From Henriciella marina DSM 19595 (lineage in GTDB: Bacteria; Pseudomonadota; Alphaproteobacteria; Caulobacterales; Hyphomonadaceae): a stretch of DNA of 64,000 bases. The stretch spans positions 1,550,001 to 1,614,000 of the forward strand of contig NZ_AQXT01000002.1 of the NCBI RefSeq assembly GCF_000376805.1. Direction: 5' to 3'. The translations under genes and the position numbers were made by a program. The notes under the pieces are model-generated. The model had not been told where the DNA came from, searched no databases, and saw only the letters and a list, made by a program, of their open reading frames with translations. This document shows positions 1 to 64,000 of this stretch, in pieces (position 1 is the stretch's first letter; each line of letters begins with the position of its first letter).

Positions 1-2
1 AT

Positions 3-470
3 GAGGCCCGCCTGCTGCGCGACGACTCCGACAGGCTTGGGGAAACTTTCGCGCTTTTTGACGGGGCTGACCTTGTCTCGAGCGCGCAGGTCATCCCGGT
101 TTCCGCCGATGAAACTTCTGAAAAGTTTCGGGTTTTCGACCTGCCGAGCTTTCTTTCTTCGGGAGAGACCTGCGTCATCGTTTCCAAACTAGTGACGGCG
201 CCGGAGCGGCGGGGGTCGAAGACGCTGGGCCCGGTCATGCGGGCCGTGCTGGAATATGTTTCCCGCAACAGGCACCGCTATATCGCCATCCTCGCCGAAC
301 CGACCATGCGCGAATTCTACGGCTCGATGGGATTTGAAATCCGCAAGGAAGGCATCGACGCGGCCCCTTTCGGCAGCGTCACTCTCATGGTGTTCGATAT
401 GCAGGATGAGCGTCACACCAGCGGGAAGTCTTTGGCCGGCTGGATGTTCAAATCTGTTTTTGCACGCTGA
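3..470 (+). CDS. N-acyltransferase of the FeeM/GNAT type (5' truncated)
   Basis: The reading frame is open from the window edge to a TGA at 470, so about 155 C-terminal residues are seen and the true start lies outside. The sequence resembles the acyltransferase fold shared by acyl-homoserine-lactone synthases, FeeM-type N-acyl amino acid synthases and GNAT enzymes: a strand (VIVSKLVTAPERRG) is followed by a helix with basic residues, then AILAEPTMREFYGSMGFEI, the usual late GNAT-like block ending in FYxxxGF. Such enzymes often take the acyl group from acyl carrier protein, which suits the phosphopantetheinyl transferase encoded next door on the opposite strand; the two stop regions overlap by 23 bp. 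The substrate cannot be told. A plain GNAT acetyltransferase is the alternative. Confidence 0.55.
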   Translation, partial: EARLLRDDSDRLGETFALFDGADLVSSAQVIPVSADETSEKFRVFDLPSFLSSGETCVIVSKLVTAPERRGSKTLGPVMRAVLEYVSRNRHRYIAILAEPTMREFYGSMGFEIRKEGIDAAPFGSVTLMVFDMQDERHTSGKSLAGWMFKSVFAR

Positions 471-1113
471 AGGCAATGGAGCAGCAGGCCTCAAGGCCCG
501 CGTCCAGCCGCATCAGGCAGAGGTCTCCCACGCGCTCGTGAACAACCAGATTATCCGCGTCGCCAATTAGATATTCTGCTGGTATTTCAACGCTCTTTGC
601 CCCGCCTCGAAGGCCTTCTCCCCTGCATTTCAGGATCGCTTCCTTGGCGGTCCAGAGCCGGTAGAAAGCCCAGAGGTGGGCCACGTTTTCATCAATTGCA
701 TTGATGAGTTCAGCTTCCTGCGGCAGGGCGACCATCCCGAGGATGGCGGCTGTGTCGCGGTCTGCGATCTGTTCGATATCGATCCCGACCATACCATTCG
801 GAAACAGCGCTGCGCACGCCAGCGGGCCAGACCGCGACCAGCTGATACCCATTTCAGGGTGGCCCTTGAGCCCCGGACGGGCGTCATCGAAACTTTCCAG
901 CTCAATCACACCATCGTCCGGCAGGCGCCGCATCGCGAGTTCCCGCATCAGCCAGCGCGAATGAAGATAGTCCTGAGCGTCGGCTTGCCGCCGGAAACGG
1001 GCGGCGCGATCGGCTTCTGGCTGGTCGGCAGGCTCTAATTGACGGGGATCGTTTCGGCGGTCTGACAGGCTCCATTCCGGCATCCGGCGCGGGGGATTAT
1101 CCCGGCTCGTCAC
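448..1113 (-). CDS. 4'-phosphopantetheinyl transferase, Sfp type
   Basis: Transfers the phosphopantetheine arm of CoA to a serine of acyl or peptidyl carrier proteins. The 221-residue product has the two family signatures in the expected order: GIDIEQ (metal and CoA binding) about half way and WTAKEAILK (the WxxKEA block) about 40 residues later. Length fits the Sfp/EntD group rather than the 120-residue AcpS group. The start is GTG at 1113, overlapping the TGA of the upstream sigma-factor gene by four bases (GTGA), so translation is probably coupled. A later ATG (MPEWSLSDRR) would also keep all motifs. The pairing with an acyltransferase-like gene suggests a carrier-protein substrate used in a small acylation pathway; this is inference. 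Confidence 0.9.
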   Translation of the reverse strand: MTSRDNPPRRMPEWSLSDRRNDPRQLEPADQPEADRAARFRRQADAQDYLHSRWLMRELAMRRLPDDGVIELESFDDARPGLKGHPEMGISWSRSGPLACAALFPNGMVGIDIEQIADRDTAAILGMVALPQEAELINAIDENVAHLWAFYRLWTAKEAILKCRGEGLRGGAKSVEIPAEYLIGDADNLVVHERVGDLCLMRLDAGLEACCSIAFSVQKQI

Positions 1114-1718
1114 GCCGCATGGCGGCCTTGGACGGCCAGTTCGTCAAGGCGGTTGAGAAGCACCGGCAGCCCCAGCGGTTCGGGCTTTGCGCGAAGATAG
1201 GAAGAGCTTTCGCAAGATACAAAGCGCTGGCGGACGGTGTCGCGCGCCCGGCTGACCCGGCTCTTGATGGTCCCGGCAGAACAGCCGCACACTTCGCCCG
1301 CTTCCTCATATGTCATGCCGGCGGCAAGGATAAGGATCAGCGCGTCGCGCTGGCCGTCCGGCAATTCGCTGATGATGCCCTCCATACGGGCGAAATCCTT
1401 GGCCGTTTCTTGCTGTGCCTCAGCGACCAGCGCTGCAGCGATCACATCAGGTTCAAGGTTCACGGACCGCCAGTCGCGGCGCTTCTGCATGTAGAATTCG
1501 TTGCGCAGGATACGGAACAGCCATGGTCGCATGGACTGGGTCTCATCGAACATGTGCCGCGATGCCCAGGCCTTCAGGCAGGTATCCTGAACAAGGTCAT
1601 CGGCGATCGACCTGTCGCGGCAGAGGCTGACGGCGAAAGCGCGAAGTTCGGAAATGAGGTTTTCCAGCCGCGCAACAAAGGACAGCTCTGTATTTTCTAT
1701 CAAATTACCCAACTCCAC
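1110..1718 (-). CDS. ECF-family RNA polymerase sigma factor
   Basis: A 202-residue sigma factor with only regions 2 and 4. Region 2 (about residues 25-80) contains DDLVQDTCLKAW and PWLFRILRNEFY, the core-binding and -10-recognition blocks; region 4 (about 115-165) contains LPDGQRDALILILAAGMTYEEAGEVCGC followed by GTIKSRVSRAR, a canonical helix-turn-helix. About 35 residues follow region 4. The sequence is closest in look to the EcfG (general stress response) and related alphaproteobacterial ECF groups, but no nepR or phyR lies beside it here, so the group is unsure. No anti-sigma gene is adjacent either. It is followed by the phosphopantetheinyl transferase gene with a four-base overlap, so the two form an operon read leftward. 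Confidence 0.88.
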   Translation of the reverse strand: MELGNLIENTELSFVARLENLISELRAFAVSLCRDRSIADDLVQDTCLKAWASRHMFDETQSMRPWLFRILRNEFYMQKRRDWRSVNLEPDVIAAALVAEAQQETAKDFARMEGIISELPDGQRDALILILAAGMTYEEAGEVCGCSAGTIKSRVSRARDTVRQRFVSCESSSYLRAKPEPLGLPVLLNRLDELAVQGRHAA

Positions 1719-2010
1719 TGTCCCTGGATGCGAACTAGCATCGATTTCCTAACCCCTCTCTAAATTAGTGTACAAACTTCGGGTGAAGACGCATCCAGGA
1801 ACGGCCCAGCAGAAGACCGCTGAGGGGTCAGGCGTTCGACCGACCTGTCTGAACTGTAAATTGCGCCATGAATGCAGAAACTTAACAAGACGGCGGACGT
1901 TGAATTCTCTCGCGCGCGAAATACCGCTTAAGGGCAGCCTCGTCGATTTTCCGGCGGGTCAGCTGCTGGCAGAATTTGCTGCGCTTTGCCGAACTGGCCG
2001 GGGATAAATA

Positions 2011-3774
2011 GTGTTTAGGATTTTAGCTCTCATCGTCGCCGCTCTGGCCGTTTCCGTCGCTGCTGCGGCGGACACCGTCGACGTGGAATTTGCGGGCGAC
2101 CGGCCAGGCGATGAGCTTCGCGAAACCGTTCAGGACGCCCTGCCCGATGAAAACACGCCCAAGACGTCTCTTGAGGCGCGCCGGCAAGGCAGGCGCGCAG
2201 CCGATGCCGTCAGGAGCGCGCTGAACAGTCAAGGCTATTACGACCCCCAGATCGACCTTGCGGTTCTCGGCACCGACGCCCCAACCGCCCGTTTGAGGAT
2301 TGATACCGGCCCGCGTTTTGCGCTGGCGAATGTGCGCGTTTCATTTCGCGGTGAGGCCCCGACCGAAGAAGACCAGGAAAAGATCCGCAATGACCTGCCG
2401 GTCAAAAGCGGCCGTCCCGCCATCCCGTCGAATGTCATTGATGCCGAACGGTGGATCGCCAACACGCTGCGCGAGGCTGGTTATCCCTATGCCGAAGTTG
2501 AAGAGCGCCGGGTCGTCGGTGACCGCGACGCCGAAACGCTCAGCGTCACCTATGAGACCACAGCCGGGCCGCGCGTCGTCTTTGGAGAGACGCGCTTTCC
2601 GACAGATGACATAAAAACCAAGGCAAGTTATCTGCGAAGGCTTGTTCCGTATGAGACGGGCGAGGTCTATGAGCCTGCCGAGCTGTCTCTGCTCAACACC
2701 CGGCTTGCCGAGACACGCATGTTTCGCGTCGCCCGGGCCTCCCTTGCATCCGAGCCGTCCGGGACCACGGAAAACGGCGATCAAATTCGTGATGTCGAGA
2801 TTACGCTGACGGAACGTCCGCGCAATACGGTCGGGCTGGGCGGCAAGTATTCGACGAGCGAAGGCTTTGGCCTGAGTGCAGAACTCACGCGCCGCAATCT
2901 GACACGCCGCGGTGACGTGCTGAACGCCGATCTGACCATTGCAGAGCTTGAACAGTCACTCGAAGTCACGTGGCGCCGTCCGAATGAGTTTGGCTATGGC
3001 CGCGGGCTGATTTTCTCTGCGGGCATAAATAACGAGACCACAGACGCCTATGATCGTCAGGCGATATCCATCGGCGCCGGCTATGAGGTCGTGAAGGGCC
3101 CGGATTTCTCCTATTCCTACGGCGTGCAGGGCGAGATCACGAAAGAAGAAGACGAGTATGGTGAGCGAGACCTGCAGATCATCTCCGTCTATGCCGACGC
3201 GCGTCTTGATAAGACCGACAGCGTTCTGGACCCTCGTTCAGGCTGGCGCGCCAATGGGCGGGTCGAGCCGAGCTATGCGTTTGGCGATGATGTCAGCCCG
3301 TTCGTACGGTCTGTCGGACAGGTCAGTGCCTATGTCCCCTTCGATGATGACAGGCGCTTTGTCCTGGCTGGCCGGTTCAAGGCCGGTGCCGTGGTCGGCG
3401 CCGATGTCGAGAACCTGCCCGTCGACACACGCTTTTATTCCGGCGGCGGCGGCAGTGTGCGCGGCTATGCCTATCAGGCCATCGGCCCGCGCGCCGACGA
3501 TGGCACGCCTCTCGGCGGCACGTCGGTTCTCGAAGCCTCGATAGAAGGGCGCTACGCCGTTCGACCCAATATCGGTGTCGTCGCCTTTCTTGATGCAGGG
3601 ACTGTGTCGACCAACCAGTTCTCCGACTTCAGCGATGCGCGGTTTGGTGCAGGGATAGGCGTGCGCTACACCACGCCCGCCGGCCCGATCCGTCTCGACG
3701 TGGCCACCCCTCTGAACCCAACCGATTTTGATGATCCGGTCCAGATCTACATCTCGATCGGACAGGCCTTTTAA
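2011..3774 (+). CDS. tamA: Translocation and assembly module outer-membrane protein TamA
   Basis: BamA/Omp85-family outer-membrane protein that with TamB helps insert or export selected outer-membrane and surface proteins. The 587-residue product begins with a signal peptide (residues 1 to about 20, MFRILALIVAALAVSVAAAA), has POTRA repeats over roughly residues 25-270 (seen in RSALNSQGYYDPQI and ANTLREAGYPYAEVEERRV, each a helix ending in GY), and ends in a 16-strand barrel with the conserved FYSGGGGSVRGYAYQ block (the VRGY/F motif of lid loop L6) and a C-terminal strand ending in F. The start is GTG at 2011. The stop codon shares one base with the tamB ATG, so the pair is translated together, as in other Proteobacteria. 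Confidence 0.93.
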   Translation: MFRILALIVAALAVSVAAAADTVDVEFAGDRPGDELRETVQDALPDENTPKTSLEARRQGRRAADAVRSALNSQGYYDPQIDLAVLGTDAPTARLRIDTGPRFALANVRVSFRGEAPTEEDQEKIRNDLPVKSGRPAIPSNVIDAERWIANTLREAGYPYAEVEERRVVGDRDAETLSVTYETTAGPRVVFGETRFPTDDIKTKASYLRRLVPYETGEVYEPAELSLLNTRLAETRMFRVARASLASEPSGTTENGDQIRDVEITLTERPRNTVGLGGKYSTSEGFGLSAELTRRNLTRRGDVLNADLTIAELEQSLEVTWRRPNEFGYGRGLIFSAGINNETTDAYDRQAISIGAGYEVVKGPDFSYSYGVQGEITKEEDEYGERDLQIISVYADARLDKTDSVLDPRSGWRANGRVEPSYAFGDDVSPFVRSVGQVSAYVPFDDDRRFVLAGRFKAGAVVGADVENLPVDTRFYSGGGGSVRGYAYQAIGPRADDGTPLGGTSVLEASIEGRYAVRPNIGVVAFLDAGTVSTNQFSDFSDARFGAGIGVRYTTPAGPIRLDVATPLNPTDFDDPVQIYISIGQAF

Positions 3775-6700
3775 TGAGTACAGTCCAATCCGACACAAAT
3801 AATTCCGGCCACCAGCGGCGGCTGCGGAAGCGCATTCTGAAATGGACGCTGATCGTCCTTGGCGGCCTGCTCGCGCTGATTATCGCGTTGCTTCTGCTGC
3901 TGCGCTTTGCTGCGCAGTCAGGCCTTGGCCGCAATTTCGTGGAGACGCGAATTGAGGCGGCAGACCCTTCGGGCCAGGAGATCGAGGTTGAGGGCCTCAG
4001 CGGTGACCTCCTTGGCACATTCCGGATTGAGCGGCTGACCGTCGCCGATCAGGAGGGAGTCTGGCTCGTTGCAGAGAACGTCCTCGCCGACTGGAAGCCG
4101 TTGGCGCTACGCAAGCGTGCGCTGTCGATAGATGCGCTGGAAGCAGACCTTATTCATGTCATGCGCAGGCCGATCCTTCAAACTCCAGAGCGAGAGTCCT
4201 CCTCCGGCGGTTCGATGCCGCTGCGCGCAGGAGAACTTGGCAAACTGAGGGTGGGTGAGTTTCGCAGCGACGAAGGCGTGCTGCCGCGCGCGCTGTCTCT
4301 CAGCATCGATGCGCAAGGCCGTATTGGGCTGGATGGCGGACGCACGCTCATGGCGGTGGCGCCACTGGATGGGAATGGCGATGAGCTTTCAGCCGACCTT
4401 ACCTGGTCTGATGATTTCCGCGTGCAGGGAAACCTGCTCCTTGATGGCCCCGCTGGCGGGCTTTTTGCCAGTCTTGCGCGGCTTGAACCCGATCAATCCA
4501 TTTCGGTCTCGCTGGACGCAGATGGTGCGCTCAATGACTGGCAGGCCGATGCTGGCGTCGAAATCAACGATCAGTCGCTTCTGACGCTGGATGCCAATGC
4601 GCGCGGCCAGCTGATCAGCTTCCAGTCGAAGATCCATCCCGGCCTCCACCCCCTCACCCGCCAGATCGCCGACACGCTTGGTGAGACGCTTAGCATTGAG
4701 GGAGATCTCTTGCGAGAGCCATCCGGTCCGGTGCTCGATGTCACAGCACTTGCCGAGGGCCTCGAGCTGAGCGCGATGGCACGCCAGGCCGATGATGGCG
4801 GCTACCGCGCTGATCTCAGGCTCAACGTCTATAATCCGACACGCTACGCCGACGTCGAGAATGTCAGCATCAATGAGGCGATGCTCGACGGGGTGCTGGT
4901 CTATGCTGATAGCACGGCGCGGTTTGACGGCGATATCCGCGCCGCTGGCGTCGATGTCCCATCCTTTGCAGCGGATGCCGTCAGCGGGCCGATGACAGCC
5001 ATCTATGGCGATAGCCAGGTTTCGGTTCGCACGACGCTGACGGCCGCGGGCGCCAACCTGCCGGGCATGACGGGCCAGATCGCGGGCCGGTCCCCCGTCC
5101 TTGTTCTCAACGCAGACTATGACATCGCCGGTAACACGATCGATCTACGAGAGACGATCCTCCGAGGGCGCGCTGGCCGCGTTTCGGCGCAGGGAAATAT
5201 CTCACTCTCCCCGAAGCTTGGCGCTGGTGTCTCAGGCAGTTTCCAGCTTGATGGCGGGCAAGCCGGACTGGCGAGACCCGTCAATCTGTCTGGTAATTTT
5301 GAAGCGAATCGCGCGGGAAGCGGCGTGACGCAGTTTAATACGCGCATCTCCGCCAGCGAGCTTGGCACGCTTCCAGCGCCGGTCAGCGACTGGGCCGCAG
5401 AGACGGCTCTACTAAACGTCAGTGGCGCGCTGCAGGCCGACAATTCGGTTGATCTCAATCAGTTCTCACTCGAGAGCGGCACGCTGTCGCTGGGCGGCTC
5501 CGGGCGCCTCAGCAGCGAGCAGGCGATCTCGGCCTCGGCGCAATTGCAGGCGGGCGAAGCGACCGTCGCAGGCTACACACTCGACAGCCTGTCAGGGCGC
5601 GCGGACGTTTCCGGCACGCTCGACGCTATAAACTTTGTGGTCAATCTCAATGCGCCGGAACTGGCGGGCGAAAGCCTGACATTCACCGATGTCGACCTTG
5701 GCGCTGATGGCACTTATGGAGGCGGCACCCTCACAGCGAGCACAACGCTGAATGCGGGTACGACCAACGGGCCTCTGGATGTGGAAACAGGCCTCACCGT
5801 CAATGGGTCCGACTGGCAGGTCAGTGGTCTTGAGGCGAGCTGGGGACCGCTCACTGCAGATGCGGATCTCAGCGGGTCCGGCGGCGATGTGGGCGCGATC
5901 ACCGGACAGGCGAATGTGCGAGGGGAGCTGCCTGACGGTCTCCCCGCCCGCCGGATAGATGCAAGCGCGAACATTCAGGGCGAGGCCCTCACCATCGATG
6001 CGACCCTGGAAGAGGTCGCGGCCGGGCCGACGCGGGCTGATGCGGTGGTGATCCGGGCGACAGGCACCCCGAACGATGCCGATTTCATTATCGAGATGGA
6101 TGGCAGCACGGAACTCGACGGCCTTTCCTATCGCACGACGGTCAGTGTGGATGGCAATATACAAGGGCTGACCGCCGGAGCGACTGACCTCACCGCCTCG
6201 TTTGAGGCCGCACTCGGCGAGGTCACTCTCTCCACCCGCGAACCTCTTCAGTTTACCTCACATGATGATGGAATGGAGGTCTCTGCGGATCTCGCGGCGC
6301 TTGGCGGCGGGCTTACCACAACACTCACGACACGCGGCGACACGCAGATCCGGGTCAATGCCGATGGGCTCAGTCTCGCGCCGCTTCTCATCCTGGTTGG
6401 ACGACCCGCGCTCGACGGCGCGCTTGATCTCAGTCTCGTCTTTGACGAAACGGCAGAGGGCGGGCTTGGCGGGCCCATCAATGCCGAGATGCGCGGGATC
6501 TCGCGGCCCGGCTCCGATATCGCCCCGGTCGACCTCTTTGTCAGCGGCGAGCTCACGCCGACGCTTCTCGACCTCGCCATCCGCGCGCTCGACAATGAAA
6601 CGCTGGAAGCGCGCGCAAGCATCGACGTGCCGGTGAGAACGACCGCCGACGCGCCTTTCATCCGGCCTGTTGCCGGCGCGAGCATGCCATTCTCAGCCAA

Positions 6701-7976
6701 TGCAAATGGCCAGATCGAGGCGATCGCGGCGCTTTTCATTCCGCCGCAAATGGTGCTGCAGGGCCGCGTGGACGCCGACCTCTCGGGTGAGCTGCCATCG
6801 CTCGACGAGTCCTTTTCAGGTAATGTCCGCTTCAGTGACGGCGTCTTCGAGCATGGCGACCTTGGCATGGTGCTGAACCAGATCTCAGCAGATGCACAGC
6901 TTGGCGGCGGACTTGTCACGCTGGACACATTCAGTGCGCGTGGCCGGGCCGGCGGATCGCTTAGCGGCAGCGGCTCCATGGCTATTGATGGCTCCGGGCG
7001 CAGCGATGTCGAGATCCGCGCCGACAGGCTCGTCGTCACCGAACGGCGCGAAGGCTCGGCCACCGTCAGTGGGACGCTCTCGCTCAATCAACAGCCTGAC
7101 CTGTTCGAGGTTACTGGCGATCTCACGGTCGATGAAGGCGCGATCGATCTCGATAATCTGCCGCAGGGCGGTCCACCGACGCTCGATGTCTCATTCCGCC
7201 AGCCCGATGATGAGGAAGACGAAGAAGAGGATGAAGGATCGGTCACACGGCTCGACATCAGCCTCAACGCGCCGGGCCGTATCGATATTAGCGGACGAGG
7301 CGTGAACGCTGAGCTCGCGCTGGACGCCGACATTGAAGGCACGATCGGGAGCCCGGTCATCACCGGGGAGGCAGAGATTGTGCGTGGCCGTTTTGATCTG
7401 ATCGGCAAGCGGTTCGAATTCCGCGAAAGCACCGTCCGTCTGACACAGGAGCTTGGCGATTCCCGCCTTTCCATTCAGGCCGTTCACGAGACCCGCGACG
7501 ATATTACGGCAATCCTGAACGTGATCGGCACCGTGTCGCGTCCGGAGATCGAGTTGACGTCAGAACCTGTCCTGCCCGAGGATGAGGTTTTGTCCCGCGT
7601 CCTCTTCGGCCGCTCCCCAACGCAGCTGACAGCGCTTGAAACAGCCCGTCTCGCAGCGGCCCTTGCGCAGCTTTCAGGCGGCGGCGGATTTGACCTCCTC
7701 GGCGGGATCGAACAGGCGCTCGGCCTCGATACGTTCGATGTCGGCAGCGGTACCGGCGGCGGCGTCGAAGTGACCAGCGGCAAGTATCTGACCGAGGACG
7801 TCTATCTGGAAGTTCGCTCAGGCGCGGCCGGTGCGCCCGGCGTCGCGGTCGAGTGGGAGCCGATCGAGAATATCGAGATCGAAGCGGCCACCAATACGGG
7901 TGAGGATCAGGGGCAGGAACTCTCGATCCAGTGGACGCGGGATTTCGATGATCCGGGTAGCGGCAAGAAGGACTAG
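3774..7976 (+). CDS. tamB: Translocation and assembly module inner-membrane protein TamB
   Basis: Large AsmA/VPS13-like bridging protein that spans the periplasm and partners TamA. The 1400-residue product has one N-terminal membrane helix (about residues 23-45, LIVLGGLLALIIALLLLLRF), a very long stretch of repeated amphipathic beta strands, and the conserved DUF490/TamB domain at the C terminus with LTSEPVLPEDEVLSRVLFGRS and a final strand-rich end. An acidic run (DDEEDEEEDEGS) sits near residue 1145, just before the C-terminal domain. Length is in the usual range (1200-1500). The ATG overlaps the tamA stop by one base. The gene ends with a four-base convergent overlap with mmsB. Confidence 0.93.
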   Translation: MSTVQSDTNNSGHQRRLRKRILKWTLIVLGGLLALIIALLLLLRFAAQSGLGRNFVETRIEAADPSGQEIEVEGLSGDLLGTFRIERLTVADQEGVWLVAENVLADWKPLALRKRALSIDALEADLIHVMRRPILQTPERESSSGGSMPLRAGELGKLRVGEFRSDEGVLPRALSLSIDAQGRIGLDGGRTLMAVAPLDGNGDELSADLTWSDDFRVQGNLLLDGPAGGLFASLARLEPDQSISVSLDADGALNDWQADAGVEINDQSLLTLDANARGQLISFQSKIHPGLHPLTRQIADTLGETLSIEGDLLREPSGPVLDVTALAEGLELSAMARQADDGGYRADLRLNVYNPTRYADVENVSINEAMLDGVLVYADSTARFDGDIRAAGVDVPSFAADAVSGPMTAIYGDSQVSVRTTLTAAGANLPGMTGQIAGRSPVLVLNADYDIAGNTIDLRETILRGRAGRVSAQGNISLSPKLGAGVSGSFQLDGGQAGLARPVNLSGNFEANRAGSGVTQFNTRISASELGTLPAPVSDWAAETALLNVSGALQADNSVDLNQFSLESGTLSLGGSGRLSSEQAISASAQLQAGEATVAGYTLDSLSGRADVSGTLDAINFVVNLNAPELAGESLTFTDVDLGADGTYGGGTLTASTTLNAGTTNGPLDVETGLTVNGSDWQVSGLEASWGPLTADADLSGSGGDVGAITGQANVRGELPDGLPARRIDASANIQGEALTIDATLEEVAAGPTRADAVVIRATGTPNDADFIIEMDGSTELDGLSYRTTVSVDGNIQGLTAGATDLTASFEAALGEVTLSTREPLQFTSHDDGMEVSADLAALGGGLTTTLTTRGDTQIRVNADGLSLAPLLILVGRPALDGALDLSLVFDETAEGGLGGPINAEMRGISRPGSDIAPVDLFVSGELTPTLLDLAIRALDNETLEARASIDVPVRTTADAPFIRPVAGASMPFSANANGQIEAIAALFIPPQMVLQGRVDADLSGELPSLDESFSGNVRFSDGVFEHGDLGMVLNQISADAQLGGGLVTLDTFSARGRAGGSLSGSGSMAIDGSGRSDVEIRADRLVVTERREGSATVSGTLSLNQQPDLFEVTGDLTVDEGAIDLDNLPQGGPPTLDVSFRQPDDEEDEEEDEGSVTRLDISLNAPGRIDISGRGVNAELALDADIEGTIGSPVITGEAEIVRGRFDLIGKRFEFRESTVRLTQELGDSRLSIQAVHETRDDITAILNVIGTVSRPEIELTSEPVLPEDEVLSRVLFGRSPTQLTALETARLAAALAQLSGGGGFDLLGGIEQALGLDTFDVGSGTGGGVEVTSGKYLTEDVYLEVRSGAAGAPGVAVEWEPIENIEIEAATNTGEDQGQELSIQWTRDFDDPGSGKKD

Positions 7977-8863
7977 AGCTCGCCCTTGAGACGGCGCATG
8001 ACGCCGGAAAAGTCGATATCGCCGAAGCCGTCTTCATCAAGCTTTGAGTAAATCTGCTGGGCATGATTGCCGAGCGGCGTATCGGCGCCGACATCATCGC
8101 CTGCGCCCATGGCAAGCCGCAGATCCTTCAGCATCATCGCGACTGCGAAGCCTGGCTGATAGCCGCGGTTCGATGGTGCGGTCGGGACAGGTCCTGGCGC
8201 AGGGCAATAGCTCGTCATCGACCAGCACTGACCGGACGCAGTGGAAGAAATGTCGAAGAAAGTCTGCGCATCAAGGCCGAGCTTTTCGGCCAGATTGAAC
8301 GCCTCGCAGGTACCGATCATGGAAATGCCAAGCAGCATGTTATTGGCGATCTTGGCAACCTGACCATTGCCGGGGTCGCCCGCGTGAAAAACGTTCTTGC
8401 CCATGACATCGAGAACCCGCTTTGCCTTCTCGAACCCGTCCTTGGGGCCACCCACCATGAAGGTCAGCGTGCCCGCCTCTGCAGCGGCGACGCCGCCCGA
8501 GACCGGCGCATCCATATAGGAAAAGCCAGCTTCAGCGGCTTTCCCGGCAGCATCGCGCGCCTCTTCGACGGCGATGGTTGAACAGTCGAGGAAGAGCGTG
8601 CCCGGCTTTGCATGTGCCGTCACACCATCCTCACTGAAATAGACCTGATGGACATGCTTGCCGGCTGGCAGCATGGACACCACGACGTCGACATCGCTCA
8701 CCGCCTCGCCGACAGTGGCGGCAGCTTTTGCCCCTGCCGCGACAGCGGCTTTCACCGCATCTGCGTTAAGATCGAAGCCGTGCACCTCATGTCCCGCCTT
8801 GGCGAGGTTCGCGCACATGCCTGAGCCCATATTGCCAAGGCCAATGAATGCAATCTTCGTCAT
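7973..8863 (-). CDS. mmsB: 3-hydroxyisobutyrate dehydrogenase
   Basis: Oxidises 3-hydroxyisobutyrate to methylmalonate semialdehyde with NAD in valine breakdown. The 296-residue product starts with the Rossmann signature IAFIGLGNMGSGM, has the substrate-binding DAPVSGGVAAAEAGTL block near residue 120 and the catalytic lysine block GQVAKIANNMLLG near residue 165. It is the last gene of the leftward valine operon, 15 bp after the hydrolase gene, and supplies the substrate for MmsA encoded at the operon head. The start ATG follows a GGAGGAGA-like ribosome site. Confidence 0.94.
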   Translation of the reverse strand: MTKIAFIGLGNMGSGMCANLAKAGHEVHGFDLNADAVKAAVAAGAKAAATVGEAVSDVDVVVSMLPAGKHVHQVYFSEDGVTAHAKPGTLFLDCSTIAVEEARDAAGKAAEAGFSYMDAPVSGGVAAAEAGTLTFMVGGPKDGFEKAKRVLDVMGKNVFHAGDPGNGQVAKIANNMLLGISMIGTCEAFNLAEKLGLDAQTFFDISSTASGQCWSMTSYCPAPGPVPTAPSNRGYQPGFAVAMMLKDLRLAMGAGDDVGADTPLGNHAQQIYSKLDEDGFGDIDFSGVMRRLKGEL

Positions 8864-8878
8864 GGTGAGGTCTCCTCC

Positions 8879-9904
8879 CTAGAGAAATGTAAGCTCGTCT
8901 GCCCCTAGCGGCGCGAAGAAGCTGTCGACCAGCTTCTCATCCACTGAGGCCAGATCGGCCGGGACCCATTTGGGGTCATTATCGCGGTCCACGAGGACGG
9001 CGCGCACGCCTTCGATGAAATTCTCGGTACAGACCATGCGGGACCCGATCCGGTACTCCATCTTCATATTCTCGCGGAAATCGTTCAGTTTGCCGCCCTC
9101 GCACAGCTGGCGATGCGCGACTTTCAGCGTGAGCGGTGATTTTGTCTTCAGCGTCTCGGCCTGTTTCTGCGCCCATTCGCTGCCTGCTTCGAGGCAGGAG
9201 ATGATCTCCTCGACCGTGTCCGTGCCAAAGCAGTCATCGATCTCAGACTGGTGCTCAGCGAAGCTGCCTTCTGCGGACTGTTCCAAGCCATCGAGAGCGG
9301 AGAGGCCCTGTTCTGCCAGTATTGCTGCAAGACCCGTCGCATCCTCAACGAAATGCGTCGCGACACCCGCGGCGAGCACATCCTTGCCCTTGAGGCGCGC
9401 GCCCGTGAGCGCCAGCCACTGGCCCAGTTCACCGCCCAGACGCGGCAGGAACCAGCCGCCGCCGACATCAGGGAAAAGGCCAATGCCGCTTTCGGGCATG
9501 GCAAAGGTCGTGTTAGGCGTTGCGACGCGCACATCGCCGTGCACGGAGATACCGACACCGCCGCCCATTGTGACGCCATCCTGGATGGCGACGTAGGGCT
9601 TCGGGTATTCCGCGATCAGCGTGTTGAGGCGGTACTCAGCCGCGAAGAAAGCCTGCGCCTCCTTGCCGTCGGCCTTGCCGGAATCCTGCAGCATGCGGAT
9701 GTCACCGCCTGCGCAGAATCCGCGCGTATCCTCGAGATGGTCGACAATGACCAGCTCGACCGCATCATCATCCCGCCAGGCCAGCAGCGCCTCGATCATC
9801 AGATCGCACATTTCCTGATTGAGGGAATGGAGCGCCTTCGGGCGGTTCAGCGTGATCCGCCCTGCCCGGCCCTCTTTGCGGGCGATAATGACTCGATCGC
9901 TCAT
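8879..9904 (-). CDS. 3-hydroxyisobutyryl-CoA hydrolase (enoyl-CoA hydratase family)
   Basis: Crotonase-fold enzyme of 341 residues, the length of the HIBCH branch rather than of ordinary enoyl-CoA hydratases (about 260). The oxyanion-hole block reads TRGFCAGGDIRML and the second active-site loop FAMPESGIGLFPDVGGGWFLPRL, in which the conserved glutamate and the aspartate are typical of 3-hydroxyisobutyryl-CoA hydrolases. It frees 3-hydroxyisobutyrate from CoA for the MmsB step. It starts two bases after the acyl-CoA dehydrogenase stop and precedes mmsB by 15 bp, so all three are one transcript. No separate enoyl-CoA hydratase for the methacrylyl-CoA hydration step is seen in the operon. Confidence 0.92.
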   Translation of the reverse strand: MSDRVIIARKEGRAGRITLNRPKALHSLNQEMCDLMIEALLAWRDDDAVELVIVDHLEDTRGFCAGGDIRMLQDSGKADGKEAQAFFAAEYRLNTLIAEYPKPYVAIQDGVTMGGGVGISVHGDVRVATPNTTFAMPESGIGLFPDVGGGWFLPRLGGELGQWLALTGARLKGKDVLAAGVATHFVEDATGLAAILAEQGLSALDGLEQSAEGSFAEHQSEIDDCFGTDTVEEIISCLEAGSEWAQKQAETLKTKSPLTLKVAHRQLCEGGKLNDFRENMKMEYRIGSRMVCTENFIEGVRAVLVDRDNDPKWVPADLASVDEKLVDSFFAPLGADELTFL

Positions 9905-9906
9905 AC

Positions 9907-11040
9907 CTAGCCTTTCATCATTTCACGCGCGACGATGACGCGCATGATTTCATTTGTGCCTTCAAGGATCTGGTGGACGCGAAGGTCACGCACGATGCGC
10001 TCGACTTCATAGTCGCCGAGATAGCCGTAACCGCCGTGCAGCTGAAGCGCGTCATTGGCGACCTTGGAGGAGGTATCCGTCACGAAGCGCTTTGCCATGG
10101 CGCAGAACTTGGTCGCGTCGGGCGTCTTCTTGTCGAGCTTGGTGGCGGCCTCATAGAGAAGCGCGCGGGCGGCCGCGAGCTCTGTTTCCATATCGGCGAG
10201 TTTAAACTGCGTTGCCTGAAACTCGATGATAGCGCGGCCAAATTGCTGGCGCTCCTGCACATAGGCAAAGGCGCGGTCCAGCGCGTCCTGCGCGCCGCCG
10301 AGCGCGCACGCCGCAATGTTGAGGCGCCCGCCATCGAGGCCGGCCATGGCGAATTTGAAGCCATGCCCCTCGTCGCCAACGCGGTTCGTCGCCGGGATAC
10401 GGCAGTCATCGAAATTGACCATGGCGGTCGGCTGGGCGCGCCAGCCCATCTTGTCTTCGTGCTTGCCGAAAGAGAGGCCCGGCGCATCCTTGTCGACGAT
10501 GAAGGTCGAGACGCCCTTGGCGCCGCCATCATCGGTGCGCGCCATGACGACGTAGACATCTGAAAAACCAGCACCGGAAATGAACACCTTGGCGCCGTTG
10601 AGGACGTATTCATCGCCCTCCAGCTTTGCCTGTGTCTTGAGGCTGGCAGCATCGGAGCCTGCGCCCGGTTCGGTGAGGCAGTAGGAGGCAATCAGCTCTG
10701 TGGCTGTGAGGCGCGGGACATATTTCGCGCGCAGCTGGTCATGGGCGAAACTGTCGATCATCCATGTCGCCATGTTGTGGATCGACAGGAAGGCCGCATG
10801 GCTGATGTCGCCGCGCGAAAGCTGTTCGAAGATCAGCGCCGCATCGAGCCGCGTCAGGCCAGAGCCGCCATGCTCTTCGGTCGTGTAGATGCCGCCAAAG
10901 CCAAGCTCTCCAAGCGCTTCCAGCTTGGCGCGATCAAGATTGCCTTCCTTGTCCCAGCGCGCCGCGTTGGGCCGCAGCTCCTTCATGGCGAACCCCTTCG
11001 CCATGTCGGAAATCATCGTCTGTTCTTCAGTGAGGATCAT
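9907..11040 (-). CDS. Isobutyryl-CoA dehydrogenase (acyl-CoA dehydrogenase family)
   Basis: FAD enzyme of 377 residues with the family blocks in order: YCLTEPGAGSDAASLKTQA (FAD and substrate binding, about residues 118-137), the middle beta domain, and C-terminal LHGGYGYLGDYEVERIVRDLR followed by ILEGTNEIMRVIVAREM. By position in a valine operon it most likely oxidises isobutyryl-CoA to methacrylyl-CoA; the sequence alone would also allow another short branched acyl-CoA. It lies 66 bp after a small lipoprotein gene, the largest gap in the operon, which could hold an internal promoter or processing site. Confidence 0.9.
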   Translation of the reverse strand: MILTEEQTMISDMAKGFAMKELRPNAARWDKEGNLDRAKLEALGELGFGGIYTTEEHGGSGLTRLDAALIFEQLSRGDISHAAFLSIHNMATWMIDSFAHDQLRAKYVPRLTATELIASYCLTEPGAGSDAASLKTQAKLEGDEYVLNGAKVFISGAGFSDVYVVMARTDDGGAKGVSTFIVDKDAPGLSFGKHEDKMGWRAQPTAMVNFDDCRIPATNRVGDEGHGFKFAMAGLDGGRLNIAACALGGAQDALDRAFAYVQERQQFGRAIIEFQATQFKLADMETELAAARALLYEAATKLDKKTPDATKFCAMAKRFVTDTSSKVANDALQLHGGYGYLGDYEVERIVRDLRVHQILEGTNEIMRVIVAREMMKG

Positions 11041-11106
11041 CTTGCATCCTGCCAGTTATTTAATGTTCAAATCGATGGGGCCCTACGTACATAGTGCGCG
11101 AATTAG

Positions 11107-11412
11107 CTACCTGTAGCCTTCGACAAGTTCCAGAGTTCGGTCCGCGCAGGAGAAGTGATACATGCCTCCCCCGCCCCGAATTGATTGATCAGGCACCATC
11201 TCAACAATTGCCTCGCCTCCGGAAAATTCAGAACGAACTGTCCAGTCTCCCCGATAGTCAGACGGCACCATTGCCTTCGACTCGTTGAGCTCGGCATCAA
11301 CTGATTGTGCCAAGCCGCGAAGGCATTGCGCCTGCCAGCTCGACACCTCACCATCCGAACAGGCAACGATCAACGACGAGACCAGAAGCATCGAAAGACC
11401 GAACGACTTCAA
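11107..11412 (-). CDS. Small predicted lipoprotein inside the valine operon
   Basis: A 101-residue product with a short hydrophobic leader ending in a lipobox (SSLIVAC, cysteine at residue 18), so it is probably lipid-anchored. The mature part is about 83 residues, with three further cysteines or so and a motif YRGDWTVRSEFSGGEA; I do not recognise the family. It starts eight bases after the mmsA stop in the same direction, so it is co-transcribed with the valine genes although it has no obvious catabolic role. Third-position GC and codon use are less extreme than in the neighbours, which may mean a recent arrival. It could be a sensor, a small periplasmic inhibitor or a passenger gene. Confidence 0.65.
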   Translation of the reverse strand: MKSFGLSMLLVSSLIVACSDGEVSSWQAQCLRGLAQSVDAELNESKAMVPSDYRGDWTVRSEFSGGEAIVEMVPDQSIRGGGGMYHFSCADRTLELVEGYR

Positions 11413-11420
11413 GCTGCGCC

Positions 11421-12917
11421 CTACTGCATCGTCGGGATGATGAAAGCCTGATCGCCAACATCACCTTCCGGCCAGCGCTGGGTGACGGTCTTGATCTTGG
11501 TCCAGAACTTTACGCCTTCTGGGCCGTGCTGGTTGGTGTCACCAAAGGCCGAGCGCTTCCAGCCGCCGAAGGTATGATAGCTGACCGGCACCGGGATCGG
11601 CACATTGATGCCGACCATGCCGACATTGACCTGCGCGGCAAACTCACGCGCGGCGCGGCCATTCGAGGTGAAGATCGCGACGCCATTGCCATACTGGTGA
11701 TTGCTTGGCAGGGCCGCAGCTTCTTCGAGTGTCTCGGCGCGCATGACCTGGAGCACCGGGCCGAAAATCTCTTCCTTGTAGGTGCGCATGTCGGGCTTCA
11801 CATGATCAAACAGGCTTGGACCGACAAAGAAGCCATTCTCATGGCCCTGAAGCGTGTGACCGCGGCCGTCGAGTTTCAGCTCAGCGCCTTCCTCGACACC
11901 CATGCGGATATAGTCCTCGACCTTCGCCTTGTGCGCGGCGGAGACGACGGGGCCATAATGAGCCTCAGCATCGGTTGAGATACCAACTTTCAGGTTCTGC
12001 GCCGCTTCCAGCATGCGCTCAACGAACTCGTCACCTGTCTTCTTGCCAACGGTGACTGCCACCGGCAGCGCCATGCAGCGTTCGCCAGCCGAGCCATAGG
12101 CTGCGCCGACAATGTCCTTCACCGCCTGCTCCATATTGCAGTCAGGCATGATAATGCCGTGGTTCTTCGCCCCGCCCATGGCCTGGACGCGCTTGCCGTG
12201 CGCCGTGCCGGTTGAATAGACATACTGGGCAATATCGGATGAGCCGACGAAGCTGACGGCCTTGATGTCGGGGTGTTTGAGGATGGCGTCGACCGACATC
12301 TTGTCGCCGTGGACGACGTTCAGCACGCCTTCGGGCGCACCGGCTTCAAGGAAGAGTTCGGCAAGACGAACCGGTACGGACGGATCCTTCTCCGAAGGCT
12401 TCAGCACGAATGTGTTGCCGCAGGCGATCGCGACGGCAAACATCCAACAGGGGATCATTGCCGGAAAGTTGAACGGGGTAATACCGGCGCAGACACCGAG
12501 GGGCTGGCGCATGGAATAGACATCAATGCCGGGGCCAGCGCCCTCTGTATACTCACCCTTCTGAAGGTGCGGGATGCCGCAGGCAAACTCGACCACATCG
12601 ATACCGCGCTGGACGTCGCCCTTGGAGTCGGCAACGACCTTACCGTGCTCGGACGAAAGGAGCTCAGCCAGCTCGTCGATGTTCTGCTCCAGCAGGTCCT
12701 TGAACTTGAAGAGAATACGCGCGCGGCGCTGTGGGTTGGTTGCCGCCCATTCCGGAAGCGCGGCCTTGGCGGCCTCGACGGCGGCGTCGACCTCTGCGTC
12801 ATTGGCGAGGCCAACCTGCGCCTGCACCTCCCCTGTATTCGGATTATAGATATCCCCGAAACGGCCTGAGCCGGACTTTACGGTCTTGCCTGCAATAAAA
12901 TGGTCAACGCTGCGCAT
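11421..12917 (-). CDS. mmsA: Methylmalonate-semialdehyde dehydrogenase (acylating)
   Basis: CoA-dependent aldehyde dehydrogenase that turns methylmalonate semialdehyde into propionyl-CoA. The 498-residue product has the family blocks GITPFNFPAMIPCWMF, VSFVGSSDIAQYVY and the catalytic cysteine in YGSAGERCMALPVAV, and lacks the general-base glutamate context of ordinary aldehyde dehydrogenases, as expected for MmsA. An earlier in-frame ATG at 12932 would add five residues (MGESQ), but the start at 12917 (MRSVDHFIAGK) matches family N termini and is preceded by a GGGAGAAAGC-like ribosome site. It heads the leftward valine operon and is divergent from the LysR gene. Confidence 0.94.
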   Translation of the reverse strand: MRSVDHFIAGKTVKSGSGRFGDIYNPNTGEVQAQVGLANDAEVDAAVEAAKAALPEWAATNPQRRARILFKFKDLLEQNIDELAELLSSEHGKVVADSKGDVQRGIDVVEFACGIPHLQKGEYTEGAGPGIDVYSMRQPLGVCAGITPFNFPAMIPCWMFAVAIACGNTFVLKPSEKDPSVPVRLAELFLEAGAPEGVLNVVHGDKMSVDAILKHPDIKAVSFVGSSDIAQYVYSTGTAHGKRVQAMGGAKNHGIIMPDCNMEQAVKDIVGAAYGSAGERCMALPVAVTVGKKTGDEFVERMLEAAQNLKVGISTDAEAHYGPVVSAAHKAKVEDYIRMGVEEGAELKLDGRGHTLQGHENGFFVGPSLFDHVKPDMRTYKEEIFGPVLQVMRAETLEEAAALPSNHQYGNGVAIFTSNGRAAREFAAQVNVGMVGINVPIPVPVSYHTFGGWKRSAFGDTNQHGPEGVKFWTKIKTVTQRWPEGDVGDQAFIIPTMQ

Positions 12918-12989
12918 CTGGCTTTCTCCCATAATTCTTTTGTTGGTCCCTGTTTATCTCTGGCGCGCACGCAGTTAAACACGCACAGA

Positions 12990-13015
12990 TGCAGGCTTAA
13001 CCTGCAATATTGCAG
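12990..13015. promoter_or_regulatory. Palindromic operator candidate between mmsA and lysR
   Basis: The 113-bp mmsA-lysR gap holds a perfect 14-bp palindrome CTGCAATATTGCAG at 13002-13015, overlapped by a second inverted repeat GCAGG-N5-CCTGC at 12991-13005. LysR-type regulators usually bind dyads (T-N11-A type) in such divergent gaps and use them both to repress their own gene and to activate the neighbour. The site sits 16 bp upstream of the lysR ATG and 85 bp upstream of mmsA, which suits that role. An exact second copy lies in the lysR gene. Confidence 0.65.
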
Positions 13016-13030
13016 CCTCAAGGCCCTCGA

Positions 13031-13927
13031 ATGAATTGGGACGACCTCAAACTCCTCCTTGAGATAAGCCGTCATTCGAAATTGTCAGACGCTGCTGCGC
13101 GGACGGGCCTCGATGCGACAACGGTCGGGCGGCGCCTGCGGCGGCTTGAGGCAGATCTTGGCCTGTCGCTGTTTGAGCGCACGCGGCGGGGCCATGTCCT
13201 GACCTCTGCCGGCGAAGAGATTGTCGCCAAGGCCGAAGCGATCGAGCAGTCTGCCCTGGAGATTTATGCGCAGGCCGATACGGGCGGGATGGAAGCAAGC
13301 GGGCGCGTGCGCCTTGGCGTCACTGAAGGGCTCGCCAACAGCCTGATCGCACCGACGCTGGCGGGTTTTCGGGACAAGTATCCAGCGATCGCACTCGACC
13401 TCATCGCGATGTCAGGATTTGCAAGCGTGCCCAAGCGCGAAGCTGATATGGCGATCATGCTGGCCCGCCCGACCTCGGGGCGCCTCAAAGTGCGCAAGCT
13501 GTCCGACTATGCCCTTTACCTGTTCGCCAGCCCTGACTATCTCGCACGTAGGGGGACACCGCGCACGCCGCAGAATCTGTCGGATCACACCCTTATCGGC
13601 TATGTCGACGATCTCATCTATTCGCCGCAATTGCGCTATCACGCAGAGATCGCGCCGGACCTCTCCCTGCAATATTGCAGCCCCTCCATCATTGCGCAGC
13701 TACAGATGGCGCGCGCCGGGCTTGGGATTGCCGTCCTGCCGAACTTCATGGCAGCGCGGGACAAGGCGCTTCAACCGGTTCTGAAAGACAAGGTTCGGGT
13801 CCAGCGCAGCTTCTGGCTAAGCCTTCATGAGGACCTTGCCCCGCTCGCGCGCATTCGGGCGCTCAGCGACTTTCTGGCCGAGCTTTTCGAAACAAATAGG
13901 GATCTGGTCCTGCCCAGCGAACTTTAA
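13031..13927 (+). CDS. LysR-family transcriptional regulator, probably of the valine operon
   Basis: A 298-residue regulator. The N-terminal winged helix-turn-helix covers residues 1-60 (MNWDDLKLLLEISRHSKLSDAA, then TTVGRRLRRLEADLGLSLF), followed by a linker helix and a two-lobe effector domain. ATG at 13031 gives the standard LysR N terminus; the longer frame from TTG at 13010 begins inside the palindrome and is unlikely. Being divergent from mmsA, it probably controls valine catabolism in response to a pathway intermediate, though this is inference from position. The gene contains a second copy of the intergenic 14-bp palindrome at 13667-13680. It ends five bases from the convergent flavoprotein gene. 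Confidence 0.92.
   Translation: MNWDDLKLLLEISRHSKLSDAAARTGLDATTVGRRLRRLEADLGLSLFERTRRGHVLTSAGEEIVAKAEAIEQSALEIYAQADTGGMEASGRVRLGVTEGLANSLIAPTLAGFRDKYPAIALDLIAMSGFASVPKREADMAIMLARPTSGRLKVRKLSDYALYLFASPDYLARRGTPRTPQNLSDHTLIGYVDDLIYSPQLRYHAEIAPDLSLQYCSPSIIAQLQMARAGLGIAVLPNFMAARDKALQPVLKDKVRVQRSFWLSLHEDLAPLARIRALSDFLAELFETNRDLVLPSEL
13667..13680. promoter_or_regulatory. Second exact copy of the 14-bp palindrome, inside lysR
   Basis: CTGCAATATTGCAG occurs here within the lysR coding frame (codons for Leu-Gln-Tyr-Cys-Ser), 665 bp downstream of the intergenic copy. An exact match of a 14-mer within 700 bp is unlikely by chance in high-GC DNA, so this may be a secondary operator. Confidence 0.45.
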
Positions 13928-13932
13928 GCGCG

Positions 13933-15129
13933 TCAGAGCATAGCGGTATCGGCCGGCTGGCCGAGAAATAGCCGCCCCGTCGTCTCCCAGGTCGATGCGC
14001 CAACCATTATATGCTGGGTGGCGACATGGACATCACGGAACCGGCGCTGAATGGGCGACTGGCTGTATACGGCGGTGCCGCCTGCAAGCTCATAGATCCT
14101 GTCGACGGCGCGCTTTGCCGATTGCACCGCGCTGGTCGTCGCAAGGCGAAGATCGCGGCGGGTGTCGATACTGACGGGACCTTCAAGTGCCGCGGCCCAG
14201 GCCGCTTCAATCGCTTCATAGAAAAACGCCCGACCCTGGCGGATATCAGCCTCTGCCAGGGCTACATCGCGGTGGGTAAGGGCTTTCTCGGCGAGCGTCT
14301 TGCGGCTGCCAGACGGTTTCTTGGCGCCAGCAAGGTCATAGAAATCCTCTAGCGCACCGCGCGCGGCGCCGAGAGCAACAGAAGCGATCCCGATCGCCAG
14401 CAGGCCAAAGGCTGGGAACCGGAAGATCGCCTCATCCTGACGCGTCCGGCCAAAGCCCCTCGTCACACGGTCCGCCGGAACGAAGGCATCGCGGACTTCA
14501 AAATCTGTCGAGCCGGTCCCTTTGAGACCCGTGACATGCCAGGTATCGATAAAATGGAGCTGGTCAGCGGCAAAGATTGGCGCCAGCTGGATGGGTCCGC
14601 CCTTGTCGGACATGACGAGCTCGCCATCCTTATTTGCAAGAAAGCAGCCGCCGCTCACCCAGTCAGCATTCTGACTTCCAGAGCCCCACGCCCAGCGACC
14701 ATTGACGCGATAGCCTCTCACGCCGTCCTGTTCTGCCTCAACCGCACGCCCCATCGGCGCGAAGACCCCAGCCGTAATGACGCCGGGGGCATTCAGCAGC
14801 TGCCGGACGCTCTCGCTTTCAGAGAAAGCCATGCCCAAAGCGGCCGTGGTCGCGATGAAACTACACCAGGCCGGCGCCGCATCACCTTGCGCAAGTGCCT
14901 CTATTGCAGCGGCATAATCAACAGGAGACACGGCCGCGCCCCCATCGACCAGTGGGTTGCACATGGCGTAAAAGCCGGACCGCGAAAGCTCATCGGCAAG
15001 GTCCTGAGGCAGCTTTCGGCCTACCTCAGCTTCGTCCGCGCGTTCGCCCAGCACGGTCTGGAGGCCGCGCGCCTTCTCGGCGAGGTTTTCCTGTCCGGAA
15101 ATCTGCGCATGATTTGAATCTGCGGCCAT
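13933..15129 (-). CDS. Acyl-CoA-dehydrogenase-fold flavoprotein (HsaA/DszC-like monooxygenase)
   Basis: A 398-residue protein with the acyl-CoA dehydrogenase fold but the sequence style of two-component flavin monooxygenases (Acyl-CoA_dh_2 C-terminal domain): N-terminal helices, a middle block VNGRWAWGSGSQNADWVSGGCF, DTWHVTGLKGTGSTDFEVRDAFVPADR, and a C-terminal AGGTAVYSQSPIQRRFRDVHVATQH. The last block, with the arginine-aspartate pair and histidine, is typical of hydroxylases that use reduced flavin to attack aromatic, steroid or sulfur compounds. The start at 15129 is set by a GGAGGAAAG ribosome site; an upstream in-frame start adds 30 unlikely residues. No flavin reductase gene is adjacent, so the partner and substrate are unknown. 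A true acyl-CoA dehydrogenase is the alternative. Confidence 0.78.
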   Translation of the reverse strand: MAADSNHAQISGQENLAEKARGLQTVLGERADEAEVGRKLPQDLADELSRSGFYAMCNPLVDGGAAVSPVDYAAAIEALAQGDAAPAWCSFIATTAALGMAFSESESVRQLLNAPGVITAGVFAPMGRAVEAEQDGVRGYRVNGRWAWGSGSQNADWVSGGCFLANKDGELVMSDKGGPIQLAPIFAADQLHFIDTWHVTGLKGTGSTDFEVRDAFVPADRVTRGFGRTRQDEAIFRFPAFGLLAIGIASVALGAARGALEDFYDLAGAKKPSGSRKTLAEKALTHRDVALAEADIRQGRAFFYEAIEAAWAAALEGPVSIDTRRDLRLATTSAVQSAKRAVDRIYELAGGTAVYSQSPIQRRFRDVHVATQHIMVGASTWETTGRLFLGQPADTAML

Positions 15130-15215
15130 CTCTTTCCTCCGTTTTTCGAAAGCATACAGGAAGAGACGGGTGTTCCGAAGAGAAAGCGGACAATGGAAAA
15201 AATTATGAGCCGGAA

Positions 15216-15247
15216 TCAAAAAAGCCCCTGACCGAAATCAGGGGCTT
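15216..15247 (-). terminator. Rho-independent terminator of the rrn operon
   Basis: On the minus strand a 10-bp stem (AAGCCCCTGA pairing with TCAGGGGCTT, six-base loop) runs into a T tract, ending two bases after the tRNA-Met CCA. It closes the rrn transcript. Confidence 0.88.
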
Positions 15248-15249
15248 AT

Positions 15250-15326
<77 letters not shown>

Positions 15327-15501
15327 TCAGCTTCTTGTCAGAACCGAAACTCTCGGCCCTGAAAACACAAATCCGGCCACTGGGGCCGGACTGCGTCGTG
15401 AACCGGCTTTAGGCGGCCGGCCACGCTCCGCCCGGAGGCGGTAAATGTAAGGAAAAGACCTGTCTGCAAGTTATTTGTTTTACGCTTCGCCCATTTCAGC
15501 G

Positions 15502-15619
15502 GACCCGGCAGCGACTTACTCTCCCACGCCTTAAGACGCAGTACCATCAGCGCAAGGGGACTTAACGACCGAGTTCGGAATGGGATCGGGTGTGGAACCC
15601 CCGCCATAACCACCGGGTC
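15502..15619 (-). rRNA. rrf: 5S ribosomal RNA
   Basis: About 118 nt. The minus strand begins GACCCGGTGGTTATGGCG, contains the universal CCGATCCCATTCCGAACTCGG block and ends in GTCGCTGCCGGGTCC, whose end pairs with the start. Ends are estimated from this terminal stem. Confidence 0.95.
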
Positions 15620-15718
15620 GGCAGAAATGGGCAAGGCGCAAAAACCAACATGTCACTTGTGCTCACTATGGAGCATGTACCACTTTTTATCAGAGGTGTT
15701 TTGATCTGAAAACTTCAA

Positions 15719-15740
15719 GCGGTGGTGCATTCACCACCGC
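15719..15740. other. Perfect hairpin in the 23S-5S spacer
   Basis: GCGGTGGTG and CACCACCGC form a 9-bp stem with a four-base loop just downstream of the 23S 3' end on the transcript. It probably serves in processing; no T tract follows, so it is not a terminator. The remainder of this 136-bp spacer shows no gene. Confidence 0.55.
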
Positions 15741-15755
15741 ACACGAAGCTTCGCA

Positions 15756-18533
<2,778 letters not shown>

Positions 18534-18830
18534 CATTCGAAACTCGTGTGCGGAGGTGAATGCACGAGAACGTGCATCACATATCCGCTCACAATTTCAG
18601 ATCAGACATGTTGGTTTCTTGCAGACTGACCCTTTGGCGCAGGCTTTTTATGTCACACTCCGGTGACACCCGCGTTGTTCGGCTGAAGCTGGCATCACCA
18701 GACCCAATTTGGGTCGAGCGGCAATGCTAGCCGGATCAGTCTTTCCCTTACGATTTACAAACATCCCGGACACGAGGTCCGGAAACTTAGATCTTCTTTC
18801 ATTCGCTTTACTGCGCACACCACTCAAGAA

Positions 18831-18906
18831 TGGTGGAGCCTAGCGGGATCGAACCGCTGACCTCCTGAATGCAAATCAGGCGCTCTCCCAGCTGAGCTAA
18901 GGCCCC
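18831..18906 (-). tRNA. tRNA-Ala (TGC)
   Basis: A 76-nt cloverleaf with encoded CCA, starting GGGGCCTTAGCTCAGCTGG, anticodon TGC in the loop TTTGCAT and T arm GGTTCGATCC. It lies in the 16S-23S spacer, downstream of tRNA-Ile, as in most Proteobacteria. The 297 bp between it and 23S hold no gene that I can see. Confidence 0.97.
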
Positions 18907-18958
18907 AAAACCAGTCTTTAAGCTTCGGCATAGGGCCCGGCGCACTCCCTCTGGGTCG

Positions 18959-19035
<77 letters not shown>

Positions 19036-19211
19036 TTTTACCAGGACCCGGGGGCTCGCTGAACTATGCCGTCCAGCTGGCCGGCACGGCGAATGAAGGA
19101 AGAGAAACGAAGACGGCATAAACGACCGCATATGTTTTGCTGTCAGAGCAAGCTCTGCAGCGATTGTCTATAAGAACTTTCGAAGCCTGGCGAACCAGAC
19201 AATCAGAAAGC

Positions 19212-20673
<1,462 letters not shown>

Positions 20674-20950
20674 ATTGTCCGATCTGACGTAATCCGTCTC
20701 AGGAAATTGAGACGGCAATTGCTGATTGCAATTTGCGTTTTGACGGGAAACCCTTTTCACAAAACCACCGGCCGAAACCGACAGTAGTGAAAGGTATTTC
20801 CTTGAAACGCATCGTCATGATCGTATTGGAGCCCTGAGGCTCCGCTAGCCGCTCATGCCGCCTGCGTTTCTCTTCCATAATCCTACGATGTCAAACAACC
20901 GGGCCGAGGCCCTTTTTCCTCTGCGGCAGCAACCTGCCCCGCTTCGGAAG
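20674..20950 (-). other. rrn leader between promoter P1 and 16S
   Basis: The transcript from the nearest promoter would carry a leader of about 275 nt before 16S. Next to the 16S 5' end is a perfect 8-bp stem (CCGTCTCA at 20694-20701, TGAGACGG at 20708-20715), likely for processing or antitermination. No coding frame is credible here. A box A antiterminator was not pinned down. Confidence 0.5.
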
Positions 20951-20956
20951 TGGCGG

Positions 20957-20985
20957 CTTATATGGGCCACCGTTTTCCCCGTCAA
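20957..20985 (-). promoter_or_regulatory. rrn promoter P1 (nearest to 16S)
   Basis: Minus strand: TTGACG at 20985-20980, 17-bp spacer, TATAAG at 20962-20957. Near-consensus housekeeping sigma promoter, the best -10 of the five. Confidence 0.85.
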
Positions 20986-21114
20986 CACCCTTTTTTGCGC
21001 TTTCTGCAGAACTTCGCAGTGAACCGCGAAACCTGCAATTTTCAAAGCGCAGACCCTGTTACGAATGCCGCGAAAGCGGCCCGATCCAGGTGGGCGTCTT
21101 CAGGAGAGAGGCGG

Positions 21115-21143
21115 CATATATGGGGCCTACCAAACTCCGTCAA
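21115..21143 (-). promoter_or_regulatory. rrn promoter P2
   Basis: Minus strand: TTGACG at 21143-21138, 17-bp spacer, TATATG at 21120-21115. It lies 158 bp upstream of P1 in the next repeat unit. Confidence 0.82.
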
Positions 21144-21274
21144 CTCCCTTTTCTGCACCCTCTGCAGTAGACCGACACAAGGTCGAAAAACCGCAGATTT
21201 TCAAAGCACACCCGGTAGCTCGTGGACCGTTAGATCCGTTCGCTCCGGAAGGTTGTCTCCAAGAAGGAGAGCGG

Positions 21275-21303
21275 CTTCTATGGGCCACTCAACTCCCCGT
21301 CAA
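21275..21303 (-). promoter_or_regulatory. rrn promoter P3
   Basis: Minus strand: TTGACG at 21303-21298, 17-bp spacer, TAGAAG at 21280-21275, 160 bp upstream of P2. The downstream part of the unit has an inverted repeat TCTCC-N5-GGAGA. Confidence 0.78.
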
Positions 21304-21433
21304 CTCCCTTTTTTGCACCCTCTGCAGTAAGCCGACACAAGGCCGAAAACCGCAGAATTTCAAAGCGCATCCCGTAGCTCGTGGACCGTTAGATCCGCTT
21401 GCTCCGGAAGGTTGTCTCCAAGAAGGAGAGCGG

Positions 21434-21462
21434 CTTCTATGGGCCACTCAGCTCCCCGTCAA
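21434..21462 (-). promoter_or_regulatory. rrn promoter P4
   Basis: Minus strand: TTGACG at 21462-21457, 17-bp spacer, TAGAAG at 21439-21434, 159 bp upstream of P3 and almost identical to it in flanking sequence. Confidence 0.78.
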
Positions 21463-21591
21463 CAACCCTTCTGCACTCCGCTGCAGCTTTTGGGCAGAAG
21501 CCCCGAAACCGCAGAATAAGAAGCACAAACCGAAACCTCGAAGCTCTCGCGAACCCCGTTTTTCCGGTGGGTCTTTCCAGAAGAAGAGCGG

Positions 21592-21620
21592 CTTCTATTT
21601 GCCGGTCCCACTTCCGTCAA
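21592..21620 (-). promoter_or_regulatory. rrn promoter P5 (farthest from 16S)
   Basis: Minus strand: TTGACG at 21620-21615, 17-bp spacer, TAGAAG at 21597-21592, 158 bp upstream of P4. The unit is the most diverged in sequence but the promoter is kept. Confidence 0.76.
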
Positions 21621-21807
21621 CAACCCTTCTGCACTCCCCTGACAGTAGAAGCAGCTCGCACTGCCAACCTGCCATTTTGGCGCAAAACGCTGCCGTGTTG
21701 AACCGACTATTAACCGGCCCAGCAAGAACAGAGGCGTTTCAGATGGAACAGACCATATAGAATCTGTTCGCCTCTCTTGGCAAGCCCTAATATCACCCGA
21801 GAGGCGA

Positions 21808-22236
21808 TTACTGGCCCTTTATATACTCGACCATGGCGTCTGCCTCAGCGCGCGTTTCCTCGATCTTCCACTTAACGAGGTCACCGATCGAGATAATGCC
21901 GGCAAGCTTGCCGTCGCGCATGACCGGTAGATGGCGCACCCTGCGGTCGGTCATCCGGGCAAGGCACTGGTCCAGGCTCTCTGCCGGATTGGCTGTGATG
22001 ACACCGCGCGTCATGGATTCTTCGACACTCATATTGAGGGCCTCAGCCCCGTGGCGCGCGACCTGTCTCAGAATATCCCTTTCAGACAAGACACCTGCGA
22101 GATCGTCTCCGTTCACGGCAACAACGGCGCCGATGCGCGCATCATCGAGAAAACGTGCTGCATCGCCCAGCGTCTTTGACGCCTCTATCGTCAGGACCTC
22201 GCCACCCTTCATCTTGAGTATCTGCTCTATCAGCAT
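21808..22236 (-). CDS. CBS-domain pair protein
   Basis: A 142-residue cytoplasmic protein consisting of two CBS motifs: the first with VLTIEASKTLGDAARFLDDARIGAVVAV and LAGVLSERDILRQVA, the second with VITANPAESLDQCLARMTDRRVRHLPVM and LAGIISIGDLVKWKI. Such stand-alone pairs bind adenosine nucleotides and act as energy or redox sensors; partners are not evident here. The start at 22236 is chosen for the GGAGGA ribosome site six bases upstream; a longer frame to 22296 lacks one. It lies upstream of the rrn promoter array in the same direction, so a transcript that is not terminated would run into the rrn leader. Confidence 0.9.
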   Translation of the reverse strand: MLIEQILKMKGGEVLTIEASKTLGDAARFLDDARIGAVVAVNGDDLAGVLSERDILRQVARHGAEALNMSVEESMTRGVITANPAESLDQCLARMTDRRVRHLPVMRDGKLAGIISIGDLVKWKIEETRAEADAMVEYIKGQ

Positions 22237-22437
22237 GCCATCCTCCGTGTTTCTTTTTGTTTTGGTACATTCTGCATAACACACGCGCGCACTCACGCGA
22301 AGGAATCACCCCGAAAAGGTGGTCGGGCCGTTGACGCAATTCGGCACAAATCCCGCATTCCCGAGCGTATAATCCCCAGCATCGGCGGGGGAATGTTCCC
22401 CAAGGAGGCGAAAACCCGGCACAGCGCTCCCGCGAAT

Positions 22438-22453
22438 TGGCACACGCATTGCA
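22438..22453 (+). promoter_or_regulatory. Consensus sigma-54 promoter of hfaABD
   Basis: TGGCAC-N5-TTGCA, with the -24 GG and -12 GC elements separated by exactly 10 bp, matches the RpoN consensus throughout. Transcription should begin near 22464, about 26 bp before the hfaA ATG. An RpoN promoter needs an enhancer-binding protein; no obvious paired upstream dyad was identified. A TATAAT at 22368 lacks a partnered -35. Confidence 0.75.
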
Positions 22454-22489
22454 ACCGATCTCTCCATCAACCCCAAAAGGGATCGGCAG

Positions 22490-22906
22490 ATGAAAAACAT
22501 TATGTACCTTATCACCGGACTGGCCGGCTTCGCAGCAGCCGCAGGCATTGCGCCTGCGCCAGCCGCAAACGCCCAGGCAGCGTCCAGCGCGTCACAGTTT
22601 GAGCGCCCTTATGGTTTTGCCCCCGGACAAGAAAGCCAGCCGTTTACCGCAGCTTCACGCGATGCGAGTAATAACCGCGTCATTATCAATGGCTTGATCA
22701 ATGGCGGCACCGGACTTGGAACCGGCCTCTATACAGGCTGGGGACAGACGGAAGGCGCACCGGGCATGCTTGGATCCGGCACTGCAATCGGAAATCAGCT
22801 CAACGTCGTCACGAACGGTAACAACAACACCGTCATCATCGACTCTACGCAGATCAACAATGGCGACCAATCGGTCGTTCTCAATGGGGAGCTCGACCTC
22901 AAATGA
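22490..22906 (+). CDS. hfaA: Holdfast anchor protein HfaA
   Basis: Small secreted curlin-like subunit that, with HfaB and HfaD, fixes the polysaccharide holdfast to the cell pole. The 138-residue product has a signal peptide (residues 1 to about 29, ending ANAQA), then an Asn/Gly-rich part with spaced repeats such as NRVIINGLINGGTG, GNQLNVVTNGNNNTVII and NNGDQSVVLNG, resembling curlin amyloid strands. It is first in the operon, with a consensus sigma-54 promoter upstream, and its stop overlaps the hfaB ATG (ATGA). Confidence 0.9.
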   Translation: MKNIMYLITGLAGFAAAAGIAPAPAANAQAASSASQFERPYGFAPGQESQPFTAASRDASNNRVIINGLINGGTGLGTGLYTGWGQTEGAPGMLGSGTAIGNQLNVVTNGNNNTVIIDSTQINNGDQSVVLNGELDLK

Positions 22907-23901
22907 TTACTCTCGCCAAAGCAAAGAAACCTTTCGCCAAAAGGCTTTCGGGAACCGTTATGGCTGGCGCCATGCTCGCTTCAGGTTGCGTGTCACCAAT
23001 CGCTGGCCCGGGTGGCAACTATGCAAGCCCGATCGGCAACGCGCCGGTCACCGCGAACCCGACGCCCTATTCTGACGGTCTCGTCTGTATGGGTCATTAC
23101 TCGCGCCAGAGCGGTTATGCCGCCCCGCGAATCGCTGTTGGCCGAATTCTCGACTATACCGGCAAGGCAGACTTTGAAGGTGGCCGCCGCGTCACCCAGG
23201 GCGCATCGCTGATGGCGATCTCCGCCTTTGCGAAAGCCGGGGCCCGCCTGGTTGAGCGTTTTGACACCTCTGTCTCCGAGCTTGAGCTGAAATATGCCAA
23301 TAACCGCCTGATCGGCGACGATGTGGCCGAAGACTTCCGCCGCATCAATGCGGGCTCGATCCCGGGTTCGGACTATTACCTGATCGGCGGCATCACGGAG
23401 CTCAACTACAATATTCGCTCTGTCGGCGGTGAGGCCTTTGTCGGCGACACCGACGCGATGGACCCGAAAGGCTCCATTGGCGCCAAGCTTTATGTGATCA
23501 ATGTGGGCCTCGATCTTCGTCTCGTTGAGACCGAGAGCCTCGAAGTCGTCGACGTGATTTCCTACCAGAAGCAGATCATCGGCCGCGAAGTGTCCCTCGG
23601 CGTGTTCGATTTTGCCAATGGCAATGTGTTCGACATCGGTGTCGGCGGCCGCGCGCAGGAGCCTATCCAGCTCGCGATTCGCTCGGTTCTCGAACGGGCC
23701 GTCCTGGAAATGATGGCGAATCTCTATGCAGCGCCGACCTCGGATGTCTGTGCTCTGACAGCAGGTGGCATCTCCACCAACAGTGTCACCGGCGACTTCC
23801 GCCCGGCTGGCGCGCCACTTGAAGAGTATAACGGACCATCCCGTCAGTCTGTTTCGGCCTGGCACAATCGCCGCGACCCAGGCCTGCGCGGACGCAACTA
23901 G
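22903..23901 (+). CDS. hfaB: Holdfast anchor secretion lipoprotein HfaB (CsgG family)
   Basis: A 332-residue outer-membrane lipoprotein, homologue of the curli secretion pore CsgG, needed to export and stabilise HfaA and HfaD. The leader ends in lipobox LASGC with cysteine at residue 29. The CsgG-like core includes IAVGRILDYTGK, TQGASLMAISAFAKAGARLVERFD, the transmembrane hairpin region around residues 150-215 and AIRSVLERAVLEMMANLY near the end. A proline-rich tail of about 45 residues follows. It sits between hfaA and hfaD in the order known from Caulobacter. Confidence 0.92.
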   Translation: MITLAKAKKPFAKRLSGTVMAGAMLASGCVSPIAGPGGNYASPIGNAPVTANPTPYSDGLVCMGHYSRQSGYAAPRIAVGRILDYTGKADFEGGRRVTQGASLMAISAFAKAGARLVERFDTSVSELELKYANNRLIGDDVAEDFRRINAGSIPGSDYYLIGGITELNYNIRSVGGEAFVGDTDAMDPKGSIGAKLYVINVGLDLRLVETESLEVVDVISYQKQIIGREVSLGVFDFANGNVFDIGVGGRAQEPIQLAIRSVLERAVLEMMANLYAAPTSDVCALTAGGISTNSVTGDFRPAGAPLEEYNGPSRQSVSAWHNRRDPGLRGRN

Positions 23902-23942
23902 ATCCGCCGCAGGACCTTTTAGACCGCTTCATGGAGGCCAGA

Positions 23943-25241
23943 ATGCCCAAGACAGCAACAAGACTATCGGCCCTTTTCGCCATCGCCGTCTCTACATCGG
24001 CCATGGCAGCCGCTCAGGACTGGGAATACATCCCTTATATGGGTGACGATTCGGCAGCAGCCGACGCCCAGTCCAGCAGCACGCCTGCCACCGGGACGAT
24101 CGATCAGGTCCAGTTCGGCGATGTCTGGGCAGACATGGACGTCCAGCTTCCAGAGCACACACCAAACGGTGTTTCGACATCGACCACTGTCGGCAACCTC
24201 GCAAATGCGACGCGCCACGCCGGCGACATCGACAGCGAAGTCCGTCAGAGCTTTGATGCCACCTCGCGTGCCACCAACAGCGTTCGCGGCTATTCGGTCG
24301 GGACGGGCGTATCGACGACCACCGCTTATGCCAATGCATCGTCTGCTGGCACCAATTACGGCGCCAACAGCTCCTATGCACAGCAGGAGGCCGCAGGCTC
24401 GGTCGAGGCTAATAGCCGTATCGAGCTCTATCAGGCGAATCAGGTCGCAAGTGCCTCGACCGCTGTCGCCAACGTTTCGACCAACGACAATAATGACGGC
24501 TTCAGCATCGCTGACCAGACACAGTACAGCGCCGCTGACGTCACGTCGGAGACCGACGCGGACATGTGGCAGAACGGGACATCTGCGTCCTTCGCAACCA
24601 CAGCTGGCGGCAACGCATCGTCATCGACGGGCTATACCAGCACGAATTACAACCGCGCCCTTCAGAAGACCGAAGACGGCACCCGCATTTCCGGTTCGAC
24701 CGACGTCTATATGAAGGACGGTACGAACGTGACCGCCGCAACCAACAGCTTCGGCAACTCCGCCACGGTCCATAATGAGTGGGGTTATGCCACGCTCGGG
24801 ATCGACGGCGCGCCAACAAAGCAGGACAACCAGGCCGATGTCGACGCACAGTCCTATGTGACGCTCGATCACTGGAGCGGCTATGCCAATTCCAGCTCCT
24901 ACGGCGTCGGTAACTCTGCGCTCATTTCCAATGTCGGGTCTGACACAGTCATGTATGCCGACCAGTCCAACAGCGGGACCGTCTACAGCTATGCCAAGCT
25001 CGACGGCGCCTCCTGGACGGGCGGCACCGGCGTCGTGACGTCCACAGCTGTCGGTAACGCTGCAACCGCCACCGTCTGTAATTTCTGTAGCGAAGGCGCC
25101 GTTGGCGGCCGCGTCAATCAGGTGAATACGGGCGCGGTCATTGCCCAGGGCCAGGCGAACACGAACTATGGCGGAGGCATTTATGGCTCAGCCAGCGCAA
25201 TTGGCAACGCCGCCACTATTCAGTCGCTTGGCACGGAGTAA
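23943..25241 (+). CDS. hfaD: Holdfast anchor protein HfaD
   Basis: A 432-residue secreted adhesin of the holdfast anchor. It starts with a signal peptide (MPKTATRLSALFAIAVSTSAMAAA) and is otherwise a long run of short strands rich in Ala, Ser, Thr and Asn, with repeated motifs of the type TxVGNxAxA (GNLANAT, GNASSSTG, NSFGNSATVHN, VGNSALISN, VGNAATAT, IGNAATIQS), as expected for a beta-solenoid. The ATG at 23943 has GGAGG five bases upstream; an in-frame ATG at 23931 is part of that ribosome site. It ends the operon and is followed by a strong terminator. Confidence 0.9.
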   Translation: MPKTATRLSALFAIAVSTSAMAAAQDWEYIPYMGDDSAAADAQSSSTPATGTIDQVQFGDVWADMDVQLPEHTPNGVSTSTTVGNLANATRHAGDIDSEVRQSFDATSRATNSVRGYSVGTGVSTTTAYANASSAGTNYGANSSYAQQEAAGSVEANSRIELYQANQVASASTAVANVSTNDNNDGFSIADQTQYSAADVTSETDADMWQNGTSASFATTAGGNASSSTGYTSTNYNRALQKTEDGTRISGSTDVYMKDGTNVTAATNSFGNSATVHNEWGYATLGIDGAPTKQDNQADVDAQSYVTLDHWSGYANSSSYGVGNSALISNVGSDTVMYADQSNSGTVYSYAKLDGASWTGGTGVVTSTAVGNAATATVCNFCSEGAVGGRVNQVNTGAVIAQGQANTNYGGGIYGSASAIGNAATIQSLGTE

Positions 25242-25278
25242 ATCCAGCCCTGACGACTGAGGATCTGCCGATCCAAGG

Positions 25279-25308
25279 CCCCTGCCCTCGCAAGACGGCA
25301 GGGGTTTT
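25279..25308 (+). terminator. Terminator of hfaABD
   Basis: CCCCTGCC (25279-25286) pairs with GGCAGGGG (25297-25304), ten-base loop, followed by TTTT. It lies 37 bp after the hfaD stop. Confidence 0.82.
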
Positions 25309-25472
25309 GATTCGTGGGCCTATAATTTGGGTAGTCAGCCAGAGGAAAACCTGGCCTATCAGGGAGGCCTTGCCCCCCCTAGGGGTTTTACATAAGCCCA
25401 GATTTATCAGGCTGGCTGGCCTCGGCACAGCTTCGATTCGCCAATCTGCGCGCGCCGCCTAGATGGCCATTC

Positions 25473-25856
25473 ATGCTTACACGTCTTTTCCTCGCACTCA
25501 TCGCCATTCTCTTCACCGGTTTCGGGCTCTGGTCGCTGATCGACCCGATCGGCATGACCTCCCGCCTCGACGTAAATGTCAGCGGGCCGAACGCGCTGTT
25601 CGAGATGCGCGGCATATTTGGTGGGGTCAGCCTCGCGGCGGCCGGCCTGACAGCTGCCGGTGCCCTGATGCCAGCGCGCTACGAGCGCCCAGCGCTCTGG
25701 CTGCTTGTGGTGTATATGGGCGGCTACACGCTCGCCCGGCTCGTCTCGCTCATCGTTGGCGACAGCCCGACATTCAATGGCTGGGCCTTCGCAAGCTTCG
25801 AGGTTCTAAGTTTCATACTGGCGAGCCTCGCCCTTATCGCGCGCAAAAAACCCTAG
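25473..25856 (+). CDS. Small integral membrane protein, DUF4345-like
   Basis: A 127-residue protein with four predicted membrane helices (about residues 4-23, 45-65, 74-93 and 102-122) and little else; it resembles the DUF4345 family of small four-helix proteins, whose function is not known. The helix-1 region reads LFLALIAILFTGFGLWSLIDP and is followed by MRGIFGGVSLAAAGL. It is a single gene flanked by terminators on both sides. Confidence 0.72.
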   Translation: MLTRLFLALIAILFTGFGLWSLIDPIGMTSRLDVNVSGPNALFEMRGIFGGVSLAAAGLTAAGALMPARYERPALWLLVVYMGGYTLARLVSLIVGDSPTFNGWAFASFEVLSFILASLALIARKKP

Positions 25857-25859
25857 AAA

Positions 25860-25890
25860 AAAGCCCCGCCAGCAGAACTGGCGGGGCTTT
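25860..25890. terminator. Bidirectional terminator between DUF4345-like gene and TonB receptor
   Basis: A 13-bp perfect stem (AAAGCCCCGCCAG, loop CAGAA, CTGGCGGGGCTTT) with A and T tracts on both sides, so it can end both convergent transcripts. Confidence 0.9.
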
Positions 25891-25914
25891 TCATTCTGGT
25901 ATGTGGGTCAGAGC

Positions 25915-28446
25915 CTAGAAGTTGACCTTCAGCTCTGCGCCATACATGGCCGGAACGCCTGGATAGACGGCATTGGTGCCGGTCTGCTCAGGGACGCCAA
26001 AGGCGAGCATATTGTAGTACTCGTCGGTGATGTTCTCACCGAAGACCGAGAACTCCCACTGCCCATCGCGCGACTGGATGCCAACGCGTGCGCCGAAGAG
26101 CGCATACGCGTCATTATCGGTCAGGCCAGCTGACGTCACAGACAGTGCGGTCTCGGAGTTGTAACGCGCATTCACGTGGAACAGCGCTTCGAGGTTATCG
26201 GAGACGGGGTAGAGATAGGTCCCCGATGCCGTCACCACATGCTCAGGCACGTTGACCAGCTGCTCACCGCCGGGTGCCAGCAGCGTCAGTGCCCCGGTGC
26301 CAGATGGCACGAGGATGTCGCCCTGCCGCTCAGCCTTCGTATAGGCATAGCCGCCCTGGAAGGTCAGGCCGTCAGCCGGTGCGAACGATGTGTCGAGTTC
26401 CAGGCCGTAGCTTTCAACATCAGAGTTGAAGGTCCGGAAGTTCGTGCCCGTGAAGAGGTTCTCCTGGAAGTCGGTCACATCCTGATAGAATATGGCGCCG
26501 TTCAGCGTCGCATTCAGGTCCTGGAAGCTTGATTTCCAACCAATTTCAAAGGCGTCGACCGTTTCGGAATCGAATTGCAGGTCGGTCGGCTGTGGACCAT
26601 TGCCGCCAAACAGCACGCTGTCGAAACCGGAGCGGTCAAGGTTGTAACCGCCAGCCTTGTAGCCGCGCGAGTAGGACGCATAGGTCATGAAGTCCGGCGA
26701 GAACTCATAGGCGAGTTTCGCTGTGCCGCTGACCGTCGTTTCGTCGAACTTGTCGGAGTCAGAAACGCTGAACTCACTGTTCACGGCCGGGTTACAGACA
26801 AGAAGCGCAAGATCGCCAAGAGCAACTGCGACGCCAGGCTGGGCTGCGAAGAAGTTACATGGCGTGACATTGCCATCGAGGTCGTACTCGACCTCTTTTT
26901 CTTCGTAGTTGCCACGCACACCGACGGTCGCCGTCAGGCGATCGGTGATTTCGATTTCATTGTGCGTGAAGAGCGCGAAAGCGTTCGTCGTCTGCTCGAA
27001 ATCATCGGTGTCCTGACCCTGGCCCGGCTGGAAGCCCGGCACGAAGAACGGCACCGTGCCTGGCGTGCCCGGTGCTGCAGGAGCGCCGGTCAGCGGGTTG
27101 ATATTGCCAAGCAGGGACGGAACGACCGTGCCCGATGGGTCGAGGCTGCCGAAGATCTGGCCGCCAGCTGCACCGAACGCCACAAGGTCGGTATAGAGAT
27201 TGGCTTGCGTCCCGACGCGGATCGTGTCGGTATAGCTCGTCTCCTGGTTCATGTAGAACCCACCAACCAGCCAGTCGAGCCGGCCATAGGTGTCCTGCAG
27301 GCGAACTTCCTGGGTGAACGTCTTGTCGCCGATCATCGTGCCGTCGCGATAAGCGCGGTCGATGCCGGAAAAGTCGATGTCCTGGTCGCGCAGGGCGTCC
27401 CAGTCACGATAGGACGTGATGGTTGTCAGGTTCGCATCACCGAAGACGCGGTTGCGGTACTCAGCCGAGATACCCCATTCCTCGACATCGTCAGAGACAT
27501 CGCGGTTTGGCGAAATGGCCACTTTCAGATCTTCAGGATCGGCGGTCGGAATACCGACCAGGCCGAGACGCGCGGCGCCTGCATTGACGGCTGCGCCCAG
27601 TGGACCTGGGTTAAAGTTCACAGCGACACAGCAGTCTTCGCTGGTCTGGCCGTAATCAGCGATCACGCGAAGGCTGGCATCGCCTTCTTCAAACAGCATC
27701 TGGCCACGCATCAGGAAGCGGTTCAGATTGTTAAACTCACGGCCGCTGTTCACGTCGTCGATATAACCATCGCGCTCACGGCGTAGAAGATCGACACGGA
27801 CAGCCACATTGTCCGAAATCGGACCGGTGACCATCGCCTCGCCGCTATACATATTGTAGTTGCCGAAGCCGGCTTTCAGATAGGCCTCAGGCTCAAATTG
27901 AGGCTTGGCCGTGTTGATAGACACAACACCGGCTGAGGTGTTGCGGCCGAACAGCGTGCCCTGAGGGCCGCGCAGCACTTCGATGCTGGCAAGTTCCGGC
28001 ATTTCAGAGAGGGCAATACCCGTCTTCGTGCGAACAACGCCATCGATCAGGACGCCGACAGCTGGCTCAAAGCCTGGATTGTTCGAGCCGGTACCAACGC
28101 CGCGGATCGAGATGCTCGTGCCGGATGCTGCGGACTCAGACTGCGAAATCTGAACCGATGGTGCGATCTGCTCAATGTCATTCAGGCGGGCGACGCCTGT
28201 GTCTTCGAGAAGCGATGCGTCGAAGGCAGTCACCGAAACCGGCACATCCTGGACGGTCGTGCCGGACCGACGGGTCGCTTCGACAACAACAGCGTTCAGA
28301 CGGCGCTGGCCATCGTCTGCTTGCTCGGTTTCCTGCGCCGATGCGGACAGGACAGGGGTAGTCATCAGTGCGGCGAGGCCAACACCTGCGCAGAGCGAGA
28401 ACTTCATCGCCTGCGACTTTCTGGAAGGTCTGGGAAGGAACCTCAT
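25915..28446 (-). CDS. TonB-dependent outer-membrane receptor
   Basis: An 843-residue receptor with signal peptide (to about residue 38), a plug domain (VEATRRSGTTVQDVPVSVTAFD, IRGVGTGSNNPGFEPAVGVLIDGVVRT, IEVLRGPQGTLFGRNTSAGVVSI) and a 22-strand barrel ending in a terminal aromatic (ELKVNF). The plug blocks match the large alphaproteobacterial receptor group typified by proteins annotated as IroE-like or pesticin/FyuA-type, which take up varied substrates; the ligand cannot be told. The extracellular loops are long, one with many Pro and Gly (about residue 440-480). There is no adjacent TonB, regulator or enzyme to hint at the substrate. GGAG lies eight bases before the ATG. Confidence 0.93.
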   Translation of the reverse strand: MRFLPRPSRKSQAMKFSLCAGVGLAALMTTPVLSASAQETEQADDGQRRLNAVVVEATRRSGTTVQDVPVSVTAFDASLLEDTGVARLNDIEQIAPSVQISQSESAASGTSISIRGVGTGSNNPGFEPAVGVLIDGVVRTKTGIALSEMPELASIEVLRGPQGTLFGRNTSAGVVSINTAKPQFEPEAYLKAGFGNYNMYSGEAMVTGPISDNVAVRVDLLRRERDGYIDDVNSGREFNNLNRFLMRGQMLFEEGDASLRVIADYGQTSEDCCVAVNFNPGPLGAAVNAGAARLGLVGIPTADPEDLKVAISPNRDVSDDVEEWGISAEYRNRVFGDANLTTITSYRDWDALRDQDIDFSGIDRAYRDGTMIGDKTFTQEVRLQDTYGRLDWLVGGFYMNQETSYTDTIRVGTQANLYTDLVAFGAAGGQIFGSLDPSGTVVPSLLGNINPLTGAPAAPGTPGTVPFFVPGFQPGQGQDTDDFEQTTNAFALFTHNEIEITDRLTATVGVRGNYEEKEVEYDLDGNVTPCNFFAAQPGVAVALGDLALLVCNPAVNSEFSVSDSDKFDETTVSGTAKLAYEFSPDFMTYASYSRGYKAGGYNLDRSGFDSVLFGGNGPQPTDLQFDSETVDAFEIGWKSSFQDLNATLNGAIFYQDVTDFQENLFTGTNFRTFNSDVESYGLELDTSFAPADGLTFQGGYAYTKAERQGDILVPSGTGALTLLAPGGEQLVNVPEHVVTASGTYLYPVSDNLEALFHVNARYNSETALSVTSAGLTDNDAYALFGARVGIQSRDGQWEFSVFGENITDEYYNMLAFGVPEQTGTNAVYPGVPAMYGAELKVNF

Positions 28447-28587
28447 CTAACGTCTCCAAAAGTCTGTTTTATTATTTTTATGAGCCTCAGACGGACTCTC
28501 TGCCCCTTTAGCAGCGCCATGCAGCAATGCAACCCTGGAAGTCGCTAACTAAACAATCCGTCAGGGTGCAGCGCACAAACCGGAACG

Positions 28588-28613
28588 AAAAACACCGCGC
28601 AAATGTTGCGCGG
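28588..28613 (-). terminator. Terminator after the Cys/Gly-rich secreted protein gene
   Basis: On the minus strand CCGCGCAA pairs with TTGCGCGG (28595-28613, three-base loop), followed by TGTTTTT. It separates the upstream gene from the TonB receptor gene that follows in the same direction. Confidence 0.75.
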
Positions 28614-28664
28614 CGTCTCTCCCAGTCCGCGTCAGAGACGCGGCCCCACACTGAGCTATTTTCG

Positions 28665-29633
28665 CTAGTAGACGCCCTGGCCGACGCCACCATCAAAGAC
28701 CATGGCACGGCCAGCCGCCTGACGAACACGTTGAACTTCGCGCGTCACTTCTTTCATGACGGTGCGCGTCTTTGGAACGCAGACTTCTTCGGCGACGCGC
28801 GCTTCAACCACCTTGATGCCTGGGCCATAGCGGCGCAGGAGCGAGCGCTCGTTACAGTCGCGTTGAGGCGTTTGCGGGGCGCAAGTCAGATCGCCGCCCG
28901 GGCGGTGCACGAGGGCCTCGCCCTTGGAGCAGGCCATCGTCTGGCCGTGATCGAAGCTCGCATGTCCGTCTGCGACCTTGCCGAGGGTGACCTGAAGACG
29001 TGTGCCCGCAAGGCAGCGGAAGACTTCACCATTATAGGAAGAGGCAATATTCTGGCCGCCATCGACCTGGGAGGCCGGGTGAGGCGCGCCCATGTCATCA
29101 ATGCAGACAGCCTGTACGGCGCGGTAGGCCATGCGGTAGCTGACCTGATCGACGCAATATTCTTCGGTCGTCGGCACCTGCTCCGTCACGGTGTCGGTAT
29201 AGGTTTCCTCAGCGCCGCTGACGTTCAACGTGCCAATCGAGCTGACGCCGACCGGGGCCGGGCCGCCGAAACCACCACCGCCGCCTGCATAGGCAATGAC
29301 TTCGCTGGACGCAGAAGCGCCTGCGGTCACATTCAGATAGCTTTGCGCGGAGACGTTCAAATTGCCGCCATTCACATTCACGTTCGTGCCGCCGATTGTG
29401 ATGTTCGGACCAGCGACGTTCACGCCTGGGACATTGAGGCCATGGCCCTTACCGCCTTGGCAGCAGGCCGATCCATGACCACCGCCATTATAAGTCGGGG
29501 TCGGCGGCGGGGTCGGCTTGCAGGTGTTACAGCCGCCGCCGCCATTGCTGCCGGCCCAGGCAAGGCCTGACAGGGTGACGATAACTGCGGCGCCAGCGCC
29601 GGCAAACAGACTGTGTCGTGTTGAAACGCGCAT
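28665..29633 (-). CDS. Unrecognised secreted Cys/Gly-rich protein with Asn-Val repeats
   Basis: I do not recognise this 322-residue protein. It has a clear signal peptide (residues 1 to about 28, ending LAWAG), then a Gly/Pro/His stretch with two cysteine pairs (GCNTC, ACC). Residues about 65-100 hold spaced motifs NVPGVNVAGPNITIGG and NVNVNGGNLNV, which look like a short beta-solenoid or amyloid-type repeat. The C-terminal 180 residues contain seven more cysteines at even spacing (YCVD, VCIDD, FRCLAG, ACSKG, TCAPQ, DCNE, VCVPK), suggesting disulfides, and end in a Lys/Arg-rich helix. It is a single gene with its own terminator. A cell-surface or stalk/holdfast matrix protein is a guess from composition only. 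Confidence 0.75.
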   Translation of the reverse strand: MRVSTRHSLFAGAGAAVIVTLSGLAWAGSNGGGGCNTCKPTPPPTPTYNGGGHGSACCQGGKGHGLNVPGVNVAGPNITIGGTNVNVNGGNLNVSAQSYLNVTAGASASSEVIAYAGGGGGFGGPAPVGVSSIGTLNVSGAEETYTDTVTEQVPTTEEYCVDQVSYRMAYRAVQAVCIDDMGAPHPASQVDGGQNIASSYNGEVFRCLAGTRLQVTLGKVADGHASFDHGQTMACSKGEALVHRPGGDLTCAPQTPQRDCNERSLLRRYGPGIKVVEARVAEEVCVPKTRTVMKEVTREVQRVRQAAGRAMVFDGGVGQGVY

Positions 29634-29838
29634 GAGGTGTCTCCGTGGGTCTTCCCCTGAGGAGAAGCACAGAGCATGCCATTTCTCGCTTCATTCGCGA
29701 AAAATGTTCCGATGACGGAAATTCGGGTGTCCCAGGGCGGTGTTTGAACTGGCCCATTGCTTGCGAAGTGGGAGGGCGACCGCTCGGCGGCCGACAGACG
29801 CTCAACAGATTGACTGACGATAATAGAAGCAGGCTTAC

Positions 29839-30387
29839 ATGCTCGATAGAACACTTCATCCTAACAGCCAGACGCTGCTTTCAGCCTGGCAGCGCATGAG
29901 TATTGCTGCGTCTGATGTGCCGACAGGCCCGACGACACGGGATCATCCGGACCTGATCGAGCGTCTCTTTGTGATCCAGCAGGAAGGCGAAGACCAGTGG
30001 CTCTTCCGCACCGCGGGTGTTCAACTCCAGTCGTCGCTTGGCCGCGAACTGGCCGATCATGACTTCCTTGGTGTCTGGACCGGGCATGACCGGGCAATGC
30101 TGTCTCATCTTCTGAAGATGATTTCGCTGGAAAAACTGCCAGGTATTGTTCGCGCACGAGGCGAGTCGCTGACTGGTGAACGCGTCGATATCGAGATGAC
30201 GCTGGCACCGCTGGCAAAACCGCCGCACCAGGAAACCGGCACGCGGATCCTGGGCCTCTATCAATCGCTTGGCGGCGAAACCTTCTTGCGCGGGCGACCG
30301 GTCTGGCGCCATCGCCTGACCGCTATCTACCCGCCTGATACGCGCAAGAGCGAACCTCGCCTCAAACTGGTGGCGAGCAACGACTAG
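29839..30387 (+). CDS. PAS-domain protein (PAS_5 family)
   Basis: A 182-residue cytoplasmic protein resembling the alphaproteobacterial PAS_5 family ([14 protein letters not shown] at the start, [19 protein letters not shown], then [27 protein letters not shown]). In this family a single sensory PAS fold makes up almost the whole protein, and no output domain is present; members are found among motility and cell-cycle signalling proteins. The stop overlaps that of the convergent gamma-carbonic anhydrase gene by four bases. It is transcribed on its own. Confidence 0.78.
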
Positions 30388-30917
30388 CCGTCGATCCGGG
30401 TCAGTCCTGATTTGAAGCGTTTCCAATTGTCGACATAGACCTGCGCCGAAGCCGCAATCATCTGTGCGGCATTTTCATCCAGTTGCCGCACGACCTTGCC
30501 CGGTGATCCCATCACGAGAGAGTTATCGGGGATTTCCTTGCCTTCGGGTATCAGGGAGTGTGCCCCGATAATGCAGTTCTTGCCGATCTTGGCCCGATTG
30601 AGGATGGTTGAGCCGATCCCGATCAGCGTGCCATCAGCAACACTGCATCCATGCAGCATGACCATGTGGCCGACCGTTACATTCTTTCCGATCGTCAGCG
30701 GGACACCATGGTCGGTGTGCAGCACGCTGCCGTCCTGAATGTTGGAATTCTCGCCAATCTCGATCGGGTCATTGTCCCCGCGCAGGACAGCATTGAACCA
30801 GATGCTGGCATTCTCCTTCAGAATCACCCGGCCAAGAACCGTCGCATTCTCGGCGACCCAGTAATTTCCGCTTTCCGGTGTGACCGGTTTGACGCCATCG
30901 AGATCATAAAGTGCCAT
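30384..30917 (-). CDS. Gamma-carbonic-anhydrase-family hexapeptide-repeat protein
   Basis: A 177-residue left-handed beta-helix protein. Hexapeptide turns run from about residue 20 to 140 ([81 protein letters not shown]), ending in [11 protein letters not shown] and a C-terminal helix. The zinc-ligand histidines expected for the family are at [10 protein letters not shown] and [10 protein letters not shown]. Members range from true carbonic anhydrases to YrdA/CaiE-like proteins of unclear activity, so the reaction is unsure. ATG at 30917 is preferred, with AGGGAG upstream; the ATG at 30938 lacks a ribosome site. Confidence 0.88.
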
Positions 30918-30965
30918 ATTGCGGGCTCCCTTTGTCATAAAACTTTATTGGCCTGAGCGGACTGG

Positions 30966-30980
30966 TTAACCGCGGCTTAA
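30966..30980 (+). promoter_or_regulatory. CtrA-type binding box TTAA-N7-TTAA
   Basis: TTAACCGCGGCTTAA matches the full consensus of the cell-cycle regulator CtrA. A TAATCT at 30987-30992 could be the -10 of a promoter starting near 31000, which places the box over the -35 region, the usual position for activation by CtrA. It could also act on the divergent carbonic anhydrase gene, whose start is 49 bp away. Confidence 0.65.
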
Positions 30981-30999
30981 TACTGGTAATCTCTAATGG

Positions 31000-31138
31000 T
31001 GTTGAGATTCGCGAGGCAAGTGCTGATGGTCCAGAGACCATTCCTTCCACCTACGCCGCCCGGGCCCCCTTCAGGGTCTGGCGCCAGTCTCTCCCGCGTT
31101 CTTCGTCACCGCCCGGCAATTTGCCCGGCGGTTTTTTT
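31000..31138 (+). ncRNA. Candidate small RNA or phoH leader with internal hairpin and terminator
   Basis: From the predicted start near 31000 to the T tract is about 140 nt. It has a perfect hairpin ATGGTC-CAGA-GACCAT (31026-31041), a GC-rich middle with further pairing (31055-31090) and an intrinsic terminator at 31108-31138, only 22 bp before the phoH ATG. This could be a free-standing CtrA-controlled sRNA or an attenuated leader of phoH. An ATG at 30996 opens a frame through the region (MVLRFARQVLMVQ..., with a run of prolines) that may be a leader peptide or chance. I do not recognise an Rfam family. Confidence 0.42.
31108..31138 (+). terminator. Intrinsic terminator just upstream of phoH
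   Basis: ACCGCCCGGC pairs with GCCCGGCGGT (one C-C mismatch, loop AATTT), followed by seven T. It ends 21 bases before the phoH start codon, so it would cut off any transcript from the CtrA-box promoter unless bypassed. Confidence 0.8.
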
Positions 31139-31159
31139 GTGCCCGAAAAGGAGATCCTC

Positions 31160-31960
31160 ATGGGTAAGCGTGCTGCAGCCAAGCGTCAGAAAGCCAGAAC
31201 CGATATGGGAGCCGTAGGCCTTCCCGGTGAAATGGGCGGCAAATCCAGACAGGAGGCACGGCTATACGCCATTAATGGCGGCTGGCACCCTGATGATGCC
31301 GACAAGGTACGCAACCCGAATACGCCGCGCGATCAGCGTTATCAGAAAACCGTCAAACCCCGCTCTGAAAACCAGGCCCGCCTCATGAAGGCACTTGAGA
31401 CCAAATCACTGGTCTGCGCGCTCGGCCCGGCAGGCACCGGCAAGACATATCTTGCCATCTGCAAGGCGGTCGAAGCGCTCCAGTCCGGCAAGGTTGCCCG
31501 CATCATTCTTTCGCGGCCAGCCGTCGAGGCAGGCGAGCAGATCGGATTCCTCCCCGGTGCCATGGAAGACAAGCTCGCGCCATATCTGCGCCCGCTTTAC
31601 GACGCGCTTGCCGACAGGCTCTCGCCTCAGCAACTCAAACACATGATGGGCGAAGGCCTGATCGAGATTGCGCCTATCGGTTTCATGCGTGGGCGCACGC
31701 TGAACAATTCCTTCGTCGTCATCGATGAGGCACAGAACTGCACCTATACCCAGCTCAAGATGCTGCTCACCCGGCTTGGCTGGCACTCGACCATGGCCGT
31801 CACAGGCGACCCGAACCAGTCCGACCTGCTGCCATCGCTTTCGGGTCTGGCACAGGCGGCGGAGAAACTCGCTGGCCTGTCAGATGCAGAAATCATCTAT
31901 CTCGAAGGCCAGGACATCGTTCGTCATCCGCTCGTGGCGGAAATGCTCGGCGTTCTCTGA
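31160..31960 (+). CDS. phoH: PhoH-family ATPase
   Basis: A 266-residue P-loop ATPase of the PhoH family, often linked to RNA metabolism or phosphate stress. Walker A is GPAGTGKT (residues 89-96), Walker B FVVIDEAQN (about 184-192) and the sensor-like VTGDPNQSDL follows. A basic N-terminal stretch (MGKRAAAKRQKAR) and about 70 further residues precede the ATPase; no KH domain is present. The ATG at 31160 follows AAGGAGA at good spacing. It lies directly after a terminator and a candidate leader, suggesting attenuated or separately promoted expression. A rightward terminator follows. Confidence 0.92.
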   Translation: MGKRAAAKRQKARTDMGAVGLPGEMGGKSRQEARLYAINGGWHPDDADKVRNPNTPRDQRYQKTVKPRSENQARLMKALETKSLVCALGPAGTGKTYLAICKAVEALQSGKVARIILSRPAVEAGEQIGFLPGAMEDKLAPYLRPLYDALADRLSPQQLKHMMGEGLIEIAPIGFMRGRTLNNSFVVIDEAQNCTYTQLKMLLTRLGWHSTMAVTGDPNQSDLLPSLSGLAQAAEKLAGLSDAEIIYLEGQDIVRHPLVAEMLGVL

Positions 31961-31987
31961 CCTCGGTGACAGTCGAATAATTATCAG

Positions 31988-32018
31988 CGGGCGGCCAGAA
32001 AGGTCGCCCGTTTCATTT
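31988..32018 (+). terminator. Terminator of phoH
   Basis: CGGGCGGCC pairs with GGTCGCCCG (one G-T pair, loop AGAAA), followed by TTTCATTTT. It lies 28 bp after the phoH stop and just before the convergent transporter gene. Confidence 0.75.
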
Positions 32019-32030
32019 TGGGACTGGTCA

Positions 32031-33614
32031 TTATTGCGAGGGCCGCTCGTCCCCTGCCCGATTTATCTCGCCGTAGAGCCATGCACCCGCCTCCGCGACG
32101 CTATCGCGGTCCAGATCGACACGCGAATTGGCTTTGCGCATCAGCTCGGTCGAAATCTGACCCTCAAGACTTTCCAGTATATTCAGGAGCGCGGTGTTTT
32201 CGCGCCCCCCCGGTGAAACAAGCATGAAGGCATCATAAGGCGGCAGGATCGCGCGCGTGTCTTCAAGCAGCACAAGGTCGAACGCATCGATACGCCCATC
32301 GGTCGTATAGGCGGTGATCATGCCGACCTCACCGCGCCGGACCGCGTCATACATGAAAGCCGAATCCATGCTGCGGATCGACAGGGCGTCGAGACCGTAG
32401 GCATCGCGGGTGCGTGTCCATTCGGGACGTCCGAAAAATTCAGGATCGCTTGCGACCGAGAGCGGCTTGCCCGCGACGTCCCCGATTGTCTCAAGATCAT
32501 ACTGCGCTGCCGTTTCGGGACTGGTCGCAAAGGCGTAAGCGTTCTCGAAGCCAAGCTTGCCGAGCGCCAGAACCCCTTCCTGCTCCAGCAACCAGGACGT
32601 CACCCGCGCATACATTTCAGAGCGCTGCGCTGGCGCGTCCTGTTTCATCAGGCTGGCCCAGACCGTGCCGGTATAGTCGATATAAACATCGATCGAATTG
32701 TTGGCGAGCGCATCGAACGCGACCGTTGTGCCAAGTCCATCACGGGGGCGGACCGTTGCACCTTCGGCCTCAAGTGTGCGGCGCAGAACATCTGCCAGGA
32801 TATACTGTTCGGTGAAGCCCTTGCTGCCAACCGTGATCGTCTGACCCGCAAGCGGCAGCTCAGCGCTGGTCTCGCCGGTATTGCTGACACGCGAAGATCC
32901 CGCTGTCCCCGGGCCAATTGACACAAATACCGTCAGCGCCGGCAGGATGATCAGCACTAGGCCAACTGCGCCTGCGATTGCATGTGAGCGCTTTCGGTCA
33001 CGCGCGGATTTCTCGAACTGCGCGATGATCTGGTCGAGCGCCAGCGCCAGCGCTGCCGAAACGAGACATCCGAAAAGCACCGCCGTCCAGTTTCGGGTCT
33101 GAAGCCCCTGGAAAATATAATTGCCGAGGCTGCGCGCCCCGACGGGGGTGGATAGGGTTGCCGTGCCAACCACCCAGGCCGAAGCGGTGCGCAATCCTGC
33201 AACAATCACCGGTGCCGCAAGCGGCAGATCGATTTCGCGAAGCCGCTGGCGCGCTGTCATCCCGACAGCCAGCGCAGCCTCGCGCACATCATTGTCGACG
33301 CCGCCAAGGCCGACGATCGTATTCCTCAGCATCGGCAGGATGGAATAAAGCGACAGCGCAGCAAAGGCTGGCCAGAAACCGATCATGCCGCCCATGAGCG
33401 GGACCATAAGCGCCAGTAGCGCGATCCCCGGAACGGTCTGGATCACACTCGCCGTCGCAAGGGCTGGACCCGCCACATAGGTCTGCCGTGCCGACAGAAT
33501 TCCCGCTGGTATGGAAATAATGAGCCCTGTCAGGAGCGCGCCAAGCGCAAGCTGAAGGTGGCCTGCATAATTTGCCGGAAAGACGGCAAGCTCTTCTGAC
33601 AGAAATCCGCTCAT
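32031..33614 (-). CDS. Osmoprotectant-type ABC transporter, permease fused to substrate-binding domain
   Basis: A 527-residue fusion as in the OpuC/YehZ-type glycine betaine, choline or carnitine importers. Residues 1 to about 215 are a permease with five or six membrane helices and the EAA-like block VREAALAVGMTARQRLREIDLPLAAPVIVAG; a further helix lies near 220-250. From about residue 262 the periplasmic binding domain begins (ITVGSKGFTEQYILADVLRRTLE, YIDYTGTVWASLM, FENAYAFA, ITAYTTDGRIDAFDLVLLEDT). The GSKxFTEQ and TDGRI blocks are typical of quaternary-amine binding proteins. The gene starts with a four-base overlap (ATGA) with the ATPase gene. Confidence 0.9.
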   Translation of the reverse strand: MSGFLSEELAVFPANYAGHLQLALGALLTGLIISIPAGILSARQTYVAGPALATASVIQTVPGIALLALMVPLMGGMIGFWPAFAALSLYSILPMLRNTIVGLGGVDNDVREAALAVGMTARQRLREIDLPLAAPVIVAGLRTASAWVVGTATLSTPVGARSLGNYIFQGLQTRNWTAVLFGCLVSAALALALDQIIAQFEKSARDRKRSHAIAGAVGLVLIILPALTVFVSIGPGTAGSSRVSNTGETSAELPLAGQTITVGSKGFTEQYILADVLRRTLEAEGATVRPRDGLGTTVAFDALANNSIDVYIDYTGTVWASLMKQDAPAQRSEMYARVTSWLLEQEGVLALGKLGFENAYAFATSPETAAQYDLETIGDVAGKPLSVASDPEFFGRPEWTRTRDAYGLDALSIRSMDSAFMYDAVRRGEVGMITAYTTDGRIDAFDLVLLEDTRAILPPYDAFMLVSPGGRENTALLNILESLEGQISTELMRKANSRVDLDRDSVAEAGAWLYGEINRAGDERPSQ

Positions 33615-34390
33615 CGGCTCTGTTCCTTGAAAGCGTCCCCAACCGTGGCAGCCAGCTGTCGCGGCGCGGCCAGAAGCTCTCTCACCGTGTCGTTCGCCGG
33701 GCTGGAAATAAGCTCGGACGGCGGGCCCATCTGGATGATCCGGCCCCCATCCATGACTGCAACACGGTCCCCGAGCCGCAGGGCCTCGGCAAAATCATGC
33801 GTGACAAGAACAGCAGCAAAGCCGAGCTCGGAACGAAGCCGCGCAATGTCGTCGATAAGCCCCGTGCGGGTCAGCGGGTCGAGCGCTGCGAACGGTTCAT
33901 CCATGAGGATGATGTCGGGCTCTCCCGCAAGCGCACGTGCCAGGCCGACACGCTGGCGTTCCCCGCCCGATAGCTCGGCCGGATATCGGTCTGCATAGGT
34001 CGCCGCAGGCAGACCCGCCATGGACAGGAGCTGGTCCAGCTTCCTGGCTTTGCGCGTCTCCTCCCATCCCAGAAGGCGGGGGGTAACGAGGACATTTTCA
34101 GCGACTGTGCGATGGGGAAAAAGCCCGGCGCTCTGAATGACGAAACCGATGCGGCGGCGCCATTCATGCGCGGGCATATCATAGGCGCTGATACCGGCAA
34201 GGCGCACTTCGCCCTCATCGGGCTCAATCAGCCGGTTCAGCATCTTCAGCGTCGTGGTTTTCCCACAGCCTGAATGACCGATCAGCGCGAGCGTCTCGCC
34301 CGATGCGAGCTCAAAGCTCACCTCATCGACAACCCGGGTCTCACCAAATTTCTTGCTGAGGCCCTCAGCAGACAGAAGCGCGGTGCTCAG
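33611..34390 (-). CDS. Osmoprotectant-type ABC transporter ATPase, apparent CTG start
   Basis: ATPase partner of the fused permease. Walker A is GHSGCGKT, the signature LSGGERQRVGLARALAGEP, Walker B IILMDEPFAALDP and the switch histidine VTHD. The first standard start codon (GTG at 34321) lies within strand 1 of the fold, but the same frame continues upstream and encodes a normal ABC N terminus (LSAEGLSKKFGETRVVDEVSF). No ATG, GTG or TTG occurs there; a CTG at 34390 overlaps the TGA of the upstream gene (CTGA) and has AGAGGA nine bases before it; another CTG lies at 34375. I therefore place the start at CTG 34390 (259 residues). A sequencing error is the alternative. Confidence 0.85.
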   Translation of the reverse strand: MSTALLSAEGLSKKFGETRVVDEVSFELASGETLALIGHSGCGKTTTLKMLNRLIEPDEGEVRLAGISAYDMPAHEWRRRIGFVIQSAGLFPHRTVAENVLVTPRLLGWEETRKARKLDQLLSMAGLPAATYADRYPAELSGGERQRVGLARALAGEPDIILMDEPFAALDPLTRTGLIDDIARLRSELGFAAVLVTHDFAEALRLGDRVAVMDGGRIIQMGPPSELISSPANDTVRELLAAPRQLAATVGDAFKEQSR

Positions 34391-34611
34391 TCGCCCAGAT
34401 CCTCTGACAGTACAGTCATCTGGAACTGGTAAGAGGTCTCGCCTTCATCTACATCCTTGTAGATCACGGCAATAAATTCCGAACCAAGATACACCTCGAC
34501 CGAATCATCGGTCTGCGACCGCGTCACCAGACGGATCTCAGGGTTAAGCTTGTTCTTGAGGTAGGCTTCGAGAAGCTGTGTTTCGTTCTTCTTCAGGTCT
34601 TCGCTCATCAT
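34387..34611 (-). CDS. DUF3126-family protein
   Basis: A 74-residue soluble protein resembling the alphaproteobacterial DUF3126 family, with an N-terminal helix (KKNETQLLEAYLKNKLN) followed by strands (EIRLVTRSQTDDSVEVYLGSEFIAVIYKDVDEGETSYQFQMTVL). The function of the family is not known. It heads the three-gene leftward run with the ABC transporter and its stop is part of the proposed CTG start of the ATPase gene, so the ATPase depends on its translation. It is usually a conserved housekeeping-type gene in the class and may be only by chance linked to transport. Confidence 0.82.
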   Translation of the reverse strand: MMSEDLKKNETQLLEAYLKNKLNPEIRLVTRSQTDDSVEVYLGSEFIAVIYKDVDEGETSYQFQMTVLSEDLGD

Positions 34612-34681
34612 CGTCTCCTGTATTGGCGAAGAGAGCTATATCAATTGTCGCTCCGCTGGAACGGGGAGGGAGCGGATTTCC

Positions 34682-35071
34682 TCAGTTCTTGGAATAGGTA
34701 GGTGGCACGTCTTCGGCCGGGTCGAAGCTGCGGCGCTTGAACTCGTCATCGTCTTTTACAGGATTGGCGAGCCGCCACATCATGGCAAAGATCCAGGCGA
34801 TAAACTCAACGACGGCACGGGCGATCAGCGTCATCAGGATACCGAAGATCGTCGTCTCATTCACGAAATTGCGGAACACCGCCACGGCTGTCTGCGGCAG
34901 GTCAGGGTTCCTGATTATATCGAGATTGGCGATCCAGTTCGCTGCATCATTCACCTGGTTGAGCTGCCGCGGAAAAAAGACGATCCCGAGCAGCATCAGG
35001 ATGATTACCATGAAGAACGTCGCAACGATCTTCGTCGATACAATTGAAAAACCGCCGAGCAGTCTGAGCAT
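34682..35071 (-). CDS. Small membrane protein of unknown function
   Basis: A 129-residue protein with two clear membrane segments: residues about 8-33 (FSIVSTKIVATFFMVIILMLLGIVFF) and about 75-99 (FGILMTLIARAVVEFIAWIFAMMWRL). A cytoplasmic or periplasmic loop between them carries Asn and Pro, and a charged tail (KDDDEFKRRSFDPAEDVPPTY) follows. I do not recognise the family. It lies alone between cysE and the DUF3126 gene, in the same direction, with 70 and 68 bp on either side. Confidence 0.68.
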   Translation of the reverse strand: MLRLLGGFSIVSTKIVATFFMVIILMLLGIVFFPRQLNQVNDAANWIANLDIIRNPDLPQTAVAVFRNFVNETTIFGILMTLIARAVVEFIAWIFAMMWRLANPVKDDDEFKRRSFDPAEDVPPTYSKN

Positions 35072-35138
35072 GAGGAATCATCCCCCCCTGTGCATGTTCA
35101 GGAAGTTCTATGCGAATCTCATGCCGATATCCAGCCGC

Positions 35139-35942
35139 TCAGGAGGATTCTGGCAATGTCTGATCCATGTTGCGCGCTGGCGCTTCGCCTTCGCCGCCCA
35201 CGACACGGGCCGGCACACCGGCCACGGTCGTGCGGGCCGCCACGTCCTTCAGCACCACGCTGCCTGCGGCGATCTTTGCCTCATCGCCGACATGAATGTT
35301 GCCGAGCACCTTGGCACCGACCGATACAAGCACACCGCGCCCGATCTTCGGGTGGCGATCGCCGACCTCCTTGCCGGTGCCGCCGAGGGTGACGCCCTGC
35401 AGGATGGAACAGCCATCGCCGACCTCTGCGGTTTCGCCGATCGTGATGTTGGTTGCGTGGTCCAGCATGACGCCGGCGCCCATCTTTACCGCTGGGTGAA
35501 TATCGACACCAAAGCGCTCACTCGCGCGCGACTGCAGGTGAAACGCAAGCGTCTCACGCCCCTCACGCCAGAGCCGGTTGGCAATGCGCTGGGTTTGCAG
35601 CGCCAGGAATCCCTTGAAGAACAGAAAGGGCTGCAGCATGCCGCGGCAGGCCGGGTCACGTTCCAGAACGGCCTGCATGTCACGTTCGGCTGCTTCGACC
35701 AGCCAGTGCTCCTGATCATAGCAGTGCGCGATGACATGGCGCACCTGCTGAGCCCCGATCTCCGGCCCGGCCAGTTTCTCGGCCAGATGAAAGGCGAGCG
35801 CCTGACAGATCGTGTCATGGGAGAGGATCGCTGCATCAATGTAACTTGCGAGCGCCGGTTCATCGGCTGCAGCGGCCTTGGCCTCAAACCTTAGACGCCG
35901 CCATGGCGGCGGCGGTGCGCCGATATCGGGATTGTCAGCCAT
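35139..35942 (-). CDS. cysE: Serine O-acetyltransferase
   Basis: Makes O-acetylserine from serine and acetyl-CoA, the first step of cysteine synthesis. The 267-residue product has the N-terminal helical domain (residues 1 to about 140, with HDTICQALAFHLAEKL) and then the hexapeptide-repeat left-handed helix with the active-site block GVMLDHATNITIGETAEVGDGCSILQGVTLGG and KIGRGVLVSVGAKVLGNIHVGDEAKIAAGSVVLKDV. Length matches bacterial CysE. No cysK is adjacent. It stands alone and leftward. Confidence 0.94.
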   Translation of the reverse strand: MADNPDIGAPPPPWRRLRFEAKAAAADEPALASYIDAAILSHDTICQALAFHLAEKLAGPEIGAQQVRHVIAHCYDQEHWLVEAAERDMQAVLERDPACRGMLQPFLFFKGFLALQTQRIANRLWREGRETLAFHLQSRASERFGVDIHPAVKMGAGVMLDHATNITIGETAEVGDGCSILQGVTLGGTGKEVGDRHPKIGRGVLVSVGAKVLGNIHVGDEAKIAAGSVVLKDVAARTTVAGVPARVVGGEGEAPARNMDQTLPESS

Positions 35943-36017
35943 AATCGCAGCTTTCCAGTTATTCTCGGTCTAGCACATGGATGACGCGGCGAGCGGCTTC
36001 AAGGTTTCAGCTTGCAA

Positions 36018-36695
36018 TCAGGACGCATGGTCTTTGGGGATATACCGGATCGCAAAGCCGTTTCGAAGCGTGCGAACCACTTCACCCTTGAGATGGCCAA
36101 CCGTGACGAGCTCACCAATAAAAGGCGCGGGCCCCTCGGACTCAAATGCCGCGCCCGTCAGCGAAATGTCGATTGTGCGGCACTGCAGGACGCGTCCATC
36201 TGCGCGGCTTACCAGGGCTGGTCCGCCAGCGGCATAACGCGGCGCGACGCGGTCATCCTCGAGACCAAGCGGTTTCTTGTTGGCAAGCCATGTCAGCCGG
36301 TCTGCGATCTTGTCCTTCTTGCGCGCGGTCACATTGAACCGAACGGCAAAGCCATCTTCCGTCATGCGGACAACATCTGACTCGATACGGCCAAGATCGT
36401 CGAGATAACAGACAATCCTGGTCTCCAATGGAGGTTTCTGGCGCGAGACAAAGCACGCGCCGCCACAGGAAATGTTTCGGGTGAGAACACCGTGATCGCG
36501 TGTGCCTTCGGCCAGAAACCGGCCGCTCAAAGCAATCGAAACACGTTTGTTACGGCGCTTGTCCTTGCGCAATTCACTTGCCGCGCGCTTGCGCGCGGGT
36601 CTTTCCTTTAGAGCGTCCAATTCGGCCTCCTGGCCTGGAATCCTGCCGTCATGACGATGGCGCACCTTCCGAAATCCTACGCCCGGTGTCTTCAC
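36018..36695 (-). CDS. Tandem PilZ-domain protein, probable c-di-GMP receptor
   Basis: A 225-residue cytoplasmic protein with two PilZ-like domains. The first has the RxxxR region (KRRNKRVSIALSGRF, about residues 46-60) and the partner motif NISCGGACF; the second has DDRVAPRY and DISLTGAAF near residue 175. In the first domain both c-di-GMP-binding motifs are close to consensus; the second keeps DxSxxG but its arginine motif is weaker and it may not bind. C-di-GMP controls the motile-to-sessile change and holdfast formation in these bacteria, so a role in surface life is plausible but unproven. The start at 36695 is the longest option; an internal start near residue 28 would remove a basic N-terminal extension. 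Confidence 0.82.
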   Translation of the reverse strand: MKTPGVGFRKVRHRHDGRIPGQEAELDALKERPARKRAASELRKDKRRNKRVSIALSGRFLAEGTRDHGVLTRNISCGGACFVSRQKPPLETRIVCYLDDLGRIESDVVRMTEDGFAVRFNVTARKKDKIADRLTWLANKKPLGLEDDRVAPRYAAGGPALVSRADGRVLQCRTIDISLTGAAFESEGPAPFIGELVTVGHLKGEVVRTLRNGFAIRYIPKDHAS

Positions 36696-36768
36696 AAATG
36701 GTTGATGCGAACGATAAAGTTGACACGCACGTCACGAAACAGGAAACCCACCTGGAGGGAGATACAAC

Positions 36769-38412
36769 ATGCCGGATTCTGGAAGATTTGATTACATTAT
36801 TGTCGGAGCCGGCAGCGCTGGGTGTGTGCTCGCCAACCGGCTGAGCGCCGATCCCGATGTCCGCGTTTGCCTGATCGAGGCAGGCGGCAAGGACAAGAGC
36901 CTGATGATCCGCATGCCTGCAGGTGTCGGCGGCCTTATCAAGGATGCAGGCCCGTACAATTGGGGTTTCTATACGGATCCGCAGAAACATATGAATGACC
37001 GCAAGCTCTGGTGGCCGCGCGGCAAGGGCTGGGGCGGCTCATCTTCCATCAATGGCATGATCTACATTCGCGGGCACGCGCGCGATTATGACCAATGGCG
37101 ACAGTCGGGCCTCCGCGGATGGGGTTATGCCGATGTCCTGCCCTATTTCCGCCGGTCGGAAGGCTATCGCGGCAAAGCCGACATGCATCATGGCAGCGAT
37201 GGCCCGCTCGTTGTGGAAGACAGCCCGCTGGATTCCATCGCCTATGACAGCTTCATCAAGTCCGGCCAGGAAGCCGGCTATCCCTACACGCCTGATTTCA
37301 ATGGCGCAGACCAGGAAGGCGTTGGCCCCTATCAGCGCACCATCAACGATGGCGAACGCTGGAGCACGGCGCGGGCCTTCCTTCATCCAGTCCTGAAAGA
37401 CCGGCCGAATCTGACCGTCATGTCGACAGCCCTCGTCTCGAAGGTCCGGTTTGAAGGCAAACGCGCGATCGGCATTGAGACCGTTGCAGCAAAGGGCGCC
37501 GAACCCGAATTCGTGCGCGCAGAGCGTGAAGTCCTGATCTGCGCAGGCGCGGTTCAGTCACCCCAGATCCTCAAACTGTCCGGTGTCGGCCCCGCCGCAG
37601 AGCTGCGCGAACACGGCATCGATGTCGTCGCAGATATCGCGCAGGTCGGCGAAAACCTGCAGGACCACCTCGATGTCACGGTCATTCACAAGATGACCCA
37701 GAAAATCTCGGCCTATTCGCGTCAGGCAGGGCTGAAGAAAATTGCTGTCGGCCTCAACTACCTCCTGCGCAAACAGGGCGCAGGCCGCGACAATTTCCTG
37801 CAGGCAGGCGGCTTCCTGAAATCGCGCGAAGGCCTCGACCGGCCGGACCTCCAGCTTCACTACGTCAACGCAATCATGATGGAACATGCACGCCAGCAGG
37901 TAAAAGCCGACGGTTTTACCATCCATGCCTGCCAGCTGCGTCCAGAGAGCCGCGGCAACGTCACCCTCGCCAGTGCAGACCCGTTCGATCATCCGCGCAT
38001 CGATCCGAATTATCTGGCAACCGAAGAAGACCGCCGCGCCATGCGCGAAGGGGTGAAGATCTGCCGCGACATTGCTGGCCAGAATGCTTTCAATGCCATT
38101 CGCGGCGACGAGATCATGCCGGGTCAGAGCGTCAAGACAGACGCCGAGATCGACGCCTTCATCCGCGAGACCGGTGAAACGATCTACCACCCGGTTGGCA
38201 CGGTACGCATGGGGGCAGACGAGGCGGCCCCGCTGGACCCTGAGCTTCGCGTACGCGGTGTTGAAGGTCTGCGTGTCATTGATGCGTCGGTCATGCCAAC
38301 GCTGATCGGCGGCAATACCAATGCGCCGACCATCATGGTCGCAGAGAAAGCTTCGGACATGATCCGGGGTGTTCCAGCGCCAACCCCGGCAGAGATCGCA
38401 GAGCCAGCCTAG
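36769..38412 (+). CDS. GMC-family FAD oxidoreductase (choline dehydrogenase-like)
   Basis: A 547-residue flavoprotein starting with the FAD-binding DYIIVGAGSAGCVLANRL (residues 8-25), then WPRGKGWGGSSSINGMIYIRG, the GMC signature GAVQSPQILKLSGVGPA and the C-terminal active-site region ETIYHPVGTVRMG with the conserved histidine, followed by IGGNTNAPTIMVAEKASDMI. It resembles BetA choline dehydrogenase and alcohol dehydrogenases such as AlkJ; no betB or betI is nearby, so the alcohol substrate is unsure. GGAGGGAG precedes the ATG. The stop overlaps that of the convergent GYF-domain gene by four bases. Confidence 0.92.
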   Translation: MPDSGRFDYIIVGAGSAGCVLANRLSADPDVRVCLIEAGGKDKSLMIRMPAGVGGLIKDAGPYNWGFYTDPQKHMNDRKLWWPRGKGWGGSSSINGMIYIRGHARDYDQWRQSGLRGWGYADVLPYFRRSEGYRGKADMHHGSDGPLVVEDSPLDSIAYDSFIKSGQEAGYPYTPDFNGADQEGVGPYQRTINDGERWSTARAFLHPVLKDRPNLTVMSTALVSKVRFEGKRAIGIETVAAKGAEPEFVRAEREVLICAGAVQSPQILKLSGVGPAAELREHGIDVVADIAQVGENLQDHLDVTVIHKMTQKISAYSRQAGLKKIAVGLNYLLRKQGAGRDNFLQAGGFLKSREGLDRPDLQLHYVNAIMMEHARQQVKADGFTIHACQLRPESRGNVTLASADPFDHPRIDPNYLATEEDRRAMREGVKICRDIAGQNAFNAIRGDEIMPGQSVKTDAEIDAFIRETGETIYHPVGTVRMGADEAAPLDPELRVRGVEGLRVIDASVMPTLIGGNTNAPTIMVAEKASDMIRGVPAPTPAEIAEPA

Positions 38413-38945
38413 TCGACGTTGGCGTCCCAGACGCGGCGGATATGAACATCGGCTTCGGGTCCAAGATTGAGCCAGGCCAGCCGGCCTGACGAGGCGTTTG
38501 CGATCATGACCTGGTCCGATGAGGTGACCGTCTGCTTCAGGCGATCGCGCAACTTGGCCTGTTTCACAGTTGACCGCAGCGCCCAGACGCCCGGCATGAT
38601 CTCGGCGAACTTGCCGAGCCGGTTGATGGCGCTGATGAGCTGCATTTCGCCCGTCCCCGTCAGCTTTGCGATGATGAGATAGTTCGACGGCTCGCCGGCC
38701 GCCTCTGCATCGACGGAGGGGCGCAGGCTCGCTTTGAGGCTCTGCACCAGTGGCTGGTGTTCCTGCGCCGGAATAAACGCTCCGCCATCACCCTCGGCCA
38801 CCTGCGTCCCAGCGCCAATCCGCCGCTCACGGATAAAGCCCTGCATCTGGCCCAGTGTATAAGGCCCATAGACATTGTCATTGACCAGAACGCGCCATTC
38901 GGGCGGGTCGATCTCAGAGAGGTCCAGGGCAGTATCAGAAGACAT
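38409..38945 (-). CDS. GYF_2-like domain joined to a Cas2/VapD-like ferredoxin fold
   Basis: A 178-residue protein in two parts. Residues about 15-60 look like a GYF_2 domain (WRVLVNDNVYGPYTLGQMQGFI, then a glycine-rich end), a module that binds proline-rich peptides in some proteins. Residues about 85-178 give a beta-alpha-beta-beta-alpha-beta order (YLIIAKL; EMQLISAINRLGKF; GVWALRST; KQAKLRDRLKQTV; DQVMIANA) that matches the Cas2/VapD/SinR-like ferredoxin fold. There are no Cas genes in the window, and the conserved metal-binding aspartate of Cas2 at the end of strand 1 is replaced, so nuclease activity is unlikely on that basis. A toxin-like or RNA-binding role is possible. It is transcribed alone. 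Confidence 0.6.
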   Translation of the reverse strand: MSSDTALDLSEIDPPEWRVLVNDNVYGPYTLGQMQGFIRERRIGAGTQVAEGDGGAFIPAQEHQPLVQSLKASLRPSVDAEAAGEPSNYLIIAKLTGTGEMQLISAINRLGKFAEIMPGVWALRSTVKQAKLRDRLKQTVTSSDQVMIANASSGRLAWLNLGPEADVHIRRVWDANVD

Positions 38946-39067
38946 GGGTCTATTGGGCTCGCCGGGTTGGAGACGATTGAGTGTCTGGTGTCACCTACCG
39001 CAGGAAAGGTAATCAGCCCGTTACAGCCGCCCGGAAATACGTACGCTTTCGCGCACCTGAGACCTCA

Positions 39068-42000
39068 TTATGAGGAATGCGGCAGAGGCTCGTATCGCCG
39101 TCCTCTCAACCGGGCGACGAGGCGCCGCCCCGGCTTCATCGTCATCAGCCTGTAGGCCGCAGGCGTGAAGTAGAGCGCCAGAAGGGCCGATCCGGCAACA
39201 CCGCCCGCAATCGCCGTCGCGAGCGGCAGCCAGAAGACGTCGCCGGCCAGAATGATTGGCACGAAGCCGCCCATCGTCGTCAGTGTGGTTGCCACGATGT
39301 GGCGGGTGGCATCGACCACCACTTCCCGCTGTGCCAGCACATCATCTGCGCGCGCCGCCGCATTCCCCTGCAGCAGCGACAGGACCACGATCGAACTGTT
39401 GATCGAGATACCAAGCAGGCCAAGCGACCCGACAATCGCATTAAAGCCAAGCGGCAGGTTGAACATCCAGACGCCGCCAAAGGCGAGGCCCACCGAGAGG
39501 AATCCCGTCAGCAGGATGAGCATCGACAGCCGGAATGAGTTGAAGACCAGGCTCACGGCGCCCGCCATGATGATGATAAGCGGCACCGCCAGTGACATCA
39601 AATTCGTCATCGCCTCGGTTCGGGTCTCTGCCTCGCCGCCGAGCAGGATGTCATAGCCCGGCGGTGGCTCGAAGCCGGACGCTTCCAGCGAGGCCGCAAA
39701 TTGTGCCTGGATTGGCGGCGGCAATGAGAAAGGTTCGGTGAAGCCAAAAATCTGGTTCACCCGCCGCCCATCCAGTCTTGTGATGACCGCCGTCTGGGGA
39801 TCGAGCGTGATGTCGCCCAGCGTGGCAAGCGGGGTCCCGGCGCCATCTAGCCCAGCCCCAATTGTCATCGCCCGAAGATCAGACAGCTGCGAGCGGCGGT
39901 CTGCATTTGCGATCACACGCACAGGGATTTCCTCGATCCCCTCGAGGATCGACCCGGCGGGCACGCCCTCCAGCTCTGCGCGAACATCACTTGCAAGGCC
40001 GGCAAGTCTTTCGCCAGACATGGCGGTGGCAGCCTCGTCGGCGCGAATTGTAACGATAGGTGCACCCAGCTGCAGGCTGGCCTGCGTATAGGTGATGCCC
40101 GGCGTCGCCGACAGAATGCGGCGCGTCTCATTGCCAAGACGGTTCAGCGTTTCGAGGCTGTCGCCGCGAATATTGAACTCGATGGGCGCTGGCACAGGCG
40201 GGCCTTGCTCGAACGGCAATGCAAGGAATTGCGCCCCCGGAAACTCAAGGCGCAGCTCATCCTGTATCTGCCGCACCATCCGGCGCGTCGACTGGTTGTC
40301 GGTCAGCTGAACCCAGCCGGACGCAAAGCCCGGAACGCCCTGCGTGTTGTTGAACGCATTATAGTAGACGCGCGGCGCCGATTCCCCGAGCGTGAAGTTG
40401 ACCAGCTCGACACTGTCGTAATCATTCAGCAGCTGCGTCGCGCGCAGGGCGGCGCGCTCTGCCTCGCCGATGGTCGCCGTGGCTGGCAGGCTGATCTCCA
40501 CCTGAAACTGGTCGCGCTCGGTCTGGGGAAAGAATTGAACCGGCAGGCTACCGCCAAGGGCAAAGCCGATCAGGGCGGGAACCAGCCCGATGGCGAGGCC
40601 GAGCGGCGGGAATTTCAGCACCGCGCCAACCGTCCAGCGATATCCGTCCGTCACGGCATCTATCGAAATGCCATCGCGCAGCCAGTTCTTGCGCTCACCA
40701 ACCTTGCGGACACGGTCGAAACGGCCCGCAAGAAACGGAATAATCGTCATTGAAAGTGCAAAGGACGCGATCACTGAGAAGATCACCGACACACCAAGCA
40801 TGCCAATGAACTCTCCCGCCGCGCCGGGCATGAGGGCAATCGGCGCAAAGGCCAGCGCCGTCGTCAGGGTGGAGGCAAAGAGAGGCCCGAACAGCTTTTT
40901 AAGCGCAATGTCGATCGCCTCGACAACACTGTGGCCTCGCCCACGCTCCTGATCGTACTCGTCATAGACCACAATCGCATTGTCGATCAGCAGGCCAAGC
41001 GAGATGACAAGTCCGGTCACCGACATCTGGTGCAACGGATAACCGAAGACGTTGAACAGGATGAGGACCAGCGCGATGGTCAGTGGCAGGGCCGCGCCAA
41101 CCACAAATGCCGCGCGCCAGCCCATGACGAGGAAGAGCGCGAGAAAGACAATGACGGAGGAGAAAGCAAGGTTCTGCGCCAGCCCGTTCAGGCGCGCCCC
41201 GGTATATTCGCTTTGATCAAAGAGAAGCTGGACATCAATCGCTGCTGGCGAGGCAGCATCGAACTCGGCAACCACGGCCCGCGCGCGTTCGGCCCATTGA
41301 TCGACGCGCTGATTGGGCTGGATGAACGCACTGACGACGACGGACCGGCGGCCATTGGTGAAATTCATCACCCTGGCCGGATCTTCGATGCCTTTGCGGA
41401 CCTCGGCGATATCCCCCACGCGTAACGCACTGCCATCGGCGCGCTGGAGCAGAGGAACCGAGCGAATTCGCGCTATGCCGTCAAACGCGCCGCCAATCTC
41501 GATGCCCACATCGGCCCGGTCTCCGCGCACCTGCCCGGCCGGGGCCTTGGCATCTGACAAACCGATCAGCCGGGCGGCGTCATTCATGCTGAGACCGGCC
41601 GCGGCCAGTGCATCTGAATCGACGACCACGCGCACTTCCTCGCGCGGCAGGCCGTAGACTTCGGTCTCCTCAGTACCGGAGAGGTTCTGAAAGCGGTCTG
41701 CCAGGTTTCGCGACAGCCGCGACATGACCGCCAGCTCCGGCTCTCCTTCTCCAGACCAGACAAGCCCGACAAGCATGGTCGACGCGCCGACATACTGGCG
41801 CTCGATCTGCGGGAAACTTGTACCGGACGGCAGATTAGCACGCGCGCCATCGACCTTTGCCCGCACCAGCGTCCAGGCATCATCCACTTCGGCTTCGCTC
41901 AGCCCCTCATCCATGGAGAGGGAAATCTGCGACACATTCTGGCGGGAGACAGACTGGACTTCATCGACTTCAGGCAATTCCCGTATCGCCGTCTCGATAG

Positions 42001-42190
42001 GATCGGTAATCGTGGCCTCGATCCGCTCGGCGTCCGCGCCGGGCAAAGTCGTCAGCACATAGCCAAAGCGCTCGACCAGCGTCGGGTCTTCCTGGCGTCC
42101 GAGTGTCAGCAGGGAGCCGATTGCACCGGCCAGAATTATCAGAATGGCAAGAATGCTGAGCCGGGGGAGCCGATAGAAAAGCGTGCGCAT
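39068..42190 (-). CDS. RND-family efflux transporter, inner-membrane pump
   Basis: A 1040-residue proton-driven pump of the AcrB/HAE type. Twelve membrane helices are arranged as 1+5 and 1+5, with two large periplasmic loops; the N terminus has PRLSILAILIILAGAIGSLLTL and the TM4 region VISLGLLIDNAIVVYDEY, and TM10-12 carry GLLGISINSSIVVLSLL and LATAIAGGVAGSALLALYFTPAAYRLM. Loop motifs such as EDPTLVERFGYVLTTLPGADAERIEATITDPIE are typical of the HAE RND pumps. It follows the adaptor gene by 10 bp in the same operon, with TetR as the first gene. The drug or solvent substrate is not readable from sequence, and no outer-membrane factor gene is adjacent. Confidence 0.93.
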   Translation of the reverse strand: MRTLFYRLPRLSILAILIILAGAIGSLLTLGRQEDPTLVERFGYVLTTLPGADAERIEATITDPIETAIRELPEVDEVQSVSRQNVSQISLSMDEGLSEAEVDDAWTLVRAKVDGARANLPSGTSFPQIERQYVGASTMLVGLVWSGEGEPELAVMSRLSRNLADRFQNLSGTEETEVYGLPREEVRVVVDSDALAAAGLSMNDAARLIGLSDAKAPAGQVRGDRADVGIEIGGAFDGIARIRSVPLLQRADGSALRVGDIAEVRKGIEDPARVMNFTNGRRSVVVSAFIQPNQRVDQWAERARAVVAEFDAASPAAIDVQLLFDQSEYTGARLNGLAQNLAFSSVIVFLALFLVMGWRAAFVVGAALPLTIALVLILFNVFGYPLHQMSVTGLVISLGLLIDNAIVVYDEYDQERGRGHSVVEAIDIALKKLFGPLFASTLTTALAFAPIALMPGAAGEFIGMLGVSVIFSVIASFALSMTIIPFLAGRFDRVRKVGERKNWLRDGISIDAVTDGYRWTVGAVLKFPPLGLAIGLVPALIGFALGGSLPVQFFPQTERDQFQVEISLPATATIGEAERAALRATQLLNDYDSVELVNFTLGESAPRVYYNAFNNTQGVPGFASGWVQLTDNQSTRRMVRQIQDELRLEFPGAQFLALPFEQGPPVPAPIEFNIRGDSLETLNRLGNETRRILSATPGITYTQASLQLGAPIVTIRADEAATAMSGERLAGLASDVRAELEGVPAGSILEGIEEIPVRVIANADRRSQLSDLRAMTIGAGLDGAGTPLATLGDITLDPQTAVITRLDGRRVNQIFGFTEPFSLPPPIQAQFAASLEASGFEPPPGYDILLGGEAETRTEAMTNLMSLAVPLIIIMAGAVSLVFNSFRLSMLILLTGFLSVGLAFGGVWMFNLPLGFNAIVGSLGLLGISINSSIVVLSLLQGNAAARADDVLAQREVVVDATRHIVATTLTTMGGFVPIILAGDVFWLPLATAIAGGVAGSALLALYFTPAAYRLMTMKPGRRLVARLRGRRYEPLPHSS

Positions 42191-42200
42191 CAGTCCAGCC

Positions 42201-43373
42201 CTATCCCTCAGTCGCCAGGCCAGATGCCAGAGGCACTAACCGCGGCGAGATCAATTGGCCCGGGGCAACACGTTGAAGCCCGTCAACGATAATTCGGTCT
42301 CCGTCTTCGATTGCCCCGCGCACAAAAACGCGGTCGCCATCAGTCTGCACAACCTCGACCAGGCCCGGCCGGGCGACCCAGCCATCATTTTCAGGGCTCG
42401 CAATATAAAGCGACCAGAGACCGCGCTGCCCCTCTGCCAGCGCCGAAACCGGAAGCCAGAGCCCGTTCTCCTGAACGTCACGGGAAACCGACAGCCGGAC
42501 CACAGCCCCCACCGAAATGCTGGCAGCGTCAATAATATCAAAAACGGTTGTCACACTGCGCTGGCCAGCATCGATCACACCGGTGACCGATCGAAGCCGC
42601 GCATCAACGGGACCGATATCCGTGCTCAGCGTGTAAATATCACCGGGCTCGAGCGCGGCAGCGAGCGGCGCCGGCAGGCCGATACGGGCCTCCAGCGCGC
42701 CCGTCTCGACGAGCTGGAAGATCGGCGCCCCTTGCGGCGCAATCGCGCCCTCATCGAAATTGCGGGCTGTGATCATGCCGGGATACGGCGCTCTGATACT
42801 GGCAAGATCGATCTGCACACGCAGCGTATCGGCCCGCGCCCGCGCCGCCTCGATCCGCGCATCTGCCGTCGCCGCCTGCGCAAGCGCTTCATCGACCCGT
42901 TGCTGCGAAACATGGCCCCGCTCGAGCAGGGTCTGCTGGCGCTCGACCGTATTCATCGCCAGTGCATGAGAGGCTTTGGCTTCATTGACCTGCGCTTCAG
43001 CTGAGACAAGCTGCGAGCGGACCGCGCGGGTATCCAGAACGGCCAGTATCTGGCCGTCCGTGACCCGGTCGCCGACATCGACGTTCAGCGCAGCGATGCG
43101 TCCGCCATCGGAGAATCCAAGCTCACTTGACCGGCGCGGCTGGACGATGCCTGTAAATTTCTCGTCCAGGGCCAGCGAAGACTGCATGTTCGCAACGACG
43201 ACATCCACACTCAGCGGTGTGGGGTTTTCGCTGATGACCAGCGGCCCTTCACTCGAACGCTGGCTGAGCACGAATACCGAAAGCAGTGCCACGCCAATGG
43301 CAATGACCGCGATAAAAAGGAGCCCTTTCAGGAAGCTTGGTCGTGCGGTGCGATCTTGGTCGTATCCGGTCAT
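42201..43373 (-). CDS. RND efflux periplasmic adaptor (HlyD/MFP family)
   Basis: A 390-residue adaptor that links the pump to an outer-membrane channel. It starts with a membrane anchor (residues about 15-35, LLFIAVIAIGVALLSVFVLS), then the lipoyl half-motif GFSDGGRIAALNVDVGDRVTDGQILAVLD, an alpha-helical hairpin (about residues 100-165, RSQLVSAEAQVNEAKASHALAM...) and the second half, SIRAPYPGMITARNFDEGAIAPQGAPIFQLVE, followed by beta-barrel and membrane-proximal domains. Its ATG overlaps the TetR stop by four bases. Confidence 0.92.
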   Translation of the reverse strand: MTGYDQDRTARPSFLKGLLFIAVIAIGVALLSVFVLSQRSSEGPLVISENPTPLSVDVVVANMQSSLALDEKFTGIVQPRRSSELGFSDGGRIAALNVDVGDRVTDGQILAVLDTRAVRSQLVSAEAQVNEAKASHALAMNTVERQQTLLERGHVSQQRVDEALAQAATADARIEAARARADTLRVQIDLASIRAPYPGMITARNFDEGAIAPQGAPIFQLVETGALEARIGLPAPLAAALEPGDIYTLSTDIGPVDARLRSVTGVIDAGQRSVTTVFDIIDAASISVGAVVRLSVSRDVQENGLWLPVSALAEGQRGLWSLYIASPENDGWVARPGLVEVVQTDGDRVFVRGAIEDGDRIIVDGLQRVAPGQLISPRLVPLASGLATEG

Positions 43374-44035
43374 GTTGTTCCTCCTGCGCCCGCTTCGAGG
43401 CTGCGAACGACAAGGTCTGCGTGAAAATCGATGAAACTGCTCTGGTCCATTCCCGCTGGCATGGACGCGGTCGCCGGAAAGCCGGGAAGATGGGCGATCA
43501 TCATGGCAAGGCCGTGGATCGAGGCCCAGACGGATTTTGCGGCGTCGACGGAATCGAGATCAGCCCTGAAATGACCGGTGTCGATCCCCTCACGCATCAT
43601 GTCTGTGAGGACGCCGAAAGCCTGGCCCTTATTTGTCTGATCGAATGCCTGATCGTGGTGCGCGCTGGCTTCATTTTCACTGGCAACCCCGGAAAAGGCG
43701 GCGACATAATGATGCGGCTTCTCGATCGCGACGCGCACATAGCCTGCCGTGCACCGTCTGGCGCGATTGGCGAAAGGCTCATTCCTGTCGGCCATCTCAT
43801 GCACGATGGCGAGAAGCCTGCCGAAAAAGGACTCCTTCAGCACCTCGACGAGGTCGTCCTTGGAGTCGAAATACTTGTAGATTGCGGCTGGGGAGTAATC
43901 GATTTCATCGGCGATGCGACGAATGGAGAGGCCTGCCTCCCCTTCCTCGGCAAAGACACGCTCGGCAGCCTCGAGGATCGCACCGCGCACACGCAGACGG
44001 CGTCGCTCGGCCGGAGTGATTTCGCTGTCCTGCAT
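43370..44035 (-). CDS. TetR-family repressor of the RND pump
   Basis: A 221-residue regulator. The helix-turn-helix is within residues about 25-60 (VFAEEGEAGLSIRRIADEIDYSPAAIYKYFDSKDDLVEVL) and the rest is the helical ligand domain. A long upstream frame to 44332 is open but unsupported; ATG 44035 is chosen for the GAGGGGCGAGGGG ribosome site, and an ATG at 44071 has none. Two overlapping GTTCA/TGAAC dyads lie 66-90 bp upstream. It is the first gene of the operon with adaptor and pump, so it presumably represses itself and both pump genes and is released by a substrate of the pump. Confidence 0.9.
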   Translation of the reverse strand: MQDSEITPAERRRLRVRGAILEAAERVFAEEGEAGLSIRRIADEIDYSPAAIYKYFDSKDDLVEVLKESFFGRLLAIVHEMADRNEPFANRARRCTAGYVRVAIEKPHHYVAAFSGVASENEASAHHDQAFDQTNKGQAFGVLTDMMREGIDTGHFRADLDSVDAAKSVWASIHGLAMMIAHLPGFPATASMPAGMDQSSFIDFHADLVVRSLEAGAGGTT

Positions 44036-44100
44036 GCCCCCTCGCCCCTCAAAGACCCGCAGCGTCAACATACTCGAACTGTCATCACTTAGCAATAGCT

Positions 44101-44124
44101 GTTCATTTTGTGAACGCTGTTCAC
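44101..44124. promoter_or_regulatory. TetR operator candidate
   Basis: GTTCA-N5-TGAAC (44101-44115) and the perfect 15-bp dyad GTGAAC-GCT-GTTCAC (44110-44124) overlap, so three GTTCA half-sites sit at even spacing between the divergent TetR and nitroreductase genes. Two dimers could bind, as in several TetR systems. Confidence 0.68.
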
Positions 44125-44198
44125 TATCAACACCTGCGCGGCGGAAATTTCGGTGTTTACCTGTTTCAATCCAGCGCCGGCTTCCTATTCTTGAACAC

Positions 44199-44828
44199 AT
44201 GACAAAACTCTTCCCGGACGCCCCACCCGTTGGCACCGCCATGAAAGCCACCCAGGAAAGCGAAGAGGCGCGCCGCTTCCTTGCCCTTCGCCGGTCGGCG
44301 AACAAGGCGTTCCTCGGTGAGCCGGGCCCCAATCCTCAAACGCTGAATGATATTCTTACGGCCGCGACACGCGTTCCGGATCACCGGAGGCTGTCGCCTT
44401 GGCGCTTCATCGTTCTGGAGGGCGAGGCCCGCACCGCTTTCGCCGAGAAAGCCGCTCGCGTACAAAGGGAAGAAAACGAATTTGCCAGTGACGGCGATCT
44501 CGACGCGACCAGGGCCCTGCCAATGCGCGCGCCTACGGTTGTGGTGCTTGTCTCAAGCCCAAAGGACGACAACCGGACCCCCGTCTGGGAGCAAGAGCTT
44601 TCCGTCGGTGCGCTGGGCCACAATCTGCTGCTGAGCGCGAATGCCGCCGGGTTCGCAGGCTGCTGGCTCACCGAATGGATCAGTTTCTCCGACGGGATCA
44701 ACAGGGTGCTCGGCCTCGAAAAAGGCGAGCGTATCGCAGGCTATTTCTACCTCGGGACAGCCACGGCCGATCCGCAGGAGCGCGCACGTCCTGATGCCAA
44801 CGCGCTTATTTCCCGCTGGACCGGTTAA
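44199..44828 (+). CDS. Nitroreductase-family FMN oxidoreductase
   Basis: A 209-residue flavoprotein of the nitroreductase fold. It has the FMN-phosphate block LALRRSANKAFL near residue 28, PDHRRLSPWRFIVLEG, then VGALGHNLLLSANAAGFAGCWLTEW and GERIAGYFYLGTA in the second half, a pattern close to the YdjA/TdsD group. It probably reduces a quinone, nitro or similar compound with NAD(P)H. The ATG at 44199 lies just downstream of the TetR operator and divergent from it, so expression may respond to the same ligand as the efflux pump. Confidence 0.86.
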   Translation: MTKLFPDAPPVGTAMKATQESEEARRFLALRRSANKAFLGEPGPNPQTLNDILTAATRVPDHRRLSPWRFIVLEGEARTAFAEKAARVQREENEFASDGDLDATRALPMRAPTVVVLVSSPKDDNRTPVWEQELSVGALGHNLLLSANAAGFAGCWLTEWISFSDGINRVLGLEKGERIAGYFYLGTATADPQERARPDANALISRWTG

Positions 44829-44852
44829 GCCGGGCAAAGGCCAGCAGCAAAG

Positions 44853-46373
44853 CTAGTCCGACGCATTCAGCTGGTCGCGCACAGCCTTGCGGTTCAACTT
44901 GCCGACCGCGGTCTTGGGGATAGCGTCGACGAAAACGACGCGCCGGGGGCGCTTATACGAGGCGACCCGCTCGCCCACGAACGCCGTCAGCGTGTCGCCA
45001 TCGGCAGTTTCGCCGGGTTTGAGGGCGACGACAGCAGTCACCGCTTCTACCCACTTTTCATCCTGCACGCCGACGACTGCACATTCGGCCACGGACGGAT
45101 GCGCCATCAGGATATCCTCGATCTCGCGCGGATAGACATTGTATCCCCCGGTGATGATCATGTCCGAGGTCCGGTCGCGCAGATAGAGCAACCCAGTCTC
45201 ATCGAACTGGCCAAGATCGCGGGTGCGCATCCACCCGTCACCCATCATCATCTGCGCATTGAGGTCCGGCGCATTGTGATAGCCCGCCAACATGGAAGGC
45301 GCGCGCACCGCGATCTCACCCGGTTCGCCGGGTGCCACATCTTCGCCTGCCTCATCGACAAGCCTGATCTCGACGTCCAGCGCAGGCCGCCCGCACGCGC
45401 CGAGCGCCTCGCCTTCATGATCCTCAGGCCGCAGGACGGCCACCGCCAGCGGACACTCGGTCTGTCCATAATACTGCCAGAAACGCTCGCGCCCCCACGC
45501 CGTCATGGCTTGCTCGATCACAGGCCGCGGCATGGGCGAGGCCCCATATATCACCTGCTTCAGCCGCGATCCGGCAACCGCGCCAAAATCGGGATGCCCC
45601 AGAAGCATCTGCAGCATGGTCGGGACGAGGTTGATGGCGGTGACGTCATGCTCGTGAATGGCCTTCAGATAAGCAGATGGTTCGAACTGGCTCATGATGA
45701 CCGTGCGAGCACCGCGCAGCCAGAACGGCAGGACAAAGACCCCGCTTGCATGGATCAGCGAGGCGGCATGCAGCATCGTGTCGCCAGGCACCGGGTCGAT
45801 GAGGTTCAGAAGGACATTCCTGCAGATCGCAGCATAGGAAGCCTGCGTGTGCTGGGCGGCTTTCAGCGTGCCGGTCGTGCCAGAGGTGAAAAGCGTCAGG
45901 ACCACATCATCCGCCGCCACTTTCACATTGGGCTCTTCATCGCTCGCGCCCGCCGCTTCGCCGAGCAGTCCTTCCCCTTCATGGCCAAGGGGCAGGCAGA
46001 CGAGGCCGGGCACCGCTTTCTCAATTGCCTCAGCCGCGCCCGCCAGATCCGGCCCGTAAACCAGCCGCGTGCAACCTGTATCCTCCAGCATCCTCGCATG
46101 CTCGGGTACCGACAGGCGCGCATTCAGTGGCACGCGGTTGATGCCTGCCTTCGCGCAGGCGAAATCGAGTGGCACGCTGTAGAGACCATTATTGACAAGC
46201 AGGCCCAGCCGGTCACCGTGCGCCAGCCCCCTCGCGGCAAATGTATTGGCCAGCTGGTTCGTCGCCCGGTGCACCTCGGCAAAGCTCAGCGACTTGTCCT
46301 GAAACACAATCGCTTCACGCTCCGGCGCGCCGCGGCCGCCGCGATTGATAAGGTCCACATAATTGGGCGACAT
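44853..46373 (-). CDS. Acyl-CoA synthetase (AMP-binding enzyme)
   Basis: A 506-residue adenylate-forming ligase. Key blocks: the P-loop-like LTLFTSGTTGTLKAAQHT (about residue 165), the YYGQTECPLAVAVLR stretch near 300, the AMP-binding MRTRDLGQFDETGLLYLRDRTSDMIITGGYNVYPREIEDIL and the C-terminal lysine GKLNRKAVRD. The acid is probably a medium- or long-chain or aromatic acid; it is not readable. The start at 46373 is chosen for an AGGAG ribosome site; a longer frame to 46433 is open. It lies 72 bp after the acyl-CoA dehydrogenase gene and may form an activation and oxidation pair with it. Confidence 0.91.
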   Translation of the reverse strand: MSPNYVDLINRGGRGAPEREAIVFQDKSLSFAEVHRATNQLANTFAARGLAHGDRLGLLVNNGLYSVPLDFACAKAGINRVPLNARLSVPEHARMLEDTGCTRLVYGPDLAGAAEAIEKAVPGLVCLPLGHEGEGLLGEAAGASDEEPNVKVAADDVVLTLFTSGTTGTLKAAQHTQASYAAICRNVLLNLIDPVPGDTMLHAASLIHASGVFVLPFWLRGARTVIMSQFEPSAYLKAIHEHDVTAINLVPTMLQMLLGHPDFGAVAGSRLKQVIYGASPMPRPVIEQAMTAWGRERFWQYYGQTECPLAVAVLRPEDHEGEALGACGRPALDVEIRLVDEAGEDVAPGEPGEIAVRAPSMLAGYHNAPDLNAQMMMGDGWMRTRDLGQFDETGLLYLRDRTSDMIITGGYNVYPREIEDILMAHPSVAECAVVGVQDEKWVEAVTAVVALKPGETADGDTLTAFVGERVASYKRPRRVVFVDAIPKTAVGKLNRKAVRDQLNASD

Positions 46374-46445
46374 TGGTGTTCTCCTGCCAGATTCTCTGAT
46401 TGGCAGACCTGCTATCGCGGGCCGTCGTGCCACGCAAATTATCGG

Positions 46446-48212
46446 TTAGGAGAGACCGAATAGCGCCTCGCTCTCGGCCAGGAAGCTATCGCCACCCTTG
46501 GTGATCCCGGACACACGGCCCGGCGCTTCGGCAAGCGCTGTCTCGGCAAAGAACCCCGCAAGCGCCGTCATCCGCCCCCGCAAAGACGAATTATCGGCGC
46601 GCGCCGATAGCGCGCCTTTGGCAAGATAATGTCCGCCGATGACATCCCCGGCGAGTTCCAGATAAGCAGTTGCGCCAGACAGGCCCTTTTCACGCTCTTC
46701 CTTCATCACGCCCTTCATCCAGACGGTTGCCTCATCGAGGGCGTCAGCCGCCGCGACCAGCCTGTCGGCGATCTGGCCAAGCTGCGGATCGTTGGTTTCC
46801 CGCGCCGTCCGCGCCGTTTCGCGGACCTCTTCGATCATGTCGGTCATCGCACGACCACCGGCCATGGCAAGCTTGCGTCCGACAAGATCGATGGCTTGAA
46901 TGCCGTTGGTGCCCTCATAGATCGGCGCAATCCGCGCATCGCGGTAAAGCTGGGCCGCCAGCGTCTCATTCATGAAGCCCATGCCGCCATGGATCTGCAC
47001 CCCGAAGCTTGCCATCTCGACGCCGGTGTCGGTCGCCCACGCTTTTGCGATCGGGGTCAGCAGTTCCTCGCGCAGGCGGGCCGCTTCACGTGTGGCGTCA
47101 TCATCGCTCGCATCGGCAAGGTCGGCAGCAACCCCGCACGCATAGCAGATCGCGCGCGCCGCCATGGTGTGCGCGCGCATCGTCGTCAGCGTCCGGCGGA
47201 CATCTGCGTGGTGAAGAATGGGCGCGGGTCCGTCGACACCTTCGACGCGGCCCTGCTTGCGCTCCTGAGCATAAGCATAGGCGGTCTGATAGGCGGCTTC
47301 CGACACGCCAACGCCTTCCAGCCCCACATTCAGGCGCGCCGCATTCATCATCGTGAACATGCAGGCAAGGCCCCTATTCTCCTCACCGACAAGCCAGCCG
47401 GTCGCCCCGTCATATTCCATGACGCAGGTCGGGCTGGCGTGAATGCCGATCTTCTTCTCAAGCCCGATACACTTGACGCCATTGCGGTCGCCAAGAGACC
47501 CATCTTCATTCACCAGCACCTTCGGCACGACAAATAGCGAGATCCCGCGCGAGCCTTCCGGCGCATCCGGCAGGCGGGCGAGGACAAGATGGATAATATT
47601 ATCCGTCATGTCGTGATCGCCCCAGGTGATGTAGATCTTCTGGCCGCTGATCTTGTAGGCGCCGTCATCCTGCGGCACCGCTTTCGTCTTCAGGGCGCCA
47701 ACATCAGAGCCTGCCTGAGGCTCAGTAAGGTTCATCGTCCCTGTCCACTCGCCAGAGATGAGTTTTGGCAAATACTTTTTCTGCTCGGCCTCTGCGCCAT
47801 GCGCCAGCAGCGCCTCGATCGCGCCTGCGCTCAGCATCGGGCAGAGGCCAAAGCTCATATTCGACCCGTGCAGCATTTCCAGCACCGCATTCGACAGCGT
47901 GCGCGGCAGGCCCTGACCGCCCCATTCCACTGGCGCGGCAAGGCCCATCCAGCCGCCTTCGGCAAACTGGCGATAGGCCTCTGCGAACCCATGCGGGGCC
48001 ACCACACCGTCTCCGGTCAGCTGCGCGCCCTGTTCATCGCCCGGCTGGTTGAGCGGTGCCAGGACATCCGAAGCGAGCTTTCCGGCTTCCTCGAGGATGG
48101 GATCGATGAGATCGTCATCGAAGCTTTCGAAATGACTACCCGCCAAGCGATCGATTCCGGCAAGCTTTCTTAGCGCAAAAGCCATGTCCTCAACGGGGGC
48201 GCGGTAGCTCAT
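46446..48212 (-). CDS. Acyl-CoA dehydrogenase, long form (FadE/DmdC-type with C-terminal domain)
   Basis: A 588-residue acyl-CoA dehydrogenase, longer than the 380-residue type, with the extra N- and C-terminal helices of the AcdA/DmdC-type group. FAD- and substrate-binding blocks include GEWTGTMNLTEPQAGSDVGALKT, IYITWGDHDMT and YRDARIAPIYEGTNGIQAIDLVGRKL near the catalytic region. GGAGA lies nine bases upstream of the ATG at 48212; a start nine bases earlier leaves no room for a ribosome site. It probably begins beta-oxidation of the product of the adjacent CoA ligase. Confidence 0.91.
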   Translation of the reverse strand: MSYRAPVEDMAFALRKLAGIDRLAGSHFESFDDDLIDPILEEAGKLASDVLAPLNQPGDEQGAQLTGDGVVAPHGFAEAYRQFAEGGWMGLAAPVEWGGQGLPRTLSNAVLEMLHGSNMSFGLCPMLSAGAIEALLAHGAEAEQKKYLPKLISGEWTGTMNLTEPQAGSDVGALKTKAVPQDDGAYKISGQKIYITWGDHDMTDNIIHLVLARLPDAPEGSRGISLFVVPKVLVNEDGSLGDRNGVKCIGLEKKIGIHASPTCVMEYDGATGWLVGEENRGLACMFTMMNAARLNVGLEGVGVSEAAYQTAYAYAQERKQGRVEGVDGPAPILHHADVRRTLTTMRAHTMAARAICYACGVAADLADASDDDATREAARLREELLTPIAKAWATDTGVEMASFGVQIHGGMGFMNETLAAQLYRDARIAPIYEGTNGIQAIDLVGRKLAMAGGRAMTDMIEEVRETARTARETNDPQLGQIADRLVAAADALDEATVWMKGVMKEEREKGLSGATAYLELAGDVIGGHYLAKGALSARADNSSLRGRMTALAGFFAETALAEAPGRVSGITKGGDSFLAESEALFGLS

Positions 48213-48333
48213 GGGATGCATCTCCGGGATAAGTACTATTCTCTGCGAAGTCTAAAGTTGGGCTAGTCAGGGCTGGTGGGTAGTATATCTAAGATCCCGA
48301 AGCGTTCTTGACCATTTTTGAGGAGGTCCGTCC

Positions 48334-48843
48334 ATGCGCGGTATCGTTACAATAGCAGCACTTGCAGCCCTGTCAGCCGCCCCTGCTCTGGCCGAACAGA
48401 CACTCGAAGGCGTCGATGCGGCAACCTATGAGCTCGACCCGAACCATTCCTTCCTGACGTTCAGCGTCACACATAATGGTATCTCGACCTACACCGTGTA
48501 CTTCACCGACTTTGATGCCACGCTCGACTTCAACCCGGAAGATCCGGCAGCCTCCACGATCAATGCGACGATCAATCCTGGAGCCGTGGAATCGAACTAC
48601 CCCGGCGACTACACCGGCACGGTCACAGGCGACCTCAGCTTCCGGGGCGAAACCCGCCCGGTCACTCTCGACGTGACCTATAACGGCATGGCGAACGTGC
48701 CGTGGATGGGAGAGCGTGACCTGATCGGCTTTACCGCCACCACCACAATCAACCGGTCCGAGTTCGGCATGGACGCACTCCAGGGCATCATTTCAGATGA
48801 CGTCACGATCGAGTTCTCCGGCGAATTCACGCAGACCGAATAG
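48334..48843 (+). CDS. YceI-family periplasmic protein
   Basis: A 169-residue lipocalin-like protein with a signal peptide (residues 1 to about 21, ending ALAEQ) and the YceI barrel, including YELDPNHSFLTFSVTHNG, FTDFDATLDFNPEDP, VTGDLSFRGETRPVTLDVTYNG and IGFTATTTINRSEFGMDAL. The family binds polyisoprenoid lipids such as octaprenyl pyrophosphate or quinones. It starts a rightward run with a second YceI protein and a cytochrome b561-YceI fusion, so it may carry quinone or quinone-like lipids for an electron-transfer step at the membrane. A GAGGAGG ribosome site precedes the ATG. Confidence 0.92.
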   Translation: MRGIVTIAALAALSAAPALAEQTLEGVDAATYELDPNHSFLTFSVTHNGISTYTVYFTDFDATLDFNPEDPAASTINATINPGAVESNYPGDYTGTVTGDLSFRGETRPVTLDVTYNGMANVPWMGERDLIGFTATTTINRSEFGMDALQGIISDDVTIEFSGEFTQTE

Positions 48844-48873
48844 CAATCCAGACAATCCAGGGGCTGACACAAG

Positions 48874-49623
48874 ATGAAACTCACAACGACATTTCTCGCC
48901 GCTTCGAGCCTCTTGGTTCTTGCGGCCTGTTCGGGCGGCGAGACCGCTCCGGCCGACACTTCTGACACGGACGCAGTTGAGACCGTAGACGCTGAAACAG
49001 AGACCGCTGAAGGCGCGATTGCCGACGTTGCGACGGCGACCTATGCCATCGAACCAACGCATGCTTTCCTCACCGCGACCGTCATGCACAACGGCCTCTC
49101 GGAATACACGCTGAGTTTTACCAGCTTCGACGGCACGCTGGACTTCAACGCAGAAGACCCTGCCGCCTCCAGCCTCAACTTCACCATTGATCCGGCCTCG
49201 GTCTGGGTAAGCTTTCCCGGCGATTACAAGGAAGGCCATCCTGACAGCCCGCACGCCAGCTGGCCCGAAGCGCTCGCGCAGGATGAGAACTTCATGAATG
49301 CGGGCGCCTATCCGCAGATCACATTCACCTCGACCGAAGTCACGCGCACAGGCGATATGACTGGCACCGTTACCGGCGACCTCACCTTCCTCGGGGAAAC
49401 GCGCCCTGTCACGCTGGACGTCGCCTATAATGGCGTCGCGAATGTGCCGTGGCTCGGCGCCCGTGATATTCTCGGCTTCGATGCCACCACGACAATCAGC
49501 CGGTCAGAGTTCGGCCAGGAGTCGCTTCCGGGCATGATCTCTGATGAAGTTGTTGTCGAATTTTCCGGCGAATTCCTGCAGACTGAAGCGGCTGAAAGCA
49601 CGACAGAAACAGACGCCGAATAG
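48874..49623 (+). CDS. YceI-family lipoprotein
   Basis: A 249-residue YceI protein with a lipobox (VLAAC, cysteine at residue 19) and a linker rich in Glu, Asp and Thr of about 35 residues, then the YceI barrel (YAIEPTHAFLTATVMHNG, FTSFDGTLDFNAEDP, VTGDLTFLGETRPVTLDVAYNG). It is an enlarged relative of the preceding protein; the shared core motifs mean that a duplication gave rise to both. It lies 30 bp downstream of it and only 5 bp before the cytochrome gene. Its place is probably the outer or inner membrane facing the periplasm. Confidence 0.92.
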   Translation: MKLTTTFLAASSLLVLAACSGGETAPADTSDTDAVETVDAETETAEGAIADVATATYAIEPTHAFLTATVMHNGLSEYTLSFTSFDGTLDFNAEDPAASSLNFTIDPASVWVSFPGDYKEGHPDSPHASWPEALAQDENFMNAGAYPQITFTSTEVTRTGDMTGTVTGDLTFLGETRPVTLDVAYNGVANVPWLGARDILGFDATTTISRSEFGQESLPGMISDEVVVEFSGEFLQTEAAESTTETDAE

Positions 49624-49628
49624 GACGC

Positions 49629-50825
49629 ATGACACGCTCACCCCGTTACGCCGCCGTCGCGATTGCCCTTCACTGGGCGATCGCGTTCGGTCTTCTGTTC
49701 ATGATCTGGCTCGGCTGGAACATGGATGGCAAGGAATCCTGGTTCCAGTTCCATAAATCGGTCGGCATCACGATCCTGCTCCTGACCGTGGCCCGGATCA
49801 CCTGGCGCCTGCTGAACCCGCCGCCACCCCTGCCAAACGACATGAAACCCTGGGAAAGCAAGGCGAGCCACGCGGTCCATCTCGGCTTTTACGCCCTCAT
49901 GGTCATCATGCCGCTGACCGGCTGGCTGACCGCCTCGACCTCCTATGATTTCGACATTCCGACCGTTCTATACGGGCTGGTGAGCTGGCCTGACATTCCG
50001 GGCGTCGGCTTTCTCTCCAATGAGACCGCGCATGGCATCATCGCCAATATCCATTCCAAGCTCGCCTATGTTCTCTTTGCCCTTCTGGCGCTGCATGTTG
50101 GCGGGGCGTTGAAGCATGAGTTCGGTCCCGAAGAAGGCGTCCTCAAACGCATGCTGCCCGGCCTCTTTGGCAAGACAGACCGGCCAAGCCCGCCCCCGCA
50201 CGGTTTTCTGATCGCCTTCGGCGCGGCCATCGGCGTTTTCGTACTTATCGCCTTCGCGCCAAAACTCTTTTCGGGCAGTCCCAGCCCGTCTGCCGCCACC
50301 GCAGGTGAGGTGAACGAGCGCAGCGTGGCGCCCGACTGGACCGTCGATTACGGCCAGTCCTCCATCGCCTTCACCTTCACCCATGAAGGCCAGACCTATG
50401 AAGGCGCTTTCAGCGACTGGACCGCCGATATCGCGTTCGACGAAGACCAGCTCGATGCGTCAGACGTTCGCGTGTCCGTGAATACAGCCTCGGCAACAAC
50501 GCCGAAGAAGCTCTACACAGACAGCCTCAAATCGGCCGAATGGTTCGGCGTCTCCGCCTTTCCGCAAGCGACCGTCGATCTCATCAACTTCGCTGAAACG
50601 GGTGACGGATACACCGCAGACGCCACGCTCTCCATCAAGGAGAGCGCCGTCACCGTCCCGTTTGCCTTTACCCTTGAGGATGAAGACGGCGTCACGGTGA
50701 TGACCGGCGGCACATCGGTTGACCGAACGCCGCTCGACCTCGGCCAGACTTCGGACGCAGGCGCAGACTATGTGTCTGAAACCGTGCGCATCGACGTCCG
50801 CGTGACAGCCTCGCCTGCAGGCTGA
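49629..50825 (+). CDS. Cytochrome b561 fused to a C-terminal YceI domain
   Basis: A 398-residue fusion. Residues 1 to about 185 are the four-helix b561 domain with histidines suited to bind two haems (AIALHWAIAFG, FHKSVGITI, ASHAVHLGFYALMV, AHGIIANIHSKLAYVLFALLALHVGGALKH). A fifth helix (about 198-215) leads to a periplasmic YceI-like domain (about 235-398: WTVDYGQSSIAFTFTHEG, WTADIAFDEDQLDASDVRVSVN, VTVPFAFTLEDEDG). Such a fusion directly ties haem electron transfer to a lipid- or quinone-binding barrel, and it follows two free YceI proteins in the same run. The electron donor and acceptor are unknown. Confidence 0.92.
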   Translation: MTRSPRYAAVAIALHWAIAFGLLFMIWLGWNMDGKESWFQFHKSVGITILLLTVARITWRLLNPPPPLPNDMKPWESKASHAVHLGFYALMVIMPLTGWLTASTSYDFDIPTVLYGLVSWPDIPGVGFLSNETAHGIIANIHSKLAYVLFALLALHVGGALKHEFGPEEGVLKRMLPGLFGKTDRPSPPPHGFLIAFGAAIGVFVLIAFAPKLFSGSPSPSAATAGEVNERSVAPDWTVDYGQSSIAFTFTHEGQTYEGAFSDWTADIAFDEDQLDASDVRVSVNTASATTPKKLYTDSLKSAEWFGVSAFPQATVDLINFAETGDGYTADATLSIKESAVTVPFAFTLEDEDGVTVMTGGTSVDRTPLDLGQTSDAGADYVSETVRIDVRVTASPAG

Positions 50826-51782
50826 ATGGGTGCTAGGCGACCAGCCATGCAGGCGCCCGTTCTCACACCTGATGCAGCGTCCATCGCCAGGGCCGCCGCC
50901 ATCCTGAAAGATGGCGGCCTCGTCGCCATGCCGACAGAGACGGTGTATGGCCTCGCCGCAGACGCCGCCAATGCAGATGCGGTCGCAAGGCTCTACGCCG
51001 CCAAGGGCAGGCCCGCCTTCAATCCATTGATTGCGCACTGCGCGTCACCAGACGCCGCCTTTTCGCAGGGCAAATTCTCCGATCAGGCACGCAAGCTTGC
51101 GGCCGCTTTCTGGCCCGGCCCACTTACCTTCGTTGTCGACGCGGTGGACGCCACCACAGTCTGCGCGCTGGCCCGCGCCGGTCTCGACACGCTCGCCCTC
51201 CGCGTTCCTGCGCACCCCGCGGCTCGCGCCCTGCTTGAAGCTTTCGGCGGCCCGCTTGTCGCCCCCTCTGCCAACCCGTCAGGCCGCATAAGCCCGACCC
51301 GCGCCGAACATGTCGCGTCTGATATGGGCGACAGGGTAGATCTCATCCTTGATGGTGGCCCGTGTACAGAGGGCATCGAGTCAACCGTCATAGACGCGCG
51401 CGGCCCCTCGCCCGTCCTCCTCCGGCAGGGCAGTGTCCTGCCCGAAGACATAGAAAAGGTCTGGCCCGGCCTCTCCAGTGGCGGCGACGGCGACAAGCCG
51501 ACGTCCCCCGGCCAGCTGCTTCGCCACTACGCCCCCAAAGCAAAGCTGCGCCTCGATGCAGGCGCACCCGAGCCCGGCGAAGCTTTCCTCGGCTTTGGTC
51601 CGGTCGAGGCGACGCTGAACCTCTCGCCATCTGGCGATCTCGTCGAAGCGGCCGCCAATCTATTCGCCATGATGCGGACGCTCGACCGCTCCCATACCCG
51701 CATCGCCGTTGCACCCATTCCACCCGGAGGCCTGGGCGCCGCGATAAATGATCGGCTAGCCCGCGCCGCCAGGCAGGACTAA
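50826..51782 (+). CDS. tsaC: L-threonylcarbamoyladenylate synthase (Sua5/TsaC)
   Basis: Makes threonylcarbamoyl-AMP for the t6A37 modification of tRNAs reading ANN codons. The 318-residue product has the YrdC domain (GGLVAMPTETVYGLAADAANADAV, KGRPAFNPLIAHC, FWPGPLTFVVDA, LRVPAHPAARALL, VAPSANPSGRISPT, IESTVID) and the longer Sua5-type C-terminal domain starting with SPGQLLRHYAPKA. The ATG at 50826 follows directly on the cytochrome stop; an ATG at 50847 is an alternative with a poorer ribosome site. It is a housekeeping gene embedded in the operon. Confidence 0.94.
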   Translation: MGARRPAMQAPVLTPDAASIARAAAILKDGGLVAMPTETVYGLAADAANADAVARLYAAKGRPAFNPLIAHCASPDAAFSQGKFSDQARKLAAAFWPGPLTFVVDAVDATTVCALARAGLDTLALRVPAHPAARALLEAFGGPLVAPSANPSGRISPTRAEHVASDMGDRVDLILDGGPCTEGIESTVIDARGPSPVLLRQGSVLPEDIEKVWPGLSSGGDGDKPTSPGQLLRHYAPKAKLRLDAGAPEPGEAFLGFGPVEATLNLSPSGDLVEAAANLFAMMRTLDRSHTRIAVAPIPPGGLGAAINDRLARAARQD

Positions 51783-51791
51783 AGAGGCAGG

Positions 51792-52394
51792 ATGCATCCT
51801 GCTCCCGCTTTCCTCGAAAACGACAGAGCCGTGCTGCTCGACCGGATCACACAGTGGCCGTTCGCGCTCGCCATCGGTGTGATGGAGGGCCGTGCCCATG
51901 CCGCCCACACGCCCGTCCTTGCTGGCGATGACGGCACGCTCCGCTTTCACCTGTCTCGCGCCAATCCAGCCGCAGACGCCATCAGACAAAACGCGAGCGC
52001 GCTGATCGTCTTCTCAGGACCCCATGATTACATTTCACCCGACTGGTACGGCATGGAGGACCAGGTGCCGACCTGGAACTACCTCTCTGTCGAAGCTGAA
52101 GGCCCGGTGACCGTCTGCGACCAGCACGGCTCGGCAGGTTTTCTGAAAGACCTGTCGGACCGCTTCGAACGTGGCCTCGCGCCCAAACCAGCCTGGAGTG
52201 TGGACATGATGGATGGAGCGAAGCTCACGCACATGATCGGGGCCATCGAAACCTTCACCCTCCAGCCGGACCGGTTCGAAGGGATCACGAAAATCGCCCA
52301 GCACAAGCCAGACGAGGTCCGCCGGCGCGCCGGACGGGCCTTGAAAGAGGCTGGAGGCGATACAACCATTGCCTCAATGATGGAGCGCAAATGA
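51792..52394 (+). CDS. PaiB-family FMN-binding protein
   Basis: A 200-residue protein similar to Bacillus PaiB, with the flavin-split-barrel fold: MHPAPAFLENDRAVLLDRITQWPFA, LRFHLSRANPAADAIRQN, FSGPHDYISPDWYG, VPTWNYLSVEAEGPV, and a C-terminal half with KIAQHKPDEVRRR. In Bacillus it was described as a negative regulator of sporulation and protease genes; in Proteobacteria the members are mostly FMN-binding proteins of unknown task. It starts nine bases after tsaC and overlaps the next gene by four bases (ATGA). Confidence 0.88.
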   Translation: MHPAPAFLENDRAVLLDRITQWPFALAIGVMEGRAHAAHTPVLAGDDGTLRFHLSRANPAADAIRQNASALIVFSGPHDYISPDWYGMEDQVPTWNYLSVEAEGPVTVCDQHGSAGFLKDLSDRFERGLAPKPAWSVDMMDGAKLTHMIGAIETFTLQPDRFEGITKIAQHKPDEVRRRAGRALKEAGGDTTIASMMERK

Positions 52395-53803
52395 TGAACC
52401 GACCGAATGCGGATTTCCTGACCGCCGCCAAAGATCTGCTCGGGTCTTCAGGCTGGAGCGAGGACGCCGACAAGCTGGACGAAGCCGCCTCCCCATGGCG
52501 CGGCACCAATAAGGGCGAGACGCCCTTCCTTGCCATGCCGGGCTCTACCGAAGAGGCCGCCAAGCTCATCAAACTCTGCGCAGAGCACCGCGTCGCGCTG
52601 GTGCCGCAAGGCGGTAATACAGGCCTCGTCGATGGCGGCACGCCGCACGGTGAGATCACTGTTTCGATGCGCCGCATGAGCAAAGTCCGCGGCGTCGACA
52701 TACGAAACAACTCGATGACCATCGAAGCTGGCGCAACCCTCGTCAGTGCGCAACAGGCCGCCGATGAGGCTGGCCGCTTTTTCCCGCTCTCGCTCGGCTC
52801 TGAAGGCCAGGCCAGTATTGGCGGACTGATCTCGACCAATGCGGGCGGCGTCGCGGTTCTGCGCTATGGCATGATGCGCGACCTTCTCCTTGGCCTCGAA
52901 GTCGTCCTGCCATCGGGGGAGGTCTGGGACGGACTGTCGGGTCTTCGAAAGAACAATACGGGCTATGACCTGAAACACCTTTTCGCAGGCGCAGAAGGCA
53001 CGCTCGGCCTCATCACGGCAGCAACGCTGAAGCTTTTCCCCAAGGTCGCAAAAGCCACCGCCTGGGTGACATGCGAAACGGCGGCAAGCGTCGTCGACCT
53101 TCTGTCCCTCGTTCGCGACCATGCGGGCGATACCGTCACCAGTTTTGAGATCATTCCTGCCAATGCCATTGAGATGGTCAAAACCGACGTTCCGGACACC
53201 CGCGACCCTGCCCCGTCCGACCTGCCCTGGCGGGTTCTCGTCGAAGTCTCCATGGCCAGGGAAGATCAGGCCCGCGAAACCCTGATGGCTGCGCTCGCCG
53301 ATGGCATCGAAAAAGAACTCGTTGCCGACGTGTTGATTGCCGAAAGCGGCCAGCAGGCTGCGAGCTTCTGGCATATCCGCGAAACCATCCCGCTGTCAAA
53401 GCGCGCCTATGGCACAGCGCTCAACCATGATGTCTCGGTGCCTGTGTCGGCCATTCCAGACTTCCTGACCACCACGGAAGCGGCGATCCATAAACTCGTG
53501 CCCGAGGCAGAGATTGTCGCCTTTGGTCATGTCGGCGACGGCAATCTCCACTATTCGGCCTGCGCGCCAAAAGACCCGTCGAACACGCAGCTTGCCGACC
53601 ACGCCCACGACGTGACCCGTATCGTGCATGAGCAGACCATGAAATTCGGCGGCTCGATCAGCGCCGAGCATGGCGTCGGCCGCCTCAAGCGCGATGAGCT
53701 TGCCAGCATCCGTCCAAAAGCGGCCACCGACACGATGCGCGCCATCAAGCTCGCGCTGGACCCACAAGGCATCATGAACCCGGGCCGCGTCATTTCGGTC
53801 TAA
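52391..53803 (+). CDS. FAD-dependent D-2-hydroxyacid dehydrogenase (GlcD/D2HGDH type)
   Basis: A 470-residue enzyme with the N-terminal FAD-binding PCMH domain (VALVPQGGNTGLVDGG, GSEGQASIGGLISTNAGGV, LFAGAEGTLGLITAATLKLFPK) and a C-terminal catalytic domain with the histidine motif AFGHVGDGNLHYSA and ISAEHGVGRLKRDEL. The sequence is typical of D-2-hydroxyglutarate, D-lactate or glycolate dehydrogenases; D-2-hydroxyglutarate is the commonest proteobacterial assignment, but this cannot be decided here. It ends the rightward run that starts with the YceI genes; if it reduces quinone, that may link it with the b561 protein. Confidence 0.9.
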   Translation: MMNRPNADFLTAAKDLLGSSGWSEDADKLDEAASPWRGTNKGETPFLAMPGSTEEAAKLIKLCAEHRVALVPQGGNTGLVDGGTPHGEITVSMRRMSKVRGVDIRNNSMTIEAGATLVSAQQAADEAGRFFPLSLGSEGQASIGGLISTNAGGVAVLRYGMMRDLLLGLEVVLPSGEVWDGLSGLRKNNTGYDLKHLFAGAEGTLGLITAATLKLFPKVAKATAWVTCETAASVVDLLSLVRDHAGDTVTSFEIIPANAIEMVKTDVPDTRDPAPSDLPWRVLVEVSMAREDQARETLMAALADGIEKELVADVLIAESGQQAASFWHIRETIPLSKRAYGTALNHDVSVPVSAIPDFLTTTEAAIHKLVPEAEIVAFGHVGDGNLHYSACAPKDPSNTQLADHAHDVTRIVHEQTMKFGGSISAEHGVGRLKRDELASIRPKAATDTMRAIKLALDPQGIMNPGRVISV

Positions 53804-53815
53804 AAGCTGACGGCC

Positions 53816-54358
53816 TCAGCTCCGGTCGATCAACACCGCAACGAAAAGCGCCGGCTCAGTCCCCTCCACCACCCACGCGTGATTGGTCGCGCGCTGCACG
53901 ACGACATCACCGGGCTCGATGACCGTCTCACCCTCATCCAGCAGCAGGCGCACGCGCCCCTTCACAAGGATGATCGCGTCCAGCGTGTGGGTCTTGTGCA
54001 TGGCCGGGTGGCGACTTGTGTCGGGCTGATGGCCGCCAGCTCCCATTTCGACAAAGGCCGCGCGCGTAATCTCCCGCAGCTGTTCCGGCGGCACGGCATC
54101 TGGCGCTGGCTCAATCGCGAACCAGCGTATCTTCACGCCGCCTTTCGGAGGTGAGAGCTGCGGTTTTCCCGCGCCATGATCGCTATCGTCTCGCGCATCG
54201 AGCGGCCCGGTCGCCTTGCCCGTCCATATCTCGAACAAACCGCCAAGCTCTCCGGTCCGGAACTCAGCCGCCTGCGGCCCGTCGATCACGATCTGCGAGC
54301 GCCCGGCTGCGTTTTCTCCCGTCACGATCCTGCGCAGTTTGAAGCCTGTTTCTTCCAT
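53816..54358 (-). CDS. Cupin-domain protein
   Basis: A 180-residue protein with a cupin barrel in the second half: GGHQPDTSRHPAMHKTHTLDAIILVKGRVRLLLDEGETVIEPGDVVVQRATNHAWVVEG. The His-His-Glu-like metal set in the first motif is not complete, as a His lies in MHKTHTLD and another in NHAWVV, but the usual glutamate is missing, so metal binding is uncertain. It could be a small-molecule sensor or an enzyme such as an aldehyde-type isomerase. ATG 54358 is chosen for its GGGAGGAAAAC ribosome site; the longer frame to 54394 is open. It is convergent with the hydroxyacid dehydrogenase gene and divergent from the desaturase gene. Confidence 0.85.
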   Translation of the reverse strand: MEETGFKLRRIVTGENAAGRSQIVIDGPQAAEFRTGELGGLFEIWTGKATGPLDARDDSDHGAGKPQLSPPKGGVKIRWFAIEPAPDAVPPEQLREITRAAFVEMGAGGHQPDTSRHPAMHKTHTLDAIILVKGRVRLLLDEGETVIEPGDVVVQRATNHAWVVEGTEPALFVAVLIDRS

Positions 54359-54549
54359 GTTTTCCTCCCATTGATGCCACAGCGACTGCCGCAATCTTTA
54401 TCACCGCCGATCGTGACGGTATTTTCATTCGGAAATTCGGTGAGCGTGAGCATATGTCCTCTTCCCCAAACTGATAATCATTCTTAAGATTTCCGAAGTG
54501 AAGATCAGCCTAGCTGGTAGAATGAATACCGACCTGTCCGGAGGATTGG

Positions 54550-55446
54550 ATGTCGAAAATCGCCCGCTCGCTCGCAATACCAAAATCGTGGAAAACGATA
54601 GATATGCCCAGTCTTTTCTCGGCCTTCATCTATCCAGCGCTCGGCATCGGGCTGCTCACTACCATGGTGGTGCTCGGCGTTGCCCTGACACAGATTGAGC
54701 TGAAGCTCTGGTATCTGCCTCTGTCACTGGGCGTCATCGCGTTTACGATCTTCATCTGCAATGCCGGCATTGGCCCCCTTCACCGCATCATGCAGCACCG
54801 GGCCGGCGAACTGGCCTGGCCGGCACAGGTCCTGACCATGGTCAATCTGATGATTGCAATGCAGGGCAATGTGAAGGACTGGGTGAACTATCACTCCCAG
54901 CATCACCGCTTTGCCGATGGCCCTGGCGACCCGCACAATCCGTTCGAGAGCAAGCGCTGGGCCTGGGTTGGCTGGATCTTGTTCCGCGACCCGAAAGACA
55001 CCATGCGCCCGATGCCAATCTGGCTGAAGAACCACCCGGTCATTGTCTGGATGGACGGCTTCTACAATTCGATCTCACTCGTGATCCACCTGCTTATCCC
55101 GGCGGCGATCTATCTCATCGTCTGGGCGACCGGCGGCTCGCTTGTCCTGACCGGCATTATCCATGCCAGCGTCATCATCGGCCGCGCGGTCCAGTTTCAC
55201 GCGACGACCTATGGCATCAACGTCCTCGGCCACTTGAAGACCCCCGCCTGGGCAGACCATGCCATGGCGCTGTTGACCGGCGGCGAGGCCTTTCATGATC
55301 ACCATCATGATGAGCCGGTCTCCGCGCTCCACCGCCCCCGCAAGGGCGTCTGGAACCGGATCGTCGACTATAACGGCACCATGCTGCTGCTTTACGAAAA
55401 GCTCGGCTGGGTCAAAGAACTGAAGATCGCTCCGCGTTTCGCATGA
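54550..55446 (+). CDS. Fatty acid desaturase (acyl-CoA Delta-9 type)
   Basis: A 298-residue membrane-bound di-iron desaturase. Hydrophobic segments lie near residues 25-45, 58-75, 90-110 and 165-190. The three histidine boxes are present: HRIMQHR, HSQHH and HDHHHD, in the order used by stearoyl-CoA and acyl-lipid desaturases. It introduces a cis double bond into acyl chains at the membrane, using oxygen and electrons from ferredoxin or cytochrome b5-type donors; the donor is not evident here. GGAGGA precedes the ATG. It overlaps the nudK-like gene by four bases (ATGA). Confidence 0.9.
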   Translation: MSKIARSLAIPKSWKTIDMPSLFSAFIYPALGIGLLTTMVVLGVALTQIELKLWYLPLSLGVIAFTIFICNAGIGPLHRIMQHRAGELAWPAQVLTMVNLMIAMQGNVKDWVNYHSQHHRFADGPGDPHNPFESKRWAWVGWILFRDPKDTMRPMPIWLKNHPVIVWMDGFYNSISLVIHLLIPAAIYLIVWATGGSLVLTGIIHASVIIGRAVQFHATTYGINVLGHLKTPAWADHAMALLTGGEAFHDHHHDEPVSALHRPRKGVWNRIVDYNGTMLLLYEKLGWVKELKIAPRFA

Positions 55447-56033
55447 GTGCAAAACCGCTGAAGGACCGCGTCACGCTGGTCTCCAGTGAGGTTCTTGCTG
55501 ACGACTGGGTCTCGCTGACCAAGCACACGCTCGATTATGAGCGCCGCGACGGGCGTAAGGAACGCCTGACGCGCGAGGTCTATAACCGTCCCGACGCAGC
55601 CGCGGTCCTGCCCTATGACAGGGAGCGGAGCACCGTGCTCCTCATTCGCCAGCTTCGCCTGCCGCCTTTCCTGAAAGGCCATCAACAACCGATGTGGGAA
55701 GCCTGCGCCGGCATCATTGACGATGAGGATGCAGAGGCGGCCATCGAGCGCGAAGCGATCGAGGAGATGGGCTACAAGGTCCACAATCTGCACCTCGTGA
55801 CCGCCATGTACGCAAGCCCGGCAAGCTTGGGCGAGCGTGTCTGGTGCTACACCGCCGCCTACGCCCCGTCCGACAAGGTCTCAAACGGCGGCGGCGCCGA
55901 GGATGAAGGCGAGGACATTGAAGTTGTCGAGCTTGATTTCGAAGACGCCTATGGCCGCATCGCGACGGGTGAGATCGTGGACGCCAAGACGATCCTTCTG
56001 CTCCAGCATCTGAAGCTTGGGCTGCGGGCGTGA
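55443..56033 (+). CDS. nudK: NudK-like Nudix hydrolase (GDP-mannose or ADP-ribose type)
   Basis: A 196-residue Nudix protein with the box GIIDDEDAEAAIEREAIEEMGY, which is one residue shorter between the glycine and REA than the standard motif, exactly as in E. coli NudK. Further matches to NudK are ESCAG-like EACAG before the box, AMYASPAS after it, and the C-terminal ETGEI-like RIATGEIVDAKTILLLQHL. It therefore likely splits GDP-mannose or a related nucleotide sugar. It is translationally coupled with the desaturase gene, an unusual pairing. Confidence 0.82.
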   Translation: MSAKPLKDRVTLVSSEVLADDWVSLTKHTLDYERRDGRKERLTREVYNRPDAAAVLPYDRERSTVLLIRQLRLPPFLKGHQQPMWEACAGIIDDEDAEAAIEREAIEEMGYKVHNLHLVTAMYASPASLGERVWCYTAAYAPSDKVSNGGGAEDEGEDIEVVELDFEDAYGRIATGEIVDAKTILLLQHLKLGLRA

Positions 56034-56075
56034 GCTGACGCTCGAACGCCCGCCAGCTTTTTCAGTCTCAGCCGA

Positions 56076-56411
56076 TCAGGCCGTCATGTCTTCCACGCGC
56101 GCATCAGGCGCATTCTTCTTGACCGACTCGATGCCATTGTCCCGACCAGACGCGCTCTTGTAGCTCTCTGACGTGCCAATAACCTGGCCATTGGTGGATT
56201 TCAGATTGAAGCGGTAGTTACCGGCATCGGTTTCCTTGCGCTCGAAGCGGGCATCGTCAGGCGCATTCTTCTTCACCGATTCAATGCCGTTCTCGGCACT
56301 GGCGCGCTGCTTGTAGCCTTCGCTTGCCAGGATGATCTCGCCATTTCCCGCTTTCAGACGGAAGCGGAATTCGCCTGCCTTGTCTGTGTAGAGTTCGAAC
56401 TTGCCAGCCAT
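56076..56411 (-). CDS. YegP-family protein, two DUF1508 repeats
   Basis: A 111-residue soluble protein composed of two copies of a 50-residue unit (residues about 4-50 and 58-104). Each has FELYTDKAGEFRFRLKAGNGEIILASEGYK or FERKETDAGNYRFNLKSTNGQVIGTSESYK, followed by ENGIESVKKNAPD or DNGIESVKKNAPD. The near-identical repeats are typical of E. coli YegP; the molecular role is not established. It stands alone, convergent with the nudK-like gene. Confidence 0.9.
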   Translation of the reverse strand: MAGKFELYTDKAGEFRFRLKAGNGEIILASEGYKQRASAENGIESVKKNAPDDARFERKETDAGNYRFNLKSTNGQVIGTSESYKSASGRDNGIESVKKNAPDARVEDMTA

Positions 56412-56511
56412 GGCGGATCCTTTCCAACGAATCGATCAGTTGATGGTGTCTGAAACCGTGGCGTCGGCCGCGTCATGCGTCAAGCCGGGCGCCCCCGGTA
56501 CAAACACGCGA

Positions 56512-56670
56512 TCACCCCATGAAGAGAAAGCCCCGCAGGACATAGGCCGTTACCGCGACCACTGTGACGCTCACGAAAGCGATCCCTGCAAACCAGAGAA
56601 GGCGTTTCCAGAGAGGGCCATCCTGCCCGCCCGTTTCGTCCGGGCCCTGCGGCTCGATCAGGTCAGTCAT
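56512..56670 (-). CDS. DUF2474-family small membrane protein of the bd oxidase
   Basis: A 52-residue protein with one membrane helix (about residues 26-48, WFAGIAFVSVTVVAVTAYVLRGF), preceded by PLWKRLLWF. Its ATG lies within the last bases of cydB, so the two are translationally coupled, and its size and place match the DUF2474/CydX-type small subunits that accompany cyanide-insensitive bd oxidases. A longer frame to 56718 is less likely. It may be needed for assembly or stability of the oxidase. Confidence 0.75.
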   Translation of the reverse strand: MTDLIEPQGPDETGGQDGPLWKRLLWFAGIAFVSVTVVAVTAYVLRGFLFMG

Positions 56671-57703
56671 GATAGGCCTCCTCAGGATCAACTTTCCCCC
56701 AGAAGAGCGAGTAGACATAGCCGGTATAGATCAGGATCACCGGCAACATCACGGCCGCCCCCACCAGCATCAGCACCAGCGCATTGTCACGCGCCGCCGC
56801 CTGCCAGATGGTGACATCGAACGGCACGATGTTCGGAAAGAGGCTGACGGCGAGGCCAAGATAGCCGGACAGGAAAATGCCGGCTGACAGCACATAGGGC
56901 CGCCAGTCGGGCGCCTCGACCTTGCCGGAGAGGTCCCGCCAGACAAGTGCCGTCAGTACCAGGCCGATGAGCGGGATCGGCGAAAGCGGCAGGATGTTGG
57001 CAAAGTCGAACGAGGACATGGAAAAGCCCCAGCGTTCTGTCACCCGCGGATCGATCGACAGGGTCGCAAGACTCACCGCCGCAAAGCAGATCGCCACGCC
57101 GACCAGCGCGGTCAGGCCCCGCTTGCGCGCGCTCTTCTGCAGGTCACCCTCTGTCTTCAGAACCAGCCAGCACGCGCCGAGCAGCACGTAGCCAACCACA
57201 ACCGACACCGCGACAAGCAGCGAGAACGGCGTCAGCCAGTCGAACTGCCCGCCTGCAAAGCTGCGGCCCTCTATCGTGACGCCCTGGATGAACCCACCGA
57301 GGATCAGCCCCTGCGCCAGCGCCGCCGTCAGCGATCCGCCAAAGAAGGCCCCGTTCCAGAACAGTTTCGTCGGCTTGCGCACCGCCTTGTGGCGAAACTC
57401 GAACGCGACGCCCCTGAAGATCAGCGCGGCCAGCATGAGCAGGACAGGCAGATAGAAGGCCGGCATCAGGATGGCATAGGCCAGCGGAAACGCAGCAAAC
57501 AGCCCGCCGCCACCAAGAATAAGCCAGGTCTCGTTGCCGTCCCAGACAGGCTCGATACTGGCGGTCATCAAATTGCGCTCATCGTCATTCTTGGCGAGGC
57601 CGCTCAGGATGCCAACCCCAAGGTCCATGCCATCCAGCAGGACATAAAGCATGACGGCGACCGCGATCAGCACGCCCCATATCAGTGGAAGATCAAGTTC
57701 CAT
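56663..57703 (-). CDS. cydB: Cytochrome bd-type quinol oxidase subunit II (CioB/CydB)
   Basis: A 346-residue membrane protein with about eight helices, matching CydB. It starts MELDLPLIWGVLIAVAVMLYVLLDGMDLGVGIL, with the DGxDLG motif, and later has EPVWDGNETWLILGGGGLFAAFPLAYA and FPNIVPFDVTIWQAAA. It lies 15 bp after cydA and with it forms the quinol oxidase that reduces oxygen in the inner membrane without pumping protons. Most of the haem ligands are in CydA. Confidence 0.93.
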   Translation of the reverse strand: MELDLPLIWGVLIAVAVMLYVLLDGMDLGVGILSGLAKNDDERNLMTASIEPVWDGNETWLILGGGGLFAAFPLAYAILMPAFYLPVLLMLAALIFRGVAFEFRHKAVRKPTKLFWNGAFFGGSLTAALAQGLILGGFIQGVTIEGRSFAGGQFDWLTPFSLLVAVSVVVGYVLLGACWLVLKTEGDLQKSARKRGLTALVGVAICFAAVSLATLSIDPRVTERWGFSMSSFDFANILPLSPIPLIGLVLTALVWRDLSGKVEAPDWRPYVLSAGIFLSGYLGLAVSLFPNIVPFDVTIWQAAARDNALVLMLVGAAVMLPVILIYTGYVYSLFWGKVDPEEAYHD

Positions 57704-57718
57704 GGCCCTGCCCTCTTT

Positions 57719-59134
57719 CTATTCCGCTGGATTTCGACCGCGCGGGCTGGTTTCAGCTGGCTCATCGACGGCGCCAAGCGGCGTCCCAGGCGCGCGATGT
57801 TCGCGCTCTGGCGGGTCTGGCGCGTCGTCCCTGAAGCCGCGTGTCGCGATGCGCGCCATGTAGACCGTGCCCGCCGTAAAGATGATCGCATAGACCACCA
57901 TGAAGATAATCAGCGAGGTCGCCACCTGCCCGGTCGAGACCGGCGCAAGGCTGTCCTCGGTTCGCAGGAAACCATAGACCGTATAAGGCTGGCGCCCCAC
58001 TTCGGCCGTTATCCAGCCAGTGATCACCGCGACGAAGCCAAGCGCGCCGCTCGGGATCGCCACCAGATGAAACAGGCCCGACTTGTCGATGCGCTTTCGC
58101 CACCAGAGAAAGACACCCCAGACGCCAAGCAGAAGCAGAACCATGCCAGCGCCGACCATGATACGGAACGCCCAGAAAACGATTGCGACCGGCGGACGGT
58201 CTTCAGCATCGAAGGATTTCAGACCCTGCAGCGGCTCACCGCTTGAAAACAGGTAGGGGCTTGTGCCCGGTATCGTGATCTCGGCGATATTACGTTCGTT
58301 TTCCTCATCCGGCAGTGCGAACAGCACCGTGCCCTGCACATCGGCCGTTTCCCACCATCCCTCGATCGCAGCGACCTTTGCAGGCTGATAATGATGAGCC
58401 ACTTCACCTGACCAGTGACCGGCCCAGATCTGAAATGGCATCAGCACCGCCAGCGTGCCCGCCGCCATACGGATCTGCCACCGGGTCGGCTCCTCTTCAT
58501 GATGACGTACGACCTGCCACGCGCCAGCCGCCAGAATAACCGCCGCCGTGGTGATAAAGGCGGCCAGCATCATGTGGACATAGCGCGACGGGAAGCTTGG
58601 ATTGAATATGACCTCCCAGAAATTTGTCGCGTAGAAATTGCCGGTTTCCGCATCGATGGCAAAGCCCGTGGGCGTCTGCATCCAGCTATTGGCCGACAGG
58701 ATCCAGAAGGCCGAAATTGTCGTGCCGATGGCCACCGCGCAGGTCGCCGTAAAGTGCAGCTTGTTGCCGACCCGCTTCCATCCAAACAGCATGACGCCGA
58801 GGAATGTCGCCTCGAGGAAGAAGGCCGTCAGCACTTCATAGCCAAGCAATGGCCCGATAACGCTGCCGGTCTTGTCAGCGAAGACTGACCAGTTGGTGCC
58901 GAACTGATAGGACATGACAACGCCGGACACGACGCCCATCGCAAAGGCCAGCGCGAAAATCTTGATCCAGTGGAGATAGAGACGCTTGAACACGTCACGC
59001 TTCGTCCACAGCCACAGACCTTCACAAACTGCCAGAAAGGCAGCCAGACCGATCGTGAATGCTGGAAAGATGATGTGGAAGGCGATCACGAACGCGAACT
59101 GCAGGCGTGAAAGGATAAGGGCGTCTAATTCCAT
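57719..59134 (-). CDS. cydA: Cytochrome bd-type quinol oxidase subunit I, cyanide-insensitive type (CioA/CydA)
   Basis: A 471-residue subunit with about nine helices. It starts MELDALILSRLQFAFVIAFHIIFPAFTIGLA, in which the haem-ligating histidine lies in FHIIFP, and has TVYGFLRTEDS and GWITAEVGRQPYTVYG, the GRQPW-like motif that in this form is typical of the CIO group with a short Q loop. The oxidase gives high-affinity or cyanide-tolerant respiration. The ATG at 59134 starts the family N terminus, and the longer frame to 59176 is probably not used. A near-CtrA box lies 67 bp upstream. Confidence 0.93.
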   Translation of the reverse strand: MELDALILSRLQFAFVIAFHIIFPAFTIGLAAFLAVCEGLWLWTKRDVFKRLYLHWIKIFALAFAMGVVSGVVMSYQFGTNWSVFADKTGSVIGPLLGYEVLTAFFLEATFLGVMLFGWKRVGNKLHFTATCAVAIGTTISAFWILSANSWMQTPTGFAIDAETGNFYATNFWEVIFNPSFPSRYVHMMLAAFITTAAVILAAGAWQVVRHHEEEPTRWQIRMAAGTLAVLMPFQIWAGHWSGEVAHHYQPAKVAAIEGWWETADVQGTVLFALPDEENERNIAEITIPGTSPYLFSSGEPLQGLKSFDAEDRPPVAIVFWAFRIMVGAGMVLLLLGVWGVFLWWRKRIDKSGLFHLVAIPSGALGFVAVITGWITAEVGRQPYTVYGFLRTEDSLAPVSTGQVATSLIIFMVVYAIIFTAGTVYMARIATRGFRDDAPDPPEREHRAPGTPLGAVDEPAETSPRGRNPAE

Positions 59135-59211
59135 GGAATGTTTTCCCGTTTCGCAGAATGTCAGCCGGGCTCGCATAGACTCCTATGGGGCCCGGCCGAA
59201 TTAACACTGGC

Positions 59212-59838
59212 TTAGACCTTGGTAAAGCGAAGGTAGGGCCGTACCTCGTCCCAGCCTTGCGGGAACTGGGTGCGGGCCGCCTGGTTCGTAACGGATGGCG
59301 GGATGATGACCTTGTCGCCCATGACCCAGTCCGCCGGTGTTGCCGCCTTGTACTTGTCACCCGTCTGCAACGCGTCCACGACCCGAAGGATCTCGTCGAA
59401 GTTGCGACCCACGCTCATCGGATAGGTCATTGTCAGACGGATCTTCTTGTTCGGGTCGATGATGAAGACAGACCGGACGGCGGCCGTTTCGCTCTCACCC
59501 GGATGGATCATGTCATAGGCCTGCGCCACGGCGTGATCGATGTCCGCGATGATAGGGAAGGACAGGTCGGTATTCTGCGTGTCGTTGACGTCATCGATCC
59601 ATTTGAGGTGCTCTTCGACGCTGTCGGTCGACAGGCCTAGCGGCAGAACATTGCGGGCTGCGAACTCATCGGCGAGCTGGGACGTGCGGCCCATTTCCGT
59701 CGTGCAGACGGGGGTAAAATCAGCCGGGTGGCTGAACAGGAAGACCCATTTGTCTCCGGCCCAATCATGGAACGAGATATCGCCCTTCGTGGTCGGGATG
59801 GTGAAATCGGGGGCCGTGTCGCCAATGCGTAAGGACAT
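59212..59838 (-). CDS. 1-Cys peroxiredoxin (Prx6 type)
   Basis: A 208-residue peroxidase with the AhpC/TSA fold. The active-site motif reads FSHPADFTPVCTTEMGR with the peroxidatic cysteine in PVCTTE near residue 45, and the C-terminal extension (about 160-208, with PPSVTNQAARTQFPQGWDEVRPYLRF) is that of the 1-Cys group. It reduces hydrogen peroxide and organic peroxides. It is transcribed leftward on its own, and its stop lies in the upstream region of cydA. Confidence 0.93.
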   Translation of the reverse strand: MSLRIGDTAPDFTIPTTKGDISFHDWAGDKWVFLFSHPADFTPVCTTEMGRTSQLADEFAARNVLPLGLSTDSVEEHLKWIDDVNDTQNTDLSFPIIADIDHAVAQAYDMIHPGESETAAVRSVFIIDPNKKIRLTMTYPMSVGRNFDEILRVVDALQTGDKYKAATPADWVMGDKVIIPPSVTNQAARTQFPQGWDEVRPYLRFTKV

Positions 59839-60006
59839 GTCAGTTACTCCTCTAAGTCTGGTTTACCCAAAGGTAGCGACTGGCCTTCCTTCCTTTGCCT
59901 GTGCATTCTGCCACGCGGCAGGATGGCGCGGGGGTGACGGGCACTGCTTCCGTGCGGCTCGTAAGAATGGTTGAGGCATCGGAGCGTTCAGGCTACCCAG
60001 CCCCTC

Positions 60007-60618
60007 ATGGCCAATTACAAACTCATCGCCTGGGACTTTGACGGTGTCCTCAATGCGAACGTCACAGATGGCGTCTTTCAGTGGATGACGACCTTCGAAG
60101 CAGACACGGGCCTGCCGATCAATTCGCTGGCATCCTACCTCTTTTCAGGCCGCTTCCAGCGCGCCATGGTCGGAGAGGCAGACCTTCATGAACTCGTCGG
60201 CGACTGGGCCGCTGAACACGGCGTGCCGCACCGGGCAGGTGAGGTCATCGACTACTGGTTCGACAAGGACCACATTCCTGATGAGAAGACGCTGACCATT
60301 GTCCAGAAAGCCCGCGCGGCCGGGATCATGAATGTTATCGCGACGAACAATGAAGTTCACCGCGCCGACTGGATCGAGCAGCAAGGTTTCGGCGAGCATA
60401 TGCACCGCGTCTTTGCCGCCGGACGCATGCGTCTCGCAAAACCGGATCTCGCCTACTTCGCACACATCGAAGACGCGCTCGGCTTTACCGGCAAGGACGT
60501 GATCCTCGTCGACGACATGGAAGAGAACGTCGCCGCAGCCCGCCAGCACGGCTGGGACGCCTTCCATTTCACCTCCGGAAAACACGATGCGCTGGTGGCA
60601 AAGCTAGGGCTCGCCTGA
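60007..60618 (+). CDS. HAD-superfamily hydrolase
   Basis: A 203-residue protein with HAD motif I IAWDFDGVLNANVTDG (residues about 6-22, DxDGV), motif II in MNVIATNNEVHR (Thr/Asn), motif III lysine in MRLAKPDLAYF, and motif IV VILVDDMEENVAAARQHGWDAF. This is the pattern of small phosphatases and haloacid-type hydrolases; a substrate is not readable. The start at 60007 is chosen over one at 59971 because of the family N terminus. It ends with a 15-bp overlap with the convergent MgtC-like gene. Confidence 0.86.
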   Translation: MANYKLIAWDFDGVLNANVTDGVFQWMTTFEADTGLPINSLASYLFSGRFQRAMVGEADLHELVGDWAAEHGVPHRAGEVIDYWFDKDHIPDEKTLTIVQKARAAGIMNVIATNNEVHRADWIEQQGFGEHMHRVFAAGRMRLAKPDLAYFAHIEDALGFTGKDVILVDDMEENVAAARQHGWDAFHFTSGKHDALVAKLGLA

Positions 60619-61122
60619 TCCGTCATCCTTGCCCGGATCCTTTGTGTCGATAATCGGCAGCTTGCCTTCAATCATGTGGAACAGCGTCAGGATCAGCAGC
60701 GCCAGACACGTGACGAGCGCTGCAATCGCGATAAAGCCCGCCCCGCATGCGAGGCCAATCGCCCCGGCCAGCCAGAGCCCAGCCCCGGTGGTCAGGCCTT
60801 CCAGCCTGCCGCTATGACGGATAATCGCACCGGCTGCGATGAAGGCGACACCGGCCGTCACGGCCTCGATGATGCGCAGCGGGTCGGGGCGGATGCTGGA
60901 GGCATCGTCAGGCTGGTCAAGCATCAGACTTATCTCCAGGGCAATGACGGTGAAAAGGCATGCGGCCAGTGATACCAGCATGAATGTGCGCAACCCCGCT
61001 GGCCGGTCGCGAATCTCCCGCTCGATGCCGATCAGCGCGCCAAACAGGCAGGCTGCACCAATGCGCAGGAAAAGCTGCACCGCACCGATTTCGGTCGCAA
61101 ACAGGGCATCCACTTGTTGCAT
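60604..61122 (-). CDS. MgtC/SapB-family membrane protein
   Basis: A 172-residue protein with about five membrane helices. The conserved MgtC N terminus is readable as RIGAACLFGALIGIEREIRDRPAGLRTFMLVSLAACLFTVIALE (the IGxERE and AGLRTxxLV motifs), followed by AGVAFIAAGAIIRH and GLTTGAGLWLAGAIGLACGAG. Family members are linked to survival at low magnesium or to modulation of ATP synthase; here function is inferred only from family. ATG 61122 is chosen because it fits the family; the frame runs on to 61194. Confidence 0.88.
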   Translation of the reverse strand: MQQVDALFATEIGAVQLFLRIGAACLFGALIGIEREIRDRPAGLRTFMLVSLAACLFTVIALEISLMLDQPDDASSIRPDPLRIIEAVTAGVAFIAAGAIIRHSGRLEGLTTGAGLWLAGAIGLACGAGFIAIAALVTCLALLILTLFHMIEGKLPIIDTKDPGKDDGSGEP

Positions 61123-62209
61123 GACCTTAAAACGCCAATTCCGCGGGCGACGTTCCAAGGCGCTCGCCATCATCGCAGACATTGCACCTGCCAAAACACC
61201 GCCCCGTCATCCCTCGCCCTTCTGCTCAAATCGTCGTCATCCCGGACGCACAGCGATCCGGGACCCAGTTGGGTTGAGCGCGAAGCATCATCTGTGGGAT
61301 AACTCCATTTCATCCCCACCCTCTCAGGCTCAGCCATACTACTGCCATCTCATCCCCAGACAGGGCGGTCCGGACCGACCGGGTGGGGATGGTTCTCGCG
61401 GCGCTGGAGCCTGCCGGAAAGACCCCGGCAGGCTTACAGCAAAGCGGGAGGGCCTGCGGTCGGCAGAGATGCCAGCCGCAGGTGGAGTGCGAAGATGACC
61501 GATGCTGCCGGCAGGGCGTAACGCCCCTGCCAATGGCGGTGCGGCGTCATGTGGGCTCAGGAGCGCGGCTGGCAGGCCAGTCGCCGTGACCATACCGAGA
61601 CGGGCCGGGAGTGGGACACCCGAACGGCCAGATCTTCGCAGGGCGCGTCCTGAACGCACGCTCTACAGCCACGCCGAAAGGCTGGCATTACTTATCGGCG
61701 TCCGCTCAGGACGCGCCCGGCCCTGTCACTGACTGGCAGACGACACGTACCGCCAGCGGGAGAGCCCTGCATGGCGCTTTTGGTGCAGGGGGCGATCAAG
61801 AGGCGCTCATCCTGAGCGAAGTCGAAGGACGATCGCCGGGAATGACCGAGATAGGCATCAAAAACCATTCCCCTCTCCTTGGGGAGAGGGGTCAGGGGCG
61901 AGGGGGAACCACACCAGATGCATCCGCCACCCTCGCAGTGATGCGAGTCCCGGACATCACGCGCCGACTGGCGGCGCCCCCTCATCCCCGGCCCTTCTCC
62001 CCAAGGAGAAGGGAGGTTTGCAGCCTTGAGCGCGATCCATCGCGAAGCGGGGATCAAAAACTGCGAAGCCTCGAACAGGCTCCATCGCGAAGCGCGGAAC
62101 CAAAAAACTCAACATGCCCAGCCACACCTGACAAAGACGCGCTTTTGCCTTATATGCCGCGGCCACCACAAACTTTCTGCTGCGGGCCTTGAACCCGCTG
62201 GAGGAGAAT
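61123..62209. repeat. Gene-free 1.1-kb region dense in hairpins and short repeats
   Basis: No credible gene is present. Strong hairpins or inverted repeats: TCCCGGA/TCCGGGA (61240-61263); AGCCTGCCGG/CCGGCAGGCT (61408-61434); CCTGCGG/CCGCAGG (61453-61482); a near-perfect GGCAGGGCG/CGCCCCTGCC stem near 61510-61532; GGGCGCGTCCTGA/TCAGGACGCGCCC, 13 bp, with an inner 7-bp stem (61641-61718); CCCCTCTCC/GGAGAGGGG (61870-61891); CCCTTCTCC/GGAGAAGGG (61992-62013). The 14-mer TCCATCGCGAAGCG occurs at 62036 and 62081. The outer parts look like REP/BIME-type elements; the 61400-61720 part may be a structured RNA. The stretch 61725-61800 holds nothing I can identify. Confidence 0.7.
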
Positions 62210-63388
62210 ATGACTGCTCTCAAGAGCGCCCCCACGGGCGAGCTCAATTCGCTTGGGTTTCCGAAACCGCCACCTGAAACACGTGTCGTGGCCGCCATGT
62301 CCGGCGGGGTCGACAGTTCCGTGGTCGCCGCGATGCTGGCCGATGAAGGTTATGATGTCATCGGCATCACGCTGCAGCTCTATGACCACGGCGCGGCGAT
62401 TGAGAAAAAGGGCGCCTGCTGCGCGGGACAGGACATTCACGACGCGCGCAACGTCGCCGATCAGGTTGGTATCCCACACTATGTCCTCGACTATGAAAGC
62501 CGGTTCAAGGAACAGGTGATGGAAGATTTTGCCGACACCTACATGGCCGGCTCGACGCCCATTCCCTGCATCCGCTGCAATCAGACCGTCAAGTTCAAGG
62601 ACCTCCTCGCCACGGCGAAGGAGCTTGGCGCCGACTGTCTGGCGACGGGGCATTATATCCAGCGTGCCGATGGCCCGGATGGCGCAGAACTTCACCGCGC
62701 CAATGATGCCTCGCGTGACCAGTCATACTTCCTGTTCGCAACGACGCGCGAGCAGCTGGACTATATACGTTTTCCGCTCGGCAATCTGCCAAAGACCGAA
62801 GTGCGGGAGCTTGCAGAGAAGTACAATCTGCCCGTCGCCGCCAAGCCCGATAGCCAGGACATCTGCTTTGTGCCGCAAGGCTCCTATGCGGACGTCGTCA
62901 AGAAACTGCGGCCTGGTGCCGGGCGCGGCGGTGAGATCGTGCATCTCGACGGCCGGGTCCTCGGTGAGCACAATGGCGTGATCCATTACACGATCGGTCA
63001 GCGGCGCGGGCTCGGTATCGCAACCGGTGACCCGCTCTTCGTCGTCAAGATCGATGCGGCCACCCGCCGAGTGATCGTCGGCCCGCGCGAAGCCCTCCTG
63101 ACAGCCGGCCTGACGATGGAGGAGCTGAACTGGCTCGGCGATGGAAGCCTGGAGGCGGCCTGCGACAAAGGCCTGCCCGTGCTCGCCCGCGTGCGCTCCA
63201 CCCGTGAACCGCTTCCGGCCCACCTTGGCTGGGACGGCGATCGCCCTGCCGTGTACTTCGACATCGCCGAAGAAGGCGTTGCGAAGGGTCAGGCCTGCGT
63301 CCTGTACGATTTGTCATCAAAAAGTCGTGTCCTCGGCGGCGGCTTCATTGCGACGACAATTGCCGCAGATGAACGTTTGAGCGCCTAA
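62210..63388 (+). CDS. mnmA: tRNA 2-thiouridylase MnmA
   Basis: Puts sulfur on U34 of tRNA-Lys, -Glu and -Gln with ATP. The 392-residue product has the PP-loop [15 protein letters not shown] (residues about 27-41), the [10 protein letters not shown] segment with the nucleophilic cysteine and the second catalytic cysteine in [12 protein letters not shown], followed by the C-terminal barrel domain ([13 protein letters not shown]). A GGAGGAGA ribosome site is next to ATG 62210; a longer frame begins at 62189. It lies upstream of sciP with 209 bp between; no rho-type terminator is clear in that gap. Confidence 0.95.
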
Positions 63389-63597
63389 AAATAAAGGAAG
63401 ATGTCCGGTTTCAGCACACCTGACCCAGCCCGGGACAGGTTTGCGAAGCCTTGATTAATGCGACCTCGGAGAATGCGTCGAATTTTCATGAAAACTCACG
63501 GGCTTTGCTGAAAACTGATTTAATCCGCACGCGCTAGACACCACTGACGGACGCAAAACGCGTCCTGAAATTTAACCGCTAAGAAATGGTGGATCTC

Positions 63598-63876
63598 ATG
63601 GCGCAGCAAACCGCAGCTAGAACTCTGAGCATCAAGGGGCCGGACGGCCAGGTCATGACCAGGGAGGATCTGCCGCCGCCAGGCATTCGCCGATGGGTCA
63701 CCCGCCGCAAGGCACAGGTCGTTGCTGCGGTTCGCGGCGGCCTTCTCTCCAGAACCGAGGCCTGTGAACGCTATGCGCTCTCCGAAGAAGAGCTCGCCTG
63801 CTGGTCACGCCTTTACGACGAACATGGCACCAAGGGTCTGCGCACGACACGTCTGCAGCAGTACCGGGCCCACTAG
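63598..63876 (+). CDS. sciP: SciP, CtrA-interacting cell-cycle regulator (DUF1153)
   Basis: A 92-residue helix-turn-helix protein, which in Caulobacter binds CtrA and blocks its recruitment of RNA polymerase in swarmer cells. The sequence is close to the family throughout: KGPDGQVMTREDLPPPGIRRWVTRRKAQVVAAVRGGLLSRTEACERYALSEEELACWSRLYDEHGTKGLRTTRLQQYR. ATG 63598 is chosen with GGTGGA five bases upstream; the ATG at 63586 lacks a ribosome site. Upstream are TTAA half-sites but no full CtrA box. It fits with the CtrA-type box at 30966 and the holdfast genes in indicating a CtrA-controlled cell cycle. Confidence 0.93.
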   Translation: MAQQTAARTLSIKGPDGQVMTREDLPPPGIRRWVTRRKAQVVAAVRGGLLSRTEACERYALSEEELACWSRLYDEHGTKGLRTTRLQQYRAH

Positions 63877-63974
63877 AACCTGGCACTCCATCATCACTGA
63901 CCGGCGTTGAATGCGTTAAAGCGCCGTTTACGCTGACAGGCCTAGCTTCACGGAGAAAGTCCGAGGGGCAGGTC

Positions 63975-64000
63975 ATGTCAGCGAATAGGTCAATCATGCC
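63975..64000 (+). CDS. Possible start of a gene running off the window
   Basis: An ATG at 63975 preceded by GAGGGGCAGGTC opens a frame to the window end (MSANRSIM). Nothing else supports it; the 98 bp before it hold a weak hairpin and no other gene. Confidence 0.25.

Follow-up and report, generated by a model that had tools for sequence, protein, structure and literature searches.

Candidate tandem promoters and a predicted leader RNA module upstream of the single rrn operon of Henriciella marina

The rrn operon and its upstream region

The window analyzed here, a stretch of 64,000 nucleotides from Henriciella marina, contains a ribosomal RNA operon whose genes lie on the minus strand in the order 16S, tRNA-Ile, tRNA-Ala and 23S. 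The 16S rRNA gene (19220-20673, minus strand, Rfam RF00177) is the single match in the genome, and the two tRNA genes occupy the 16S-23S spacer (18831-19035, minus strand). The assembly has 3,277,765 bases (3.28 Mb) in 2 contigs, and its one 16S match indicates a single rrn operon; the tandem units that the initial annotation had placed before an rrn operon, with the advice to check for other copies, therefore precede the only one. Upstream of these units lies a CBS-domain gene (21808-22296, minus strand, identified by Pfam PF00571 and an open reading frame, start codon unsure), which has the same direction as rrn. Three genes adjoining it on the plus strand (22490-25241) comprise one for a CsgG-like protein (PF03783, E 5e-12) between frames of 138 aa and 436 aa, for which Pfam gave no match at E≤0.01. 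The trio is reminiscent of the hfa (holdfast-anchor) genes of Caulobacter.

Five candidate promoters of the form TTGACG-N17-TANNNG, all on the minus strand and facing 16S, were located by exact pattern matching: P1 (TTGACG-N17-TATAAG, 20957-20985), P2 (-10 TATATG, 21115-21143), P3 (TAGAAG, 21275-21303), P4 (TAGAAG, 21434-21462) and P5 (TAGAAG, 21592-21620). Start-to-start gaps from P5 to P1, far to near, were 158, 159, 160 and 158 bp. The initial annotation had described five such sites, 158-160 bp apart and in the same direction, whose -10 elements improve towards 16S, and both points were borne out, the -10 order from far to near being TAGAAG three times, then TATATG and TATAAG. Each of the five sites has a TTGAC -35, a -10 beginning with TA and a spacer of 17, within the range of 16-18 of sigma-70-type promoters. 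The last -10 position is G, not T, in all five, and the array was missing from a generic sigma-70 scan because that scan demands T at this position.

Within the window, the plus strand had no match to this pattern. Genome-wide it had 9 matches, the 5 of the array and 4 scattered ones, and the reversed pattern, which served as control, matched 16 times in the genome; the clustering before rrn is far above chance. The sole genome match of TTGAC-N17..19-TATAAG was P1. When the segments between promoters were compared, P4 to P3 and P3 to P2 had 93% identity, with 55-66% in the other nine segment pairs. When units were instead cut from -110 to +45 relative to each -35, identity was 84% for P3 and P2 and 72% for P4 and P3.

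We also detected a sixth promoter-like site, designated Pd (TTGCCA-N18-TATATG, 21754-21783, minus strand), about 160 bp upstream of P5; neither this site nor the RNA modules described below appear in the initial annotation. It consists of a -35-like hexamer, TTGCCA (21778-21783), found by pattern match, and a -10-like hexamer, TATATG (21754-21759), with a spacer of 18 and flanked by GAACAGA and TCTGTTC. Judged by their sequence, the array sites and Pd are very probably real promoters. On the 16S side, the leader carries an element, GTTTGACATCGTAGG (20882-20896, minus strand), 60 nt past the -10 of P1, which looks like a boxA; a similar element is present in family loci. The TTGACAT within this stretch was considered as a further array promoter and rejected, as it recurs in family loci as the boxA-like element and has no evident -10. 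In the P1 leader (20882-20990, minus strand), two small hairpins are followed by GGTTGTTTGACAT, much like the hairpin-GGGTTGTTGACG junction seen in the array units, and the -35 region may double as a boxA-like RNA signal.

The array in related genomes

A 16S match was found in 15 of the 29 genomes in a search of the genus (own genome included), 14 of which had one match and one of which had the gene in two pieces. The same-genus set consisted of 14 loci (L001-L014), and L015 represents one further genome of the genus, with 5 units. The numbers of TTGACG promoters in L001 to L014 were 5, 2, 2, 2, 2, 4, 5, 4, 3, 4, 5, 5, 3 and 4, respectively. Array sites were in phase throughout these loci, and the nearest promoter was TATAAG in all 14, at -319 to -351 from 16S. 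Spacing was 154-162 bp except for one interval of 494 bp in L010, which contains 304 N and would fit two more units, giving perhaps 6 in that array. A locus of Henriciella algicola (L078) shares this 304-N gap at the middle units together with the four listed promoters. Such a gap means that draft genomes may understate copy number. Two single-contig genomes fit the general pattern with 5 units (G016) and 2 units (G008), which makes misassembly an improbable source of the array.

Two comparison genera, g4 and g3, were taken as Hyphomonas and Hirschia, respectively, because their promoter strings match those of named loci. Matching strings were found for L063 (Hyphomonas atlantica) and L026 and for L068 (Hirschia maritima) and L038, and within Henriciella for L067 (H. 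pelagia) and L013 and for L084 (H. marina) and L008. Hyphomonas-type genomes had 1-4 such promoters with a spacing of 249-259, 196, 150-151 or 136-139 bp, and genomes of the Hirschia type, a genus with two rrn operons, had 3-5 promoters with a spacing of 144-171 bp. Since spacing differs within and between genera (154-162 bp in Henriciella, 136-259 bp in the others), both the length and the helical phase of the interval vary. The view that the even repetition is itself functional, as a ruler or through helical phasing, was therefore rejected; judging from these sequences, the regular intervals appear to be a remnant of tandem duplication.

A tree of 90 units, from which Hirschia and L005 were left out, placed the outermost units from ten loci of Henriciella in one clade (support 100/99) and ten P1 units in another (98/99). 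Nine P2 units formed a weaker clade (88/88), and three early-branching species with two promoters fell elsewhere. Middle units varied between species, with P2 and P3 of L012 being sisters (100/99), and the upstream units of Hyphomonas formed separate groups. The simplest reading of this tree, many inner forks of which are weakly supported, is that Henriciella and several Hyphomonas groups amplified their units separately. Together with the 93% identity of the two adjoining segments, the tree agrees with the earlier suggestion that the units arose by amplification, and points to a recent duplication of a middle segment.

These data also bear on the idea that slippage or unequal recombination simply copied the units, the extra promoters being tolerated and not selected. 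The period differs by genus, copy number is variable, two adjoining segments are nearly identical, and some middle units in other species have a poor -10 (TAAGAG, spacer 17), which implies that not every unit need be active. However, old, diverged units still have in-phase promoter sites and intact RNA pairing (see below), and arrays occur in Henriciella, several Hyphomonas groups and Hirschia. We consider neutral duplication unlikely.

The Pd-type pattern (TTG...GAAC...TATAT) was present in 29 of 44 family loci. Four loci (L018, L021, L022 and L028) had no match to this pattern, yet contained a promoter-like site where the module described below begins. In the 250-bp units of Hyphomonas (L026, L024, L027 and L023), the copied Pd seems to be without the TATAT -10, while the RNA module and main promoter are retained.

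A predicted RNA module between the promoters

Each inter-promoter gap corresponds to one predicted RNA module of ~140 nt (about 120-145), in which two hairpins are closed into a three-way junction; in the window, each module runs from a promoter's -10 into the -35 that follows. We built a covariance model, R1, from five Henriciella segments with a hand-written three-way junction (a closing GACCC/GGGUU helix and hairpins C and A). At E≤0.1, R1 had matches in 40 family loci, 87 segments in all, and a second model, R2, was rebuilt from these segments. R2 detected exactly five modules in the window, all on the minus strand, in the leaders of Pd, P5, P4, P3 and P2 and none after P1. The module of the Pd leader extends from the Pd -10 to the P5 -35 (21615-21759; R2 E 3.7e-14, R1 E 8.6e-4). 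It is followed by the modules from P5 to P4 (21457-21597; R2 E 1.4e-27, the same stretch of L001 being an R1 seed), P4 to P3 (21298-21439; R1 E 1.4e-15, R2 E 2.3e-17), P3 to P2 (21138-21280; R1 E 1.3e-15, R2 E 2.7e-17) and P2 to P1 (20980-21120; R1 E 6.2e-13, R2 E 5.3e-20). An additional R1 match at 61856-62022 (minus strand, E 6e-4), which consists of GC-rich nested inverted repeats, was gone with R2 and was probably due to chance. Rfam at gathering score found rRNA and tRNA only, and no match to the module, in 18000-30000, and at E≤5 its only hit in 20850-21850 was mir-1231 on the opposite strand, which scored 20.3 bits where the cut-off is 80.

If every promoter precedes a folded RNA of ~120 nt, each unit might be a small-RNA gene whose link to rrn is incidental. 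However, there is no U run after the last hairpin of the module, where AAAAAAGGG or a similar sequence is found instead, and the five matches of R2 in the H. marina genome at E≤0.05 all lie within the array, which makes independent small-RNA genes highly improbable.

In the R1 alignment, double changes occurred in all 40 pairs, and 86.5% of cells could pair (63.8% in shuffled alignments). The covariation score was 0.490 compared to 0.185 in shuffled alignments (sd 0.006), and did not exceed 0.071 when the partner was slid by 1-3 columns. Because the alignment was fitted to a hand-written structure, and hence leans towards itself, we regard this covariation as support and not as proof.

R2 had 108 matches in 40 family loci, mostly its training set, with at least one in all 40; L018, L028 and Hirschia had weak matches, with E from 1e-5 to 9e-3. 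Named genomes were then scanned with a conserved leader pattern, which yielded 50 loci, mostly annotated as Hyphomonas, Henriciella, Hirschia or Hyphomonadaceae, and R2 had 99 matches in 48 of these, many being of the same species and overlapping the training loci. The other two, L069 and L085, had only 110 and 106 nt of upstream sequence, respectively. When 150 Caulobacterales genomes were searched with stricter filters, matches occurred in 29, all of them Hyphomonadaceae and 8 outside the training loci; at least two genomes of the family, G014 and G103, had no R2 match in this search. All 29 family modules inspected end in TTGACG. Modules of the 250-bp Hyphomonas units, except for the last, start at an apparent copy of Pd that has no -10.

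In 70 rrn loci of other families, R2 gave 5 weak matches (E 0.012-0.98), all on the sense strand and upstream of rrn. Four of the five end at a promoter -35: L119 at -533, L160 at -320, L156 at -379 and L130 at -381, the -35-like TTGCAA of L130 being our own reading. By these matches, a divergent form of the module likely exists elsewhere in the order, although this is not proven. L119 and L160, which belong to another family of the order, also have tandem candidate rrn promoters (four in L119 by a loose pattern), and in their predicted fold the closing helix runs into the -35 itself.

For fold tests, we used 62 non-redundant units; L015-L017 and L037 were dropped before units were counted, L015 and L016 because they are pieces of one genome and L037 because it has 33 nt upstream. 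The remaining dropped locus, L017 (genome G059), is a second, foreign-looking 16S on another contig, without the leader or promoters of the family, and is possibly a contaminant. In a sliding fold scan of the 62 units, mean z peaked from -62 to -10 relative to the -35 (-2.25), around the -10 (-1.67) and in the early leader (-1.2, or -1.8 from the view of the next unit). Hairpin A, which spans -66 to -8 upstream of the -35, had a mean MFE of -19.4 in sense and -12.9 in antisense orientation (z -2.82 vs -1.50). The sense strand was lower in 59 of 62 units (Wilcoxon p 1.3e-8, a value that is too small because the units are related), and after thinning to 38 units it was more stable in 36 (z -2.70 vs -1.44). 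Region B (around the -10) showed a slight sense bias, in 40 of 62 units and in 27 of 38 after thinning. GNRA or YNCG tetraloops were present in 9 of 63 sense loops of A, 1 of 68 antisense loops and 19 of 841 loops of shuffled sequences. Mismatches in A comprised 80 G-T and 29 A-C (189 and 120 in shuffles), and those in C comprised 56 and 34 (shuffles 176 and 132).

When halves of a hairpin were exchanged between units, the energy of A changed from -19.4 to -13.6 kcal/mol, a loss of 5.8 (z -15.5); that of B changed from -14.1 to -12.1 kcal/mol (z -6.9) and that of C from -18.7 to -17.3 kcal/mol (z -5.7). The swap was not significant for C in 23 units of the Hyphomonas group (z -0.6). The hairpin finder behind these mismatch counts, restricted to Watson-Crick pairs, gave a modest excess for A (6.61 vs 5.73 in shuffled sequences), and 18% of units exceeded the 95th percentile of the shuffled set. 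RNAalifold predicted no pairs on a MAFFT alignment of 52 units, in our opinion because the hairpins shift in register; for 26 inter-promoter segments of Henriciella it predicted 12 pairs, of which 7 had double changes. Hirschia units fold weakly in hairpin A. Hirschia was excluded from alignment A1; TTGACG is invariant in A1 because units were chosen by TTGACG and a loose -10 rule.

The dyads could in principle be DNA-level signals, such as cruciforms or regulator sites, and not RNA. Mismatches in B showed little strand preference (33 G-T and 31 A-C; 110 and 83 in shuffles), and some promoters outside the family contain similar dyads, both of which would fit a DNA signal. However, hairpin A is strongly sense-biased, and a DNA signal predicts A and B at Pd as well, where both are weak on average. 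Among 15 non-redundant Pd sites, region A upstream had a mean z of -0.64 and was above -2 in 12; the three below -2 were L023, L132 and L133. Region B at Pd had a mean z of -0.63 and was below -2 in two of the 15, one of which is the Pd of the window. The leader of Pd itself carries hairpin C (z -2.60 sense vs -1.05 antisense). Since hairpin A is mostly weak or absent upstream of Pd while the Pd leader has C, the structures appear to act as RNA in read-through transcripts, and a DNA-level role is very unlikely. At 36 rrn promoters outside the family, mean z was -0.53 for A (4 below -2) and -0.57 for B (5 below -2), and the early leader was structured (z -1.70, 14 below -2). We also considered whether the -10 dyad is a DNA device common to all alphaproteobacterial rrn promoters, for which these 36 promoters give a weak case, with the dyad at z 2.9 (as high in 1 of 300 re-deals) and the fold of B as above.

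Read-through regions of five genomes folded with z from -5.3 to -10.0. Such values would suit a generic shield, that is, folded RNA that keeps Rho and RNases off a long untranslated leader until boxA is made. However, the paired fraction was 0.67-0.71, compared to 0.64-0.68 in shuffled sequences, and the longest unpaired runs were 8-13 nt, compared to 12-15 nt, which weakens this idea, and we consider it improbable. As sequences of this composition fold anyway and pairing is barely above that of shuffles, it is the specific architecture that seems to be selected. Given the models and fold tests, we regard it as highly probable that the module is an RNA structure under selection.

Another role for such a structure would be processing, in which RNase III or another RNase cuts the leaders so that the same short precursor results from all promoters. 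rRNA precursors are commonly cut in stems, the module places long double-stranded RNA in every inter-promoter leader, and R2 finds none after P1. However, two separate hairpins joined in a conserved three-way junction go beyond what a cleavage stem requires, and we view processing as a possible but rather doubtful function of the module.

Proposed mechanism and comparison with known systems

The reading that we favor, and think somewhat likely, is that the region provides multi-promoter control of the single rrn operon: promoter and leader RNA would have been duplicated together, the array would load polymerase and the modules would aid its passage. The ancestral layout may have been Pd, RNA module, P1, leader and 16S, with two promoters, and tandem duplication of the promoter with its leader RNA module in Henriciella would have led to five sigma-70-type promoters plus Pd. 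With several promoters, the lone rrn operon would receive more polymerases than a single promoter could supply, and it seems somewhat probable that the array raises rRNA output, as the initial annotation had plausibly supposed. Polymerases from Pd and P5-P2 would have to cross 1-5 further promoters before the boxA-like element, and the module, remade after each upstream promoter, would keep elongating complexes or transcripts competent for this passage. In a version that resembles the put RNA of phage HK022, the nascent RNA would counter pausing and termination of the very polymerase that makes it. Among the roles of the module we rank this one first as most likely, followed by RNA processing by RNase III, although put-like action, suggested by analogy, is itself tentative. 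Somewhat more doubtful is the broader proposal that the modules represent a new cis-acting leader RNA family, co-duplicated with promoters, which would modify polymerase or recruit a factor to cross occupied rRNA promoters and would be a cellular counterpart of put.

The locus touches on two open questions, namely how a bacterium with a single rrn operon makes enough rRNA and how upstream polymerases cross occupied downstream promoters. Named marine species offer a natural graded series, from two promoters up to about six, all separated by the same module, in which promoter number, read-through and leader RNA could be tested directly. If the proposal is true, a put-like module family would make long tandem promoter arrays workable.

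We know of no repeated leader RNA at the P1-P2 promoters of E. coli rrn operons. These operons have two promoters before 16S (PMC5179076), compared to the five plus Pd in Henriciella. In mycobacterial rrnA, promoter number is described as varying by species, with two in M. tuberculosis and five in M. chelonae, and duplication is invoked (PMC10218544); five rrn promoters are also mentioned for M. fortuitum (PMC2443159). Thus, of the initial view that a five-fold array is unusual, rarity stands, but there is a precedent in rrnA. Like the "hypervariable multiple promoter region" of rrnA, the Henriciella array combines several promoters, a low-copy rrn and a species-variable number (2-5 in L001-L014), and its promoters are related by duplication, as indicated by the unit tree and the 93% segment identity. 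In contrast, units in Henriciella are regular repeats that include leader RNA, and the available text of the rrnA account mentions no inter-promoter RNA module (PMC10218544). Tandem copies of a core promoter, whose number is linked to rDNA transcription and growth, are reported for the rDNA intergenic spacer of Drosophila (PMC1215480). These spacer promoters, like the Henriciella array, precede rRNA genes, but serve RNA polymerase I and multi-copy rDNA, and the likeness is an analogy only.

The put RNA of HK022 is described as a cis-acting RNA of two stem-loops which suppresses intrinsic and Rho-dependent termination as well as backtracking, and putL lies directly downstream of its promoter (PMC9378689). 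The Henriciella module is likewise promoter-proximal and, as predicted by the R1 and R2 models and covariation, has two stem-loops. However, it is longer than phage put (~70 nt), matches in the window and in most family loci measuring ~120-145 nt, and has a closing helix. A further trait of put RNA is that it binds the zinc-binding domain of the beta-prime subunit. With regard to the promoters, CarD is reported to be needed for full activity of those rRNA promoters of R. sphaeroides that do not have T at -7 (PMC8407463). The five array sites are without T at -7, as are most alphaproteobacterial promoters, and would belong to this class. They resemble CarD-activated alphaproteobacterial promoters in the TTGAC -35 and in a -10 ending in G, and the genome encodes CarD homologues (two matches to PF02559, in frames of 180 aa and 1150 aa). 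Unlike other promoters of the CarD type, they form a tandem array with leader modules. A regular array with a co-duplicated RNA module was not found by title and abstract start among the matches listed for open-licence papers. Tandem rrn promoters are of a known kind, and it is the distal Pd site and the conserved RNA modules, more than the promoter array, that are the novel part of this locus.
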